Shown here: piece after piece, positions 1 to 64,000 of the stretch
How positions within the stretch are numbered: position 1 is the first letter of the stretch
Layout: the number at the start of each line of letters is the position of its first letter
Source: Xanthomonas theicola
Lineage (GTDB): Bacteria > Pseudomonadota > Gammaproteobacteria > Xanthomonadales > Xanthomonadaceae
Assembly (NCBI RefSeq): GCF_014236795.1
Contig: NZ_CP049017.1
Location: 2,830,001-2,894,000, forward strand
Direction of reading: 5' to 3'
DNA length: 64,000 nt
The notes under the pieces: generated by a model
Database searches by the model: none
What the model was told of the DNA's origin: nothing
What the model saw: only the letters and a program-made list of their open reading frames with translations
Translations under genes and position numbers: made by a program

Positions 1-326
1 GCGTGTACCTGGCCGATGCGCGGCGCAACCTGTTCGTCGGCAACCAGTTCACCGACAACAAGGGCGCCGGCATCTACCTGGCCTGCTCGATCCGCCAGCG
101 CACCCCGGAAATCCTGTGCTGGGACAACAGCATGAGCCAGGACAACACGTTCGATGGCAACATCTTCAAGGGCAATCCCTACACCTACATGATCGGCGTG
201 GATCGTGCAGCCAACTGCACCGGCGCAGACTTCCGCCCCAACCTGTGGCGCAGGAACAACCAGGCCGACGCCTCCGGCATCGACATCCAGCCCGAGCGCT
301 ACGGGCGCTGCGTGCGCTTCGAATAG
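1..326 (+). CDS. Partial beta-helix repeat (NosD/pectate-lyase-like) protein, C-terminal end
   Basis: Only the last 107 or so residues are in the window; the frame is open from base 3 and the gene starts upstream of the window. The text has the rhythm of a right-handed parallel beta-helix, with short repeats rich in Asn, Gly and aromatic residues (NLFVGNQFTDNKGAGIYL, then NTFDGNIFKGN). Such folds occur in periplasmic copper-protein NosD relatives and polysaccharide lyases. Two Cys-containing loops and a compact C-terminus ending in RCVRFE fit an exported protein. The exact substrate cannot be told from this piece. It converges on asnB, with about 160 bases between them and no obvious terminator. 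Confidence 0.6.
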   Translation, partial: VYLADARRNLFVGNQFTDNKGAGIYLACSIRQRTPEILCWDNSMSQDNTFDGNIFKGNPYTYMIGVDRAANCTGADFRPNLWRRNNQADASGIDIQPERYGRCVRFE

Positions 327-489
327 GCGCCGTCGCGGCCGCGAGCCGCCCTCGCGCGGTTGCGGGCATCGAAAGCGGACCGTCCCCGGCGCAAGCAGCC
401 ACGCCGCCGTCCTGCACGGTCGCGGCGGCGGCGTGGCACGGACGATCCAGCCGCAGCCGACAGCGGCCTCGCCAGCCGCGCGACGGCGC

Positions 490-2181
490 TCACGCCAAGG
501 CCTGGTCGTGCACGCCGGCCACCGCGCGGCCGGACGGATCGGCCATCGTCGCGAAGCTCGCATCCCAGGCGATCGCCGCCGGCGAGGAACAGGCGATCGA
601 CTTGCCGCCGGGCACGGTCTCGGCCGCGGCGGGGGTGGGGAACGCGCGCTCGAACAGCGTGCGGTAGTAATAGGCTTCCTTGGTCTGCGGCGGGTTGACC
701 GCGAAGCGCTTGTCGGCCGCGGCCAGTTCGCGGTCGCCGACCTGCGCCTGCGCCTGCGCCTTCAGCCCGTCGATCCAGCCGTAGCCGACGCCGTCGCTGA
801 ACTGCTCCTTCTGCCGCCACAGGATCGACTCGGGCAGATGGCCCGCGAACGCCTCGCGCAGCACCGCCTTCTCGATGCGCTTGCGGCCATCGGCGCCCAC
901 CCCCGCCATCTTGTACTGCGCGTCCATGCGCATCGCCACGTCCAGGAACTCCACGTCCAGGAACGGCACGCGCGGCTCCACGCCCCAGGCCATCATCGAC
1001 TTGTTGGCGCGCAGGCAGTCGTAGTTGTGCAGCGCATCCAGCTTGCGGACCAGCTCCTCGTGGAACTCGCGCGCGTTCGGCGCCTTGTGGAAGTACAGGT
1101 AGCCGCCGAAGATCTCGTCGCTGCCCTCGCCGGACAGCACCATCTTCACCCCCATCGCCTTGATCCGCCGCGCCAGCAGGAACATCGGCGTGGACGCGCG
1201 GATGGTGGTGACGTCGTAGGTCTCGATGTGCCGGATCACCTCCGGCAGCGCGTCCAGGCCTTCCTCGAAAGTGTACTCGAAGCCGTGGTGCACGGTGCCC
1301 AGGGCCTCGGCCGCGATCGCCGCGGCGGCCAGGTCGGGCGAGCCGTTGAGGCCGATCGCGAACGAATGCAGGCGCGGCCACCAGGCCTCGGCCTGGTCGT
1401 TGTCCTCGATGCGCTTGCGCGCGAAACGCGCGGCCACCGCCGCCACCAGCGACGAATCCAGGCCGCCGGACAGCAGCACGCCGTACGGCACGTCGGTCAT
1501 CAACTGGCGGTGCACGGCGCGCTCGAACGCCTCGCGCAGTTCCTGCTTGCCCACCTCCACGCCCTGCACCGCCGCGTAGTCGCGCCACGGCTTGTGGTAG
1601 TACTGCAGCAGCTCGCCGCTGGCGCCATCGTAGTAGTGGCCGGGCGGGAACTGGGCGACGTCGGCGCAGCTGTCGGCCAGCGCCTTCATCTCCGAGGCCA
1701 CCCGCAGCCGGCCCTGGGCGTCGTGGCCCCAGTACAGCGGGCACACTCCCATCGGATCGCGCGCGAGCAGCACGCGGCCGGCGGCCTTGTCCCACAGCGC
1801 GAAGGCGAAGATGCCGTTGAGCCGGTCGAGCAGCGCGGCCGGCGCGTCCTCGCGGTACAGCGCATTAATCACCTCGCAGTCCGAGCCGGTCTGGAACGCG
1901 TAGGGCCTGGCCAACTGCGCCTTCAGTTCGCGGTGGTTGTAGATCTCGCCGTTGACCGCCAGCGCCAGCTGCCCGTCGGCGGACAGCAGCGGCTGCGCGC
2001 CGCCGGCCGGATCGACGATGGCCAGGCGCTCATGCACCAGGATCGCGCCGTCGTCGACATACACGCCGCTCCAGTCCGGGCCGCGATGGCGCTGCCGCTG
2101 CGAGCACTCCAGCGCCTGCCGGCGCAGCGCCTGCACGTCGTCGCCGGGTTGCAGGCCGAAGATGCCGAAGATCGAACACAT
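490..2181 (-). CDS. asnB: Asparagine synthase (glutamine-hydrolysing)
   Basis: Makes asparagine from aspartate, glutamine and ATP in the cytoplasm. The start was set at the ATG giving MCSIFGIFGL, because Cys2 becomes the N-terminal nucleophile of the class II glutaminase domain (residues about 2-190, with RHRGPD and NGEIYNH motifs). An in-frame upstream extension was rejected for that reason. The synthetase domain carries the PP-loop SGGLDSS at residues 238-244 and a later SGEGSDE motif. The length of 563 residues is normal for AsnB. It is the last gene of the minus-strand block and lies 293 bases from dapE. The intervening leader contains an Asn-rich mini-ORF and alternative hairpins, which suggests control by asparaginyl-tRNA supply. 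Confidence 0.96.
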   Translation of the reverse strand: MCSIFGIFGLQPGDDVQALRRQALECSQRQRHRGPDWSGVYVDDGAILVHERLAIVDPAGGAQPLLSADGQLALAVNGEIYNHRELKAQLARPYAFQTGSDCEVINALYREDAPAALLDRLNGIFAFALWDKAAGRVLLARDPMGVCPLYWGHDAQGRLRVASEMKALADSCADVAQFPPGHYYDGASGELLQYYHKPWRDYAAVQGVEVGKQELREAFERAVHRQLMTDVPYGVLLSGGLDSSLVAAVAARFARKRIEDNDQAEAWWPRLHSFAIGLNGSPDLAAAAIAAEALGTVHHGFEYTFEEGLDALPEVIRHIETYDVTTIRASTPMFLLARRIKAMGVKMVLSGEGSDEIFGGYLYFHKAPNAREFHEELVRKLDALHNYDCLRANKSMMAWGVEPRVPFLDVEFLDVAMRMDAQYKMAGVGADGRKRIEKAVLREAFAGHLPESILWRQKEQFSDGVGYGWIDGLKAQAQAQVGDRELAAADKRFAVNPPQTKEAYYYRTLFERAFPTPAAAETVPGGKSIACSSPAAIAWDASFATMADPSGRAVAGVHDQALA

Positions 2182-2221
2182 AGAGAACTCCTGGTCGTGG
2201 GGGGTTGGTCTTATTTCAATC

Positions 2222-2241
2222 CCCGGCCATGGATGGCCGGG
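2222..2241 (-). other. Hairpin in the asnB 5' untranslated region
   Basis: A perfect inverted repeat, CCCGGCCAT facing ATGGCCGGG with a two-base loop, lies between the leader terminator and the asnB start. It has no T-run after it, so it is unlikely to be a terminator. It could stabilise the mRNA end or be part of the folded leader. Function is inferred only from position. Confidence 0.5.
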
Positions 2242-2277
2242 TTCTTGTGGAGGGAACCACGCATCCCACGCATGCAT

Positions 2278-2308
2278 AAAAAAACCCGCATCGGCCGATG
2301 CGGGTTTT
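2278..2308 (-). terminator. Intrinsic terminator in the asnB leader
   Basis: The 11-bp stem AAAACCCGCAT / ATGCGGGTTTT with loop CGGCCG is followed on the minus strand by a run of seven T. It would end transcripts coming from dapE or from a leader promoter before asnB, unless the competing antiterminator forms. Confidence 0.85.
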
Positions 2309-2363
2309 CTGGAGGCTGGGCGTGGTGTTTCGGTAGCGCCTAGTCGCAGACCCGCATCGGCCG
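2278..2363 (-). promoter_or_regulatory. Candidate transcription attenuator of asnB (antiterminator and intrinsic terminator)
   Basis: Read on the minus strand, three segments share complementary sequence. Segment A, CGGCCGATGCGGGT (2363 to 2350), lies in codons 25-29 of the leader ORF. Segment B, ACCCGCATCGGCCG (2305 to 2292), can pair with A over 14 bases. The 5' part of B can instead pair with segment C, ATGCGGGTTTT, forming an 11-bp stem with a six-base loop followed by seven T (2308 to 2278), a textbook intrinsic terminator. A:B and B:C exclude each other. A ribosome that finishes at the leader stop codon would mask A and favour termination. Stalling at the upstream Asn codons would free A and allow read-through into asnB. 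The pairing is seen directly; the regulatory logic is inferred from classical amino-acid attenuators. Confidence 0.75.
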
Positions 2364-2435
2364 CGCACGATTGCCGGCCAGCGCATTATTGCGGCCGTTG
2401 ACGGGGGTCGGGCGGAGCGCGGACAGCGAGGTCAT
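2340..2435 (-). CDS. Asn-rich leader peptide ORF upstream of asnB (31 aa)
   Basis: A short reading frame, ATG to TAG, begins 38 bases after the dapE stop and encodes MTSLSALRPTPV followed by NGRNNALAGNR and ARPMRVCD. Four of 31 residues are Asn (13, 16, 17, 22). Three of these use AAT, the codon this GC-rich genome would be expected to avoid. The last codons contain the sequence that can pair with the 5' arm of the downstream terminator. This is the layout of a leader peptide whose translation senses charged tRNA-Asn. The ribosome binding site is weak, and no separate promoter was recognised in the 38-base gap, so transcription may start inside dapE. No homologue is known to me; the call rests on architecture. 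Confidence 0.65.
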   Translation of the reverse strand: MTSLSALRPTPVNGRNNALAGNRARPMRVCD

Positions 2436-2473
2436 GCGGCGAACGTAACCCGGCCGGCACAGCGGCGCAACCG

Positions 2474-3607
2474 TTACGACAGCAACCGTTCGATCAGGCG
2501 CAGGTACAGCGCCGGCAGCGCCTCCAGATCGGCCACGTGCACGTGCTCGTCCACCTGGTGGATGCTGGCGTTGACCGGGCCGACCTCGATGCACTGCGCG
2601 CCCAGCGGCGCGATGAAGCGCGCGTCGGAGGTGCCGCCGCCGGTGCTTTCCTCCGGCGGCGCACCGGCGAAGGCGCCCAGCACCTGCCGCGCCACGCTGC
2701 GCAGCGTGCCTTCGGGGGTATAGAACGGTTCGCCGCTGCGATGCCAGCGCACACTGTAGTCCAGGCCGTGGCGGTCGAGCAGCGCGGCGATCTCCGCTTC
2801 CAGCCGCGGCGCGTCCCAGTGCGGGGTGTAGCGCAGGTTGAAGGCCGCCTGCAGGTCGCCGGGGATCACGTTGCTGGCGCCGGTGCCGGCGTGCAGGTTG
2901 GAGATCTGCAGGCTGGTCGGCGGGAAGCGCTCGTAGCCGTCGTCCCAGTGCCGCGCGACCAGTTCGGCCAGCGCCGGCGCGGCCAGGTGGATCGGGTTGC
3001 GCGCCTTGTGCGGATAGGCGACATGCCCCTGCACTCCGCGCACCGTCAGCGCGGCGGACAGGCTGCCGCGGCGGCCGACGCGCAGCAGGTCGCCGAGCCG
3101 CTCCGTGGAGGACGGTTCGCCGGTGATGCACCAGTCGATGCGCTCGCCGCGCGCGCGCAAGGTCTCGGCGACCTTGCGCACGCCGTCCAACGCGTCGCCT
3201 TCCTCGTCGGAGGTCAGCAGCAGCGCCAGCGTGCCGGGATGGTCCGGATGCGCGGCGACGAACTGCTCGGCGGCGACCACGAACGCGGCCACCCCGCTCT
3301 TCATGTCGGCGGCGCCGCGCCCGTACAGCACGCCGTTGCGGATCTGCGGGGCGAACGGATCGCTGGCCCAGGCCTCGCGCGGTCCCGGCGGCACCACGTC
3401 GGTGTGGCCGAGCAGCGCCAGCACCGGGCCGTGGTTGCCGGCGCCATGGGTGGCCCACAGGTTGTCGACCCGGCCGAAGCGCAGCCGCTCGATGGCGAAG
3501 CCGGCGCGCGCCAGCCGCTGCGCGATCAGTTCCTGGCAGCCGGCGTCGTCGGGCGTCAGCGACGCGCGGGCGATCAGTTCGCAGGTAAGGTCAACAACGT
3601 CGGACAT
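2474..3607 (-). CDS. dapE: Succinyl-diaminopimelate desuccinylase
   Basis: Hydrolyses N-succinyl-LL-diaminopimelate to LL-diaminopimelate and succinate, a late step of lysine and peptidoglycan precursor synthesis. It belongs to the M20 metallopeptidase family. The zinc-site motifs [22 protein letters not shown] and [11 protein letters not shown] are present in order. The 377-residue length matches the family. The start [19 protein letters not shown] is at the natural family position. It follows the ArsC-like gene and dapD on the same strand, although a REP-like inverted repeat separates it from them, so it may have its own promoter. Confidence 0.96.
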
Positions 3608-3620
3608 GAGTAGGAAACCA

Positions 3621-3742
3621 CTGTAGGAGCGGCTTCAGCCGCGACAGGATGCAGAGCGTGCCACGCACGCCTGCAGTGCGAACGGTCGACGTGCGCTCGG
3701 ACATCCTTTGGGCCATGGTCGCGGCTGAAGCCGCTCCTACAG
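3621..3742. repeat. REP-like inverted pair (BIME-like element)
   Basis: Two 25-base arms, 3621-3645 and 3718-3742, are exact reverse complements of each other and start with CTGTAGGAGCGGCTTCAG. Each arm is itself partly palindromic (GCGGCTTCAGCCGC). The 72-base centre is unique. This matches the GTAGGAGCGGCTTCAGCCGCGAC repeat class dispersed in Xanthomonas and Stenotrophomonas intergenic regions. It sits between dapE and the ArsC-like gene. Confidence 0.85.
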
Positions 3743-3764
3743 GGAGCGCAAGCACGACTGACGC

Positions 3765-4121
3765 CTAGCCCACGCCGAAGCGCTGCTTGAAGCCGTTGTC
3801 GGAAAAGCCCTGGCTGAGCCGGCCGTCGCCGGTGATGACCAGCGGCCGCCGGATCAGTTGCGGATGCTCGCGCAGCAACAGTTTCCACTCGGCCTCGGAA
3901 ACGGGCATTTTCCTGTTGTCCGGCAGTTGCCGCCACGTGGTCGAGGACTTGTTGACCAGTGCGTCGAAGCCGCCCGCCTTGCCGGCCCATTCGAGCACGG
4001 TCTCGGGGGCGGGCGTGTGCTCGCGGTAATCGACGAAGGTGTGGGCGATGCCGAAACGGTCCAGCCACTTCCTCGCCTTCTTGCAGGTGTCGCAGTTCTT
4101 CAGTCCGTACAGCGTGGTCAT
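3765..4121 (-). CDS. ArsC/Spx-family (YffB-like) thioredoxin-fold protein
   Basis: The protein has 118 residues. Its N-terminus MTTLYGLKNCDTCKKARKWL carries a CxxC (residues 10-13) on a thioredoxin fold, and a conserved RRPLVI segment lies near the end. The family includes arsenate reductase ArsC and the regulator Spx. This small member resembles YffB, which also lies beside dapE in Escherichia coli. The function of YffB is not established; a glutathione-dependent reductase role is only a family-based guess. It lies 56 bases after dapD, so co-transcription is likely. Confidence 0.85.
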   Translation of the reverse strand: MTTLYGLKNCDTCKKARKWLDRFGIAHTFVDYREHTPAPETVLEWAGKAGGFDALVNKSSTTWRQLPDNRKMPVSEAEWKLLLREHPQLIRRPLVITGDGRLSQGFSDNGFKQRFGVG

Positions 4122-4177
4122 CGGCGATGTCCCGAAAAAGCGCAGAAACGCCCGTCTGCCGGGCGCACGAGGATGCG

Positions 4178-5206
4178 TCAATCGGCCAGGCCGCGCAGCA
4201 GTTCGTTGACGCTGGTCTTGCCGCGGGTCTTGGCGTCGACCCGCTTGACGATCACCGCGCAGTACAGCGAGTGCGAGCCGTCCTTGGCCGGCAGCTGGCC
4301 GGACACCACCACGCTGCAGGGCGGCACGTAGCCATAGGAGATCTCGCCGGTGGCGCGGTCGTAGATGCGCGTGCTCTGGCCGATGAACACGCCCATGCCG
4401 ATCACGCTGTGGTGGCCGACCACCACGCCTTCCACCACTTCCGAACGCGCGCCGACGAAGCAGTGGTCCTCGATGATGGTCGGGCCGGCCTGCAGCGGCT
4501 CGAGCACGCCGCCGATGCCGGCGCCGCCGGACAGGTGGCAGTGCTTGCCGATCTGCGCGCACGACCCCACCGTGGCCCAGGTATCGACCATGGTGCCTTC
4601 GCCCACGTGCGCGCCGATGTTGGTGAAGCTCGGCATCAGCACCACGTCCCTGCCGAAGTGGCTGCCGCGGCGCGCGATCGCGCCCGGCACCACGCGCACG
4701 CCGGCCTTGCGGAACTCGGCCTCGTGGTAGCCGGCGAAGCGCGATTCGACCTTGTCCCAGAACGGCGCCGGCTGCGCCTCGACCACGGTCATCTCGTTGA
4801 CGCGGAAGTACAGCAGCACCGCCTTCTTCAGCCACTCGTTGACCGTCCAGGCGCCGCGCCCGTCGGGCTCGGCGACGCGGAACTCGCCACTTTCCAGGCC
4901 GTCGATGACGCGGTTGACCACCGGCCGGGTCGAGCCTTCGATCTCGTCCAGGGTCAACGCGGCGCGGCGTTCGAAGGCGCTGTCGATGGTGAACTTCAGC
5001 TCGTCGGCGCTGGGGCCAGCGGCCGGCTTGGCGCGTAGCGGCCTGGCCGGCGCCTTCGGCGCGGCCGCGGGTTGGGCGGCCGCGGCGGCGGCGACGGTCT
5101 TGACCGCGGCCTTCTTCGCGGTGGCCTTCCTGGCGGCGGGCTTGGGGGCAGCGGGCTTCTTGCCGGCGGCAGGCTTCTTGATGGCGGCAAGCTTCTTGAT
5201 GGCCAT
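4178..5206 (-). CDS. dapD: Tetrahydrodipicolinate N-succinyltransferase with Lys/Ala-rich N-terminal extension
   Basis: Transfers succinyl from succinyl-CoA to tetrahydrodipicolinate in the diaminopimelate/lysine pathway. The core (residues about 66-342) shows left-handed beta-helix hexapeptide repeats, for example [20 protein letters not shown], and matches the usual size of about 275 residues. Residues 1-65 are an added tail of Lys, Ala and Pro with repeated KKPAA-type motifs, resembling histone H1 or AlgP tails. Its start codon overlaps the glnD stop (TAATG), indicating translational coupling. The extension could be cut back if translation began further in, but no good internal start with a ribosome site was seen. 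Confidence 0.93.
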
Positions 5207-7812
5207 TAGCGTGATTCTCCAGGCGGGGTATCGGGATCCAGGCAGGCCTGCAATGCGGCGTGCAGCGCCTGGCGGGAAGCGTCGGGCAACGGCAGGTTGT
5301 GCTCGTCGGTGATCTGGAACAGGTCTTCGGCGCGCTCGCCGAAGGTGGCGATGCGCGCGTCGTGCACGCGCAGCTGGTGGCGGCGCAGCACCTGCGCCAC
5401 GTTCGACAGCAGGCCGGGCCGGTCCGGCGCGACCAGGCTCAGTCGGGTGCGGCGGCCGTCCACGCTCTCGCGGAATTCGATGCGCGGCGCGAAACGGAAA
5501 TGCCGCAGCTGCCGCGGCACCACGCGCCGCGCCGGGCGCAGCCGGGTCAGGTCGCCGCTCAGCGCCTCGCGCAGCGCCGCTTCCAGCTGCGCGGTGTCGC
5601 CGCTGGCGAAGGCATCAGCCGGCATCACCTCGAAGGTATCGAAGATCGCCTCGTGCGGCGCATCGAGCACGCGGGCGCGGTGGATGCCGTAGCCGAGCCG
5701 GTCCAGGGTCATCACGATCGCGGCGAACAGGCCGTCGCGGTCCGGGGAATACACGAAGACTTCCAGCGCATCGTCGTCGGGCGTGACCGGGCGCACCTTG
5801 ACCAGGGTGCCGCCCAGTTCCACTTCCATCAGCGAACTCGCCTGCCAGGCCAGTTGCTCGGGGCGGAAGCGCAGGAAGCTCTCGTCCGGCATGCCGGCGA
5901 ACTGACGGTCGATGACCGCGTCGTCGTGGCCCTGGATGTGCATCAGCGCGCGGGTGGCCTCGCGCGCCTCCTGCACGTGCTCGGCCACCGGCCGCGGATG
6001 CTCCAGGCCGTCGCGCAGCGCGCGCCGGGCGGCGAAGTACAGGTCGGCCAGCAAGCGGTCCTTCCACGCGTTCCACAGCTTGGGGCTGGTGCCGGCGATG
6101 TCGGCGCAAGTCAGCAGGTACAGATAATCCAGGCGCTCGCGGTCGCCGACCAGGCTGGCGAAGCGGTGGATCACTTCGGCATCGGAGATGTCCTGCTTCT
6201 GCGCGGTCACCGACATGCGCAGGTGCTGCTCGACCAGCCAGGCGACCAGTTCGGTATCGGCCGCGCTGAGCCCGTGGCCGGCGCAGAACACGCGCGCGTC
6301 GACCGCGCCAAGTTCGGAATGGTCGCCGCCGCGGCCCTTGGCGATGTCGTGGAACAGCCCGGCCAACAACAGCAGCTCCGGCTTGCGCAGCCGCGGCCAG
6401 ACCTCGTGCGCGATCGAGAAACGGTCGTCGGCGCGCGCGCCGGCGAACACGGCGATGTTCTTCAGCACCATCAGCGTGTGCTGGTCCACCGTGTACACGT
6501 GGAACAGGTCGAACTGCATGCGCCCGGACACCTGCGCGAACGCCGGGATCCACTGCCCGAGCACGCCCAGCCGTGCCATCCGGGTCAGCGTCTGCACCGC
6601 GCGCGGGCCGCGCAGCAAGGCCAGAAAACGCTCGCGCGCCGGCGCGCCGGCGCTGTCGTAGGCGGGCAGGCGCGGCAGCGCTTCGGCCAGCGCCCGCGCG
6701 GTCAGCGAATGCAGGCCGTGCACCTCGCCGTGCGCGGCCCAGGTCGCGAACAGCGCGAACACCTGCATCGGATCGGCCTGCGGCCAAGCGGCGGCGTCGG
6801 CGACCAGGTAGCCGCGGCGCAGCGAAAAGCCGCCGCCCAGCAGCCGTGGCTGCACCTCGCCGTCGAACTGTTCCTCGAAGCGCTGCAGCAGCCGGTCGCT
6901 GATGCGCCGGATCAGCGCCGCGCTGCGATAGAAGCGCTGCATCATCTTCTCGACGCCCAGGCTCTCCGGATCGTCGACATCGCCCAGGCGCTGCGCCAGC
7001 GCCTTCTGATAATCGAAGCGCAACCGCTCCTCCAAGCGACCGGCCACCAGGTGCAGGCCGAAGCGCAACCGCGCCAGCGCCTTGCGCTCGCGCGCCAGCG
7101 CGTCGGCCTCGTCGTTGCCGACGTGGCCCAGCCCGACCAGCGCCTGCAGATCGCGCACGCCGAACGCGCGCAGCGCCATCCAGCCCAGCGTATGCAGGTC
7201 GCGCAGTCCGCCCGGGCCGTCCTTGATGTCCGGCTCCAGGTTGTCGGCGGTGTCGCCGAAGCGCTGGTGGCGGAGCTGCAGTTCCTCGCGCTTGGCAAGG
7301 AAAAATTCGCGCGGCGGCCATACCTGCTGCGGCGCGATCGCCGCGGCCAGCGACGCCCTGGCCGCGGCGTCGGCGAGCAGCGGGCGCGCCTCGATCAGCG
7401 CGGTCAGCACGGTCTGGTCGGCGCAGGCGGCGGTGCATTGCGCGGCCGAGCGCACCGCATGGCTCACCGGCACGCCGGCGTGCCAGAGCAGTGCGAACAG
7501 CCGCGCCAACGCCGGTTCGTGCGCGCGCTGGCGCCCGGCTTCGCCGAGCACCAGCAGGTCGATGTCCGAGCGCGGGAACAGTTCGCCGCGGCCGTAGCCA
7601 CCGACCGCGAACAGCGCCAGCCCGGCGTCGCGCGGCAGGCAGCGGCTCCAGGCGTGCCCGATCAACTGGTCCAGCGCGCGCGCGCGCAGCGCCAGCAGGC
7701 GGTCGATGGCGTCGCCGTGGTCGAAGCGCTTGCTCAGCCGCGCGTCGGCCTGGGCCAGCAACTGCCGGGCGGCCGCAGCCCAGTCGGCATCGTCGGCGGC
7801 CGCATCGGGCAT
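5206..7812 (-). CDS. glnD: PII uridylyltransferase / uridylyl-removing enzyme
   Basis: Bifunctional nitrogen sensor that adds UMP to PII proteins when glutamine is low and removes it when glutamine is high. Domains in order are a nucleotidyltransferase ([19 protein letters not shown]), an HD hydrolase ([18 protein letters not shown]) and two C-terminal ACT domains that bind glutamine. With the chosen start (MPDAAADD) it has 868 residues, usual for xanthomonads. A GTG at 7843-7845, overlapping the map stop as GTGA, would add 11 residues and is a fair alternative. It is sandwiched tightly between map and dapD, so the three are probably one operon. Confidence 0.95.
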
Positions 7813-7841
7813 GCCGGCGTCGCTGCCGGCCGGCAGCAGGC

Positions 7842-8618
7842 TCACGGCTCGCCGAGGCCGCCGGGCGACAGGGTCAGCACATCCACGCCGTCCTCGGTGA
7901 CCGCGATCATGTGCTCCCATTGCGCCGACAGCTTGCGGTCCTTGGTCACCACGGTCCAGCCGTCCGGCAGCACCCGGGTGTAGCGCAAGCCCTCGTTGAT
8001 CATCGGCTCGATGGTGAAGGTCATGCCCGGCTTCAGCAACAGGCCTTCGCCGGGACGGCCGTAGTGCAGCACCTGCGGTTCGTCGTGGTAGACCTTGCCG
8101 ATGCCGTGGCCGCAATACTCGCGCACCACGCTGAAGCGCTGGCTTTCGGCGTACTGCTGGATCGCGTTGCCGACGTCGCCCAGCGTGGCGCCCGGCCGCA
8201 CTGCGCGGATGCCGCGCCACATCGCCTCGTAGGTCGCCTCGACCAGGCGCCGCGCCATCACCGACGGCGTGCCGACGTAGTACATGCGGCTGGTGTCGCC
8301 GTGCCAGCCGTCCTTAATCACGGTGACGTCGATGTTGACGATGTCGCCGTCCTTCAGCACCTTGCTGTCGTTGGGGATGCCATGGCAGATCACGTTGTTC
8401 ACCGAGCTGCACACCGTCTTCGGGTAGCCGCGGTAGCCGACGTTGGCCGGCACCGCCTGCTGCACGTTGACGATGTGGTCGTGACAGATGCGGTCGAGTT
8501 CGGCGGTGGTGGCGCCCGGCTTCACATGCGGGGCGACCACGTCGAGCACCTCGGCGGCCAATCGCCCGGCCACGCGCATCAGTTCGATTTCCTGTTTGGT
8601 TTTCAGATTGACGCTCAT
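7842..8618 (-). CDS. map: Type I methionine aminopeptidase
   Basis: Removes the initiator methionine from nascent proteins. The 258-residue protein starts MSVNLKTKQEIELMRVAG and holds the five metal ligands in the expected context: two Asp around IDVTVIKDGWHGDTSRMY, His in YCGHGIGK, and Glu in FTIEPMINEG and near the C-terminus (EHMIAVTEDG). It heads the minus-strand operon map-glnD-dapD and is divergent from the pilus locus. The ORF extends further upstream, but the start used matches the family N-terminus. Confidence 0.96.
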   Translation of the reverse strand: MSVNLKTKQEIELMRVAGRLAAEVLDVVAPHVKPGATTAELDRICHDHIVNVQQAVPANVGYRGYPKTVCSSVNNVICHGIPNDSKVLKDGDIVNIDVTVIKDGWHGDTSRMYYVGTPSVMARRLVEATYEAMWRGIRAVRPGATLGDVGNAIQQYAESQRFSVVREYCGHGIGKVYHDEPQVLHYGRPGEGLLLKPGMTFTIEPMINEGLRYTRVLPDGWTVVTKDRKLSAQWEHMIAVTEDGVDVLTLSPGGLGEP

Positions 8619-8768
8619 GCCCGGATTATCGCCGATCCGCGCCGAATCTGAACGCACCCCTGATACCCGTTCAGGCCATGAAGGGAAAGTGAGTGCCAAT
8701 CCAGTCCGGTGAAGGCATCCCATTCATCGCGGCGCGCCGCAACGTCAAAAGAATGGCCCTGGCGAAGA

Positions 8769-8782
8769 GTGATTAAAATCAC
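8769..8782. promoter_or_regulatory. Inverted repeat upstream of the pilus genes, possible regulator site
   Basis: GTGATTAAAATCAC is a perfect palindrome arm pair (GTGATT, two bases, AATCAC). It lies about 40 bases upstream of a GG-N10-GC element and in an AT-richer stretch than its surroundings. Position and symmetry suggest an activator or repressor site for the pilin gene; the protein is unknown. Confidence 0.45.
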
Positions 8783-8820
8783 GGAAAACAAGCGGTTGGA
8801 CGGTTACAACTGCACATAGC

Positions 8821-8836
8821 TGGCATGGCCGGTGCA
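8821..8836 (+). promoter_or_regulatory. Candidate sigma-54 promoter of the pilus operon
   Basis: TGGCATGGCCGGTGCA fits the -24/-12 pattern (GG, ten bases, GC, with TGGCA and TGCA halves). It would place a transcription start near 8847, about 50 bases before the pilin ATG. No convincing sigma-70 pair was seen in the same gap. The match is by eye only. Confidence 0.4.
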
Positions 8837-8895
8837 AAGACCAGCCCGAACTCCTCGTCACTGCAGATAGACCCCCGGAGTCAAGGAAATTGTCA

Positions 8896-9420
8896 ATGCG
8901 TACTGTCCTGTCCTGTCTCACCTGTGCCGTGTTGGCCACGGCTTCCGCCGATGCCGCCGCCGCGGACACCACCACGTTCAACGTCAAGATGACCGTCACC
9001 AAGGCCTGCACGATCACGGCCGCCGCGGCGGTGGACATGGACTTCGGCTCGGTGCTGTCGACCTCCACCAGCAATGCCGACGCGCAGGGCAGCGTGACCG
9101 CCCAGTGCACCGCGCAGACCCCCTACAGCATCGCGCTCAGCGCCGGCGCCCACGCCAGCACCGCCAACGACGTGACCACGCGGCGCATGAAGCTCACCGA
9201 TGCCACCGTGACCACCAACAACTACGTCGGCTACCAGCTCTACCAGGACACCGGCCGCAGCACGGTCTGGGGCAGCACCGCCGGCGCCAACACCCTCAGC
9301 CGCAGCGCCACCGGCAACAACGAGGTCTATCCGGTGTACGGCCGCGTGACCAACCCGGCCGGCAACAACGCCGCGGCCGGCAGCTACCAGGACACCATCA
9401 CCGCCACCATCACCTACTGA
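8896..9420 (+). CDS. Spore coat U domain (CsuA/B-like) pilin
   Basis: Major-subunit candidate of a chaperone-usher pilus of the archaic (Csu) type. The 174-residue protein has a signal peptide ending around ASADAAA, a pilin-like SCPU domain with paired Cys residues (KACTITAAA and SVTAQCTAQ), the DMDFGSV motif and the C-terminal TITATITY-type strand used for donor-strand exchange. An AAGGA ribosome site lies eight bases before the ATG; a TTG two codons earlier was not chosen. The chaperone gene follows eight bases downstream. Confidence 0.88.
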   Translation: MRTVLSCLTCAVLATASADAAAADTTTFNVKMTVTKACTITAAAAVDMDFGSVLSTSTSNADAQGSVTAQCTAQTPYSIALSAGAHASTANDVTTRRMKLTDATVTTNNYVGYQLYQDTGRSTVWGSTAGANTLSRSATGNNEVYPVYGRVTNPAGNNAAAGSYQDTITATITY

Positions 9421-9427
9421 ACTCGCG

Positions 9428-10192
9428 ATGAAAACCGGGAACCAGGGCGAAAGCCGCGGCGCAGGCCGTCGCGGCGGGCTCTCGTGGAGACTGGCGCTGC
9501 TGGCCGCGCTCGGCGGCGGCCAGGCGGCGGCGGCGAGCCTGCAGTTGGCACCGACCATGCTGAGCCTGGCGCCGGAGCAGAACGCCGACGGCCTGTGGCT
9601 GAGCAACAGCGGCAGCGCGCCGGTACAGGTGCAGGTGCGCGCCTACCGCTGGACCCAGCACGACGGCAACGAGGAACTGCAGCCCACCCAGGAACTGCTG
9701 ATCAGCCCGCCGATGCGCTCGCTGCCGGCCGGCGAACGCCAGCTGATCCGGGTCATCCGTGCCGACCCGGCGGCACCGGCGGAGGAGGTGGCCTACCGGG
9801 TGATCGTCGACGAGTTGCCGCGCCCGCAGGCCGAGCGCGCCGGCATGCAGTTCGTGCTGCGCTACTCGGTGCCGGTATTCGTGCTGCCGCGACAGCCGCA
9901 GCCGCCGCAGCCGGACCTGCGGGCGCGGCTGCGGCGCGATGCGGACGGCACCGCGTCGCTGGAGGTCGGCAACCGCGGCAGCGCGCACGCGCAGATCGCC
10001 GACCTGCGGCACATCGCCGACGGTTCGCCGCGCTTCGCGCTGGATGGCCTGGTCGGCTACGTCCTGCCGGGCCAGACCATGCGCTGGTCGCTGGGCAGGC
10101 CGCTGAGCGCCTTCCCGCTGGGTGTGTTCACCGCAAGGATCAACGGTGAGGCGGACGAGCGCACGCTCCTCACGCTGTCCGCGTCGCCTTGA
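9428..10192 (+). CDS. Periplasmic pilus chaperone (CsuC-like)
   Basis: Immunoglobulin-fold chaperone that caps pilin subunits in the periplasm and delivers them to the usher. The N-terminus has a basic region followed by a hydrophobic signal and an Ala-rich cleavage zone (GGGQAAAASL). The mature part shows chaperone landmarks: APTMLSL, the VRAYRWTQ strand, ERQLIRVIR, then RYSVPVFV before domain 2. The length of 254 residues is normal. Its last 47 bases overlap the usher start. Confidence 0.88.
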   Translation: MKTGNQGESRGAGRRGGLSWRLALLAALGGGQAAAASLQLAPTMLSLAPEQNADGLWLSNSGSAPVQVQVRAYRWTQHDGNEELQPTQELLISPPMRSLPAGERQLIRVIRADPAAPAEEVAYRVIVDELPRPQAERAGMQFVLRYSVPVFVLPRQPQPPQPDLRARLRRDADGTASLEVGNRGSAHAQIADLRHIADGSPRFALDGLVGYVLPGQTMRWSLGRPLSAFPLGVFTARINGEADERTLLTLSASP

Positions 10193-12542
10193 GCGCCTGC
10201 TGATGCTCGCGGCCCTGGCGTCCCCGCCGCTTTCCTGCCGCGCCGATGCGACCGACGCGGGTGAACCGCCGACGCCCGCTCCCGCCGCACCCGAGCCCCA
10301 GACGCTGTACCTGGACGTCGCCGTCAACCGCACCGACCGCGGGCTGGCGCCGTTCGAGCTGCGCGCCGGCACCCTGCGCGCCACGGTCGCCACCCTGCGC
10401 CAACTGGGCTTCACCCTGGCCGCGCGCGCGCCGGCCGACTGGATCGCGCTGGAGACACTGCAGAACGTGGACGTGCGCTACGACGCGGCGCTGCAGCAGA
10501 TCTCCCTGCAGGCGCCGCTGGAGCAGCTGTCGCTGCCCACCACTGTGCTCAAGGCCGCCGACGAGGAGACGCCGCCGGCCTCGGCCTCGCCCGGCGTGCT
10601 GCTCAACTACGACCTGTACGCCACCCGCACCCAGACCAGCAGCAATGTGGCGCTGACCGCGGAACTGCGCGCGTTCGGCAGCGGGCCGGGCCTGTTCACC
10701 AGCACCTTGGTGCTGCGCGGCGGCGAGCGCCACCACGATTCGCGGCTGCACGGCGAGTCGGTGCGCCTGGACAGCGCCTGGCAGCTGGACTTCCCGGAAT
10801 CGGCGGTCAGCCTCAGCGTAGGCGACTTCTACACCGGTTTCGTCGACTGGAGCCGCTCGGTACGGCTCGGCGGCGTGCAGGTGGGCAGCAACTACGGGCT
10901 GCAGCCGTACCGGATGCTGACGCCGACCCCGACCTTCCTCGGCGAGGCGGTGGTGCCTTCCACCGTGGAGCTGTACGTCGATGGCCTGCGCCAATACAAC
11001 GGCGAGGCGCCGGTGGGACCGTTCCAGCTCGCCGCCCAGCCCGGCATCAGCGGCAACGGGAATGCCCGGATCGTGGTCACCGACGCCTTCGGCCGCGTCC
11101 GCACGCTGGACTTCGCCTTTTACGGCACCCAGCAGTTGCTGGCCAAGGGCGTGACCGACTGGTCGGCCGGCATCGGCCATCTGCGCAAGGACTACGGCGT
11201 GCGCTCGTTCGCCTACGAGTCCGAGCTGGTCGCCAGCGCGACCCAGCGGCGCGGCGTGCGCGAGGACTGCACCTACGAACTGCATGCCGAGGGCGGCGGC
11301 GGCGTGGCCACCGCGGGGGTGGGCGGTCTGTGGCAGCTGGGCAACGCCGGCGTGGTCAACCTCGCCTATGCCCATGGCCGGATGGGTGCGCGGCAGGGCG
11401 GCCAGTACACGCTCGGCTACAGCTGGAACAACCGCCACGTCAACGCCAGCGTGAACACCCAGCGCGCCCAGGACGGCTACCGCGACCTCGGTGCCCTGCA
11501 GGGCGCGCTGCCGGTGCGCGCCAGCGACAGCGCCGTGCTCGGCGTCAACTTCACCCGCTTCGGCTCGCTGGGCGTCAGCTACGTGCGCCTGAGCTACCCG
11601 CACGTGGACAGCACCCGCTACGCCAGCCTGTTCTGGTCGCAGACCTTCCGCGGCCACTGGTCCGCCAACCTGTCGTTGAACCAGAACCTGCACACCGGCG
11701 CGGACCGCAGCCTGTACTTCTCGCTCTCCACCAGCTTGGGGCAGAGCCGCCAGGCCAGCGCCGCGATCCAGCGCAATGGGCCGCGCACCAGCATGGTCGC
11801 CGACCTGAGCCAGCCGTTGCCGGGCGATGGCGAGGTCGGCGGGGTGGGCTGGCGCGTGCAGGCCAGCGCGGGCAACGACAGCAACGGCGGCCTGGCCGAG
11901 ATCGGCTGGCTCAACCGGGTCGGCCGCTACGCGTTCGGCGCCGCGAGCCGGGGCGACACCCAGTACGGCTATGCCAGCGCCAGCGGCAGTCTGGTATGGA
12001 TGCAGGGCCACACCTTCGCCGCCCGCGACATCGCCGACGCCTTCGCGCTGGTGTCCACCGACGGCTATGCTGAGGTACCGGTGCGGCTGGAGAACCGCCC
12101 GATCGGCGTCACCGACCGCAACGGCATCCTGCTGGTCACGCCGCTGCAGTCGTGGCAGCGCAACCGGCTGTCGATCGACGCGCTCGACCTGCCCGCGGAC
12201 CTGCGGGTGGACCGGGTGGAGGCCTCGGTGACTCCACGCCAGCACTCCGGCCTGCAGGTGCGCTTCGGGCTGCAGCGGATCCGCGCCGCGACCGTGGTGC
12301 TGCAGGATGCGCAGGGGCGCGCCCTGGCGCTGGGCAGCACGGTGCGGGTGCACGGCCAGGACGCGCCGCCGGCCGTGGTCGGCTACGACGGCGAGACCTT
12401 CCTCGACAACCTGCAGCCGCACAACCGGCTCGACGTGGTCACGCCGGACGGCCCCTGCCGCGCGGAGTTCGACTACCCCGACGCGTCCGCCCCGTTGCCG
12501 CGGGTGGGGCCGCTGGCATGCCGGCCGGAGCCGGCGCCATGA
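10146..12542 (+). CDS. Outer-membrane pilus usher (CsuD-like)
   Basis: Forms the outer-membrane pore through which pilus subunits are assembled. I chose the GTG at 10146 because AAGGA sits six bases upstream and because it gives a basic signal peptide (MRRTSARSSRCPRRLERLLM...). The later ATG at 10203 would leave the signal without charges. The 798-residue protein has the usher plan: N-terminal domain with LYLDVAVN, a long beta-barrel, the plug region (PSTVELYVDGLRQYNGEAP) and C-terminal domains. It overlaps both the chaperone upstream and the adhesin downstream (ATGA), indicating one coupled operon. Confidence 0.88.
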   Translation: MRRTSARSSRCPRRLERLLMLAALASPPLSCRADATDAGEPPTPAPAAPEPQTLYLDVAVNRTDRGLAPFELRAGTLRATVATLRQLGFTLAARAPADWIALETLQNVDVRYDAALQQISLQAPLEQLSLPTTVLKAADEETPPASASPGVLLNYDLYATRTQTSSNVALTAELRAFGSGPGLFTSTLVLRGGERHHDSRLHGESVRLDSAWQLDFPESAVSLSVGDFYTGFVDWSRSVRLGGVQVGSNYGLQPYRMLTPTPTFLGEAVVPSTVELYVDGLRQYNGEAPVGPFQLAAQPGISGNGNARIVVTDAFGRVRTLDFAFYGTQQLLAKGVTDWSAGIGHLRKDYGVRSFAYESELVASATQRRGVREDCTYELHAEGGGGVATAGVGGLWQLGNAGVVNLAYAHGRMGARQGGQYTLGYSWNNRHVNASVNTQRAQDGYRDLGALQGALPVRASDSAVLGVNFTRFGSLGVSYVRLSYPHVDSTRYASLFWSQTFRGHWSANLSLNQNLHTGADRSLYFSLSTSLGQSRQASAAIQRNGPRTSMVADLSQPLPGDGEVGGVGWRVQASAGNDSNGGLAEIGWLNRVGRYAFGAASRGDTQYGYASASGSLVWMQGHTFAARDIADAFALVSTDGYAEVPVRLENRPIGVTDRNGILLVTPLQSWQRNRLSIDALDLPADLRVDRVEASVTPRQHSGLQVRFGLQRIRAATVVLQDAQGRALALGSTVRVHGQDAPPAVVGYDGETFLDNLQPHNRLDVVTPDGPCRAEFDYPDASAPLPRVGPLACRPEPAP

Positions 12543-13576
12543 CCGCCCTTCGCGGTGTGCGGGCCGCCGCGGTGCTGGCCGCGCTGCTTCTGGCGCTGCT
12601 GCTGCCGGGCCGCGCGCGCGCCGACACCACCTGCACCGCCACCGCGGTCGGTGCGCTGGCGTTCGGCACGGTCTCGGCCACCGGCAACACCGACGTGTCC
12701 GCCACCTTCAACGTGGCCTGCAACACCGCTGCGCTGAGCGTGCTGGGCGCCACCCGCGTGCGCATGTGCCTGAGCATCGGCGACGGTAGCACCGGCAACG
12801 GCGCCTATACCCCGCGAGGCATGACCAACGCCGCCAGCGACGTGCTCGCCTACCAGATCTACACCGACGCCGCGCGCACCACGATCTGGGGCAACCTGGC
12901 CAACACCAGCGGCCCGGGCCCGCTGGCCTGGGACTTCAGCTACCCGGTGCCGGTGGTCACCGGCGGCTCGCAGACCTTCACCGTGACGCTCTACGCGCGC
13001 GTACCTACCGCGCAGACGGTGTCGGTCGGCGCCTACAACAGCGTCTTCAGCAGCGCCAACACCGCGCTGAACTACTCGTACAACGAAAGCATCATCGGCC
13101 CGCCAGCGACGCCGGCGACCTGCACCGCCGGCGGCACCGGCACCAAGAGCGCCACCGGCGCGTTCCCGTTCACCGCCAGCGCCGTGGTGGCGCCGCGCTG
13201 CAGCGCCTACGTCGCCACCGACCTGGACTTCGGCAGCGTCGGCGGCAGCATCCACCGCAGCGTCGACAGCGTCGCCACGCTCAGCATGGCCTGCACCAAC
13301 CGCACTGCCTGGAACGTCGGCCTGGGCGACGGCCTCAACGCGGCCAACGGCGCGCGGCGGATGAAGCACAGCGCCGGCGCCGCGTACATCAACTACGACC
13401 TGTACCACGACAGCGCGCGCAGCCGCCGCTGGGGCTCGACGGTGGGCACCGACGTACTCAGCGGCATCGGCAACGGCAACACCCAGACCCTCACCGTCTA
13501 CGGCCGGGTGCCCACCGGGCAGACCCCCGTCGCCGGCAGCTACAGCGACACGGTGATCGCGACGATCACATACTAG
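12539..13576 (+). CDS. Two-domain SCPU protein, likely pilus tip adhesin (CsuE-like)
   Basis: The 345-residue exported protein starts at an ATG overlapping the usher stop. A clear signal peptide (VLAALLLALLLPGRARA) is followed by two tandem spore-coat-U domains. The first runs from DTTCTATAVGALAFGTVSAT to about residue 190; the second contains the DLDFGSVGGSI motif and ends VIATITY. A two-domain subunit closing an archaic pilus operon is typically the tip adhesin, the N-terminal domain binding surfaces and the C-terminal one being pilin-like. The ligand is unknown. Confidence 0.83.
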   Translation: MTALRGVRAAAVLAALLLALLLPGRARADTTCTATAVGALAFGTVSATGNTDVSATFNVACNTAALSVLGATRVRMCLSIGDGSTGNGAYTPRGMTNAASDVLAYQIYTDAARTTIWGNLANTSGPGPLAWDFSYPVPVVTGGSQTFTVTLYARVPTAQTVSVGAYNSVFSSANTALNYSYNESIIGPPATPATCTAGGTGTKSATGAFPFTASAVVAPRCSAYVATDLDFGSVGGSIHRSVDSVATLSMACTNRTAWNVGLGDGLNAANGARRMKHSAGAAYINYDLYHDSARSRRWGSTVGTDVLSGIGNGNTQTLTVYGRVPTGQTPVAGSYSDTVIATITY

Positions 13577-13712
13577 GTCCCACGCGCAGACCAGCGACCT
13601 AAAGTTCGGGCATCCCCGTGCCGATGAAACGCGTCAGGCATTCACAAAGCTGTAGCCGCCTCGTTCCGCGAACCCGTCCCAACCGCAGACATGGGCGGCG
13701 CGCATTTAAATA

Positions 13713-14096
13713 GTGTGCTATATGATAGTTGGCAACATACAGACACGTGTGGATACGTGTTCCACCTTCATCCCGCAGGCGTCCACCGCGGCGCTCTTCA
13801 CCCGTTCGGGCATCGCGGCCACCCTGGTCACCGCCTGCCTCGTCGCGCCGTTCCAGGCGCATGCCGCCGAGCGCACGGCGCTGCGCATCGGCCTGCACGT
13901 GGTCGGCGCCTGTGAACTGAACGCCGCGGCGGGTGCCCCCAGTTGCGGCGGCAGCCAGCCCCTGGCGGTCTCCCGTGCCGAGGGCGGCCCGCCCTCCAAG
14001 ACGGCAGCCCTGACGCCGGCGTCCCCCCAGTTCGCCACGCCCGATGCCGCCACCGCGAAACGCGGCTCGGCGCGCTTCACCACCTTCACGTTCTGA
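13713..14096 (+). CDS. Small exported protein next to the second pilus chaperone
   Basis: A 127-residue frame with an internal hydrophobic stretch ending in a signal-peptidase-like site (IAATLVTACLVAPFQAHA). A short mature part with two Cys (VVGACELNAAAGAPSCGG) recalls the start of SCPU pilins but is too short for a full domain. The start is uncertain: GTG 13713, ATG 13722 or GTG 13749, none with a strong ribosome site. The end overlaps the next gene by 53 bases in another frame. It may be a degenerate or minor pilin. The 136-base gap before it contains an AT-rich patch but no clear promoter. Confidence 0.5.
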   Translation: MCYMIVGNIQTRVDTCSTFIPQASTAALFTRSGIAATLVTACLVAPFQAHAAERTALRIGLHVVGACELNAAAGAPSCGGSQPLAVSRAEGGPPSKTAALTPASPQFATPDAATAKRGSARFTTFTF

Positions 14097-14817
14097 ACAT
14101 GCGCGCGCGCCGCCCTTCCGCTTTCCCGCCATCGGTGCGACCCTGGCCCTGGTTGCCCTGTCGGCGGCGGCCGCCCTGGCGCAGACGGCCCGCCGGATCG
14201 CGATCGCGCCGGTGCTGTCGCAGATCGATGCGGACAGCGCTCAAACCGTGGTCTGGTTCTACAATCACAGCCACGCCCCGTGGCAGGCCGAGGCCCGACT
14301 GTACCGCTGGCAGCAGCACGACAACCAGGATCTGCTGGAGCCGGCCAGCGATGTCGCGCTCAGCCCGCGCCTGATCGACATCCCTGCCGGCGGCCGCCAG
14401 TTGCTGCGGCTGCGGCTGGGTCCGGTCCCGGCCAGCCGCGAGAATGCCTACCGGCTGGTGGTGGAGGAACGCGCCACGCCTGGCGACACTGCGCTGCTGC
14501 GCTACTCGGCCCCGGTATTCGTGCAGCCGGAACGGCCAGCCACCACGCCGCCGCTGGCCGCGCGGCTGGCCGGGGACGATGCGCGGCCCGTGCTATTGAT
14601 CCACAATGCCGGCAACCGGCATGCGCGCATCGCCGACCTGACGTTCTTCGACGCGCAGGGCCGGCACCACCCGATCGCCGACAGCCTCGCCGGCTACGTG
14701 CTGGCCGGCCAGAGCCGGCAATGGCGGCTGCTGGGCGTGGCCGACGCCTTCCGCGACGGCCATTTCGTCGCCCGCATCGACAGCCAGCCCGAAAGGCGGC
14801 TGGACCTGGGCGACTGA
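14044..14817 (+). CDS. Second periplasmic pilus chaperone
   Basis: Immunoglobulin-fold chaperone related to the one at 9428. Conserved landmarks are [20 protein letters not shown], the [12 protein letters not shown] strand, [11 protein letters not shown] and [10 protein letters not shown] hydrophobic signal segment ([17 protein letters not shown]) ends at about residue 46. The only in-frame ATG lies inside the preceding small gene and gives a long basic n-region. An ATG at 14099 would be a more natural start but is in a different frame, next to a GC dinucleotide run, so a frameshift (real or sequencing error) is possible. It has no usher of its own and probably serves the upstream pilus. Confidence 0.72.
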
Positions 14818-14828
14818 GCGCGGCACCA

Positions 14829-14857
14829 TTGCGCCGGCATGGGGCCGGCGCTATACT
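14829..14857 (+). promoter_or_regulatory. Promoter of rpsB-tsf
   Basis: TTGCGC (14829-14834), 17 bases, then TATACT (14852-14857). The spacer contains an 8-bp inverted repeat (GCGCCGGC / GCCGGCGC). Transcription would start near 14864, leaving a 5' leader of about 220 bases before rpsB. That is long enough to hold the S2 autoregulatory structure known from other gammaproteobacteria, but I did not resolve that fold. Confidence 0.65.
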
Positions 14858-15086
14858 CCGCAACCTCTGCAGACAACCCACGTCGACGAGACGTCCACGC
14901 CGGACGACACCGGCGAATCCACACCTGCCGCCCATCCCCGTGCCGGGGTGCCTCGCAAGAGGTTCGGCCACGGAAGCGACAGGGAAGCCCAACCCCGGAA
15001 TTGCCGCGCGCGCCCACCGGCCCGCGCCTGCCTCGTGCGGCCCCATCGACGGCCGTGCCCGGGCAATTCCCCCTCAGGAGCCACCC

Positions 15087-15887
15087 ATGCCCCAGGTCAC
15101 CATGCGTCAGATGCTGGAAGCCGGCGTCCACTTCGGCCACCAGACCCGTTACTGGAACCCCAAGATGGCGCCGTACATCTTCGGCGCGCGCGGCAAGATC
15201 CACATCATCAACCTCGAAAAGACGGTTCCGCTGTTCAACGACGCGATGAACTTCATCTCCAGCGTCGCGCAGAAGCGCGGCATCATCCTGTTCCTGGGCA
15301 CTAAGCGCAGCGCCCGCGACTCGGTGAAGGAAGAAGCCGAGCGTTGCGGCCAGCCGTTCATGACCCAGCGTTGGCTGGGCGGCACGCTGACCAACTTCCG
15401 CACCGTCAAGCAGTCGGTGGCGCGACTGAAGGAACTGGAGTCGGCCGAGACCGACGGCACCTTCGACAAGCTGGTCAAGCACGAAGTGCTGACCCTGCGC
15501 CGCGAGCGCGACAAGCTGGAAGCCTCGCTGGGCGGCATCAAGGAAATGAACCGCCTGCCGGACGCGCTGTTCGTCATCGACATCGGCCATGAAGACATCG
15601 CCATCAAGGAAGCCAAGAAGCTCGGCATCCCGGTGATCGCGGTGGTCGACACCAACTACAATCCGGACCTGGTGGACTACGCCATCCCGGGCAACGACGA
15701 CGCCATCCGTGCCGTGCAGCTGTATGCGCGCGCCGCCGCCGACGCCGTGCTGGAAGGCAAGGCCGCCGCGCCGAACGCCGCCAGCGTGCGCGAGGAAGAG
15801 TTCAGCAGCGAGGCCGGCGACGACAAGGGCCGCGGCCCGCGCAAGAACGGCAAGAAGGCCGAAGAAGCCGCTCCCGCCGCCGAGTAA
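15087..15887 (+). CDS. rpsB: 30S ribosomal protein S2
   Basis: Small-subunit protein that joins late in 30S assembly with S1. The start [20 protein letters not shown] is canonical and preceded by CAGGAG. The 266-residue protein carries the usual motifs ([32 protein letters not shown]) and a basic/Glu-Ala-rich tail. It is followed by tsf, as in most bacteria. Confidence 0.98.
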
Positions 15888-15899
15888 CCGGCGCGCCAT

Positions 15900-15971
15900 G
15901 CGACTGCGCGAACATGCGCAGTCGCCGCCCGGCGCGCTTGCGGCGCCCGGGTCCGCGGGCGCCGCAAGCGC
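15900..15971 (+). other. Two strong hairpins between rpsB and tsf
   Basis: A 10-bp stem (15900-15925, GCGACTGCGC) is followed by a 16-bp stem (15934-15949 paired with 15956-15971, six-base loop). Neither is followed by a T-run. They may attenuate or process the rpsB-tsf message, setting the S2 to EF-Ts ratio, or protect the rpsB 3' end. This is inferred from position and structure only. Confidence 0.6.
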
Positions 15972-16036
15972 CCGCCTCCCCACAATTGCAGGCCGGCCGC
16001 AAGCCGGCCCTTTCCCACCTTATGTGAGGTCATCCC

Positions 16037-16915
16037 GTGGAAATCACCGCTTCCCTGGTCAAGGAACTGCGCGAGCGCACCGGCGCCGGCATGATGGAGT
16101 GCAAGAAAGCGCTCAGCGAGAACGCCGGCCATATCGACAACGCCGCCGAATGGCTGCGCAAGTCGGGCCTGGCCAAGGCCGACAAGAAGGCCGACCGCGT
16201 CGCCGCCGAAGGCCGCATCGCCGTGGCCCAGGACGGCGGCAAGGCCGTGCTGGTCGAGATCAACTCCGAGACCGACTTCGTCGCCAAGGACAACAGCTTC
16301 CTGGCCTTCGCCGCGGCTGTGGCCCAGGCCGCGCTGAACTGCGGCGCGGCCGACGCCGACGCGCTGAAGAGCGCCAGGCTGGCCGGCGGCGAGACCGTCG
16401 AGGAAGCCCGCGCCGCGGTCATCGCCAAGGTCGGCGAGAACGTGCAGGTGCGCCGCCTGGTGCGCATCGACAGCGGCAACAACGTCGCCGCCTACGTACA
16501 TGGCGGCCGCATCGGCGTGCTGGTCGAGGTCAAGGGCGGCGATGCCGAACTAGCCCGCGGCATCGCCATGCACATCGCGGCGATGAACCCGCCGCACGTG
16601 AAGGCATCCGACGTCCCGGCCGACTTCCTCGCCAAGGAAAAAGAGATCGAGCTGGCCAAAATGTCGGAAAAGGACAAGGCCAAGCCAGCCGACATTCTGG
16701 AGAAGATCATCAGTGGCAAGATCGCCAAGATCGTCAACGAAGTCACCCTGTACGGCCAGCCGTACGTGCTGAACACCGACCAGAACGTCGAGCAGGCGGT
16801 CAAGGCGGCCGGCGCCGAGGTGATCGGCTTCCAGCGTCTGGCCGTGGGCGAAGGCATCGAGAAGGTGGTGGAAGACTACGCCGCCGAAGTGATGAAGCAG
16901 GCCGGCCTGGCCTGA
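16037..16915 (+). CDS. tsf: Elongation factor Ts
   Basis: Nucleotide exchange factor for EF-Tu. The gene starts with GTG ([20 protein letters not shown]), preceded by a TGAGGT ribosome site. The signature [12 protein letters not shown] and the core motif [10 protein letters not shown] are present. The length of 292 residues is normal. An intrinsic terminator follows 18 bases after the stop. Confidence 0.98.
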
Positions 16916-16933
16916 TCCGGGCGCTCGTGGACG

Positions 16934-16964
16934 AAAAAGCCGCGCTTGGTCGCGGCTTTTTTTT
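16934..16964 (+). terminator. Intrinsic terminator after tsf
   Basis: AAAAAGCCGCG, six-base loop CTTGGT, CGCGGC followed by eight T. It ends the rpsB-tsf transcript. Confidence 0.92.
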
Positions 16965-17036
16965 CGCCGGTGGTACGCTGCGCGGGCTGGGACGCGCGAC
17001 GCGCCACTGTCCCCACTACACTTCACGTGGAACCGC

Positions 17037-18548
17037 ATGCGCCCTGAACTCGAAGCCATCCTGGCTCACTCCCGCAACCTGCCATCGCCACCCGGGATCG
17101 CGCTGCGCATCATCGACCTGGCGCAGGATCCGGACGTGGACCTGGCCACCGCCGCCGAGGCCATCGCGATGGACATGGCGCTCAGCGCGCGCATGTTGCG
17201 CATCGCCAATTCGCCGCTGTACGCCAGCCGACGCCGCATCGACAACCTGGTCCAGGCGCTGACCATGCTCGGGCTCAATGCCGCGCTGAGCCTGGCGCTG
17301 GGTTTTTCGATGGCGCAGAGCCTGCGCAGCGGCACCGCCTCCAGCGACCTGCAGGAGCGGCTGTGGCGGCGCAGCGTGCTGTCGGCGCTGGCCAGCCGCG
17401 AACTCGGCCAGACGGTGGGGCTGGGCAAGCACGAGGAACTGATGCTGGCCGGGCTGCTGCAGGACGTGGGCGCGCTGGCCTTGCTGCACATCTGCCACGA
17501 CGACTATGCGCCGCTGCTGCGCGACGCCGACAGCATCGACGACGAAGGCCTGCTCGCGCTGGAGCGCGAACGGCTGGGTTACGACCATGCCGAGGTCGGC
17601 GCCTGGCTGGCACAGAAATGGCGGCTGCCCGGCTACCTGCAGCGCAGCATCGGCCGCGGCGCCGGCGCCGGCGCCGAACCGGCGCCGGACGCGTTCGGCC
17701 GCTGCGTGCTGCTGTCCGGCTGCGTCGCCGACATCTGGCTGGCCACCGACACCGATGTCGCGCGCGCGCGCGCGGTGCAGCGGGTCTATCGCGAGCTGCA
17801 GCTGGACAGCCACCGCTTCGACGAAATGATCGCCGGCATGGCCACGGCGATGCCCGCGATCGGGCCGATCTTCGACGTGCGCATCGTGCAACCGCAGCGG
17901 ATCGAAGCGATCATCAGCCATGCCCGTGAACTGATCGTGTTGCGCAACCTGCGCGAGATCCAGAACGCGGCACAGGCACAGCACCGGGCCGACGAAACCG
18001 AGCACCGCGCGCGCCGCCTGGCCGAACAGGCCAGCCGCGACGCGCTGACCGGGGTCTACAACCGGCACCAGCTGGAGATCCTGCTCGACCAGCAGTTCGA
18101 ACTGGCCAGCCGCCACGACTGGCCGCTGTCGATCGCCTTCATCGACCTGGACGACTTCAAGAAGATCAACGACGCCCACGGCCACCTGATCGGCGACCAA
18201 GTGCTGCGCACGTTCGCGCAGACCCTGCAGCCGCTGCTGCGCAGCAGCGACACCGTGGCCCGCTTCGGCGGCGAGGAATTCCTGGTGCTGCTGCCCAACA
18301 CCAGCGAAGAGGCGGCGCTGAGCGTGATCCGGCGCATCCTCGCCGATATCTCGCAGCGGCCGATGGCCGAGGCGAAGAGCGGGCCGCTGTACATCAGCTT
18401 CTCCGCCGGCGTCGCCACCCAGGGCGGGCGCGAGTGCTTCGGCACCGCCCAGGAACTGCTGCAGGCGGCCGACGACATGCTGTACCGGTCCAAGCACGGC
18501 GGCCGCAACCGCGTCACCGCGCGCTCGTTGCGCGACACCCCGGCCTGA
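17037..18548 (+). CDS. HDOD-GGDEF protein, probable diguanylate cyclase
   Basis: The 503-residue cytoplasmic protein has an N-terminal HDOD domain (about residues 15-210; metal-free HD relative, with LPSPPGIALRIIDL and MLGLNAALSLALG). A linker coiled segment follows, then a C-terminal GGDEF domain (about 335-500) with the active-site form GGEEF. An RxxD inhibitory site (RSSD) sits exactly five residues before GGEEF, so both catalysis of cyclic-di-GMP synthesis and product feedback look intact. It sits between tsf and pyrH, a position characteristic of xanthomonads. A damaged second copy of its 3' end lies at 20741-20904. Confidence 0.9.
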   Translation: MRPELEAILAHSRNLPSPPGIALRIIDLAQDPDVDLATAAEAIAMDMALSARMLRIANSPLYASRRRIDNLVQALTMLGLNAALSLALGFSMAQSLRSGTASSDLQERLWRRSVLSALASRELGQTVGLGKHEELMLAGLLQDVGALALLHICHDDYAPLLRDADSIDDEGLLALERERLGYDHAEVGAWLAQKWRLPGYLQRSIGRGAGAGAEPAPDAFGRCVLLSGCVADIWLATDTDVARARAVQRVYRELQLDSHRFDEMIAGMATAMPAIGPIFDVRIVQPQRIEAIISHARELIVLRNLREIQNAAQAQHRADETEHRARRLAEQASRDALTGVYNRHQLEILLDQQFELASRHDWPLSIAFIDLDDFKKINDAHGHLIGDQVLRTFAQTLQPLLRSSDTVARFGGEEFLVLLPNTSEEAALSVIRRILADISQRPMAEAKSGPLYISFSAGVATQGGRECFGTAQELLQAADDMLYRSKHGGRNRVTARSLRDTPA

Positions 18549-18654
18549 ACCCCGCGGCGCGCCCTGGCACGCGCCGCCCATGCCGGCGGCAGAGCCCCGG
18601 CCGCGCGTCGGCTGGACGCGCGCGGTGTGCCCGTGCGCGCGCAACGAGATCATC

Positions 18655-18763
18655 ATGTCCCGGCTCGCCCAATCGCCGCATCCTACTGGAACTGTCCGGC
18701 GCAGCGCTGATGGGGGATGGGGACTACGGCATCGACCCCCAAGGTCATCAACGGTCTGGCCTT
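18655..18763 (+). pseudogene. Frameshifted fragment of the 5' end of pyrH
   Basis: From ATGTCCCGGCTCGCC onward the DNA parallels the true pyrH start at 20983 for about 110 bases. The stretch GCGCTGATGGGGGA and the following GACTACGGCATCGACCCC are nearly identical, but there are at least two frameshifts and no continuation beyond about codon 36. Together with the fragment at 20741-20904 it shows that the GGDEF-pyrH junction was duplicated around the low-GC insert. The stretch 18549-18654 corresponds to the old intergenic region. Confidence 0.85.
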
Positions 18764-18984
18764 CGGAACGCGGGGGTTTTCGCATAGGGCCAAGCGCCGC
18801 CTAGGCGACAGCAGCAGCCAAGCCATTGCCGCGTCCCATCGAAGCAGGACACCTCCTCATCGAAATTCCGCAGCGGCCCCGAACCACATCGACATCTGCC
18901 ACCGCCGGCACTCAAGAATTTTCCCACTGTTCAACCAAGGAAAATAGCGCGAAAATCAAGTGGATCTTCCCGCAGCGATGAAAC

Positions 18985-20466
18985 ATGCTCGGCTCTCTTG
19001 AAATGATTCACCCGGTTCCAATGGCTTCAACAACCACCGGCGCGCACCAAAACAAAACTTCCGAATCCAGCTTGAGCTCCAGATTCAAGAGGTTCTTCGC
19101 TGGCGCCAACAGCCATGGGAATCGCCTGATCGGCAAAACCATCCCCCCAGAAGTTGCTGGAAAGTACAATAAGAATCTCCAGCTTTCCGGGACTGGAAAA
19201 ATCCTCGGCGTACGGAATCTTCCCAAACATGCGCATGCTGTCATCGAAAAACACACCATGGCTCCTCTTCATATCACACCGATACGACGTGAAGATCCAA
19301 AGCGCAGCCCGGGCGAGTGCGTGATCGCTGCATTGGTGGCAGCCCGCGCATGCCTTCCTCCCGACGCAGACTCCCGTAAAGAAATCGAAACAATCCTGAG
19401 AGACACATGGCTGGCCGGCGATCTGTCCCATCGCTCGGCGCGCAACGCCTTGCAACTTGCATGCGGAATAGCCCGCGAATGCGCGGATTTCACTCGGAAA
19501 ATTGATCGCATCCGCACATCGATGCAGGACGGACTCTACATCACTCGACGCAACGACAATCTATACGGGAGACTGTTCGAGACGCATCTTGCAGAATATC
19601 TTGTAAATAATCCAGATAGCAGCATGCTTGCTGTCCGCGATCAGGTCGCTGATTACCTACTCACCGACTTGCACAGTTACCGAACGCAAACCGCCGGGCA
19701 TTTGGCGAAAACCATCGCAGCAGGGCTGCGGATCGACCCTGCGCCCTGGCGCTCGGATTTGCCCGAGTTCAAAGCATTCCTTGCAACCCCATGCAAGGAA
19801 AATCTTGCGAAACTGCTCGCCTACAAAGGCGACAAGTCAGTGTCACTGGTGCTCTCGCTGTGCGTCAAGCATGCGTTGGCCGCACCGAACTTTGAAAAAT
19901 TGAAAGACAAGGCAAGTGCGTTTTACGAGGCAGTCATCCTTCCGCAACGAAACGCGTGCGATTCGAGCATCCAAGACCCTTCCAGCAATCTGCACGGCTT
20001 GCTGCTTCCATATCAACTGGGGATCCACCCGGCACTGGCGACCACATCGGGTGAAGGCATCCGTCCGATCGATCGACGCAAAGGACCGTCCCCCTCGACC
20101 GGCCTGAGCCATCACGATTTTGCGGCCATCGGCGCGGAGCGGATCATGGGAGTCGGCATGTCTGGCTCGGCGAACATCCTCGATCATGTGTTTCGCAACA
20201 TCATGGATTCCGACCACGAATCCGATCGCAATTTCCCGATACAAGCGGCGCAGATCGCCACCGCTGCGTGGTTGTCTCATAGCGGAGGCCACTCGTTCAA
20301 CGAAGCCTATTCGGTCTTTGGCTACAGACGAAACAAGCATTTCGCCCCAATTTCGTTCGATCAACTGGAATTGGAAACATATACGGCCCATCAAGCCATC
20401 GAGCACGCCTTCAGTCATGTTCTGGAGGCGGCAGAGAGGCTACTTCCGTCGGATGCGCAGAGTTAG
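18985..20466 (+). CDS. Unrecognised protein on low-GC DNA, candidate secreted effector
   Basis: The 493-residue protein is encoded by DNA visibly poorer in GC and with codon use unlike its neighbours. The N-terminus is Ser/Thr-rich, polar and without a signal peptide (MASTTTGAHQNKTSESSLSS), as in type III effectors. I recognise no domain with certainty. Features are Cys112 in a SPGEC context, a GVGMSGSANILDHVF stretch near the C-terminus and a GGHSFNEAYSVFGY motif containing His and Glu. These could be catalytic, but that is speculation. Start choice is open: ATG 18985, 19003 or 19021, none with a good ribosome site. No perfect PIP box (TTCGB-N15-TTCGB) was found upstream. It is flanked by duplicated pieces of its neighbours, so it was acquired. 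Confidence 0.72.
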   Translation: MLGSLEMIHPVPMASTTTGAHQNKTSESSLSSRFKRFFAGANSHGNRLIGKTIPPEVAGKYNKNLQLSGTGKILGVRNLPKHAHAVIEKHTMAPLHITPIRREDPKRSPGECVIAALVAARACLPPDADSRKEIETILRDTWLAGDLSHRSARNALQLACGIARECADFTRKIDRIRTSMQDGLYITRRNDNLYGRLFETHLAEYLVNNPDSSMLAVRDQVADYLLTDLHSYRTQTAGHLAKTIAAGLRIDPAPWRSDLPEFKAFLATPCKENLAKLLAYKGDKSVSLVLSLCVKHALAAPNFEKLKDKASAFYEAVILPQRNACDSSIQDPSSNLHGLLLPYQLGIHPALATTSGEGIRPIDRRKGPSPSTGLSHHDFAAIGAERIMGVGMSGSANILDHVFRNIMDSDHESDRNFPIQAAQIATAAWLSHSGGHSFNEAYSVFGYRRNKHFAPISFDQLELETYTAHQAIEHAFSHVLEAAERLLPSDAQS

Positions 20467-20547
20467 CGGCATTTCCCGCCGGCAGCCGCATCATCGAATG
20501 GCCAAGGGACGACTGGATCTGTGAACACCGGCGCGACCTGTCGCGCT

Positions 20548-20572
20548 GCCGCTGCGCTACAAGCGCAGCGGC
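20548..20572 (+). terminator. Hairpin after the candidate effector gene
   Basis: GCCGCTGCGC, five-base loop TACAA, GCGCAGCGGC. It lies 80 bases after the stop codon and has no T-run, so it is a weak or rho-assisted terminator at best. The rest of 20467-20740 holds no recognisable gene. Confidence 0.45.
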
Positions 20573-20740
20573 TGTGCGCGTGCGATGGAACACCTGCAGC
20601 GAACTGCTGGCCGTTCTCCCGGCGCGCCGCTTTCACGCCGTTGGTTTCTCACCGTTCTCGACCCCACTCCGGGAAAAGGCGGAGCTGGCCTTGAGAAAGA
20701 GGCAAGCATTGTCGCGCTCACCTATTGAAGTTCCACGAAA

Positions 20741-20904
20741 GCAGGCCGCCGCACATCCGTTTTCCGCCGGCACCGCCCCAGGGCGGGCGCGAGCACTTCA
20801 GCACGGCGCAGGCACTGCTGCGGGCCGCCGCCGATAGGCTGTACCGATCCAAGCTCGGCGGCTGCAATCGCGTCAGCGCACGCTCCATCGACGTCCCGGC
20901 CTGA
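20741..20904 (+). pseudogene. Duplicated 3' end of the HDOD-GGDEF gene
   Basis: About 165 bases parallel 18382-18548. The shared stretches include CCCAGGGCGGGCGCGAG, GCTGTACCG and the end GTCCCGGCCTGA. Many substitutions separate the copies and no start is present. It runs straight into the true pyrH promoter region. It is the right-hand half of the duplication that brackets the low-GC gene. Confidence 0.85.
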
Positions 20905-20982
20905 ACGCACGCCGACACCGCAGACGCGCTACCGCCGATCGGCTAGAATCACCCGGTTTGCCCGTCCCCCAACGAGGTCGCC

Positions 20983-21705
20983 ATGTCCCAGCTCGCCTAT
21001 CGCCGTATCCTGTTGAAACTTTCCGGTGAAGCGCTGATGGGGGACGGCGACTACGGCATCGACCCCAAGGTCATCCACCGCCTGGCCCATGAAGTGATCG
21101 AGGCCCAGCAGGCCGGCGCGGAAGTGGCGCTGGTGATCGGCGGCGGCAACATCTTCCGCGGCGCCGGGCTGGCCGCCGGCGGCATGGACCGGGTCACCGG
21201 CGACCACATGGGCATGCTGGCCACCGTCATCAACGCGCTGGCGATGCAGGACGCGCTGGAGAAGCTCGGCGCCAAGGTGCGGGTGATGAGCGCGATCAAG
21301 ATCAACGACGTGTGCGAGGACTTCATCCGCCGCCGCGCGATCCGCCACTTGGAGAAGGGCCGCATCGCAATCTTCGCCGCCGGCACCGGCAATCCGTTCT
21401 TCACCACCGACTCCGGCGCGGCGCTGCGCGCGATAGAGATCGGCGCGGACCTGTTGCTGAAGGCGACCAAGGTCGACGGCGTGTACGACATGGACCCGAA
21501 GAAGCACGCCGATGCGGTACGCTTCGACCGCCTGAGCTACGACGAGGTGATCGCCCGCAACCTCGAGGTGATGGACACCGCCGCGTTCGCGCTGGCCCGC
21601 GACAGCGACCTGCCGCTGCGCATCTTCAACATGGGCCAGCCCGGCGAACTGCTGAAGATCCTGCGCGGCGCCGAGATCGGGACGCTGGTGAAGGGACGTA
21701 GCTGA
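20983..21705 (+). CDS. pyrH: UMP kinase
   Basis: Phosphorylates UMP to UDP for nucleotide and sugar-nucleotide synthesis. The 240-residue hexameric amino-acid-kinase-family enzyme starts [20 protein letters not shown], with conserved GGGNIFRG and [11 protein letters not shown] motifs. A TAGAAT -10 box at 20944-20949 and a GAGG ribosome site precede it. In most relatives frr follows directly; here IS remnants and a heptamer array lie between. Confidence 0.97.
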
Positions 21706-21713
21706 AGAATCGA

Positions 21714-21735
21714 GACTGTCGGGACTGGGGACTCG
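21714..21735. repeat. Short heptamer-repeat fragment (GGGACTG/GGGACTC)
   Basis: Three imperfect heptamers right after pyrH belong to the same repeat family as the array at 22811. The IS remnants lie between the two, so they may have inserted into a longer array. Confidence 0.6.
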
Positions 21736-21774
21736 TAAAGCGTCGTGCCTCCAGTGTGCCGTTCTCGAAATAAA

Positions 21775-22092
21775 TTACCCATGAGCCTGTGACGCCATCG
21801 CCTCACGGGCGCGCTGATTTTTGCTCAAAATATCCTCGCCCTTGGCGTTCCAGACATACCGCGTCGGTTGAGCATTTCGAAGTGCTGGAAACGTGGCAAT
21901 TGAAGTTTCCAGTTCGCGTATCGACCCGAAACTACCATCGCGCAAATATACTGTGATGTCCCGAAAAAAGCGCTCGATCATGTTCATCCACGAACTGGAA
22001 GTCGGCGTGAAACGCATGTGCAAGCGTTTGTGCTTTTCCAGCCACGCCTTCACCTTTGGATGCTTGTGGGTGGCGTAGTTGTCGACAATCAA
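21775..22092 (-). mobile_element. IS630-family transposase remnant (C-terminal part)
   Basis: The 105-residue C-terminal segment of a DDE transposase contains IVDNYATHKHPKVKAWLEKH (second catalytic Asp) and the TPTSSSWMNMIERFF motif with the catalytic Glu. The N-terminal two thirds are missing. The break lies next to an IS5-type remnant on the other strand, so one element probably cut the other. Not functional. Confidence 0.85.
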
Positions 22093-22119
22093 ATGCAGTT
22101 GAAGGTGCTTGGGTGGGGT

Positions 22120-22714
22120 AAGGACGATGATCTATTGGCCGGTCAGCCCGGCGCCACGGCCAAGGACAACCGTTTGTTCGTCGATGCCGTGCTGTGCCGC
22201 TACCGCGCAGGCATCCCCTGGCGCGATCTGCCTGCACGCTTTGGCGACTTTCGTGTCGTGCACACCCGCCACTGGCGCTGGAGCCGCAGTGGCGGGTGGC
22301 AACAGCTCTTCCGAGCCCTGGCACAGGATGCGGACAACGAGTACGCGCTGATCGATTCGACCATCGTGCGCGCCCACCAGCACAGCGCTGGTGCAAAAAG
22401 GGGGATGCGTCCAAGCAGGCCATCGGACGCAGCCGGGGCGGCCTGGGCACCAAGATGCACGCCGCGGTCGATGCACTGGGCAATCCAAGCGGCTTTCACC
22501 TCACGCCCGGACAGTCTCACGATCTCGAAGGCGACGATGTCCTGCTCAGGGACACCACCGCGCAAGCCGTCGTCTGTACAAGGCGCGTCACCTCATCGAG
22601 AACTTCTTCGCGCGTCTGAAGCAGTACCGCGCTATTGCAACGCGATACGACAAGACTGCATGCAACTTCTTGGGCGCCATTCATCGGGCCGCCGCCATGG
22701 TCTGGCTCGCATGA
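22120..22714 (+). mobile_element. IS5-family (IS427-like) transposase remnant
   Basis: Three frames must be joined to read one IS5-type transposase. First comes DNRLFVDAVLCRYRAGIPWR to HQHSAGA (to about 22400), then KQAIGRSRGGLGTKMHAAVD to LLRDTTAQAVV (to about 22575), then LYKARHLIENFFARLKQYRA to MVWLA, stop at 22714. There is one frameshift and an internal deletion of roughly 150 bases between the second and third pieces. Catalytic acidic residues are partly lost. It is decayed. Confidence 0.85.
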
Positions 22715-22810
22715 GCGAACACAACCCGCTCAGCAAGTCAGGTCGCCCTAGTCTGACCGAGTCAAGCAAGCTTGGCGCCTGTACTGCTGCTGCGGTGCGC
22801 AATGCTCTTC

Positions 22811-22890
22811 GAGTCCCGAGTCCCGAGTCCCGAGTCCCGAGTCCCGAGTCCCGAGTCCCGAGTCCCGAGTCCCGGGAGTCCCCGGTCCCG
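22811..22890. repeat. Tandem GAGTCCC heptamer array abutting the frr promoter
   Basis: Nine perfect copies of GAGTCCC (22811-22873) are followed by a degenerate tail to 22890. The array ends two bases before the frr -10 box, so it supplies the sequence at the -35 position. Tandem 7-bp units are prone to slippage. Confidence 0.95.
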
Positions 22891-22892
22891 GC

Positions 22893-22898
22893 TATAAT
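22893..22898 (+). promoter_or_regulatory. -10 element of the frr promoter
   Basis: A consensus TATAAT lies 32 bases before the frr ATG. The hexamer 17 bases upstream falls in the heptamer array (TCCCGG) and is not a recognisable -35. Promoter strength may therefore depend on the array or on an activator. Confidence 0.6.
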
Positions 22899-22930
22899 CG
22901 CCCGATTCAGATTCAGCACGGACATCGGCG

Positions 22931-23488
22931 ATGCTCAACGAAATCAAACAAGACGCACAGACCCGCATGGCCAAGAGCATCGACGCGCTGCGCCATACGC
23001 TCATCAAGGTGCGGACCGGCCGTGCCTCGACCGCACTGGTCGAGCACCTGAAGATCAACTACTACGGTTCGGAAATGCCGCTGAGCCAGGTCGCCAGCGT
23101 CGCCGTGGCCGACGCCCGCTCGCTGACCATCAGCCCGTGGGAAAAGCAGATGGTCGGCGCGGTGGAAAAGGCGATCCTGGCCTCGGACCTGGGCCTGACC
23201 CCGAACACCGCCGGCACCACCATCCGCCTCAACCTGCCCGCCCTGACCGAGGAACGCCGCCGCGAGCTGTCCAAGGTCGTGCACGGCGAAGGCGAGGACA
23301 GCAAGGTCGCGATCCGCAACATTCGCCGCGACGCCAACCAGCAGGTCAAGGATCTGCTGAAGGACAAGAAGGTCACCGAGGACGAGGCCCGCGCCAGCGA
23401 GGAAGACATCCAGAAGCTGACCGACAAGGCGATCAAGGACGTCGACGATGTGGTCAAGAGCAAGGAACAGGAACTGATGGCGGTCTGA
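22931..23488 (+). CDS. frr: Ribosome recycling factor
   Basis: Splits post-termination ribosomes together with EF-G. The 185-residue protein reads MLNEIKQDAQTRMAKSIDAL with the family motifs KVRTGRAS, YYGSEMPLSQVA and RNIRRDAN. Size and sequence are typical. uppS follows after 18 bases, probably on the same transcript. Confidence 0.98.
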   Translation: MLNEIKQDAQTRMAKSIDALRHTLIKVRTGRASTALVEHLKINYYGSEMPLSQVASVAVADARSLTISPWEKQMVGAVEKAILASDLGLTPNTAGTTIRLNLPALTEERRRELSKVVHGEGEDSKVAIRNIRRDANQQVKDLLKDKKVTEDEARASEEDIQKLTDKAIKDVDDVVKSKEQELMAV

Positions 23489-23506
23489 GCCTACACCGTC
23501 ACGGCT

Positions 23507-24268
23507 ATGCCTTCCGACCCCGACTCCATGTCCCTGCCCCGCCACATCGCCATCATCATGGATGGCAACGGTCGCTGGGCGCAGCGCCGCCGCCGGCCAC
23601 GCGTGATCGGCCACCGCGCCGGTGCGCGCGCCGTCAACCGCACCGTCGACTTCTGCCTGGCGCGCGGCATCCAGGCGCTGACCCTGTTCGCCTTCTCCAG
23701 CGAGAATTGGAGCCGGCCGCAGGAAGAAGTCGACGCGCTGATGAATCTGTTCCTGCAAGCGCTGGACCGCGAGGTCGAGGAACTGCAGCGGCGCGGCGTG
23801 CGCGTGCGCTTCATCGGCGACCGCGCGCGCTTTGACGCGTCGCTGCACGAGCGCATGACCCAGGCCGAGGCCGCCACCCGCGACAACCGGGCCTTGCACC
23901 TGTCGATCGCGGTCAGCTACGGCGGCCGCCAGGACATCGCCCAGGCTGCACGCGCGCTGGCCGAAGAGGTGGCCGCCGGGCGCCTGCGCCCGGAGCAGGT
24001 CGACGAAGCGGCGCTGGCCGCGCGCATAGCGCTGGCCGACCTGCCGGAGCCCGACCTGTTCATCCGCACCGGCGGCGACGTGCGCATCAGCAATTTCCTG
24101 CTGTGGCAGCTGGCCTATACCGAACTGTGGTTCACCGAGACGCTCTGGCCCGAATTCGGCGCCGAGGTGCTGCAACAAGCCTTGGACGACTACGCCCGCC
24201 GCGAGCGGCGTTTCGGCCTGACCAGCGCGCAGGTCGCCAACCCGGCCACGGAGAGCACATCCGCATGA
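23507..24268 (+). CDS. uppS: Undecaprenyl diphosphate synthase
   Basis: Cis-prenyltransferase that makes the C55 lipid carrier for peptidoglycan and O-antigen. The catalytic Asp is residue 19 in [19 protein letters not shown] and [15 protein letters not shown] are the other family motifs, the latter with D in place of the common E. The start is taken at 23507; ATG 23528 ([10 protein letters not shown]) is equally possible. The end overlaps cdsA by ATGA. Confidence 0.96.
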
Positions 24269-25089
24269 CCCGTACCCGCGTCATCGCCGCGCTGATCATG
24301 GCCCCGCTGGCCATTTGCGCCATTCTGCTGCTGCCGACCCAGTGGCTGGCGGCGCTGACCGCGCTGATCTTCCTGGTCGGCCTGTGGGAATGGCTGAAAC
24401 TGGCCGAGGTCGACGACACCCTGCCGCGCACCATCCTGCTGATGCTGAACCTGCTGCTGATGGTGCTGCTGGTGTGGGCCTCGGCCGGTTCGCTGGTGCT
24501 GTTCCAGCTGACCACCCTGATCGGCGCCGGCTGGTGGTGCGTGGCCTTGCTGTGGCTGCGCTTCTTCCGGTTCGGCTCCGACCACGCCACCTATGCGCGG
24601 GTGTTCAAGCTGGCCGCCGGCACCCTGGCGATCGTGCCGGCCTGGTCCGCGCTGGGCATGATCCATGCCAGCGAGCCGAACGGCCACCGCTGGCTGCTGA
24701 CCGCGCTGGTCGCGATCTGGGCGGCCGATTCCGGCGCCTATTTCGCCGGCCGCCGGTTCGGCAGGCACAAGCTGGCGCCGCGGATCAGCCCCAACAAGAC
24801 CGTCGAGGGCCTGATCGGCGGGCTGCTGGCCGGGCTGATCTGCGCCGCCGGCTTCGGCTGGCTGGCCGGGGTCGCACTGCCGCAGCTGCCCGGCCTGTTG
24901 CTGGTGGCCGCGGTCAGCGTGCTGGCTTCGGTGGTCGGGGATCTGTTCGAGAGCCTGCTCAAGCGCCACGTCGGGGCCAAGGACTCGGGCAACGTGATTC
25001 CCGGCCACGGCGGCGTGCTCGACCGCATCGACGGCGTGCTGGCGGCCTTGCCGATCTTCGCGCTGGGCAAGGACATCTTCGGGTTCTAG
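24265..25089 (+). CDS. cdsA: Phosphatidate cytidylyltransferase
   Basis: Integral membrane enzyme making CDP-diacylglycerol from phosphatidate and CTP. The 274-residue protein has about seven to eight hydrophobic segments and the C-terminal signature [20 protein letters not shown] followed by VLDRIDG. Its ATG overlaps the uppS stop, so translation is coupled. Confidence 0.96.
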
Positions 25090-25160
25090 GGCCTGTGAAC
25101 GCTATTGGGTTGGGCCCCGCCGCGCTTGCGCGCGCGGGGCAAGGAAGAGCGAGGGAACTT

Positions 25161-26387
25161 ATGTCGATGAGCGATCGAGTGATGGCGCCGGCCTGTGCGT
25201 GCCCAAGCGCGGCCCGCAGGGTTGCGGTGCTCGGCGCCACCGGCTCGATCGGCGCCTCCGCGCTGGACGTGATCGCGCGCCACCGGCAACGGCTGTGCGC
25301 CGGCGTGCTGGCCGCCGGCGGCAACCTGGCCGGGCTGCTGGCGCTGTGCGCGGCGCACCGGCCGGCGCACGCGGTGATCGCCGACCCGGCCCTGTATGGG
25401 GCGCTGCGCGACGGCCTGCGCGCCGCCGGGCTGCGCACGCAGGCGCATGCCGGCGCCGCGGCGCTGGAGCAGCTGGTGGCCAGCGACGCCTGCGACAGCG
25501 TGGTCGCCGCCATCGTCGGCGCCGCCGGCCTGGCCTCGACCCTGGCCGCAGCGCGTGCCGGCAAGCGCCTGCTGCTGGCCAACAAGGAGTCGCTGGTGCT
25601 GGCCGGCGAACTGATCACCACCGCGGCCGCCATCGCCGGCGCCGAGATCATCCCGATCGACAGCGAACACAGCGCGATCTTCCAGTGCCTGCGCTCGCGC
25701 CAGGCCGGCGCCGAGGTGCGGCGGGTGCTGCTGACCGCCTCCGGCGGCCCGTTCCGCGGCTGGGACCGCGCGCGCCTGCAGGCGGCGACCCCGGCGCAGG
25801 CGGTGGCGCATCCGAAATGGTCGATGGGCCCGAAGATCTCGGTCGACTCGGCCACCTTGATGAACAAGGGCCTGGAAGTGATCGAGGCGCATCATCTGTT
25901 CGCGCTGCCGCCTTCGCGCATCGAGGTGCTGGTGCATCCACAGAGCCTAGTGCATTCGTTGGTGGAGTTCATCGACGGTTCCACCTTGGCACAGATGGGG
26001 TTGCCGGACATGCGCACCACGCTGGCGGTGGGCCTGGGCTGGCCGGAGCGGATCGAGTCCGGCGTCGCCGGGCTGGACCTGCTGGCCCATGGCCGCCTGG
26101 AATTCGAGCCTGCGGACCTGGATGCGTTCCCCTGTCTCGGTCTGGCTTGGCGCGCGATGCAGGCCGGCGGCAGCGCGCCGGCGATCCTGAACGCGGCCAA
26201 CGAAACCGCCGTTTCAGCCTTTCTTCAGGGCCGTATCGGTTTCCTATCGATTCCTGCGCTGGTCGAGAACGCCCTGACCGTGCTGTCTGCGGGCGCGGCC
26301 GACTCCCTGGACGCACTGCTCGCGGCGGACGCGCAATCGCGCAAGATCACCGAACTCGCCATTGCCCGCCTGCCCGCCCATGCTTGA
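25161..26387 (+). CDS. dxr: 1-deoxy-D-xylulose 5-phosphate reductoisomerase
   Basis: Second enzyme of the MEP isoprenoid pathway, using NADPH and a divalent metal. The nucleotide-binding [14 protein letters not shown] lies near residue 23. Other conserved blocks are [28 protein letters not shown] and [19 protein letters not shown]. The start at 25161 is preceded by GAGGGA; the ATG two codons later is an alternative. A long upstream open frame was rejected, since family homology begins here. The length of 408 residues is normal. Confidence 0.96.
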
Positions 26388-26413
26388 TTCGCACGCCCCT
26401 ATGAGCCACGCGC

Positions 26414-27772
26414 ATGGGTGATTTCATCGGGTCCGTCTGGTGGCTGATCGTCAGCCTGGGCGTGTTGGTGACCTTCCACGAGTTCGGCCACTTCTGGGTC
26501 GCGCGCCGCTGCGGGGTCAAGGTGCTGCGCTTCTCGGTGGGCTTCGGCAAGCCGCTGTGGTCGCGCCGCGACCGCCATGGCACCGAGTTCGCGATCGCCG
26601 CGATCCCGCTCGGCGGCTACGTGAAGATGCTCGACGAGCGCGAGGGCGAGGTGTCCGCGGCCGAGCGCGGGCAGGCCTTCAATAACAAGACCGTATGGCA
26701 GCGCATCGCCATCGTCGCCGCCGGCCCGATCGCCAACCTGGTGCTGTGCGTGGCGCTGCTGTGGGCGATGTTCGTGATCGGCAAGCAGGACTACGCCGCG
26801 GTGGTCGGCCGCGCCGAAGGCCTGGCGCTGCAGGCCGGGTTGCAGCCGGGCGAGCGCATCACCCGCATCGGCGAGCGCGAGGTTTCCAGTTGGAGCGACG
26901 CCAGCATGCAGCTGACCGTCGCGGCGATGGACCGCACCGACGTGCGCGTGCAGACCGAGGACACGCAGGACGGCGCCACCCGCGTGCATACGCTGCGCCT
27001 GTCGCAGCTGGCGGACGGCTTCGACGAGCAGCAGGTCCCGCGCCTGGCCGGCCTCACCTGGCGCTTCACCCTGCAGCCGGCGATCGTCAGCGGGGTGACC
27101 CCGGGCTCGGCCGCCGATGGCCTGCTTCGCCCCGGCGACCGCATCGTGGCGGTGAACGGCGCTCCCGTCGCCAGCGCCGACCAGGTCGCGCCGCGGGTGC
27201 AGGCCCTGGGCAAAAACGGTGGCAGCGGCCTGATCGAGGTCGAGCGCAACGACGAGCGGTTGGCGCTGGAGGTGCGCCTCAAGCCCAGCACCGACCCGCG
27301 CCTGCACGGCTTGGCGCTGGGCATCGACCTGGCCGCGCAGGGGCGGCCGGCATTCGACGCCAGGCTGCAGTACGGCCCGCTGGCGGCGATCTCGGCCGCG
27401 CTGCGCGAGACCGGCCGGCTGACCGGGGATACGCTGGGGCTCATCCGCCGCATGCTGACCGGCCAGGCCTCGATCAAGAACGTGTCCGGGCCGATCACCA
27501 TCGCCAAGGTCGCCAATGTGTCGGCCAAGCAGGGCCCGGACTGGTTCCTGAATTTCCTGGCGCTGCTGTCGCTGAGCCTGGCGATCATGAACCTGCTGCC
27601 GATTCCGATCTTGGACGGCGGGCACTTGCTGTATTACCTTATCGAGTTGGTCAAGGGCAGCCCGCTGAGCGAGCGTGCCATGGCGGCGGGGCAGTTCGTC
27701 GGCCTGGCGATGCTGGCCGGGCTGATGGGGTTGGCGTTCTACAACGACATCTTCGGCCAGGTCCTGCGATGA
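26414..27772 (+). CDS. rseP: Site-2 intramembrane metalloprotease RseP
   Basis: Cleaves anti-sigma factors such as RseA within the inner membrane to release the envelope stress sigma factor. The zinc motif HEFGH lies at residues 22-26 in the first transmembrane segment. Two PDZ domains occupy the periplasmic region (about 115-300), and the second active-site motif NLLPIPILDGGHL is near residue 396. The length of 452 residues is normal. It precedes bamA, a conserved order. Confidence 0.96.
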   Translation: MGDFIGSVWWLIVSLGVLVTFHEFGHFWVARRCGVKVLRFSVGFGKPLWSRRDRHGTEFAIAAIPLGGYVKMLDEREGEVSAAERGQAFNNKTVWQRIAIVAAGPIANLVLCVALLWAMFVIGKQDYAAVVGRAEGLALQAGLQPGERITRIGEREVSSWSDASMQLTVAAMDRTDVRVQTEDTQDGATRVHTLRLSQLADGFDEQQVPRLAGLTWRFTLQPAIVSGVTPGSAADGLLRPGDRIVAVNGAPVASADQVAPRVQALGKNGGSGLIEVERNDERLALEVRLKPSTDPRLHGLALGIDLAAQGRPAFDARLQYGPLAAISAALRETGRLTGDTLGLIRRMLTGQASIKNVSGPITIAKVANVSAKQGPDWFLNFLALLSLSLAIMNLLPIPILDGGHLLYYLIELVKGSPLSERAMAAGQFVGLAMLAGLMGLAFYNDIFGQVLR

Positions 27773-27858
27773 ACCCGATGCTGACCCGCTCGCTCCCGCT
27801 GTCGTCGTCTTGCGCCGGCGCCCATGCAACAACGATATCGACCTCTACCGGACGTGAC

Positions 27859-30225
27859 ATGACGAGATTTCCCACTCGCCGCCTGCTAGCCCTCGCCCTC
27901 GCCGCCGGCCTCAGCCTGCCGGCCCTGGCCCAGGCGGCGGAGCCCTTCACCGCCAGCGACATCCGCATCGACGGGCTGCAACGCATCTCCTCCGGCACCG
28001 TGTTCACCTACCTGCCGGTGGAACGCGGCGACACGGTCGACGACGCCAAGGTCGGCGAGGCGATCCGCGCGCTGTACCGCACCGGCTTCTTCGAGGACGT
28101 GCAGGTCGATCGCCAGGGCAGCATCCTGGTGGTCACGGTCAAGGAGCGCCCGGCGATCAACAAGCTGACCGTCACCGGCAACAAGGACATCAAGAGCGAA
28201 GAGCTGCTCAAGGGCCTGTCCGACATCGGCCTGACCGAGGGCGGCACCTTCGACCGGTTGAGCCTGGACCGGGTGACCCAGGAACTGACCCGGCAGTACA
28301 ACAACCGCGGCAAGTACAACGTCGAGATCACCCCGACGGTGAGTCCGCTGGACCGCAACCGGGTCGACGTGGCGATCGCGATCAAGGAAGGCAAGGCCGC
28401 CAAGATCCAGCACGTCAACCTGGTCGGCACCGAGAAATTCGCCAACAAGGACATCCTGGAGAACTGGGAGTCGCGCGAGCACAACTGGCTGTCGTGGTAC
28501 CGCCGCGACGACCAGTATTCCAAGGAAAAGCTGTCCGGCGACCTGGAAAAGCTCAACTCCTGGTATCTGGACCGCGGCTATGTCGATTTCAGCGTCGATT
28601 CCACCCAGGTGGCGATCAGCCCCAACAAGCGCGACATGTACCTGACCGCCGGCATCACCGAAGGCGAGCAGTACAAGATCTCCGACATCAAGGTCACCGG
28701 CGACACCGTGCTGCCGCAGGAAGAGGTGGAGAAGCTGGTGATCCCGAAACCGGGCGACACCTTCTCGCGCGCGCTGCTGGAGTTCAGCTCCGACGCGATC
28801 ACCAACACGCTCAGCAACATCGGCTACGCCTTCGCCAAGGTCAATCCGATCCCCACCACCGACCGCGAGAAGCGCACCGTTGCGATCAACCTGCAGGTGG
28901 TGCCGGGTCCACGCGTGGCGGTGCGCCGCATCGTGTTCCGTGGCAACACCCGGACTTCCGACGAAGTGCTGCGCCGCGAGATGCGCCAGTTCGAGAACAG
29001 CTGGTACTCGCAGGCGGCGATCGACCGTTCCAAGATCCGCCTGCAGCGGCTGGGCTACTTCGAGTCGGTGGACGTGGAGACGACGCTGGTGCCGGGCAGC
29101 AACGACAAGGTCGACGTGGTCTACAGCGTCAAGGAGACCACCTCGGGCAGCTTCACCTTCGGCCTGGGCTATTCGCAGACCTACGGCGTGACCACCTCGA
29201 TCCAGCTGTCGCAGAACAATTTCCTCGGCGGCGGCAACCGCGTCGCGGTGGACGCCTCGCGCAGCAGCTACCAGGAGCGCTACGCGTTCTCCTACACCAA
29301 TCCGTTCTTCACCGACGACGGCGTATCGCTGGGCTACAACATCTCGTACCGCAAGCTGGACTATTCCGATTTCGGCACCGCACAGTACAACAGCAAGAAC
29401 GGCGCGGCGCAGGCGATCTTCGGCGTGCCGATCACCGAGAACGACACCGTGTCGTTGATGTTCGGCATCGACAGCAACCAGATCACCACCTACGAGAACT
29501 TCACTCCGAAGGCGATCATCGACTACATCGACGCGATCGGCCAGCGCACCTTCCACGCCTGGCGCAGCGAGCTTGGCTGGGCGCGCGACACCCGCAACGA
29601 CTACTTCATGCCGACCCGCGGCCTGTATCAGCGCGTCGGCCTGGAAGCCACCCTGCCCGGCTCCACCGTCGAGTACTACAAGCTGAACTACCAGATCTCC
29701 AAGTACTGGACGATCATCCCGTCGCTGGTGCTCAACACCCGCGCCGAATTCGGCTACGGCGACAGCTACGGCAGCGACGTCACCCGCACCATCACCAATG
29801 CCAACGGCACCACCCGCACGGTCACCGCCTCGGGCCTGCCGTTCTACGAGAACTTCTACGCCGGCGGCACCAACTCGGTGCGCGGCTTCCAGGACAACAC
29901 CCTCGGTCCGCGCTCGGAGGCCACCGCTTCGTACAGCCGCGGGCAGCCGCTGGGCGGCTCGTTCAAGACCGTGGGCTCGATGGAAATGTATTTCCCGAAG
30001 CTGTTCGACAGCCCGTCGGCGCGCATCTCCGCGTTCGTCGACGTCGGCAACGTGTTCAACGGCATCGACGCCTACAAGACCAACGACCTGCGTGCCTCCA
30101 CCGGTGTCGCACTGCTGTGGCGCGCGCCGGTCGGTCCGATCTCGATCAGCTACGCGCTCCCGTTGAAGAAGCAGGACAACGACGAGATCGAGCGCCTGCA
30201 GTTCACCTTTGGCGGGCAGTTCTAA
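27859..30225 (+). CDS. bamA: Outer membrane protein assembly factor BamA
   Basis: Central beta-barrel of the BAM machine. The chosen ATG gives a clean signal peptide (MTRFPTRRLLALALAAGLSL, cleavage near AQAAEP). An ATG at 27769 overlapping the rseP stop is in frame but would bury the signal. Five POTRA domains (about residues 28-430) are followed by a 16-strand barrel with the loop-6 motif VRGF and a C-terminal Phe. The 788-residue length is normal. The family gene skp, which often follows, is absent. Confidence 0.97.
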   Translation: MTRFPTRRLLALALAAGLSLPALAQAAEPFTASDIRIDGLQRISSGTVFTYLPVERGDTVDDAKVGEAIRALYRTGFFEDVQVDRQGSILVVTVKERPAINKLTVTGNKDIKSEELLKGLSDIGLTEGGTFDRLSLDRVTQELTRQYNNRGKYNVEITPTVSPLDRNRVDVAIAIKEGKAAKIQHVNLVGTEKFANKDILENWESREHNWLSWYRRDDQYSKEKLSGDLEKLNSWYLDRGYVDFSVDSTQVAISPNKRDMYLTAGITEGEQYKISDIKVTGDTVLPQEEVEKLVIPKPGDTFSRALLEFSSDAITNTLSNIGYAFAKVNPIPTTDREKRTVAINLQVVPGPRVAVRRIVFRGNTRTSDEVLRREMRQFENSWYSQAAIDRSKIRLQRLGYFESVDVETTLVPGSNDKVDVVYSVKETTSGSFTFGLGYSQTYGVTTSIQLSQNNFLGGGNRVAVDASRSSYQERYAFSYTNPFFTDDGVSLGYNISYRKLDYSDFGTAQYNSKNGAAQAIFGVPITENDTVSLMFGIDSNQITTYENFTPKAIIDYIDAIGQRTFHAWRSELGWARDTRNDYFMPTRGLYQRVGLEATLPGSTVEYYKLNYQISKYWTIIPSLVLNTRAEFGYGDSYGSDVTRTITNANGTTRTVTASGLPFYENFYAGGTNSVRGFQDNTLGPRSEATASYSRGQPLGGSFKTVGSMEMYFPKLFDSPSARISAFVDVGNVFNGIDAYKTNDLRASTGVALLWRAPVGPISISYALPLKKQDNDEIERLQFTFGGQF

Positions 30226-30239
30226 AGAACTGCCCGCCC

Positions 30240-30354
30240 GCTGCCAGGGCGTTGCCCTGGCAGCCCAGGTTTTCGCTGAGCGAAAACCTGGCCGGGGCTT
30301 GGCTTGCCTAATCCCCGCGCCTTCGGCGCGCCCCCTTTAACAAAAGGGGGCTTT
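30240..30354 (+). terminator. Run of hairpins after bamA, last one with a T-tract
   Basis: Three clear stems follow bamA: CTGCCAGGGC around GTT (30240-30264), CCAGGTTTTCGC around TGA (30265-30291), and GCCCCCTTT facing AAAGGGGGC followed by TTT (30330-30354). A small GCGCC-TTC-GGCGC stem lies before the last. The third is a good intrinsic terminator, so lpxD needs its own promoter. Nothing else coding was seen up to 30467. Confidence 0.75.
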
Positions 30355-30455
30355 CATCCAGCCGGCTGATCGCAACTTGCTCGAGACTAACGCTGCAAGA
30401 CTGCGTAGCGCGGGCCCTATGTGGCCTTACGCATGACCGTGCCGATGGCACACGG

Positions 30456-30461
30456 TAGAAT
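30456..30461 (+). promoter_or_regulatory. -10 box directly before lpxD
   Basis: TAGAAT ends six bases before the lpxD GTG. Transcription would then begin at or next to the start codon, giving a leaderless message. The -35 region (ATGACC) is poor, so this is tentative. Confidence 0.45.
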
Positions 30462-30467
30462 CCCGGC

Positions 30468-31490
30468 GTGAATACTCTTTCCTATACCGCACACGAGATC
30501 GCCGAACGCTTCGGGCTGCAGGTGCATGGCGACGGCGCCGTCGCCGTGCACGGGGTGGCCACGCTGGCGCATGCCGGGCCCGGGCAACTGAGCTTCCTGG
30601 CCAATCCGCGCTATCGCGCGCAGTTGGCCGACAGCGCCGCCGCGATCGTGGTGCTGCGCGCCGACGACGCGGAGGCGGCGCCCGGCACCGCGCTGATCGC
30701 CCGCGATCCGTACCTCGCCTTCGCCAAGATCGCCGCGCTGTTCGACGTGGCGCCGGCGCGCCCGCCCGGCATCCATCCCAGCGCCAGCATCGACCCCAGC
30801 GCGCAGATCGCCGCCGGCGCGCACATCGGCGCCTTCGTCAGCATCGGCGCGCGCAGTGTGATCGGCGACGGCTGCGTGATCGGCCCGGGCTGCGTGATCG
30901 GCGACGACTGCCGGGTCGGCGCCGGCTGCGAGCTGATCGCCCGCGTCACCCTGGTCGCCCGCGTGCGCCTGGGTGCGCGGGTGCGCATCCATCCCGGCGC
31001 GGTGCTCGGCGCCGACGGCTTCGGTCTGGCAATGGACGCCGGCCATTGGATCAAGGTGCCGCAGCTCGGCGGCGTGGCGATCGGCGACGATTGCGAGATC
31101 GGCGCCAACGCCTGCGTCGACCGCGGCGCGCTGGAGGACACCACGCTCGAGGAGGACGTGCGCCTGGACAACCTGGTGCAAGTCGCGCACAACGTGCACA
31201 TCGGCGCGCACAGCGCCATCGCCGGCTGCACCGGCATCGCCGGCAGCGCCAGGATCGGCCGCTACTGCATGCTCGGCGGCGCGGTGGGCGTGGTCGGCCA
31301 CCTGGAGATCTGCGACAAGGTGGTCGTCACCGGCAAGTCGGTGGTGCGCAACTCCATTCACGAGCCGGGCGAGTACTCGTCCGGCACTCCATTGACCGAC
31401 AACCGCACGTGGCGCAAGAACGCCGCGCGCTTCAAGCAGCTCGATGCCCTGGCCCGTCGCATCCTGGCTGTCAGCAAGGAGACGCCATGA
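30468..31490 (+). CDS. lpxD: UDP-3-O-(3-hydroxyacyl)glucosamine N-acyltransferase
   Basis: Third step of lipid A synthesis. The 340-residue protein has an N-terminal uridine-binding domain (YTAHEIAERFGLQV, LSFLANPRY), a long left-handed beta-helix of hexapeptide repeats (about residues 100-280) and the catalytic His region VQVAHNVHIG. The GTG start fits the family N-terminus. It overlaps fabZ by ATGA and opens the lpxD-fabZ-lpxA-lpxB-rnhB operon. Confidence 0.96.
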   Translation: MNTLSYTAHEIAERFGLQVHGDGAVAVHGVATLAHAGPGQLSFLANPRYRAQLADSAAAIVVLRADDAEAAPGTALIARDPYLAFAKIAALFDVAPARPPGIHPSASIDPSAQIAAGAHIGAFVSIGARSVIGDGCVIGPGCVIGDDCRVGAGCELIARVTLVARVRLGARVRIHPGAVLGADGFGLAMDAGHWIKVPQLGGVAIGDDCEIGANACVDRGALEDTTLEEDVRLDNLVQVAHNVHIGAHSAIAGCTGIAGSARIGRYCMLGGAVGVVGHLEICDKVVVTGKSVVRNSIHEPGEYSSGTPLTDNRTWRKNAARFKQLDALARRILAVSKETP

Positions 31491-31942
31491 GCCACGACCA
31501 GAACCTGCCGGACATCCACCATATCCAGGCGTTGATCCCGCATCGCTACCCTTTCCTGCTGGTGGACAAGGTGGTTTCGCTCGACTTCGAGAACCGCAGG
31601 ATCGTGGCGCACAAGAACGTCAGCATCAACGAACCGTTCTTCCAGGGCCACTTCCCGAGCCAGCCGATCATGCCCGGCGTGCTGATCATCGAGGCGCTCG
31701 CCCAGGCCGGCGGCGTGCTGACCCAGCTCACCCTGGGCCGCGACGCGCAATCCAAGCTGTTCTACATGGTCAAGGTCGAGAACGCCCGCTTCAGCAAGCA
31801 GGTCGTGCCCGGCGACGTGCTGGAGCTGCACGTGGAGATCAAGCGGGTGATCCGCAACATGGCCGTGTACTACGGCCAAGCCAAGGTCGACGGCAAGGTC
31901 GTCGCCTGCGCCGAAGTGCTGTGCGCCGGCACCCGCGAATGA
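31487..31942 (+). CDS. fabZ: 3-hydroxyacyl-ACP dehydratase
   Basis: Dehydrates 3-hydroxyacyl-ACP in fatty-acid elongation and competes with LpxA/LpxD for the same substrate pool. The 151-residue hot-dog protein has [13 protein letters not shown] with the catalytic His, and [20 protein letters not shown] with the catalytic Glu. Translation is coupled to lpxD. Confidence 0.97.
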
Positions 31943-31961
31943 TCCGCGCAGGAGACCTGCA

Positions 31962-32753
31962 ATGAGCGACAACGTTCCTCCGATCCATCCCACCGCGGTG
32001 ATCGACCCGTCGGCGACGCTGGCTGCGGACGTGCGCGTCGGCGCCTTCACTCTGATCGAGGCCGACGTGGAAATCGGCAGCGGCAGCGTGATCGGCCCGC
32101 ATTGCAGCATCGTCGGCCCGACCCGGATCGGCCGCGACAACCGCCTGCTCGGCCACGCCGCGCTCGGCGGCGATCCGCAGGACAAGAAATTCGCCGGCGA
32201 GCGCACCGAGCTGGTGATGGGCGACCGCAACGTGATCCGCGAGTTCGTCACCGTCAGCCGCGGCACCGGCAGCGGTGGCGGCATCACCCGGATCGGCAGC
32301 GACAACTGGTTCCTGGCCTATACCCACGTGGCCCACGACTGCGTGGTCGGCGACCACTGCGTGTTCTCCAACAACACCACGCTGGCCGGGCACGTCGAGG
32401 TCGGCGACCACGTGATCGTCAGCGGCTTCGCCGGCGCGCACCAGTTCTGCCGCATCGGCGCCCACGCCTTCCTCGGCATGGGCGCGCTGATCAACGGCGA
32501 CGTGCCGCCGTTCACGATGGTCGGCGGCAACTCGCTGGGCCGCCCGCGCGGCATCAACAGCGAAGGCCTCAAGCGCCGCGGCTTCGACAGCGAGCGCGTG
32601 GCCGCGATCAAGCGCGCCTACCGCGCGCTGTACGTGGCCGGCGTGCCGCTGGCCGAGGCCAAGCAGCAGCTCGCGGTGCTGGCCGAACGCAGCGAGGACG
32701 TACGCGCGATGCTGGAATTCATCGAAGCCGGCGAGCGGCCGTTGTTGCGATGA
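31962..32753 (+). CDS. lpxA: UDP-N-acetylglucosamine acyltransferase
   Basis: First step of lipid A synthesis. The 263-residue trimeric beta-helix enzyme has the catalytic His context [15 protein letters not shown] and the [19 protein letters not shown] loop. The C-terminal helical domain is complete. It lies 19 bases after fabZ and overlaps lpxB by ATGA. Confidence 0.97.
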
Positions 32754-34111
32754 ACAGTGGAACCGGGACTCGGGACCAGGGACTCGGGACCCGGAACGGC
32801 AATGCATCGTGCAGCTCGCAGACCGGAGCGCAAGACAACGAACTCCCCGGGTCCCGAGTCTCCGGTCCCGAGTCCCGAACCTCGAGTCCCCAGTCCCCAG
32901 TCCCCAGTTCCCCCGCAGCAAAGCTGCGCATCGCCCTGGTCGCCGGCGAAGCCTCCGGCGACCAGCTCGGCGCCGGCCTGATCGAAGCGCTGCGCGCGCG
33001 CTATCCGCAGGCCGAGTTCGGCGGCATCGGCGGCGACGCGATGCGCACTGCCGGCTGCCAGACCTGGTTCGACGCCAGCGAGCTGGCGGTGATGGGGCTG
33101 ATGGAAGTGCTGCGCCACCTGCCGCGCCTGCTGAAACTGCGCCGCGCGCTGCGCGAGCGCCTACTGGACTGGCGCCCGGACGTGTTCGTCGGCATCGACG
33201 CGCCCGACTTCAATCTCGGCGTGGAGCGCTGGCTCAAGCGGCGCGGCATCCGCACCGTGCACTACGTGAGTCCCTCGGTCTGGGCCTGGCGCGAGCGGCG
33301 CGCGGCCAAGATCGGCGCCAGCGCCGACCGGGTGCTGTGCCTGTTCCCGATGGAGCCGCCGATCTACGCCAGGCACGGCGTGGATGCGCGCTTCGTCGGC
33401 CACCCGATGGCCGACGCGGTCGCGCTGCACGGCGACCGCGAGGCGGCGCGCGCCGAACTCGGCCTGCCGTCCGCCGCGACCGTGCTGGCGGTGCTGCCGG
33501 GCAGCCGCCTGGGCGAGATCGGCCGGCTCGGCGACACCTTCTTCGCCGCCGCCTGGCAGGTGCTGCAGCAGATGCCGGGCGCGCACGTGGTGGTACCGGC
33601 GGCCAACCCCGCGTGCAAGGCGCTGCTCGCCGCGCAGCTGTCGCGCTCGGCGTTGCCGGTGGTGTATTCGCACCTGCTCGACGGCCAGGCCCGCACCGCG
33701 TTGCTCGCCGCCGACGTGGTGCTGCTGGCCTCCGGCACCGCGACGCTGGAGGCGATGCTGGTGAAGCGGCCGATGGTGGTCGGCTACAAGGTCGCACCGC
33801 TGACCTACCGCATCGTCAAGGCGCTGGGCCTGCTGAAGGTCGACCGCTACGCGCTGCCCAACATCCTCGCCGGCCGCGACCTGGCGCCGGAACTGATGCA
33901 GGACGCCTGCACCCCCGACGCGCTCGCCGCCGCGCTGCTGCACTGGCTGCGCGATCCGCAGGCGCTGGCCGCGCTGCAACCAGAATACGAACGCCTGCAC
34001 CGGCTGCTGCGCCAGGACGCCTCGGCGCGTGCGGCCGATGCGGTGGCGGAATTGCTGGGGACTCGGGACGCGGGACGCGGGACTCGGGACTCGGAAGACG
34101 CAACAGCATGA
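32750..34111 (+). CDS. lpxB: Lipid-A-disaccharide synthase with repeat-encoded N-terminal tail
   Basis: Condenses UDP-diacylglucosamine with lipid X. The conserved glycosyltransferase core begins at about residue 59 ([16 protein letters not shown]), with [20 protein letters not shown] and LPGSRLGEI in order. The annotated ATG, overlapping lpxA, adds about 58 residues. These are translated from heptamer repeats ([11 protein letters not shown], then [20 protein letters not shown]) and have no counterpart in ordinary LpxB. The last 14 or so residues ([17 protein letters not shown]) are likewise repeat-derived. Translation might instead begin at a non-ATG codon near the core, but none with a ribosome site is obvious. 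Confidence 0.94.
32763..32913. repeat. Inverted heptamer-repeat element inside the lpxB 5' region
   Basis: The left arm 32763-32794 (GGGACTC/GGGACCC units) is the near-perfect reverse complement of 32847-32878, separated by 52 bases. Further GAGTCCC/CAGTCCCC units run to 32913. The arms could form a stem of about 30 bp in the mRNA just after the lpxB start codon. Confidence 0.9.
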
Positions 34112-34182
34112 AGCATCCCGATCACGCATCGCCGCAGCAACGCCTGCTTTCCGAGTCCCGGGTCCCGGGTCCCGCGTCCCGT
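34057..34182. repeat. Inverted heptamer-repeat element across the lpxB-rnhB junction
   Basis: Arms 34057-34094 (GGGACTC/GGGACGC units) and 34151-34182 (GAGTCCC/GGGTCCC units) are inverted copies with a spacer of about 56 bases. The spacer contains the lpxB stop and the rnhB start. Both coding ends are written in repeat sequence. Confidence 0.88.
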
Positions 34183-34800
34183 CGGCTCTACGCCGGCGTC
34201 GACGAAGCCGGGCGCGGGCCGCTGGCCGGGCCGGTCGCGGTGGCGGCGGTGGTGTTCGACCCGGCGCGGACCCGCATCAACGGCCTGGACGACTCCAAGC
34301 GGCTGACCGCGGCACGGCGCGAGATCCTGTACGCGCGCATCCTCGAGCGCGCGCTGGCCTGGCAGGTGGTGCTGATCGAGGCCGAGGAGATCGACCGGCT
34401 GAACATCTACCAGGCCACCATGCTGGGCATGCGCCGCGCGGTCGAGGGCGTGGCGCACGTGGCCGGGTTCGCGCGCATCGACGGCAACCGCGTGCCAAAG
34501 GGCCTGCCCTGCACCGCCGAGGCGCTGGTCGGCGGCGACGGCCTGGACCGCGCGATCATGGCCGCCTCGATCGTGGCCAAGGTCACCCGCGACCGCATCA
34601 TGCAGCGCCTGCACGACCAGCACCCGCACTACGGCTTCGACCTGCACAAGGGCTATGCCACCCCCGCGCACCTGGCCGCCCTGGCCGCGCATGGTCCGTG
34701 CCCGCAGCATCGGCGCAGCTTCGCGCCCGTGCGCAGTGCGTTGCAGAGCCGGGACTCGGGAGTCGGGACTCGGGACCCGGAACAGCGGCAGATCGCATAG
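34108..34800 (+). CDS. rnhB: Ribonuclease HII
   Basis: Cuts the RNA strand of RNA-DNA hybrids, including single ribonucleotides. The catalytic core starts at about residue 27: [18 protein letters not shown] holds the first Asp-Glu pair. [13 protein letters not shown] and the [14 protein letters not shown] motif follow. Residues about 13-26 and the last 15 are encoded by the heptamer repeats. The ATG overlaps the lpxB stop. Total length is 230 residues. Confidence 0.95.
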
Positions 34801-34878
34801 TTTCCGCCCGCAGGCAACGCGCACAGGCTCCCGCGCACGCAGCCCGCCGGGGCCCGGGGTTCCGGTTCCGAGTCCCGG
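34749..34878. repeat. Inverted heptamer-repeat element at the end of rnhB
   Basis: The arm 34749-34780 (GGGACTC units, coding for the rnhB tail) faces a shorter, more decayed arm at 34852-34878 ending GAGTCCCGG. It lies between rnhB and dnaE. Confidence 0.75.
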
Positions 34879-34942
34879 CTTGTCAAGCCTTGCCCGCCCC
34901 CGTCCCCGCCGCTACCCTGCCCGGGCATCGCTCTGGTTCCGC

Positions 34943-37900
34943 ATGTCCACTTCCCGCTTCGCTCATCTGCACGTCCACACCGAGTTCTCGCTGGCGGACT
35001 CCACCATCCGCGTGCCCGAGAAGCCGGATCAGGCGGACCCGAAGAAAGCCAAGCAGGCCAACCTGCTCAGCCGCGCGGTCGAGCTCGGCTTGCCCGCGCT
35101 CGCGGTCACCGACCTGAACAACCTGTTCGCCTTGGTCAAGTTCTACAAGGCGGCCGAGGGCGTGGGCATCAAGCCGATCGCCGGCGCCGACCTGCTGATC
35201 GCCGACGGCACCCAGGCGCCGTGGCGGCTCACCGTGCTGTGCCGCGACCGCGACGGCTACCTGAGCCTGTCGCGGCTGCTGACCCGTGCCTGGCTGGAGG
35301 GCCATCGCAACGAAGGCGGCGTGGCGATCCGGCCGGAGTGGCTGCAGGCCGGCAGCGACAACCTATTCGCCCTGGCCGGACGCGACAGCCTGGCCGGGCG
35401 CCTGGCCGGCGAAGGCCGCCACGACCTGGCCGAGCAGCAACTGGCCGACTGGCAGCGCATCTTCGGCGACGGCCTGCACCTGGAGCTGACCCGCACCGGC
35501 CGCGACGGCGAGGACGCGTTCAACCGGTTCGCGCTGCACGCCGCGGGCATGCGCGGGCTGCCGGTGGTGGCCAGCAACGACGTGCGCTTCCTGTACGCCA
35601 GCGACTTCGCCGCGCACGAGGCGCGCGTGTGCATTTCCTCCGGCCGCGTGCTCGACGATCCCAAGCGCCCGCGCGACTACAGCGACCAGCAATACCTGAA
35701 GTCGTCCGAGGAAATGGCCGCGCTGTTCGCCGACATCCCCGACGCGATCGCCAACACGCTGGCGCTGGCGCAGCGCTGCAATCTCCAGATGCAATTGGGC
35801 AGCTACTTCCTGCCCGCCTATCCGGTGCCCGACGACGAGACGCTGGACAGCTGGATCCGCAGCCAGTCGCGCGACGGCCTGGCCGCGCGCCTGGAGAAGA
35901 ACCCGCTGGCGCCGGGCAAGACCCGCCAGGACTACGTCGACCGGCTCGAGTTCGAGCTGGACACCATCATCGAGATGGGCTTCCCCGGCTACTTCCTGAT
36001 CGTGGCCGACTTCATCCAGTGGGGCAAGGCGCAGGGCATCCCGATCGGCCCGGGCCGCGGCTCCGGCGCCGGCTCGCTGGTGGCGTGGGCGCTGCAGATC
36101 ACCGACCTGGACCCGCTGCCGTACAACCTGCTGTTCGAGCGCTTCCTCAATCCCGAACGCGTGTCGATGCCCGACTTCGACATCGACTTCTGCATGGACC
36201 GCCGCGACGAGGTCATCGACTACGTCGCGCGCAAGTACGGGCGCGACCGGGTCAGCCAGATCATCACCTACGGCACCATGGCGGCCAAGGCCGTGGTGCG
36301 CGACTGCGGCCGCGTGCTCGGCTTCCCGTATGGCCTGGTCGACGGCGTGGCCAAGCTGATCCCGAACGTCCTCGGCATCACCCTGAAGGACGCGATGGGC
36401 GAAGGCAAGGACAGCGAGATGGCCTCGCCGGAGCTGATCCAGCGCTACCAGGCCGAGGACGACGTGCGCGACCTGATGGACCTGGCGCGGCAGCTGGAGG
36501 ACCTGACCCGCAACGCCGGCAAGCACGCCGGCGGCGTGGTGATCGCGCCGACGCCGCTGTCCGACTTCTGCCCGCTGTTCGCCGAACACGACGTCGACCA
36601 CCTGGGCAGGAATCCGGTCACCCAGTTCGACAAGGACGACGTCGAGCAGGTCGGCCTGGTCAAGTTCGACTTCCTCGGCCTGCGCACGCTGACCATCATC
36701 GACTGGGCGGTGAAGGCGATCAACGCGCGCCATGCGCGCGCCGGCGTCCCGCCGGTGGACATCGCCGCGATCCCGCTCGACGACGCACCCACCTACAAGG
36801 GCATCTTCGCCTCGGGCAACACCGGGGCGGTGTTCCAGTTCGAATCCTCGGGCATGCGCCGGCTGCTGAAGGACGCCAAGCCCGACCGCTTCGAGGACCT
36901 GATCGCGCTGGTGTCGCTGTACCGCCCCGGCCCGATGGACCTGATCCCGGACTTCAACGCGCGCAAGCACGGCCAGCAGGAGATCGTCTACCCCGATCCG
37001 CGCACCGAGGCGATCCTGAAAGACACCTACGGCATCATGGTGTACCAGGAACAGGTGATGCAGATGGCGCAGATCGTCGGCGCCTACTCGCTGGGCGGCG
37101 CCGACCTGCTGCGCCGCGCGATGGGCAAGAAGGTGCCGGCGGAGATGGCCAAGCATCGCGAGATCTTCCGCGAGGGTGCGGCCAAGGGCGGCGTCGGCCA
37201 GGCCAAGGCCGACGAAATCTTCGACCTGATGGAGAAGTTCGCCGGCTACGGCTTCAACAAGTCGCACGCCGCCGCCTACGCGCTGGTCAGCTACCAGACC
37301 GCGTGGCTGAAACGGCACTACCCGGCCGAGTTCATGGCCGCCACCCTGTCCTCGGACATGGACAATACCGACAAGGTGGTCGGCTTCCTCGACGAGGTGC
37401 GCAATCTCGGCCTGAGCGTGCTGCCGCCGCGGCTCAACGCCTCGGCGTACATGTTCGCCGCGGCCACCGCGGACACCATCCAGTACGGCCTGGGCGCAAT
37501 CAAGGGTGTGGGCCGCGGCGCGTGCGAGGCGATCGTGGCCGAGCGCGAGCGCGGCGGCGACTACGCCTCGCTGCTGGATTTCTGCACGCGTGTGGAATCG
37601 GCCAAGCTCAACAAGCGCACCCTGGAAGCGCTGATCAACGCCGGCGCGATGGACGGGCTGGGCAGCAACCGCGCCACACTGATGCTGCAGCTGCCGGAGG
37701 TGATGAAGGCCACCGAGCAGATGGCGCGCGAGCGCGCCTCCGGGCAGAACTCGCTGTTCGGCGGCGCCGACGCCAGCGCCCCGGCGCTGCACCTGGATCT
37801 GTCGGAAAGCAAGGAATGGCCGCTGGGCCAGTTGCTGACCGGCGAGCGCGAGACGCTGGGCTTCTATCTCAGCGGCCATCCGTTCGATCCCTTCCGCGAG

Positions 37901-38530
37901 GAAGTGCGCGAACTGGTCGGCTGCGACCTGAGCGCGCTGGAAAAGATCTGCGCGCAATCCGGCGGCGGACGCGGCGGTGGCGGCGACGGCGAAAAACGCG
38001 CCTGGCGCCCGGAAACCAGCGCGATCCTCGCCGGCCAGGTGGTCGGGGTGCGGCGCAAGGGCGACAGCCAGGTGTTCGTGCAGCTCGAGGACGGCCGCGG
38101 CCGGGTCGAGTGCAGCGCGTTCACCGACGCCATCGCCGAGTTCGGCCACCTGCTCACCCGCGACCGCATCCTGATCGTCAAGGGCGGCGTGCGCGAGGAC
38201 GAATTCAACGGCGGCTATGCGCTGCGCATCCGCCAGTGCTGGGACTACGAACAGATCTGCACCCACCACGCGCAGCGCCTGTCGCTGCGCCTGGACCTGC
38301 GCCAGCGCAGCACCTGGCCGCGCATCGACGCGCTGCTGGCGCGCCACCGCCCCGGCAAGACGCCGCTGCGCCTGGACCTGCTGCTGCAGTCCGAACAAGG
38401 CGCCGTGGCCGGCATGCTCGACCTCAACGGCAGCCATTCGGTGCGCGTGGACCCACAGCTGCTGGACACCCTGCGCGCCGATCCGGGCGTGTGCGCGGTG
38501 AAGGTGAAATACAGCCCGCCGTGGGCGTAG
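34943..38530 (+). CDS. dnaE: DNA polymerase III alpha subunit
   Basis: Replicative polymerase catalytic subunit. The start MSTSRFAHLHVHTEFSLADS opens the PHP domain. The palm motif PDFDIDF and the PGRGSGAGSLVAWA block are intact. The C-terminal OB-fold and tau-binding regions are present, to 1195 residues, full length. A Gly-rich linker (SGGGRGGGGDGEK) precedes the OB domain. Long out-of-frame ORFs over this gene are GC-driven shadows. It is flanked on both sides by heptamer elements. Confidence 0.97.
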   Translation: MSTSRFAHLHVHTEFSLADSTIRVPEKPDQADPKKAKQANLLSRAVELGLPALAVTDLNNLFALVKFYKAAEGVGIKPIAGADLLIADGTQAPWRLTVLCRDRDGYLSLSRLLTRAWLEGHRNEGGVAIRPEWLQAGSDNLFALAGRDSLAGRLAGEGRHDLAEQQLADWQRIFGDGLHLELTRTGRDGEDAFNRFALHAAGMRGLPVVASNDVRFLYASDFAAHEARVCISSGRVLDDPKRPRDYSDQQYLKSSEEMAALFADIPDAIANTLALAQRCNLQMQLGSYFLPAYPVPDDETLDSWIRSQSRDGLAARLEKNPLAPGKTRQDYVDRLEFELDTIIEMGFPGYFLIVADFIQWGKAQGIPIGPGRGSGAGSLVAWALQITDLDPLPYNLLFERFLNPERVSMPDFDIDFCMDRRDEVIDYVARKYGRDRVSQIITYGTMAAKAVVRDCGRVLGFPYGLVDGVAKLIPNVLGITLKDAMGEGKDSEMASPELIQRYQAEDDVRDLMDLARQLEDLTRNAGKHAGGVVIAPTPLSDFCPLFAEHDVDHLGRNPVTQFDKDDVEQVGLVKFDFLGLRTLTIIDWAVKAINARHARAGVPPVDIAAIPLDDAPTYKGIFASGNTGAVFQFESSGMRRLLKDAKPDRFEDLIALVSLYRPGPMDLIPDFNARKHGQQEIVYPDPRTEAILKDTYGIMVYQEQVMQMAQIVGAYSLGGADLLRRAMGKKVPAEMAKHREIFREGAAKGGVGQAKADEIFDLMEKFAGYGFNKSHAAAYALVSYQTAWLKRHYPAEFMAATLSSDMDNTDKVVGFLDEVRNLGLSVLPPRLNASAYMFAAATADTIQYGLGAIKGVGRGACEAIVAERERGGDYASLLDFCTRVESAKLNKRTLEALINAGAMDGLGSNRATLMLQLPEVMKATEQMARERASGQNSLFGGADASAPALHLDLSESKEWPLGQLLTGERETLGFYLSGHPFDPFREEVRELVGCDLSALEKICAQSGGGRGGGGDGEKRAWRPETSAILAGQVVGVRRKGDSQVFVQLEDGRGRVECSAFTDAIAEFGHLLTRDRILIVKGGVREDEFNGGYALRIRQCWDYEQICTHHAQRLSLRLDLRQRSTWPRIDALLARHRPGKTPLRLDLLLQSEQGAVAGMLDLNGSHSVRVDPQLLDTLRADPGVCAVKVKYSPPWA

Positions 38531-38533
38531 GAG

Positions 38534-38627
38534 CCGGGACTGGGGACCGGGGACTGGGGACCCGGAAGGGCTAAAGGCCGTTGCTTTCGATTTTCCGGGT
38601 CCCCAGTCCCCAGTCCCCAGTCCCGAG
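38534..38627. repeat. Inverted heptamer-repeat element between dnaE and accA
   Basis: Arms 38534-38565 (GGGACTG/GGGACCC units) and 38595-38627 (GGTCCCC/CAGTCCCC units) form a long, nearly perfect inverted repeat with a loop of about 29 bases. It could act as a transcript terminator or processing site, but there is no T-run. Confidence 0.92.
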
Positions 38628-38698
38628 CTTCACTCCCCCCACGGGCCAACCGCATCGGTTCGGCTAAACTCCACCCCTTACGTTCACGACGGCGTCCA

Positions 38699-39658
38699 AT
38701 GAACCCGAACTACCTCGACTTCGAGCAACCCATCGCCGATCTGGAAGCCAAGATCCAGGAACTGCGCAACGCCAGCACCGGCCCGGCAGTCAATGTCGAC
38801 ACCGAAGTGCGGGCCCTGCGGGACAAGCTGCGGGTGCGCACCGCGCAGATCTTCCGAGACCTGTCGTCGTGGCAGATCTCGCAACTGGCGCGGCATCCGC
38901 AGCGCCCGTACACGCTGGACTACATCGACGTGTTCTGCGACGAGTTCCAGGAGCTGGCCGGCGACCGCGCCTTCGCCGACGACAAGGCCATCGTCGGCGG
39001 CCTCGGCCGCATCGACGGGCGTCCGGTGGTCATCATCGGCCACCAGAAGGGCCGCGACACCAAGAGCAAGGTCGCGCGCAACTTCGGCATGCCGCGCCCG
39101 GAGGGCTACCGCAAGGCGCTGCGGCTGATGAAGCTGGCCGAGCGCTTCAAGCTGCCGCTGCTGACCTTCATCGACACCCCCGGCGCCTACCCCGGCATCG
39201 GCGCCGAAGAGCGCGGCCAGAGCGAGGCGATCGCGCGCAACCTGCTGGAGATGGCCGAACTGAAAGTGCCGGTGATCTGCACCGTGATCGGCGAAGGCGG
39301 CTCCGGCGGCGCGCTGGCGATCGGCGTCGGCGACCGCACCTTGATGCTGGAGTACGGCACCTACTCGGTGATCTCGCCGGAAGGCTGCGCCTCGATCCTG
39401 TGGAAGGACGCCGGCAAGGCCAAGGACGCCGCCGAGCAGCTCGGCCTGACCGCCCAGCGCCTGTCCGCGCTGGGCCTGGTCGACAAGGTGGTGCGCGAGC
39501 CGATCGGCGGCGCGCACCGCAACCCCACGCAGATGGCCAGGCGCCTGAAGGCGGTGCTGCTCAACGAACTGGACGCGCTGGACCGGCTGCCGATCGCGCA
39601 ACTGCTGCAGAAGCGCTACGAGCGCCTGCGCGGCTACGGGGCGTACGAAGCGGCCTGA
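38699..39658 (+). CDS. accA: Acetyl-CoA carboxylase carboxyltransferase alpha subunit
   Basis: With AccD, transfers carboxyl from biotin to acetyl-CoA in fatty-acid synthesis. The 319-residue protein starts [20 protein letters not shown]. It contains the crotonase-type oxyanion motifs [15 protein letters not shown] and [18 protein letters not shown]. The order dnaE-accA is conserved. A weak -10 (TAAACT) lies about 25 bases upstream. Confidence 0.97.
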
Positions 39659-39750
39659 TCGCAACGACAGGCGAGCGTTGACACACCCCCAAGCCGCACC
39701 GCTTTCGCCCTAGCTGCTCGGGCACGCCATGACCGGATCGGCCAACCCGG

Positions 39751-39775
39751 AATGCCCCGAGTCCCGAGTCCCGTC
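39751..39775. repeat. Short heptamer-repeat fragment before hemJ-like gene end
   Basis: Two GAGTCCC units followed by GTC lie in the gap between accA and the convergent membrane gene. They belong to the family described at 22811 and 32763. Confidence 0.7.
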
Positions 39776-40229
39776 AAAACGGCTTCGCCAGCACCAGCCA
39801 GATCACCAGCAGCAGCGCCACCACCGGCAGTTCGTTGAACAGGCGCAGCGCGCGCGAGGACGGCAGCGCGCGCGCCTGCGCCACGCCCTTGAGCCAGCGC
39901 CCGCTGAACACGTAATAGACCAGCATCAACGCCACCAGGCCCAGCTTGGCGTGCAGCCAGCCGCTGTGGCCGGGCGCGACCATGGTCGGGAAGTCGGGCA
40001 GGACCTTGTAGCCCAGCCACAGCGTCAGCCCCAGCAGCAGCGCCAGGCCGAACATCATGTGGCCGAAACGGTACAGGCGCCGCCCCATCAGCAGCAGCCG
40101 CACCTGCACCTCCGGCTGCCCCGCGCTCTCGGCGACGTTGACCAGGATCCGCGGCAGGTAGAACACCGCCGCCATCCATGCGACCACGAACAACAGGTGC
40201 AGGGACTTGATCCACAGATAGAGTTGCAT
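39774..40229 (-). CDS. hemJ: HemJ-type protoporphyrinogen oxidase (UPF0093 membrane protein)
   Basis: The 151-residue protein has four to five membrane helices. Conserved His11 in KSLHLLFVVAWMAAVFYLPR and a Lys in the HAKLGLVALMLVYY segment are the hallmarks of HemJ, which oxidises protoporphyrinogen IX in many Gram-negative bacteria lacking HemG/HemY. It is transcribed convergently to accA and divergently from the methyltransferase gene. Confidence 0.85.
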   Translation of the reverse strand: MQLYLWIKSLHLLFVVAWMAAVFYLPRILVNVAESAGQPEVQVRLLLMGRRLYRFGHMMFGLALLLGLTLWLGYKVLPDFPTMVAPGHSGWLHAKLGLVALMLVYYVFSGRWLKGVAQARALPSSRALRLFNELPVVALLLVIWLVLAKPF

Positions 40230-40311
40230 GCGCTGGCTCCGGGTCGCTGGCGTAGGATGTCACGCCATTTTCGCCGATTCGCATCGCGCCCGCACGGATC
40301 ACCCAACCCGC

Positions 40312-40917
40312 ATGGACAAACAGTACGACGCCGCCTATTTCCAACGCTGGTATCGCCGCGACGGCATCGGCGACGCCGCGCGTCTGGCGCGCAAGGTCGC
40401 GCTCGCCGTCGCCCAGGCCGAGTACTACCTGGAACGGCCGGTCCGCAACGTGCTCGACATCGGCTGCGGCGAAGGCGCCTGGCGCGCCCCGCTGCTCAAG
40501 CTGCGGCCGAAACTGAGCTACCTGGGCTTCGACAGCAGCGACTACGCGGTGGCGCGCTATGGCCGCCATCGCAACCTGCATCCGGCGCGGTTCGGCGATT
40601 TCGCCTGGCTGCGGCCGTGCGCGCCGGTGGACCTGCTGGTGTGTTCGGACGTGCTGCATTACGTGCCCAGCCGCCAATTGCGCCAGGGCCTGCCGGGCCT
40701 GGCCGAGCTGTGCGGCGGGGTCGCCTTCCTGGAGACCTTCGCCGCCGAGGACGCGTTCGACGGCGACCACGCCGGCTTCCAGCCGCGTGCGGCGCGCTGG
40801 TATCGGCGCCAGTTTGGTGTACTGGGGCTGCGCCCGGTGGGCAGTCATTGCTGGCTGTCGCCAGCGCTGGCGCGGGATGTGGCGGCACTGGAGACGATCG
40901 GTCTGGCGCCCCATTAA
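40312..40917 (+). CDS. Class I SAM-dependent methyltransferase
   Basis: The 201-residue cytoplasmic protein has the SAM-binding motif VLDIGCGEGAW (about residues 45-55), an acidic residue after LGFDSSDYAV, and a motif IV-like LLVCSDVLHYVP. The substrate is unknown; no small-molecule context is given by neighbours. The start MDKQYDAAYFQRWYR lies 82 bases from the divergent hemJ. Confidence 0.8.
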   Translation: MDKQYDAAYFQRWYRRDGIGDAARLARKVALAVAQAEYYLERPVRNVLDIGCGEGAWRAPLLKLRPKLSYLGFDSSDYAVARYGRHRNLHPARFGDFAWLRPCAPVDLLVCSDVLHYVPSRQLRQGLPGLAELCGGVAFLETFAAEDAFDGDHAGFQPRAARWYRRQFGVLGLRPVGSHCWLSPALARDVAALETIGLAPH

Positions 40918-40939
40918 GGTGCAACCACACCGGATAGGC

Positions 40940-40958
40940 TATGCTGCACGGCAGCATA
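40940..40958. promoter_or_regulatory. Inverted repeat in the phaZ promoter region
   Basis: TATGCTGC-ACG-GCAGCATA is a perfect 8-bp inverted repeat 22 bases before the phaZ ATG. It overlaps a possible -10 (TATGCT). It could be an operator or a 5' mRNA hairpin; the cognate regulator is unknown. Confidence 0.45.
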
Positions 40959-40980
40959 CGCGCAGGATGGAAACACCGGC

Positions 40981-42291
40981 ATGCTCTACCAGTGGCACGA
41001 ACTGACCCGCAACCTGCTCGCTCCCTGGGTCCACCAGGCCGCGGCCAACGCCAAGATCTTCTCCGACGCCAATAGTCTGTGGGCCACGCTGCCCGGCGCC
41101 GAGCGCCTGGCCGCCGGCAACGAACTGCTGCATCGGCTCGGCAAGGACTACGAGAAGCCGGCCTGGGCGCTGGACCACGTCGAGGTCGACGGCCATCCGT
41201 TGCCGATCGTTGAGCAGGAAGTGCTGCGCAAGCCGTTCTGCCGCCTGCTGCGCTTCAAGCGCTTCAGCGACGACGCCAAGGTGGTGGCCGCGCTCAAGCG
41301 GCAGCCGGCGGTGCTGGTGGTGGCGCCGCTGTCCGGCCACCACGCCACGCTGCTGCGCGATACCGTGCGCACCCTGCTGCGCGACCACAAGGTCTACGTC
41401 ACCGATTGGATCGACGCGCGCATGGTGCCGCAGCGCGACGGCGACTTCGGCCTGGACGACTACGTCAACTACGTGCAGGAGTTCATCCGCCACATCGGCG
41501 CCGACACGCTGCACGTGATCAGCGTGTGCCAGCCGACCGTGCCGGTGCTGGCCGCGGTGTCGCTGATGGCCGGCCGCGGCGAGACCACGCCGCGCTCGCT
41601 GGTGATGATGGGCGGGCCGATCGACGCGCGCCGCAACCCGACCGAAGTCAACGACCTGGCCACGCGCAATCCGCTGTCCTGGTTCGAGCGCAACGTCATC
41701 CACACCGTGCCGCAGGCATATCCGGGCCATGGCCGCGCGGTGTACCCGGGCTTCCTGCAGCACACCGGGTTCCTGGCGATGAACCCCAGCCGGCACTTCA
41801 TGTCGCACTGGGATTTCTACGCCAACCTGGTCAAGGGCGACCTGCAGGACGTCGAGGCGCATCGCCGCTTCTACGACGAATACAACGCGGTGCTGGACAT
41901 GCCGGCGACCTACTACCTGCACACCATCCGGGTGGTGTTCCAGGAATTCCTGCTGCCGCGCGGGGAGTGGGTGATCGGCGGCGAGCGCGTGGACCCGGCG
42001 GCGATCCGCGACACCGCGCTGCTCAGCATCGAAGGCGAGCTGGACGACATCTCCGGGCTGGGCCAGACCGCCGCCGCGCACGACCTGTGCACCGGCATCG
42101 CCGCGCACCGCCGGCAGCACCTGGAAGTGGAAGGCGCCGGCCACTACGGCATCTTCAGCGGCCGCCGCTGGCGCGACATCGTCTATCCGCAGGTGCGCGG
42201 GTTCATCGCCGCCAACGCGTCCGCCGCCGCGCGCGCGCCGGGCGGCAACGTCACCCCGCTCAAGCGCCGCGGCAGCCGCAAGGCCGGTTGA
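40981..42291 (+). CDS. phaZ: Intracellular polyhydroxybutyrate depolymerase
   Basis: Mobilises stored poly-3-hydroxybutyrate granules. The 436-residue alpha/beta hydrolase has a Cys nucleophile at residue 183 (ISVCQPTVP) in place of Ser, the hallmark of the intracellular PhaZ family. The C-terminal His lies in [14 protein letters not shown]. There is no signal peptide, so it acts in the cytoplasm. No PHB synthase genes lie in the window. Confidence 0.9.
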
Positions 42292-42383
42292 GCGGGGTGC
42301 GGCGTGCCGCCGCCCCACGCGGCGGCCATTGGCAGACGCCGCTGCCTGGGCAAGAATCGGTCACCGTCCTGCTGGCTGCCCCC

Positions 42384-43286
42384 ATGTCCCCGCGCCCCGC
42401 CCTGCTCGCCCTCGCACTGCTGTCCGCCACCGCGGCCGCCCCGGCCGCGCCATATCGCAGCCCGCAGCAGATCCTGGACGCGTCCAAGCCCAGCGACTGG
42501 CGCACGCTGGATCCGGCCAACACGCTGTACCTGGACCTGGACACTGGCCGCGTGGTCATCGAACTGGCGCCGGCGTTCGCGCCGGAGCATGTCGGCAACA
42601 TCCGCACCCTGGCCCACGAGCACTTCTGGGACGGCCTGAGCATCTACCGCTCGCAGGACAACTTCGTGGTGCAGTTCGGCGATGCCGACGGCGAGGAGCC
42701 GGGCAAGGCCAGGCCGCTGGGCTCGGCCAAGCGCCACCTGCCCGCCGAATTCCAGCGCGCCGCCAAGGGCCTGGCGTTCCAGGCGCTGCCCGACAGCGAC
42801 GGCTGGGCGCCGCAGGTGGGCTTCGTCGACGGCTTCCCGGCCGCGCGCGACCCCAAGGACGGCAAGGCGTGGCTGGCGCACTGCTATGGCACCCTCGGCG
42901 CCGGCCGCAACAACGCCGAGGACAGCAGCATCGGCGCCGAACTGTACGTGGTCACCGGGCAGTCGCCGCGGCAGCTGGACCGCAACATCACCGTGGTCGG
43001 GCGCGTGGTCAAGGGCATGGAACTGCTCAGCGTGATCCCGCGCGGGCCGGACCCGATGGGCTTCTACGCCAAGCCCGAACAGCGCACGCCGATCCGCGCG
43101 ATCGCGCTCGCCAGCGACGTGCCCGAAGCCGAGCGCACCCCGCTGCAACTGCTGCGTACCGACACCCAGACGTTCCGCGACGTGGCCGAAGCGCGGCGCA
43201 ACCGCCGGGACGATTTCTACAAGCGCCCGGCCGGGCACATCGACCTGTGCAACGTGCCGCTGCCGGTGCGCACGCCGCCGCAGTAG
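42384..43286 (+). CDS. Exported cyclophilin-type peptidyl-prolyl isomerase
   Basis: The 300-residue protein with signal peptide ([20 protein letters not shown]) is followed by a divergent cyclophilin domain: [20 protein letters not shown], the FVVQFGD motif and GTLGAGR...[12 protein letters not shown]. It probably assists folding in the periplasm. The usual active-site Arg/Phe pattern is only partly kept (NFVVQFGD), as in other xanthomonad paralogues. Its 3' end overlaps an antisense open frame by 70 bases. Confidence 0.82.
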
Positions 43287-43867
43287 TTCGCCGTCGCGTT
43301 CGCCGGCAGGCGGCGTCGTGCACCGCGTCGGCGCTGCGCCAGGCGCCTAGGCAGGCGCCGCGCCGCGCCGCGGCGTTCGGGTTCGCGCGCGTGCAGGAAG
43401 CGGGTGAACAGTTCGCGCGGCTGCTCCACCGCGCATTCGCTCAGCAGCATGGCGATGTTGCCGCGGTGATAAGCGCCGTGCGCGAGCACGTGGAACAGCA
43501 TTTCCTCGCAGGTCATGCTGCCGGCATCGCCGTCGGTGAAGCGGAACGCCAGCGACTGCTGCAGTGCGGTCGCGTCGAGCCGGGCGATGTACTCGGCATA
43601 CCACCGGTCGGACTGGGCAACGGCCGCGTGCAATGCCTCCAGCGCCGGCGTCTCCGGCGTGTTGCTGGCGGCGAACGCATGCGCCCCGCCGTCCAGATGC
43701 GCGGCAAAGATCCGGTCCACCACGTAGGTGTGGTTCAACAGCCGCATCGCGCGCTGCCGTTGCGCCGGATACGCCGCCGCCTCGATCTGCGCCAGCGCCT
43801 GCAGCGGCTCGGCGTTGGCCCAGGCCTTGAAGGCGAACTGCGATGCGAGCAGGGAGGAAGTCGTTGC
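43217..43867 (-). pseudogene. DinB-family protein, start codon apparently lost
   Basis: The DinB/YfiT-like four-helix fold is recognisable: RLLNHTYVVDRIF and the metal motif HVLAHGAYHRGN with three potential His ligands. The in-frame segment upstream of the first ATG (43747) clearly belongs to the protein (TTSSLLASQFAFKAWANAEP). It is preceded by GCA and then a stop, with no ATG, GTG or TTG at the expected position near 43867. The C-terminus also runs on into a low-complexity Arg-rich tail antisense to the cyclophilin gene, where a TAG lies one frame away. Either ATG 43747 gives a shortened protein or the gene is dead. Confidence 0.65.
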
Positions 43868-43999
43868 CGTGGTCCTTTAGGCCTTGTCGTCGATTCCCGA
43901 ACCGGGCGCGTCATCGCTCGGACGTGGACTAGTGTCCCCCTCCTCGCGCACGCTCGCCACATGCACGCGCAAGCGCGGTACAGCGGGCAATGCCACGCC

Positions 44000-44929
44000 C
44001 TAGCGCGCGCGCTGGCTGAAGGCGACGCTGCCCAGGATCAGCGCACCGGCCACCAGCATGCTCCAGGTCAGCGGCTCGCCCAAGATCGACCAGGCCAGCA
44101 GCGCGCCGAACACCGGAACCAGGTAGGTCACCGTCGACGCGCGCGCCGGGCCGATGCGCTGGATGAGCCGGTAGTACATCAGGAACGCCAGGCCGGTGCA
44201 GACCACGCCCAGCGCGCCGGCGCAAGCCCAGGCGCGTGCCGGCACCGGCGCGGCCGGCCAGTGCGTCCACGCCAGCGGCGCCAGCAGCAGCGCGCTGCAG
44301 CCCAGGGTGGAGGCGGCCGACGCCGCCGGCGGCAGATCGCCCATGTGCCGCTCCACCAGGTTGTAGCCGATGCCATACAGCAGCGAGGCGGTGGCGCCGG
44401 CGAACGCGGCCGGCCCCACGCTCAGCCCGGCCGACGTGCCGGTGGCCAGCACCAGCACGCCGACGAAGCCGACCAACAGCGCGACCGCGCGCCGCGCACC
44501 GATCCGCTCGCCGAAGAACAGGAACGCGACCAACGCGGTGAACAGCACCGTCATCGCATTGCAGATCGCGCCGATCGCGGCCGGCGCATGTTGCGCGCCC
44601 CAGGCGAACAGCAAAAACGGCAGCGCCGAATTGAGCACGCCGATCGCCACCAGCGCCGGCCAGCGCCGCAGCGGGAAGCGCGCACGCGCCAGCCACAGGA
44701 ACGGCAACAGCACCGCCGCGCCCAGCGCCAGACGCAGTTCCACCAGCGCATAGGCGCCGAATTGCGGCGCGGCTACGCGCATGAACAGGAACGAGCAGCC
44801 CCAGACGATACCGAGCAACAGCAGTTCCAGCGGGGTGCGCCAGTCGCGCACCAGCGGCGCCGGAGGGGCGTCGGCCGGATCGGCGGACGCGGGGTCGGCT
44901 GCATTCACCGTGCTGTCTCCTGTGTTCAT
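44000..44929 (-). CDS. EamA/DMT-family metabolite exporter
   Basis: The 309-residue protein has ten predicted membrane helices in two EamA repeats, e.g. ELLLLGIVWGCSFLFMRVA in the first and GALGVVCTGLAFLMYYRLIQ in the second. Such proteins export amino acids or other metabolites; the substrate cannot be told. The start MNTGDSTVN was preferred over upstream in-frame codons. It is divergent from a LysR regulator across 224 bases, which commonly means direct regulation. Confidence 0.85.
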   Translation of the reverse strand: MNTGDSTVNAADPASADPADAPPAPLVRDWRTPLELLLLGIVWGCSFLFMRVAAPQFGAYALVELRLALGAAVLLPFLWLARARFPLRRWPALVAIGVLNSALPFLLFAWGAQHAPAAIGAICNAMTVLFTALVAFLFFGERIGARRAVALLVGFVGVLVLATGTSAGLSVGPAAFAGATASLLYGIGYNLVERHMGDLPPAASAASTLGCSALLLAPLAWTHWPAAPVPARAWACAGALGVVCTGLAFLMYYRLIQRIGPARASTVTYLVPVFGALLAWSILGEPLTWSMLVAGALILGSVAFSQRAR

Positions 44930-45153
44930 CGTGGCGGGTTGCGGTGGTCGTGGCGGTTGCGTCGTCGTGCCGACGTCGGCGACGCGCGCCGCTTGCGCCG
45001 GCATGGCGCGGCGATTGCCGGATGCACCGGGCCGGCCTCGCCGGCGCCGGGCCGGCCGCCTATCCTGCGCATGGCTGCCAGGATCTCCCGCCACAGCAAT
45101 GTCCACAAGCGTGTGATATCGTCGCGAGCCACAAATCTGCCGCGTGCCTGGCG

Positions 45154-46095
45154 ATGCAACTGCGCCCTGCCCTGCTGCCCGCGCTCGGCGTGTTCGCCGT
45201 CGCGGCGCGCCACCAGAACTTCGCCCACGCGGCGGTGGAGCTGCACCTCACCGCCAGCGCGGTCAGCCACCATGTGCGCAAGCTGGAGGCGCTGCTCGGC
45301 GCCACGCTGTTCCAGCGCCATGCGCGCGGGGTCAAGCTCACCGCCGAGGGCCGGCAGCTGGCCGACGCGGCCAGCGCGGCATTGGCCGATATCGCGGCCG
45401 TGGCCGGCAACCTGCATCCGCAGGCCGATACCGCGCCGCTGCGCATCACCACGCTGCGGTCGCTGTCCTATTGCTGGCTGCTGCCGCGGCTGCCGCGCTT
45501 CTGCCAGGCGCATCCGCACGTGCGCCTGGATCTCCAGACCGACGCCGCGTTCTCGCGCTTCGAGGAAGGCGGGCCGGATCTGGGCATCCGCTACGGCCAG
45601 GGCGCGTGGCCCGGGCTGACCTCGCACCATCTGATGGACGACGCACTGTTCCCGGTGGCATCGCCGGCGCTGCCGCAACTGGCCGCGCTGCGCCATCCCG
45701 AGCAGATCGCGCAGTTGCCGTTGCTCAGCGACATGTCGCCGCAGGGCTGGCGCGACTGGTTTCGCGCCGCCGCGGTGCGCGGCGTGCGGCTGCCGCCGAT
45801 GCACACGTTCAACGACAGCACCGACGCGATGCGCGCGGCGGTCTATGGCGTCGGCGCGGTGCTGGCGCGCAAGCACATCGCCCAGCCGTATCTGCAGCGC
45901 TACGAACTGGTGCGCCTGCCCGGCCCGGCACTGAAGGCGCGCTATTCCTACTACATCGTGCATCCCGGCCACCGCCTGCCCAGCCCGGCGGCCAGCCAGT
46001 TCATCGACTGGCTCAAGCGCGAAGCGCTGGACGAACGCACGCCGCTGCCGGCACTGCCTGCGGAACTGCTCGGGCTGCCGCCCCGCGCAGACTAG
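45154..46095 (+). CDS. LysR-family regulator (GcvA-like)
   Basis: The 313-residue protein has an N-terminal winged helix (FAVAARHQNFAHAAVELHLTASAVS...) and a LysR substrate domain of the GcvA group. The RFEEGGPDLGIRYGQGAWPG segment is typical. It probably controls the divergent EamA exporter. The shared 224-base gap contains several T-N11-A candidates, none outstanding. Confidence 0.87.
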   Translation: MQLRPALLPALGVFAVAARHQNFAHAAVELHLTASAVSHHVRKLEALLGATLFQRHARGVKLTAEGRQLADAASAALADIAAVAGNLHPQADTAPLRITTLRSLSYCWLLPRLPRFCQAHPHVRLDLQTDAAFSRFEEGGPDLGIRYGQGAWPGLTSHHLMDDALFPVASPALPQLAALRHPEQIAQLPLLSDMSPQGWRDWFRAAAVRGVRLPPMHTFNDSTDAMRAAVYGVGAVLARKHIAQPYLQRYELVRLPGPALKARYSYYIVHPGHRLPSPAASQFIDWLKREALDERTPLPALPAELLGLPPRAD

Positions 46096-46115
46096 CGGCC
46101 AGGCCAGGGCGGCTC

Positions 46116-46140
46116 GCATAGAAGCGGCTTCAGTCGCGAC
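46116..46140. repeat. Single decayed REP unit
   Basis: GAAGCGGCTTCAGTCGCGAC matches one arm of the 3621-3742 element with two changes; no partner arm is nearby. Confidence 0.65.
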
Positions 46141-46309
46141 CGGGCATGCCGCCGCCAGCGGCCGCGATCGGACGTCGCTGCTCCGCGCGCCAGCATCGGC
46201 CGGCCGGTGCATGGTGCTGGTGCCGCCCGAGCGCGCACAGCCCAGGATTCGTCACCTCGCCTTAGCCGCCGCCTGCCTAGCCTGGGGCTTTCCACCCAGA
46301 GGAAGGCCC

Positions 46310-46603
46310 ATGCCCCTGCTCCGCATCCGCATCACCGGCGGCGAGGACGACGCCCGCGCCATCATCAATCTGCTCGGCAGCCTGGAAGGCATTGAGCACG
46401 TCGAGGAAATCGACGACCTGATGAGCCATATGGACGACGACGATTCCAGTTCCGCCGGACTGCCCGACGACCAGGGTCCGGGCACCCACGAAGTCGAGAT
46501 CGAAGCCGGCAACGCGGCCACCGCGCAGAAGGTGCGCGAGGCGGTGGAGGCGCTGGCCTTCGACCTGGAAGTGATCGTGGAGTTCGAACAGGACGAAGGC
46601 TAG
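46310..46603 (+). CDS. Small acidic protein of unknown function
   Basis: The 97-residue protein starts MPLLRIRITGGEDDARAI and has AGAGGA-like ribosome sequence before the ATG. The beginning and end (RIRITG... EVEIEAG... VIVEFEQDEG) suggest two beta-alpha-beta units as in ferredoxin-like or ACT folds. Between them is an Asp-rich loop (DLMSHMDDDDSSS). Strong third-position GC and clean boundaries support a real gene. I do not recognise the family. Confidence 0.65.
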   Translation: MPLLRIRITGGEDDARAIINLLGSLEGIEHVEEIDDLMSHMDDDDSSSAGLPDDQGPGTHEVEIEAGNAATAQKVREAVEALAFDLEVIVEFEQDEG

Positions 46604-46801
46604 GACGCCTGCGTCCAGCGTCTGCGGGGCGCGCGAGCGGCGCCGCCGCACCGGCTCGGTTGCCTGGCTGGTCGCGGCGCGCCCGGGCGTCGCCCGCGAC
46701 CGGCCACCAAGCCACACCTGCCGGCAGATCGCGACCCACGGCAGGTGCATGCGCTGGCGCCGCCACCTATGCTTGGCGATCCCTCCACAACAGGAACCCC
46801 G

Positions 46802-48607
46802 ATGCGCACGCACCTGCTCGCCGCCGCCCTGCTCACGGCCCTCACTGGCTGCCAGAGGCCCGCCGACGCCCCGAGCGCCACGCCCGGGGCTGCCGCCGGC
46901 GCCGCCGATGCGGCCGCCGACAGCGCCTTCGCCGCGCTGTCCACGCGTGCCGTGGACACCTGGATGCGGTCGTCCCCGGTCGCCGCCACCCAGGCCGGCG
47001 ACCACCGCTACGACCGCGAACTGGACGACCTCAGCGCCGCCGGCCGGCAGAACAGCCTGGACGCGAGCAAGCAGCTGCTGGCCGACCTGGACAAGCTCCA
47101 GGTGACCAAGCTCTCGCGTGAGAACCAGGTGGATGCGGCGCTGCTGCGCAACCAGCTGCAGTCGGACATCTGGAGCAGCGAAGTGTCGCAGAACTGGGCC
47201 TGGGATCCGCAGGTCTACAACGGCCTGGCCGGCGGCGCGATCTACGGGCTGATGGCGCGCGAATTCGCGCCGCTGCCGGAGCGGCTGACGTCCGCCACCG
47301 CGCGCATGGAGAAGATCCCGGCCCTGTTCGCGCAAGCACGCGCGAACCTGGACCCGGCGCGAGTGCCGCTGATCAACGCGCAGACCGTGGCCAAGCAGAA
47401 CCAGGGCATCCTCAGCATCGTCGACACCTTCATCGTCCCGCACGTCAAGGAACTGCCGGACGCCGACGCGCAGCGCCTGCAGGCGGCGATCGATGGGCTG
47501 AAGCAAGCGGTGGCCGAACAGCAGGCCTGGCTGGACCAGACCCTGGTGCCCAACGCCAAGGGCGACTTCCGCATCGGCGCGGAGAAGTACGACCAGAAAC
47601 TGACGTTCGCGCTGAATTCCTCGCTGTCGCGCGCCGAGATCAAGCAGCGCGCCGAGGCCGAACTCAAGCGCGTGCGCGAGCAGATGTACGGCATCGCCCG
47701 CAGCGTGCTGAAGGACGCGCCGCACGCGCCGGCGCTGGCCGATGCGCCGAGCCAGGCGCAGCAGCAGGCCGCGATCGAGGCGGCGCTGGAGCTGGCGTAC
47801 GCGCAGCACCCGGCGCGCGACAAGGTGATCGACGAGGCCAAGGCCTCGCTGGCGTCCTCCACCGCATTCGTCCGCGCCAGGAACCTGCTGACCCTGCCCG
47901 ATGCGCCGGTGGACATCATCCTGATGCCCGAATTCCAGCGCGGCGTATCGGTGGCCTACTGCGACTCGCCCGGCCCGCTGGACAAGCACCTGAAGACCTT
48001 CTACGCGGTGTCGCCGATTCCCGACGACTGGAGCGCGCAGCAGGCCGAATCGTTCCTGCGCGAGTACAACGGGCGCATGATCCACCTGCTGAGCATCCAC
48101 GAAGGCGTGCCCGGCCACTACGTGGAAGGCTGGCATTCGGCCAAGTTCCCCTCGACGCTGCGCGGCGTGCTGCGCTCTGGCGTATTCGCCGAGGGCTGGG
48201 CGGTGTACACCGAGCGCATGATGCAGGAACAGGGCTACCTGGACCACGATCCGCTGTTCCACCTGGTGCAGCTGAAGTTCTACCTGCGCAGCGTCGCCAA
48301 CGCGCTGCTCGACCAGGGCGTGCACGTGGACCACTGGAGCAAGCAGCAGGCGCTGCAGCTGATGGTGCACGACACCTTCCAGCAGCAGAGCGAGGCCGAA
48401 GGCAAGTGGGTGCGCGCGCAGCTGACCTCGGCGCAGCTGCCGACCTACTTCGTCGGCGTGCAGGAACACCTGGATCTGCGCAAGGCGGTGCAGGCCAAGC
48501 TCGGCGACAAGTTCGACCTGAAGACCTACCACGACCAGGTGCTGTCCTACGGCGCGCCGCCGGTGCGGTTCGTGCGCGAGCTGATGCTGGACGAGCCGAT
48601 TCGGTAA
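46802..48607 (+). CDS. DUF885-family lipoprotein, putative metallopeptidase
   Basis: The 601-residue protein has a lipobox (LLTALTGC, Cys at residue 17) and a DUF885 domain. The HEGVPGHYVEGW motif resembles the zinc-binding HExxGH pattern, and a conserved EGWAVYTERMM follows. Family members are believed to be membrane-anchored hydrolases of uncertain substrate. The upstream ORF extension lacks a signal and was cut at ATG 46802. A TATGCT -10 lies about 30 bases upstream. Confidence 0.85.
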   Translation: MRTHLLAAALLTALTGCQRPADAPSATPGAAAGAADAAADSAFAALSTRAVDTWMRSSPVAATQAGDHRYDRELDDLSAAGRQNSLDASKQLLADLDKLQVTKLSRENQVDAALLRNQLQSDIWSSEVSQNWAWDPQVYNGLAGGAIYGLMAREFAPLPERLTSATARMEKIPALFAQARANLDPARVPLINAQTVAKQNQGILSIVDTFIVPHVKELPDADAQRLQAAIDGLKQAVAEQQAWLDQTLVPNAKGDFRIGAEKYDQKLTFALNSSLSRAEIKQRAEAELKRVREQMYGIARSVLKDAPHAPALADAPSQAQQQAAIEAALELAYAQHPARDKVIDEAKASLASSTAFVRARNLLTLPDAPVDIILMPEFQRGVSVAYCDSPGPLDKHLKTFYAVSPIPDDWSAQQAESFLREYNGRMIHLLSIHEGVPGHYVEGWHSAKFPSTLRGVLRSGVFAEGWAVYTERMMQEQGYLDHDPLFHLVQLKFYLRSVANALLDQGVHVDHWSKQQALQLMVHDTFQQQSEAEGKWVRAQLTSAQLPTYFVGVQEHLDLRKAVQAKLGDKFDLKTYHDQVLSYGAPPVRFVRELMLDEPIR

Positions 48608-49113
48608 CCGGCCAGCCGGCGGCGGACCGCCGCCGCCGGCATGGAAGCGGACGCTGCCGAGCCCCTGGAAAACCCGAGCCTGCCACCCACAGCAGGCTGG
48701 CCCAGGGATCGCACCCGAAAGCGTGTTTTATCGTCGGAACATGGCGACTGCCGATCCGGAAGGCACGAGCTTCCCGAGCATCATCCTGAAACCAATGACG
48801 ACCGTCTGCATAGGCGGGCGTGGGTGAAAACGGCCAGCGATCGAAACCGGCGGCGGACGCACAGAGCCGGCACGCTGGCCGGCAGAAAAGTCTTGCGCTA
48901 CTTGGCTTTGCGCGCACGCATCACTTCAATGGCAGTGGAGACCGCATCGCGTCCACTGCGGACCGTTCTGCCGCCTGTCCTCTCGTGATAGAACCTGGCC
49001 ATGCGACCGTCTTTCGCCAACCGCCACAGCGCACTTCTTCATATATGGTCACGGCGGCCACGCGCGCGGCGGCCCATGGATGCCGTCGCCCACCTCGACC
49101 ATGGAGCACGATC
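48608..49113. other. 506-base stretch without a recognisable gene
   Basis: It contains a 115-codon frame (48641-48988) with Arg-rich composition and no motif, probably spurious. No terminator with a T-run was found after the DUF885 gene. The last 100 bases are AT-richer and may hold the promoter for the immunity-like array. Confidence 0.5.
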
Positions 49114-49410
49114 ATGCCCCTCATTGCCAAGCGCCGGACGTGGTTGCCCATCGCGGTGCTGGCCCTCACCCTGCCACTGCTGCCGACAGGATGGCACCGT
49201 ATGCGCCGTGAGCCTGTGACAAGGGATCCTTGCAACATCCCATTGGATGCCCATGGCACCGTGCATATCGACACCCGCAAGCCCATCCCGTTCGATCGGC
49301 ATGCGTTGGGGCCGGTTGTTACGACACCTACGGCTGCAAGGTGATTTATAATGGCAAGTATTTAGTTGTCGCATCCTGGACGATACCAAGAAAATTTCGT
49401 CGGCGTCGTG
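49114..49410 (+). pseudogene. Decayed third copy of the immunity-like lipoprotein
   Basis: The intact N-terminal part (MPLIAKRRTWLPIAVLALTL, then HIDTRKPIPFDRHALG) matches the lipoproteins at 49463 and 51164. The lipobox Cys has become Trp, and a frameshift after HALG ends the frame at 49344. In other frames CYDTYGCKVIYNGKY and RILDDTKKISSAS continue the homology. The copy is cut at the 49411 duplication junction. Confidence 0.85.
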
Positions 49411-49462
49411 ATGGTCACCACGCCATGTCGCGATCCACTTCTCTCACGATGGAGCGGCGCTC

Positions 49463-50116
49463 ATGTTCTATTTCTCCAACAAGCGTCAGATGCAGTCGTT
49501 TCTTGCGGTGCTGGCAACCGCATTGCCGCTCGTACTTGCAGGATGTCCGCAAATGACCAACGCTCCCGCCGTCAAGTCGCCCACCAACGTGCCGTTGGAC
49601 GCCAATCGCACCGTGCATATCGATACGCGCAAGCCGATTCCGTTCGATCGGCATGCCTTTGGTGCGTCGTGTTTCGATACCTATGGCTGCAAAGTGCTCT
49701 ACAACGGCCGGTACGAGGCCCGTGACCCGGACGACGTGAAGCAGATGTCGTCCGCTTCGTTGGGCGATGTCTATCCCGACAACATGACCGCGCACACCAT
49801 CGGTATCGGCAATTATCCCGATTTCCCACCGCCGGCCGAGGTCAGTTGGCACTCCAGCGACGGCCAGCCGCACCATGCCACGGTGGATATCGGCGCGATC
49901 TTCAAGGATCAGGTGGTCTTGCACAAGGTGCCGCAGGAGCAGTTGCCGCCGATTCTGACGGCGCCGATCTTCCCGGACATCATATTGGAAGTGAACGACC
50001 GTACGATCAATGTGTATATGCGAGCACATGTTTCCACGTCGGTTCTGCAGGAGCCTGGAAATAAATATAGTGATTTCCGCAATGACCTGATACTTGCCTA
50101 TACCGAAACCTACTGA
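49463..50116 (+). CDS. Lipoprotein, putative immunity protein 1
   Basis: The 217-residue protein has a signal peptide and lipobox ending LPLVLAGC (Cys28), so it is anchored in a membrane facing the periplasm. Mature motifs are HIDTRKPIPFDRHAFG, a CFDTYGC pair, PPPAEVSWHSSDGQ, VDIGAIFKDQVVLHKVP and a final VYMRAHV. The pattern resembles the DUF3304/DUF2931-type lipoproteins beside Tle1 lipases; that assignment is not confirmed. It lies 25 bases before a lipase gene. By analogy with Tli proteins it should neutralise that toxin in the periplasm. Confidence 0.78.
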   Translation: MFYFSNKRQMQSFLAVLATALPLVLAGCPQMTNAPAVKSPTNVPLDANRTVHIDTRKPIPFDRHAFGASCFDTYGCKVLYNGRYEARDPDDVKQMSSASLGDVYPDNMTAHTIGIGNYPDFPPPAEVSWHSSDGQPHHATVDIGAIFKDQVVLHKVPQEQLPPILTAPIFPDIILEVNDRTINVYMRAHVSTSVLQEPGNKYSDFRNDLILAYTETY

Positions 50117-50141
50117 TAGCAGGGTGACCAAGGAGAAGCCG

Positions 50142-51257
50142 ATGGGAAGCGAACGCAACGATCCGCGGCGCTGGCCTGATGGCGTGGAGACGTATCCGGC
50201 CAGCCAGCAGGACTTGGCAATCTATGAGCAGAGCCGCCACGCGCTGGCGCAGTTCCAGGCGCCGCGGCTGGTCAGCGATAAGAATCCGCATTCCCGCCTG
50301 TTCGTGGCCTCCTTCGATGGCACGGGCAACGACAAGTACAAGGATCCCGAGCACATCACCAATATCGGGATCCTGGACGATCAGGTCAAAGCGGCGCAAA
50401 AATCCGGCATGCGCAACATCGGAGGCCATTACGTCCCAGGCGTTGGCACCCAGGACGATCCCTTCACCCAAGCGATCGATGGCGGCCTGGGCTACAGCTA
50501 CGGTCCGCGCATGGAAGAAATGTACTTGCGGTTCGTACGTCAGGCCAAGGAATGGCAGAAACAGGATCCCCACGCCGAAATCAGCATCCTGTCCACCGGC
50601 TTCAGCCGCGGCGCGGTGACCACGGCGATGTTCACCCGGATGGTCGATGAGCGCGGCATCCAGGATCCGGAAGGCATGCAGATCGACTACGGCCCGGCCG
50701 GCGAGGTGCGCCAGCTCACCGCGACCCGGCCGCCGCTGGCGCCGCCGGGGCGCACCGCGCAGGCGGTGGCGCTGCTGGACCCGGTCGCCACCGGCGACAT
50801 GAACCTGCGCGACGTGCGCCTGCCGCCGTCGGTGGTGTCGGGCCTGCAGATCAGCGCGCGCGACGAGCGCCGCGACGCGTTCCCGGTCAAGGACATCCTG
50901 GACCCCGGCCGCTCGCGCGACGGGCGCTTCCTCGATCTGGTCAATCCGGGGGCGCATTCGGACATCGGCGGCTCCTACCGGCTCGACGGGCTGGCGGTGC
51001 GCAACGGCAATCCGCTGGCGGCGCAAGTCAATCCGCGATGGCGACAAGGACCGTCATGCTTGACTTCCCCGCCTCGCCTCGGTCGAATGGCCATAACGGG
51101 CGCTTCCATGGATGGTCACCACACCATGTCGCGATCCACTTCTCTCACGATGGAGCGGCGCTCATGTTCTATTCCTTCAACAAGCGTCAGATGCAGTCGT
51201 TTCTTGCGCTGCTGGCAACCGCATTGCCGCTCGTACTTGCAGGATGTCCGCAAATGA
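50142..51257 (+). CDS. DUF2235/Tle1-like lipase, C-terminally truncated copy
   Basis: An AGGAGA ribosome site precedes the ATG. Residues 1-292 match the full-length copy at 51843 and keep the alpha/beta-hydrolase core: FDGTGND at 58-64, the nucleophile motif GFSRGA (Ser155), Asp213 in LLDPV and His272 in GAHSDIGG. After residue about 293 homology stops and 78 unrelated residues follow, antiphase to the next lipoprotein gene. The 230-residue C-terminal region of the intact copy is missing. It may be an inactive remnant, a recombination donor, or a toxin lacking its delivery part. Confidence 0.8.
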   Translation: MGSERNDPRRWPDGVETYPASQQDLAIYEQSRHALAQFQAPRLVSDKNPHSRLFVASFDGTGNDKYKDPEHITNIGILDDQVKAAQKSGMRNIGGHYVPGVGTQDDPFTQAIDGGLGYSYGPRMEEMYLRFVRQAKEWQKQDPHAEISILSTGFSRGAVTTAMFTRMVDERGIQDPEGMQIDYGPAGEVRQLTATRPPLAPPGRTAQAVALLDPVATGDMNLRDVRLPPSVVSGLQISARDERRDAFPVKDILDPGRSRDGRFLDLVNPGAHSDIGGSYRLDGLAVRNGNPLAAQVNPRWRQGPSCLTSPPRLGRMAITGASMDGHHTMSRSTSLTMERRSCSIPSTSVRCSRFLRCWQPHCRSYLQDVRK

Positions 51258-51817
51258 CCAACGCTCCCGCCGTCAAGTCGCCCACCAACGTGCCGTTGGA
51301 CGCCAATCGCACCGTGCATATCGATACGCGCAAGCCGATTCCGTTCGATCGGCATGCCTTTGGTACTGCGTGCTACGACACTTATGGTTGCAAGATATTG
51401 TATAATGGTCGCTACGAGGCCCACGATTCGGATGATGTAAAGCGTATCTCATCAGCCTCGCTGGGGGATGGCTACCCAGACAACCTATCAGGTTCGACAA
51501 TCGGCATCCGCAATTTCCCAGACTTCCCGCCCCCTGCCGAAGTCAGCTGGCGCTCCAAGGATGGCCAACCACACCACGCCACGGTGGATATCGGCGCGAT
51601 CTTCAAGGACAAGATCGTGCTGCACAAGGTACCGCAGGAGCAGTTGCCGCCGATTCTGACGGCGCCGATCTTTCCGGACATCATCCTGGAAGTGAACGAT
51701 CGCACCATCAATGTGTATATGCGGGCAATGGTGTTTACTACTGTTCCGCAGCGCGCTGGCAAACCGGACAGTAGATTTCGTTATGACCTGATGCTTGCTT
51801 ACACCAAGAGCTACTGA
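51164..51817 (+). CDS. Lipoprotein, putative immunity protein 2
   Basis: The 217 residues are the same length as immunity protein 1. Signal peptide, lipobox LPLVLAGC and most of the first 75 residues are identical. The middle (DSDDVKRISSASLGDGYPDN...) and the end (MVFTTVPQRAGKPDSRF) differ, which would fit specificity change. It starts inside the frame of the truncated lipase and is followed after 25 bases by the full-length lipase. Confidence 0.78.
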   Translation: MFYSFNKRQMQSFLALLATALPLVLAGCPQMTNAPAVKSPTNVPLDANRTVHIDTRKPIPFDRHAFGTACYDTYGCKILYNGRYEAHDSDDVKRISSASLGDGYPDNLSGSTIGIRNFPDFPPPAEVSWRSKDGQPHHATVDIGAIFKDKIVLHKVPQEQLPPILTAPIFPDIILEVNDRTINVYMRAMVFTTVPQRAGKPDSRFRYDLMLAYTKSY

Positions 51818-51842
51818 AGGCACGGTGACCAAGGAGAAGACG

Positions 51843-53423
51843 ATGGGAAGCGAGCAAAGCGATCCGAGGCGCTGGCCTGATGGCGTGGAGGCATATCCGG
51901 CCAGACAGCAAGACTTGGCAATCTATGAGCAGAGCCGCCACGCGCTGGCGCAGTTCCAGGCGCCGCGGCTGGTCAGCGGGAGCAATCCGCACTCCCGCCT
52001 GTTCGTAGCCTCCTTCGATGGCACGGGCAACGACAAGTACAAGGATCCCGAGCACATCACCAATATCGGCATCCTGGACGATCAGGTGCAAACGGCAAAA
52101 AATAACGATGTTAAAAATATAAGAGGATATTATGTCCCCGGCGTGGGCACCCAGGACAATGCCTTCACCCAAGCGATCGATGGCGGCCTGGGCTACAGCT
52201 ACGGTCCGCGCATGGAAGAAATGTACTTGCGGTTCATTCTCCAAGCCAGGAGGTGGCATGACGAAAATCCCCACGCCGAAATCAGCATCCTCTCCACCGG
52301 CTTCAGCCGCGGCGCGGTGACCGCGGCGATGTTCACCCGGATGGTCGATGAGCGCGGCATCCAGGATCCGGAAGGGATGCAGATCGACTACGGCCCGGCC
52401 GGCGAGGTGCGCCAGCTCACCGCGACCCGGCCGCCGCTGGCGCCGCCGGGGCGCACCGCGCAGGCGGTGGCGCTGCTGGACCCGGTCGCCACCGGCGACA
52501 TGAACCTGCGCGACGTGCGCCTGCCGCCGTCGGTGGTGTCGGGCCTGCAGATCAGCGCGCGCGACGAGCGCCGCGACGCGTTCCCGGTCAAGGACATCCT
52601 GGACCCCGGCCGCTCGCGCGACGGGCGCTTCCTCGATCTGGTCAATCCAGGGGCGCATTCGGACATCGGCGGCTCCTACCGGCTCGACGGGCTGGCGGTG
52701 CGCAATGGCAATCTGCTGTCCGCCTATGTCAACAGCCTCGGCGACACCCCGTTCGCGCAGGCGCGCACGGTGCCGGGGGCGCCGGAGATGAACGTGATCC
52801 ACCGCTCCGAGCAGCACCAGGCGTTCTACACCACGGCGCTGGCCAGCGTGCTCGGCCAGCGCGTGCACGTGAAGGAGCTGGCCGGCACGGCATGGAGCCT
52901 GAACCGTACCGATGCCGAGCCACTGGATGCGGCATTGCGCGCACGGTACCCGTTGCGGGCGGTGCCGCTGCCCGCCGAACGCACCGATCCATCGCTGCCG
53001 GCGTTCTTCCAGCAACGTCCGTCGGCGCCGGCGCCGGCGCCGCAGATCGAGAGTTGGACGCCCCTGCTGTTGAATGCGCCCCATGCCTCGCTGCGGCGCG
53101 ACGCCGCCGCGCCCGCCGCACAGGATCGGGCACCGGACCGCGAACAGGTCGCCGGAGCTGGGCAACCGGCACCGATGCGCTGGAATCCGCTGTTCCTGGC
53201 GGCCACCGATGCGGCGTTGCGCAACGATGGCGACGGCGTGCTGGCCGCCGGTCGCGCCTACGCCCAGAGCGAGGATGGCCAGGCCTGGTTGCGCAGCGGC
53301 CAGCAAGCGAACCAGGCGCTGGCGCTGCAGCAGGAACAGGAGCGGCAGTTGCAGCAGCAGCGCGCACTGGAAGCCCAGCAGCAGGCGCCGGTGCATGCCG
53401 CTCCGGTCATGCGCCTGGGATGA
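51843..53423 (+). CDS. DUF2235/Tle1-like lipase, full length, putative antibacterial effector
   Basis: The 526-residue protein has no signal peptide. The N-terminal hydrolase domain (about 1-290) has FDGTGND, the GFSRGA nucleophile motif (Ser155), Asp213 and His272. Tle1-family members hydrolyse membrane phospholipids of rival cells. The C-terminal region (about 295-526) is Ala/Pro-rich and ends in a Gln-rich coiled tail (LALQQEQERQLQQQRALEAQ). Delivery could be by the type VI secretion system. A Gln-rich C-terminus also recalls Xanthomonas type IV (X-Tfe) effectors, but the typical XVIPCD motifs were not seen. Its partner lipoprotein lies just upstream. Confidence 0.82.
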   Translation: MGSEQSDPRRWPDGVEAYPARQQDLAIYEQSRHALAQFQAPRLVSGSNPHSRLFVASFDGTGNDKYKDPEHITNIGILDDQVQTAKNNDVKNIRGYYVPGVGTQDNAFTQAIDGGLGYSYGPRMEEMYLRFILQARRWHDENPHAEISILSTGFSRGAVTAAMFTRMVDERGIQDPEGMQIDYGPAGEVRQLTATRPPLAPPGRTAQAVALLDPVATGDMNLRDVRLPPSVVSGLQISARDERRDAFPVKDILDPGRSRDGRFLDLVNPGAHSDIGGSYRLDGLAVRNGNLLSAYVNSLGDTPFAQARTVPGAPEMNVIHRSEQHQAFYTTALASVLGQRVHVKELAGTAWSLNRTDAEPLDAALRARYPLRAVPLPAERTDPSLPAFFQQRPSAPAPAPQIESWTPLLLNAPHASLRRDAAAPAAQDRAPDREQVAGAGQPAPMRWNPLFLAATDAALRNDGDGVLAAGRAYAQSEDGQAWLRSGQQANQALALQQEQERQLQQQRALEAQQQAPVHAAPVMRLG

Positions 53424-53442
53424 GGCAAGGAGACCGCGTGCC

Positions 53443-54006
53443 ATGACATCGGACCAATTACAAGAACTGGCGATGCGCCTGAGCGCCTTGGCCGACACGC
53501 TTCAACAGCGCGCCGAGGCCGCGCTGCGCGAGCAGCAGCGCAGTGCGCAGGCGTTGCACGGGGCCGCGCAGAGCTTCGCCGCGCAATCGCAGCAGTTGTC
53601 GCAGGATGTGGTGCGCACCGTGGGCAACGAGACGCGCGGCGTGGTGGAACGCGCCACGGGCGACGGCCTGCGCCAGGGCGAGGAACGCTTGAAGCAGGCC
53701 GCCGCGCAGGTGCGCCAGGCCGAGCTGCGCCTGTCCGAGGAAGTGGCGCAGTTGCTGGCAAGCCGGCAGTCGCTGCTGTGGAAGAGCGGCTTGGCATTGC
53801 TGCTGGGGTCGCTGTTGGCGGTCGCCGGCAGCGGCTATTTCGTCTGGCGCAGCCAGCAGGCCCTGCGCGATGCCCAGTTCCCCGAGGCGGTGTTGGCCGC
53901 GACCCGCTCCGGTGCATTGACCCAGTGCGGCGACCGATTGTGCGCACGGATCGGCAGAAAGCCGCAGCACTTCGGTGCGCAGGGCGAGTACGCACTCGTA
54001 CGATAG
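53443..54006 (+). CDS. Coiled-coil protein with one membrane helix, linked to the lipase genes
   Basis: The 187-residue protein starts MTSDQLQELAMRLSALADTL. Residues 1-105 are heptad-rich coiled coil with many Gln, Glu and Ala. One transmembrane helix follows (SGLALLLGSLLAVAGSGYFVW, about 110-130), then a 55-residue tail with two Cys (TQCGDRLCARIG). Similar proteins are sometimes annotated as relaxation/mobilisation proteins, which means little here. It lies 19 bases after the lipase with an AGGAG site, so it probably belongs to the same system as an accessory, loading or inner-membrane partner. Confidence 0.6.
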   Translation: MTSDQLQELAMRLSALADTLQQRAEAALREQQRSAQALHGAAQSFAAQSQQLSQDVVRTVGNETRGVVERATGDGLRQGEERLKQAAAQVRQAELRLSEEVAQLLASRQSLLWKSGLALLLGSLLAVAGSGYFVWRSQQALRDAQFPEAVLAATRSGALTQCGDRLCARIGRKPQHFGAQGEYALVR

Positions 54007-54028
54007 GTGTCATCGCGCGTGTCCGACA

Positions 54029-55861
54029 TCATGTCCGCACCCCGACGAAGCCGCCGGTCTGCCGCGCCCACAGCCGCGCGTACAGGCCGCCGCGCGCGAC
54101 CAGTTCGGCGTGGGTGCCGGTTTCGACGATGGCACCCTGGTCCATCACCACCAGCCTGTCCATGCGCGCGATGGTCGAGAGCCGGTGCGCGATCGCGATC
54201 ACCGTCTTGCCCGCCATCAGTTCGTCCAGGCTGTCCTGGATCGCCGCCTCCACTTCCGAATCCAGCGCCGAGGTGGCTTCGTCCAGCACCAGGATCGGCG
54301 CGTCCTTCAGCAGCACCCGGGCGATGGCGATGCGCTGGGGCTGGCCGCAGGACAGCTTGACCCCGCGCTCGCCCACATGCGCCGCGTAGCCGCTGCGGCC
54401 TTCGCCGTCGCGCAGCGCGTCGATGAAGCCGTCGGCGCGCGCCTTGCGCACCGCCGCCTGCAGCTGCGCCTGCGTGGCGTCGGGACGGCCGTACAGCAGG
54501 TTGTCGCGGATCGAGCGATGCAGCAGCGAAGTGTCCTGGGTGACCAGGCCGATCTGCCCGCGCAGGCTTTCCTGGGTCACCGCGGCGATGTCCTGGCCAT
54601 CGATCAGGATGCGCCCGCGCTCCAGGTCGTACAGCCGCAGCAGCACGTTGACCAGGGTCGACTTGCCGGCGCCCGACGGCCCGACCAGGCCGATCTTTTC
54701 GCCCGGCCGTACTTGCAGGTCGAGCCCGGCGATGACCCCGCCGCGCTTGCCGTAGTGGAAGTGGATGTGCTCGAAGCGCACTTCGCCGCGCGTCACCTGC
54801 AACACCTGCGCATCGGCGCGGTCCTGCACCTGGATCGGCTGGGCCACGCTCTCCATGCCGTCCTGCACCGTGCCGATGTCCTCGAAGATGCCGTTGACCA
54901 CCCACATGATCCAGCCGGACATGTTGTGGATGCGGATCACCAGCCCGGTGGCCAGGGTGATCGCGCCGACGCTGATCCGGCCCTGGCTCCACAGCCACAT
55001 CGCCAATGCGCAGGTGCCGACGATCAGGAAGCCGTTCAACGCCGCGATCGAGAAATCCATGGCGGTGGTCATGCGGGTCTGCCCGCGGTGCTTGACCGCC
55101 AGTTCCTGGATCGACTCGCGCACGTAGGCTTCCTCGCGCCTGGCATGCGCGAACAGCTTCAGCGTGGCGATGTTGGTGTAGCCGTCGACGATGCGGCCCA
55201 TCGCCTTGGAGCGCGCCTCCGAGGCGATCCACGCGCGCTGCTGCATGCGCGGCACGAAGTACGCCATCAGCGCCGTGTAGGCGACCAGCCAGACCAGCAG
55301 CGGCACCATCAGACGCGCATCGGCCTGCGCGAACAGGTACAGCGCGGTGCCGGTGTAGACCAGGATGTACCACAGCGCATCGACCATCTGCACCGCCGAT
55401 TCGCGCAGCGAGGTGCCGGTCTGCATGACCCGGTTGGCGATGCGCCCGGCGAAGTCGTTCTGGAAGAAGCCCAGGCTCTGCCGCACCACGTAGTTGTGCA
55501 TCAGCCAGCGCGTGCGGTTGCTGAGCCCGGGCATGATCGCCTGGTTGACCAGCAGGTTGTGCAGCCCGGTCAGCAACGGCCGCGCGACGAGGGTGATCGC
55601 GGCCATCCACAGCAGTTCGTCGCGGTGGCGCGCGAAGAAGTCCGGCCCCGGCGCTTCGGCGACCAGGTCGACGATGCGCCCCAGGAAATCGAACATCGCC
55701 ACTTCGACCAGCGCCAGCAGCAGCCCGGCCACCAGCGTGGCGGCGAACACCGGCCATACCGGGCGCAGGTAGAACGCGTAGAAGCGCCACACCCCGCGCG
55801 GCGGGGTGCGCGGATCGATCTCGGGAAACACGGGAATCAGCGACTCGAACCAGCGGAACAT
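54029..55861 (-). CDS. ABC exporter (membrane-ATPase fusion) with altered signature motif
   Basis: The 610-residue half-transporter has six membrane helices (about 30-320) fused to an ATPase. Walker A is GLVGPSGAGKST, Walker B is ILVLDEATSALDSE, and the H-loop is AIAHRLSTIARMD. The signature reads KLSCGQPQRIAIAR, where LSGGQRQR is usual. The Gly to Cys and Arg to Pro changes may slow ATP hydrolysis. It resembles MsbA/lipid A or multidrug exporters. The start MFRWFESLIP was chosen over in-frame upstream sequence. Confidence 0.88.
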   Translation of the reverse strand: MFRWFESLIPVFPEIDPRTPPRGVWRFYAFYLRPVWPVFAATLVAGLLLALVEVAMFDFLGRIVDLVAEAPGPDFFARHRDELLWMAAITLVARPLLTGLHNLLVNQAIMPGLSNRTRWLMHNYVVRQSLGFFQNDFAGRIANRVMQTGTSLRESAVQMVDALWYILVYTGTALYLFAQADARLMVPLLVWLVAYTALMAYFVPRMQQRAWIASEARSKAMGRIVDGYTNIATLKLFAHARREEAYVRESIQELAVKHRGQTRMTTAMDFSIAALNGFLIVGTCALAMWLWSQGRISVGAITLATGLVIRIHNMSGWIMWVVNGIFEDIGTVQDGMESVAQPIQVQDRADAQVLQVTRGEVRFEHIHFHYGKRGGVIAGLDLQVRPGEKIGLVGPSGAGKSTLVNVLLRLYDLERGRILIDGQDIAAVTQESLRGQIGLVTQDTSLLHRSIRDNLLYGRPDATQAQLQAAVRKARADGFIDALRDGEGRSGYAAHVGERGVKLSCGQPQRIAIARVLLKDAPILVLDEATSALDSEVEAAIQDSLDELMAGKTVIAIAHRLSTIARMDRLVVMDQGAIVETGTHAELVARGGLYARLWARQTGGFVGVRT

Positions 55862-55962
55862 CGCAACGCATCCATCCTGCAGGACGCGCAGCGTAGCCGA
55901 TACCGCTGTCCTGGGCATGTGCGCTCGCGCCGGCGGCGACGGCGTGCGCGTCCGCGCGGCGG

Positions 55963-56952
55963 TCAGGCCACCTGTCCGAAACCGCTGCGGTAGACCGAAG
56001 GCGCCACGCCCACGTGGCGCCGGAACGCGGCGCGGAACGCGTCGAGGCTGTCGAAGCCGCAGGCCTCGCCGACCCGGCCCAACGCCAGCCGCCCGTCCTC
56101 CAGCAAGGCCTTCGCCGCGCGCACCCGCTCCTGCTGCAGCCACTGCGCCGGGGTGGCGCCGAGCGCGGCCTTGAAGCGGCGATAGAAATTGCGTTCGCTC
56201 ATCGCCGCGGCCCACGCCAGGTCCGCGGCGCCGATGCCGGCGTGCAGGTGCTGCCGCGCCCAGTCGAACACGCCGTCGAACGGATGGGCACGCGGCGTGG
56301 CGACCGGACTGGCCACGAACTGGCGCTGCCCGCCCTCGCGGTGCGGCAGCATCACCAGCCGCTGCGCCACCCGGTTGGCCACGGCGGTGCCGAAGTCGCT
56401 GCGGATCAGGTGCAGGCCGGCGTCGATGCCGGCGGCGCTGCCGGCCGAGGTGACGATGCGGCCGTCTTCCACGTACAGCGCATCGCCGACCAGGGTGCTG
56501 GCCGGGAAGCAGTCGCGGAACTGCTGCGCGTAGCGCCAGTGGGTGGTCGCCCTGCGCCCGTCGAGCAGGCCGCAATGGCCGAGCAGGAACGCGCCCGAGC
56601 AGATCGACAGCAGCCGCGCGCCGCGGGCATGGGCGTCGCATAGCGCGGTTTTCAGTGCGGCGCCGGGCAGCACCGCCGGCCCGCTCCAGCCCGGCACCAC
56701 GATCGTGTGCGCGGTGCGCAACAGCGCCAGCCCGCCGTCGGCGGCCACCCGCAGGCCGCCGATGCCGCTGCGCACCTTGCGCGCGGTCATCGCCACGCCG
56801 AAGCGGTACCAGGGCATGTCCAGTTCCGGCCGCGGCAGGCCGAACAGCTCGGCGGCGATGCCGAACTCGAACAGGCACAGGTTCGGATAGGCCAACGCGA
56901 CCACACGGGGCGGCGTCTTCGTCATGGCAGGAAACGACCGCTGTTCGTCCAT
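55963..56952 (-). CDS. ftrA: FtrA/GlxA-type transcriptional regulator
   Basis: The 329-residue protein has an N-terminal DJ-1/PfpI-like domain (VVALAYPNLCLFEFGIAAEL, with a Cys in LLSICSGAFLLGHCG) and a C-terminal AraC-type double helix-turn-helix (MSERNFYRRFKAALGATPAQ, ACGFDSLDAFRAAFRRHVG). The start is at 56952; MTKTPPRVVAL nine residues later is possible. It diverges from a rhodanese gene across 65 bases, an arrangement seen for FtrA regulators, so the rhodanese is a likely target. Confidence 0.87.
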   Translation of the reverse strand: MDEQRSFPAMTKTPPRVVALAYPNLCLFEFGIAAELFGLPRPELDMPWYRFGVAMTARKVRSGIGGLRVAADGGLALLRTAHTIVVPGWSGPAVLPGAALKTALCDAHARGARLLSICSGAFLLGHCGLLDGRRATTHWRYAQQFRDCFPASTLVGDALYVEDGRIVTSAGSAAGIDAGLHLIRSDFGTAVANRVAQRLVMLPHREGGQRQFVASPVATPRAHPFDGVFDWARQHLHAGIGAADLAWAAAMSERNFYRRFKAALGATPAQWLQQERVRAAKALLEDGRLALGRVGEACGFDSLDAFRAAFRRHVGVAPSVYRSGFGQVA

Positions 56953-57017
56953 CCTGCCAGTGTAGCCGCGGCGGCGCCGGCGTCACACTGGCCGCTCCCA
57001 CGCCAAGGACACGCCCC

Positions 57018-57437
57018 ATGCGCAATCCCGTGCTGCAGACAGCCGCCGCCTCCAGCGCCGACGCGCTGCGCCATTTCGCCGCCAAGCGCTCGCTGGAAAC
57101 CGATTGCTGGGACGTGCACGCGGCGGTGTCCGGCGGCGGCGAGGCCGGCTTCGTCCTGCTCGATGTCCGTTCCCCGGCGCTGTACGCGCAAGGCCACCTG
57201 CCCGGCGCGATCAACCTGCCGCACGCCAAGATCGTGCCCGGCAAGCTGTCCGCCTATCCGGCCGACACCCTGTTCGTGGTGTATTGCGCCGGCCCGCATT
57301 GCAACGGCGCCGACAAGGCGGCGCTGCGCCTGGCCACGCTGCAACGCCCGGTGAAACTGATGCTCGGCGGCATCACCGGCTGGCTGGACGAAGGCTTCGC
57401 GCTGGTGCGCGGCGCTGCCGGCGCGGAGCCTGCCTGA
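57018..57437 (+). CDS. Rhodanese-like sulfurtransferase
   Basis: A 139-residue single rhodanese domain. The active-site Cys lies in VVYCAGPHCNGADKAA, and the supporting LLDVRSPALYAQGHLPGAIN motif is intact, so it should be catalytically competent. It is divergent from the FtrA-type regulator. After it, 57438-57675 shows no gene. Confidence 0.88.
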   Translation: MRNPVLQTAAASSADALRHFAAKRSLETDCWDVHAAVSGGGEAGFVLLDVRSPALYAQGHLPGAINLPHAKIVPGKLSAYPADTLFVVYCAGPHCNGADKAALRLATLQRPVKLMLGGITGWLDEGFALVRGAAGAEPA

Positions 57438-57675
57438 CCCGGCGTGCGGGCGCGGATGGCACTGCCCTGCCGGCCTGCACGCGGCCCACGCCGGTTGCGC
57501 GGCGACGACGGACGCCCACCCGCCGACGCCGCAATGGGTTCACGCCGCGCGCGACGCTCCGGGTGCGCGGCAACGGCCTTCACCGCAGCGAGAAGACGGC
57601 ACGGTTGCCGCGAACGAGCGTCTCCTGCCAACGCGGCATCCGGCGCTTGCGCGTTGCCCGGCGCCCGCGCCAGCC

Positions 57676-60192
57676 TCAATCGCAGCGCAGCGCATCGGGC
57701 GCGTCCGCCGCGCCGGCCACGACCTGGATGCGGGTGAACGCCGCCGCGAACGGCGCATCGGCATCGATCGCGAACGGCATGTCGATGCCGCCGAGGTCGG
57801 CGCCGCGCTTGGCGAAGCAGGCCAGGGGCACGCTGATGGTGCGCTTGCCGGATCCCGCCGCGGGCAGCGCTGCGGCGATGTCGATCCCGTCGCCGCAGCC
57901 GCGCACGCAGCCCAGGCGCAGCGTCACCGCTGCGGTCGGCGCCTGCTGCACCTGCACGTCGAACTGCAGCGCGGCGTGCGCCTGCGCCATCGCGGTGAGG
58001 TTCTGGCTGGCGGCGCCGCTGGCCAGCAGCCGCGCCGGCGCCAGCCAGGTCACCTGCTTGGCGTCCTGCTGCGTATTGACCTGTACCGTGCGCACGCGCA
58101 GCGCCGGATCCGCTTGCGGCCACTCCACCACCGCGTTGAGGTCGGCGCCGAGCGCGCGCTCCTGGCCGCGCGCGGCCAGCTTCAGCGTGTACGGCGCGGC
58201 GTCGCGCAGGTTGAATACTGGCAGCGTGGTGGCCGCGCCGCAGTCGGCCGGCAGTTGCACCGGCAGCGTCCCGACCCGGCCGCCTTGGGCATAGCGCAAG
58301 CCGTAGCCGAGCGCGAACAGCGGCGGCCGCGCTGGATCGGCCGGCGCCACCGGCGGCGGACAGGCCTGGCCCGGCCACGGGAAGCCCAGCCGGCCGCGGA
58401 AATCGTACGCCCCGCCGTACAGCACGTCGGCCACCCCGCCGCCCTCGCTGCCCGGCAGCCAGGCGGCGACGAAGGCCTGCGAGAGGTTGAGCAGGTCGTT
58501 GACGTACAGCGGCCGCCCGGACAGCAGCACGGTGATCACCGGCTTGCCGGTCGCCGCGACGTCCTGCAGCGTCTTCAGGTCCTCGGGATGGCGCTGGCTG
58601 TGCGCCATCGTGTTGGAGGCGACGATGTCGCCGCTGCCCTCGGCATACGGCGTTTCGCCGATCACCGCGACGATGGCGTCGTAGCTGTCCGGCGCGACCG
58701 CGGCGACCGACGCGGCATAGCGCACCTGCGCGGCGCCGCCCGCATCGCGCAAGCCGGCCAGGACGCTCTGCGCATTGGGGAAATCGGCGTTGCGGTTGTC
58801 GGTGCCCTGCCAGGTCAGCGACCAGCCGCCGACCTGGTCGGAAAGAGTGTCGGCGCTCTTGCCGACCACCAGCAGGCGCTGGCCGCGGCGCAGCGGCAGC
58901 GCGCCGCGCTCGTTCTTCAGCAGCACCAGCGATTCGCGCACCGCGCGCCGCGCCAGGTCGCGGTGCAGCAGCGCGTCCTCGCGTCCGGCGTAGCGGCTGG
59001 CGGAGGGCGCGTGCGCGAACAGGCCGGCGCGCAGCTTGACCCGCAGGATGCGCCGCACCGCATCGTCGATGCGCGTCTGCGGGATCTGTCCGGCCTGCAC
59101 CTGGGCGACGGTGTTGTCGATGAACGCCTTCCACTCGTCGGGCACCATCACCATGTCCACGCCGGCGTTGATCGCCTGCGCGCAGCTGGCGTTGCTGCAG
59201 CCCGGTACCTGGCCGATGCCGTTCCAGTCGGAGACCACGAAGCCGTCGAAGCCCATCTTGCGCTTCAGCGCCTCGCTCAGCAGCGGCGCGGCGCCGTGCA
59301 TCTTGCCGTAGTCGACGCCGGCGGCGGCATCGTGCCAGCTGCTGTAGGAGGCCATCACCGTCTGCACGCCGGCCTCGATCGCGCCGTAGTAGCCCTGCGC
59401 GTGCACGTTGAGCATCCGCGCCTTGTCGATCTGCGCCACGCCCTGGTCGCGGCCGTGCGCGGTGGCGCCATCGCCGAGGTAGTGCTTGGCGGTGGCCAGC
59501 ACGCTGGCATCGTCGCCGAGCCGGCCCTGCATGCCGCGCACGTAGGCGGCGGCATAGCTGCGCACCAGCGCCGGGTCGGACGAGAAGCTCTCGTAGGTGC
59601 GGCCCCAGCGCGGATCCTCCGCCACCGCCAGCGTGGGCGCGAACGCCCAGGCGATGCCGGTGGCGCGGCTGGCCTCGGCGGTGGCGCGCGCGACCTGTTC
59701 GACCAGCGCCGGGTCGCGCGCCGCGCCCAGGCCGATGTTGTGCGGGAACAGCGTGGCGCCGTACACGTTGCTGTGCCCGTGCACCGCGTCGGTGCCCCAC
59801 ACGATCGGGATCGGCACCTGCGCGTCGCTGCGCATCGAAGCCTGGTAGTAGGCATCGGCCAGCCGCAGCCAGTCGTCCACGCGCGCGTGCTTGTCCTTGC
59901 CCGGCCACGAACCGCCGCCGTTGAGCACCGAACCGATGTAGTACTGGCGCACCTGTTCGGGCGTGATCGACTTGATCTCCGCCTGGGTCATCTGCCCGAC
60001 CTTCTGCGCCAGGGTCATGCCGTCCAGGATCTGCGCGATCCTGGCTTCCTCGGCCGGGTCGGGCGCCACCGCGCTGCGCAGCGCCGGCCAGTCGCGCAAC
60101 GGCGCCGGCGCGGAGGGCGGCGCGGCGTCGGCCACGGCGACGAGGGCGGCGGCGGCGAGCACGGCGCGGGCCAGGGCATGCGGTGTGGACAT
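57676..60192 (-). CDS. Glycoside hydrolase family 3 beta-glucosidase (ExoP/CebA-like)
   Basis: The 838-residue exported enzyme has a signal peptide ending AVADAAPP, a GH3 N-terminal barrel with PIVWGTDAVHGHSN and LATAKHYLGDGAT, the nucleophile Asp in GFVVSDWNG, a GH3 C-terminal domain and an ExoP-type galactose-binding-like end with paired Cys (LRLGCVRGCGDG). Such enzymes cleave beta-linked glucose oligosaccharides, probably in the periplasm. It lies 62 bases downstream of the TonB receptor and is surely co-transcribed with it. The start is at ATG 60192; the upstream open frame belongs to shadow sequence. Confidence 0.92.
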   Translation of the reverse strand: MSTPHALARAVLAAAALVAVADAAPPSAPAPLRDWPALRSAVAPDPAEEARIAQILDGMTLAQKVGQMTQAEIKSITPEQVRQYYIGSVLNGGGSWPGKDKHARVDDWLRLADAYYQASMRSDAQVPIPIVWGTDAVHGHSNVYGATLFPHNIGLGAARDPALVEQVARATAEASRATGIAWAFAPTLAVAEDPRWGRTYESFSSDPALVRSYAAAYVRGMQGRLGDDASVLATAKHYLGDGATAHGRDQGVAQIDKARMLNVHAQGYYGAIEAGVQTVMASYSSWHDAAAGVDYGKMHGAAPLLSEALKRKMGFDGFVVSDWNGIGQVPGCSNASCAQAINAGVDMVMVPDEWKAFIDNTVAQVQAGQIPQTRIDDAVRRILRVKLRAGLFAHAPSASRYAGREDALLHRDLARRAVRESLVLLKNERGALPLRRGQRLLVVGKSADTLSDQVGGWSLTWQGTDNRNADFPNAQSVLAGLRDAGGAAQVRYAASVAAVAPDSYDAIVAVIGETPYAEGSGDIVASNTMAHSQRHPEDLKTLQDVAATGKPVITVLLSGRPLYVNDLLNLSQAFVAAWLPGSEGGGVADVLYGGAYDFRGRLGFPWPGQACPPPVAPADPARPPLFALGYGLRYAQGGRVGTLPVQLPADCGAATTLPVFNLRDAAPYTLKLAARGQERALGADLNAVVEWPQADPALRVRTVQVNTQQDAKQVTWLAPARLLASGAASQNLTAMAQAHAALQFDVQVQQAPTAAVTLRLGCVRGCGDGIDIAAALPAAGSGKRTISVPLACFAKRGADLGGIDMPFAIDADAPFAAAFTRIQVVAGAADAPDALRCD

Positions 60193-60254
60193 CCTGTTTC
60201 CTCCATCGAAGTGCGGGCGCGGCGCCGGTCGTGGCGGGCGGGGCGGTGCCCGCG

Positions 60255-63020
60255 TCAGAGCTTGTAGCGGAAGCCGAGCAGGTACTGGCGGCCGTACTCG
60301 GTGTATTCCTCGGGCAGGAACACCGTGGACGCGACGCCGGCGGCACTGACCTCGGTGCGGAACGCCTCGTTGGTCAGGTTGTTGACCTGGAACATCAGCG
60401 ACAGGCCCTTCAGCCGGCTGCTGTCGGGGAAGTCGTAGCTCAGCTGCAGGTCGGTGACGCGCTCGCTGAGCGTGTTGCGGTAGCTGCGCTGCCCGAACAG
60501 CGAGCCGTACTCGCCGCGGTAGGCGTCGCGGTAGCGCTGGCTGATGCGCGCGCCGATGCCGTGCTTCTCGTAGAACACGGTGGCGTTGGCGACGATCTTG
60601 GACAGGCCGGCGATGGTGTCGGTGCCGGGCGAATTGTCGCTGGGATCGGGATCGATCGACGATTCGGTGTAGGAGCCGTTGAGCTGCACGCCGAAGCCGT
60701 CCAGGCGTTCGCTGAACACGTCGCCGGTGACGGTGGCGGCGAACTCGACGCCGCGCATGTAGCCGCCGCTGCCGTTGGCCCAGGTGCTGAAGGTGCCGAT
60801 GTTCGACACCGGGGTCTGCCCGTCGGGGTTGTAGCCGGTGAAGTCCCAGCGCAGGTTCTGCCGGTAGATGTAGGTCTGCAGGTCCTTGTAGAACAGCGCC
60901 AGGCTGACGTAGCTGGCCGAGCCGAAGTACTTCTCCAGCGACAGGTCGAGCGCATCGGCGCGGTACGGCTGCAGGGTCGGGTTGCCGCCGCTGCCGCTCC
61001 ACAGCCCGGTGGTGGTGTCCACCGCGGCGCTGGCGTCGGCGCTGAGGTAGTTGATCGGTGGCCGCATCAGCTGCTTGGCCGCGCCCAGCCGCGCCATCCA
61101 GCCGTCGCCCAAGTCGAACACCAGGTTCAGGCTCGGCAGCGCGTCGTGGTAGCGCGCGCCCAGCGTCTGCGCGCCGACCACCGCGCCGCCGCCGGCGTTG
61201 AAGCCGGTGGAGGACTGCTCGGTGGCGATGTACTGCAGGCCGGCGTTGCCGCGCACGCGCACGCGCTCGCCCAGGTCCATGTCGATGTTGGCGCGCAGGT
61301 AATAGGTGTCGACGTCCTCGTCGACCACGTAGTCCTTGCGCAGGTCGTCGTTGCTCTCGGACAGGGTGACCCCGTAGTAGCGCGACAGCAGCGCGCGCGG
61401 GTCGAAACTGAGGATGTCGCCGATGCCGGCGAAGCCCAGCGAGGTCGGCGCATACAGCAGCGACGGATCGACCAGGGTCGGCGTGCGCCCCGGCAGGTCG
61501 GCGAAGTACACGTCGGCGCGCTTGTCCTTGCTGCGGCGGTTGACGTTCACGCCCAGGTCGAAGCTGCGCACCAGCGCGGTGTCCACGTCGTAGGAGAACG
61601 CGAGCCGGCCGGCCTTGATCTCGTCCTTCTGCCAGGAATTCTCCAGCCGTCCGTCGTGTCCCCACTTCTGCGGGTCCCACAGGTAGACCGCGCCGGGATC
61701 GGCCAGGTCGGCGAGCGAATAGCGCGCGAAGTCGCTGCTCAGCGGCAGGTCGAAGCCGATGCCCTGCGGATCGGCCAGCCCGGCGTAGGTCTCCAGCTGC
61801 GACTGCCGGCGCTCGGCGCGCGAGTAGTTCAGGTCCAGGCTCAGCGACCACGGCTCCCAGCGCAGCGTATTGGTCCAGCCGAGCGAGAGCAGCCTGTCCT
61901 CGCGGTCGTTGCGGTCGTTGCGCAGCACCGGCTGCACCCCGCTCAGGGTGCCCTGGGTGACGATCGGCACGCCCTGCCGGTCGCGGGTGACGATGTCGCG
62001 GTAGCTCACCTGCTCGCCGAGCGCATTGCTGAAGTCCGGCGCGTTGGACCACATCGCGCCGTGCATCGTCTCCTTCTGCTCGAACTTCGACCAGTAGCCG
62101 TCGAGCACGCTGTGGAAATGCTCGTTGGGCTTGTATTCCAGCGTGCCGATCACGCCATCGCGGGTGAGTTCGCGCGACTTGATCCATGCCTCCGATCCCT
62201 GCAGCGCGACCGCGCCCGGCGGCTTGCCGGGCTGGGTGGCGCCCCAGCTGTCCGGATTGCCCCACCACCACGCCTTGTAGTGTTTTTCCTGGAACGGCGA
62301 ATTCAGCCGCGCCACGCCCAGCGCGACGCCGATGGTGTCGCCGGCGAACTGGTCGACGTAGGACGCCGCGGCGCGGTAGCCGCGGTCGTGGCCGTCGTCG
62401 CCGAGCTTGCCGAAGGAATTCTTCTCGCCGTTGCCGCTGACCACGATGCGGCGTTCGTCCAGGTCCAGCGGGCGGATCGTCTTCAGGTCCACGGTGCCGG
62501 ACAGGCCCTGCCCGATCACCGCGGCATCGGCGGTCTTGTAGACGGTGACGGCATTGATCAGTTCGGCCGGGAACTGGTCGAACTCCACGCCGCGGCTGTC
62601 GCCGGTGCTGACCTGCTCGCGGCCGTTGAGCGTGGTGCCGACGAACTGTTCGGACATGCCGCGGATGTTGATCACCTGCGAGCGCCCGTCCACGCGCTGG
62701 GTGGCGACGCCGGGCAGCCGCGAGATCGAGTCGGCGATGCTCACGTCGGGCAGCTTGCCGATGTCCTCGGCCGAGATCGCCTCCACGATCAGCGACGATT
62801 CACTCTTGGTTTCCACCGCGGTCTCGATCGCGTGGCGGATGCCGGTGACGCGCACCGCATCCAGCGTGTTGACCGTGTCCTGCGGCGCCGGCGCGTCGGA
62901 ACCGGCGCTTTGCGCGTGCGCCTGCTGCAGCGCGGCGACGCAACAGGCGACCGCCAGCAAGCGCCGCGACGGTACGCCGCGCCGCACACGGCCCATGAAG
63001 AATTTCCGCATGCCCATCAT
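60255..63020 (-). CDS. TonB-dependent receptor for oligosaccharides
   Basis: The 921-residue outer-membrane receptor starts MMGMRKFFMGRVRRGVPSRR, with a signal peptide ending QQAHAQ. A plug domain follows (EAISAEDIGKLPDVSIADSI, SRLPGVATQRVDG, VINIRGMSEQF), then a 22-strand barrel ending YLLGFRYKL. The plug class is that of xanthomonad carbohydrate (CUT) receptors. It should import the oligosaccharides released by the divergent GH30 enzyme and passed on to the GH3 enzyme. A GGGAGAGGG ribosome site precedes the ATG pair. A palindromic operator lies 24 bases upstream of the start. Confidence 0.93.
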   Translation of the reverse strand: MMGMRKFFMGRVRRGVPSRRLLAVACCVAALQQAHAQSAGSDAPAPQDTVNTLDAVRVTGIRHAIETAVETKSESSLIVEAISAEDIGKLPDVSIADSISRLPGVATQRVDGRSQVINIRGMSEQFVGTTLNGREQVSTGDSRGVEFDQFPAELINAVTVYKTADAAVIGQGLSGTVDLKTIRPLDLDERRIVVSGNGEKNSFGKLGDDGHDRGYRAAASYVDQFAGDTIGVALGVARLNSPFQEKHYKAWWWGNPDSWGATQPGKPPGAVALQGSEAWIKSRELTRDGVIGTLEYKPNEHFHSVLDGYWSKFEQKETMHGAMWSNAPDFSNALGEQVSYRDIVTRDRQGVPIVTQGTLSGVQPVLRNDRNDREDRLLSLGWTNTLRWEPWSLSLDLNYSRAERRQSQLETYAGLADPQGIGFDLPLSSDFARYSLADLADPGAVYLWDPQKWGHDGRLENSWQKDEIKAGRLAFSYDVDTALVRSFDLGVNVNRRSKDKRADVYFADLPGRTPTLVDPSLLYAPTSLGFAGIGDILSFDPRALLSRYYGVTLSESNDDLRKDYVVDEDVDTYYLRANIDMDLGERVRVRGNAGLQYIATEQSSTGFNAGGGAVVGAQTLGARYHDALPSLNLVFDLGDGWMARLGAAKQLMRPPINYLSADASAAVDTTTGLWSGSGGNPTLQPYRADALDLSLEKYFGSASYVSLALFYKDLQTYIYRQNLRWDFTGYNPDGQTPVSNIGTFSTWANGSGGYMRGVEFAATVTGDVFSERLDGFGVQLNGSYTESSIDPDPSDNSPGTDTIAGLSKIVANATVFYEKHGIGARISQRYRDAYRGEYGSLFGQRSYRNTLSERVTDLQLSYDFPDSSRLKGLSLMFQVNNLTNEAFRTEVSAAGVASTVFLPEEYTEYGRQYLLGFRYKL

Positions 63021-63043
63021 GTGATGCCCTCTCCCGGCATTTT

Positions 63044-63057
63044 TGACAGCGCTGTCA
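63044..63057. promoter_or_regulatory. Palindromic operator, LacI-family type
   Basis: TGACAGCGCTGTCA is a perfect 14-bp palindrome with the central AGCGCT typical of LacI-family operators. It sits in the 80-base gap shared by the TonB receptor (minus) and GH30 (plus). One bound repressor could silence both until its sugar effector appears. No lacI-type gene lies in the window. Confidence 0.7.
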
Positions 63058-63100
63058 TACTCGTCGTATCCAGTGCGGTCAATGCCCGCAGGAGCGAGAC

Positions 63101-64000
63101 ATGCCGCAGCCACGCAAGTCGATGAACTTTCTCGCCGCCACGGCGCCGCGCCATGCCGAATCGCTGCGGCGCAGCACGCGGTTTGCGCAGCATCCGGCCG
63201 CCACGCGCGCGGTGCGGCAACGGGTGGCGGCCGCCGTGTGCGGCGCGTTGCTGGCGTGGACCGGCGCCGCCCCCGGCGCGCGGCCAGCGCCACCGCCGGG
63301 CGATGTGCAGGTCTGGATCACCACCCAGGACCATCGCCTGGCGCTCGCGCCGGCGACGGCCGCGGCCTGGGAAACCGGGACCGCCGCCGACATCCGCATC
63401 GACCCCGCGGCGCGGCGCCAGCGCATGCTCGGGTTCGGCGCGTCCATCACCGACTCCTCCGCCTGGGTGCTGCAGCAGTTGCCGGCTGCGCGGCGCGCGG
63501 CGCTGATGCGCGAACTGTTCGGCCGCGCGGACGGCGGCCTGGGCCTGAGCTTCGCGCGGCTGACCATCGGCGCGTCGGATTTCTCGCGCCGCCACTACAG
63601 CCTCGACGACACGCCGGACAACGCGCCCGATCCGGCGCTGGCGCATTTCAGCATCGCCGCCAACCGCGACGACGTGCTGCCGGTCGCGCGACAGGCGCTG
63701 GCGATCAATCCCGAGCTGAAGATCATGGCCTCGCCATGGAGCGCGCCGGCCTGGATGAAGACCAGCGGCAGCCTGATCGGCGGCACGCTCAAGCCCGAGC
63801 ACTACGACGCCTTCGCCCGCTATCTGCTGCGCTACGTCGATGCCTATGCGCAGGCCGGCGTGCCGATCTTCGCGCTGACCCTGCAGAACGAGCCGGGCTT
63901 CACCCCGGCGGACTATCCGGGCATGCGCCTGCAGGCCGCGCAGCGCGCGCAACTGATCGGCCGCCACCTCGGCCCGCTGCTCGACGCGCGCGGCGGCGCG
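63101..64000 (+). CDS. Glycoside hydrolase family 30 enzyme (partial, runs off the window)
   Basis: The open frame from ATG 63101 (GGAG seven bases upstream) has no stop before the window ends, giving 300 residues. A basic and hydrophobic N-terminus (VRQRVAAAVCGALLAWTGAA) acts as signal. The GH30 landmarks are MLGFGASITDSSAWVLQQLP, LSFARLTIGASDFS, IMASPWSAPAWMKTSG and TLQNEPGF with the acid/base Glu. The nucleophile Glu lies beyond the window. Likely activity is on beta-1,6-glucan or a similar beta-glucan. It is divergent from the TonB receptor and probably shares its operator. Confidence 0.9.
   Translation, partial: MPQPRKSMNFLAATAPRHAESLRRSTRFAQHPAATRAVRQRVAAAVCGALLAWTGAAPGARPAPPPGDVQVWITTQDHRLALAPATAAAWETGTAADIRIDPAARRQRMLGFGASITDSSAWVLQQLPAARRAALMRELFGRADGGLGLSFARLTIGASDFSRRHYSLDDTPDNAPDPALAHFSIAANRDDVLPVARQALAINPELKIMASPWSAPAWMKTSGSLIGGTLKPEHYDAFARYLLRYVDAYAQAGVPIFALTLQNEPGFTPADYPGMRLQAAQRAQLIGRHLGPLLDARGGA

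Follow-up and report, generated by a model that had tools for sequence, protein, structure and literature searches.

The asnB locus

The window analysed here is a single stretch of 64,000 nucleotides from Xanthomonas theicola. All parts of the putative attenuator described below, together with asnB itself, are read on its minus strand. In the order of reading, the features are as follows:

3607-2474, minus strand: dapE, the 5′ neighbour of the leader (family model TIGR01246, 542.1 bits)
2470-2465, minus strand: predicted -35 box TTGCGC (TTGN3), just past the dapE stop codon, with a 17-nt spacer to the -10 box
2447-2442, minus strand: predicted -10 box TACGTT, 6 nt 5′ of the leader AUG
2435, minus strand: predicted transcription start at the A of the leader AUG (leaderless), from the conserved box position
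2435-2340, minus strand: leader peptide ORF MTSLSALRPTPVNGRNNALAGNRARPMRVCD, 31 codons with four Asn (ORF reading and conservation in relatives)
2390-2385, minus strand: Asn16-Asn17, AAT AAT, the main predicted stall site (sequence and stall model)
2363-2350, minus strand: region 2, the antiterminator 5′ strand, CGGCCGATGCGGGT, within the end of the ORF (duplex and covariation)
2308-2278, minus strand: intrinsic terminator hairpin and T run (sequence, covariation and hairpin scan)
2305-2292, minus strand: region 3, ACCCGCATCGGCCG, the complement of region 2, comprising terminator 5′ arm and loop (duplex and covariation)
2192-2188, minus strand: Shine-Dalgarno-like AGGAG of asnB (read from the sequence)
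2181-490, minus strand: asnB, glutamine-hydrolysing asparagine synthase B (871.6 bits with family model NF006949, cut-off 499)

A preliminary description of this DNA had proposed an asparagine attenuator of the his/trp type in front of asnB, and its reading of the parts was largely borne out. The leader ORF has the 31 codons and four Asn codons reported, three of them AAT (N16, N17 and N22) and one AAC (N13). Region 2 is the perfect complement described, pairing with region 3 at 14 of 14 positions, and its 14 letters do recur in the terminator, at 2297-2284, where they span the end of the 5′ arm, the loop and the 3′ arm. The distance of 21 bases from Asn17 to region 2 was likewise read as given, while the spacing between region 2 and its complement, put at 45 bases, proved near to the mark at an exact count of 44 intervening bases. 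The terminator itself consists of arms at 2308-2297 and 2292-2281, a GGCC loop and seven T at 2284-2278, and 96 nt separate the T run from the asnB start codon at 2181. A scan of both strands of the 64 kb for perfect hairpins with a T tail and a stem of 8 bp or longer gave just two, and only that of asnB has an Asn-rich ORF 5′ of it. A second hairpin, CCCGGCCATCCATGGCCGGG, lies at 2241-2222 on the minus strand between the terminator and asnB.

Conservation of the leader element

Presence of the leader in relatives was scored by eye on printed leaders. Within the genus the element was found at 20 of 20 loci (our own and 19 others), with the ORF kept and four to six Asn in it. The preliminary description had argued that loss of the ORF or of its Asn codons in close relatives that keep the hairpin would speak against attenuation; no such loss was seen at these 20 loci, and the conserved Asn codons that it had predicted for relatives were found.

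Further afield, the named loci were the best 80 by AsnB match, 43 with an AsnB at least 73% identical and 37 below. Leader, region 2 and terminator were present together in 40 of the 43. The three misses (L017, L021 and L045) are records labelled Holophagales, Rhodococcus and Deltaproteobacteria that carry a Xanthomonadaceae-like asnB (76-83%) without a leader, for which transfer, contamination or misbinning are alternative explanations. Below 73% no element was found at 36 of the 37 loci, whose AsnB is 60-65% identical and among which is L063, from a Lysobacterales genus; the remaining locus, L057, from a Lysobacterales MAG with an AsnB of 69%, has both leader and terminator. At L057 and at L240 the upstream gene is tRNA-Arg(acg) rather than dapE and the leader is still present, with TATGTT or TATGGT 7 nt 5′ of an in-frame AUG.

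Other genera of the same family, one genome each, had the element at 28 of 29 readable loci. This sample comprised 30 of the 54 genera encountered, picked for an AsnB match at E ~2e-250 or better; L215 begins at a contig edge and was not readable, hence the 29 genera scored. At L230 (genome G003) AsnB is 77% identical and the upstream region contains no leader. Among loci with a close AsnB, the element was found in 37 of 37 from family f2 (30/30 best-matching and 7/7), which, judged by named relatives, is probably Rhodanobacteraceae, and in 3 of 3 from family f183. It was absent from 10 of 10 loci of f190 and from 29 of 30 further distant loci, the exception being L153. These distant loci include six f1 and three f2 genomes (L158, L161, L165-L167 and L169; L154, L159 and L163) in which the one strong match, an AsnB with 62-66% identity, has no leader. 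This leader-free asnB in the same families is a second asnB lineage without the putative attenuator.

An automatic criterion based partly on Asn density (at least three Asn in 14 residues) was positive at 113 of 195 loci; of 195 shuffled controls none was positive, and of 195 reverse-complemented ones two were. Four of the flagged loci (L066, L075, L077 and L120) were judged spurious, having three Asn in long unrelated frames, and six with a leader visible by eye were missed (L015, L041, L090, L118, L195 and L199). The set of 105 distinct leaders used below omits these ten loci and also L211-L240. A 26-residue ORF with seven Asn at L074 (Photobacterium) was rejected, as no terminator was found there and the ORF is not kept in L076 of the same genus. 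Over the 105 leaders the gap from the terminator to the aligned asnB start ranges from 18 to 213 nt (L024, L121, L126, L134 and other f2 loci were noted in this respect). L228 has a longer gap, with extra GC-rich hairpins that resemble an inserted repeat.

Moreover, of 60 relatives searched with a covariance model of the element, 35 gave one strong match each (E of 5.5e-10 or lower, the next best being 4e-7), in all 35 directly upstream of asnB by coordinates; some of these leaders belong to the model and so match by construction. Weak matches (E 4e-7 and worse) occurred in all 60 genomes and were taken as background. One strong match per genome, always upstream of asnB, makes the element look single-copy and tied to this gene.

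Pairing and covariation of the alternative stems

In the window the 14-bp duplex of regions 2 and 3 has a predicted energy of -32.4 kcal/mol, better than 200 of 200 letter shuffles. For 58 distinct leaders, 47 of the corresponding duplexes beat at least 95% of their shuffles; 7 of the 11 that do not come from records named Lysobacter or Lysobacteraceae. Covariation, which the preliminary description had expected in both alternative stems, was examined in 49 leaders picked for difference out of the 105, and was found in both. For the antiterminator 80.7% of cells were paired against 74.6% in shuffles, with a covariation of 0.152 against 0.088; the terminator gave 98.8% against 92.0% and 0.260 against 0.129. 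Neither value was reached by any of 500 shuffles for either stem. Related sequences can exceed such shuffles, and therefore the register slides matter: these paired at most 45.7% of cells for the antiterminator and 58.4% for the terminator. Counts of double-change pairs and of further pair types were not above shuffles for the antiterminator (235 and 293 of 500 reach them) and not clearly above for the terminator (43 and 92 of 500).

Leaders were also paired with the terminators of other loci. Leaders with their own terminators averaged -26.5 and -18.7 kcal/mol in the two clades, and swaps inside a clade cost little (-25.5 and -17.6 kcal/mol), whereas leaders combined with terminators of the other clade were weaker (-17.7 and -14.8 kcal/mol). 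At L228, CCTGC / GCAGG replace the common CCCGC / GCGGG in regions 2, 3 and 4 together.

The classical 1:2 protector hairpin, in contrast to these stems, was on the whole no better than chance. Among the 58 leaders z fell below -1.64 in only six, with a mean z of -0.64 against shuffles, and a possible 1:2 fold in the window has a z of -1.2. With 52 of 58 leaders no better than shuffles at z -1.64, we dropped this hairpin as a conserved part, a point that goes beyond the preliminary description.

A terminator lying between dapE and asnB could also simply end dapE transcription, with asnB having a promoter of its own and the ORF being a chance frame. Besides the position of the terminator, it can be said for this explanation that the terminator-asnB gap was covered by a single promoter search, a sigma-70 consensus scan, which was empty on both strands of 1500-5000. 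However, three families have kept the ORF together with its Asn codons and region 2, and these covary with the terminator; at L057 and L240 the leader stands behind tRNA-Arg, with no dapE there. Because of this conservation and covariation we reject a dapE terminator alone, and regard it as highly improbable.

Asparagine codons in the leaders

The last 34 codons of the 105 distinct leaders contain 676 Asn (315 AAT and 361 AAC) and 7 Lys, a count in which Asn is inflated by calling leaders partly on Asn density, while the scarcity of Lys and the share of AAT are not affected. The asnB genes of 97 of these loci contain 834 Asn (104 AAT and 730 AAC) and 1698 Lys. Thus AAT makes up 47% of Asn codons in the leaders against 12% in asnB; the leaders are enriched in a codon seldom used by the genes that follow. 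From the near absence of Lys and the share of AAT, it seems that asparagine is kept rather than A-rich sequence. In theory, how sensitive attenuation is depends both on which codons are chosen and on what fraction of them is regulatory, according to the accessible part of PMC1183508.

What is kept and what diverges in the leader peptide also bears on two other explanations. The same terminator might be governed by a leader RNA that senses tRNA or a ligand directly (a T-box or riboswitch) or that binds a protein. Firmicutes have asn T-boxes, and folding of the leader is a little more favourable than that of its shuffles (z -2.15), both of which would suit such an RNA. Against this, the frame running into the antiterminator keeps its Asn codons while the peptide is otherwise divergent. 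Moreover, a search of window positions 1-8000 against Rfam at E up to 1 returned only SgrS (E 0.8, with 15.4 bits where the gathering score is 37); with no match above the gathering score, a T-box or riboswitch was rejected, and we consider a leader RNA of any of these kinds extremely unlikely.

The divergence of the peptide is also what weighs against a leader that works chiefly through a short peptide or a trans-acting small RNA and only secondarily by attenuation. Such products are known from a related arrangement, the leaderless trp attenuator of Sinorhizobium meliloti, which yields a trans-acting sRNA and a peptide (accessible part of PMC7298713). Here the peptide outside the Asn cluster and the region 2 codons differs widely among genera, so that a shared peptide function is not favoured; we give this explanation a very slender chance beside attenuation as the main role.

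Start of the leader

Upstream of the ORF we found a box pattern (TTG-N19..21-T[A/C/T]NNNT) ending 6-8 nt 5′ of an in-frame start codon in 87 of 105 leaders, and at 2 of 1578 control ATG/GTG of the same stretches. A stricter -10 (TANNNT) had given 45 of 105 leaders and 0 of 1376 controls, and was loosened to the above form once the misses were seen. The start codon is ATG in 86 of the 87 and GTG in one, the spacer is 17 in 74, and the 13 nt inspected 5′ of the start contain no Shine-Dalgarno tetramer in any of the 87. The case for a leader promoter is made by this conserved position of the boxes, the consensus scan by itself having found no promoter site on either strand of 1500-5000.

A -10 box 6-8 nt from the start codon, together with the missing Shine-Dalgarno, suggests that the leader is probably translated from a leaderless, 5′-terminal AUG, which the preliminary description had not considered. 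In the window the box positions would place the transcription start at the first base, A, of the AUG. Among the 18 leaders without the pattern, 8 (Lysobacter-like) have TTG and a CAGGAT 6 nt 5′ of the start, a box that might serve either as a -10 in the corresponding position or as a Shine-Dalgarno. As CAGGAT contains AGGA, the leaderless reading is less settled in this group than elsewhere.

Proposed mechanism

The locus thus combines, by sequence reading, a short ORF with clustered codons of the pathway's own amino acid, an intrinsic terminator between this ORF and the structural gene, and a mutually exclusive antiterminator that takes the terminator 5′ arm, with covariation; the downstream gene makes the sensed amino acid, AsnB being identified by its family model. 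Taken together, these parts, their conservation and covariation and the kept Asn codons point to a ribosome-mediated transcription attenuator that senses the supply of asparaginyl-tRNA and controls asnB, as the preliminary description had proposed. We put the probability of this reading at about 0.9.

The course of events that we infer, from the leaderless start and translation of the leader to stalling and to termination or its relief, would be as follows. RNA polymerase would start at the leader AUG, and a ribosome would load on that 5′-terminal AUG and follow. With ample Asn-tRNA the ribosome would reach the stop codon and cover region 2, leaving regions 3 and 4 to form the terminator, and a short RNA of about 158 nt in the window would result; over 87 leaders the predicted length of this RNA is 134-201 nt. 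When Asn-tRNA is scarce the ribosome would stall at the Asn codons and region 2, left uncovered, would pair with region 3; this would block the terminator, and asnB would be transcribed.

Asn-tRNA can report asparagine supply in this organism, since AsnRS is present in the genome, above its cut-off, and no asnA was found in the genome searched. Elsewhere in the genome, AsnB was matched by a 681-residue frame, in two pieces and with 28% identity overall, and partially by one more sequence; given the 681-residue paralogue, asnB need not be the sole synthetase.

We modelled the two states with assumed ribosome edges and equilibrium folding. When the ribosome was placed at the stop codon, the RNA beyond it folded as the terminator in 105 of 105 leaders. 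With the ribosome at the median Asn codon and region 4 not yet made, at least five pairs of 2:3 formed in 104 of 105, a lenient measure that 58 of 87 leaders still pass with the ORF end shuffled once. In the window, modelled stalls at Asn13, 16 and 17 gave 12-13 pairs of 2:3, and a stall at Asn22 gave 9 pairs before region 4 was made and then the terminator.

Untranslated leaders were also folded. The full leader of the window folds as the antiterminator, and in 74 of 87 leaders the terminator is the fold of lowest energy; with region 4 still to be transcribed, 78 of 87 adopt the antiterminator. In the trp and his systems the absence of translation ends transcription. We would suggest tentatively, as a rather doubtful extension of the main reading, a leaderless asparagine attenuator that much of an order has retained and that has two inputs, namely Asn-tRNA charging and the efficiency with which ribosomes start on the 5′-terminal AUG. 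Without a protector hairpin, an untranslated leader could then read through. Since the terminator is the minimum-energy fold in most leaders and the antiterminator forms earlier, such read-through would depend on folding kinetics.

Comparison with known systems

To our knowledge, no leader-peptide attenuator for asparagine is known, and the preliminary description had placed asnB outside the classical attenuated operons. In agreement with this, none for asparagine was found among the literature matches listed, from a search of freely readable literature. The accessible parts of PMC2965389, PMC3771888, PMC1262725, PMC1183508, PMC7298713, PMC10117765, PMC5009743 and PMC6230763 contain no asparagine leader. 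The kind of attenuator is known for other amino acids; for asparagine it is apparently new. If the reading is true, much of a bacterial order, including plant pathogens and soil bacteria, would have a direct asparagine sensor at asnB. Moreover, these probably leaderless attenuators would offer a natural collection for studying ribosome-polymerase coupling without a Shine-Dalgarno.

Ribosome-mediated attenuators control the his, trp, leu, thr, phe and ilv operons of Proteobacteria. Asparagine genes of Firmicutes can carry T-box leaders, which bind tRNA directly and involve no translation; control of asparagine genes by Asn-tRNA charging would be shared with these, but the tRNA is bound directly there and no T-box match was found at window positions 1-8000. 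With the proteobacterial attenuators the present element shares an ORF rich in codons of the end product, alternative antiterminator and terminator stems, and a T-tailed terminator before a biosynthetic gene (theory in the accessible part of PMC1183508). It differs from them in concerning asparagine and asnB, in that a conserved 1:2 protector or pause hairpin is not supported, and in its probably leaderless start. The met operon 5′UTR of Xanthomonas campestris likewise provides amino-acid feedback through a 5′UTR in this genus, but it is reported as translational control, with a SAM-I-like stretch and no Asn leader (accessible part of PMC6230763). The S. meliloti trpL (rnTrpL/peTrpL), whose leader RNA begins with the AUG of the leader peptide (accessible parts of PMC7298713 and PMC10117765), differs in sensing tryptophan, in its 14-aa peptide and in belonging to an alphaproteobacterium; an RNA 5′ end at the leader AUG is measured there and, for the asnB leader, predicted.
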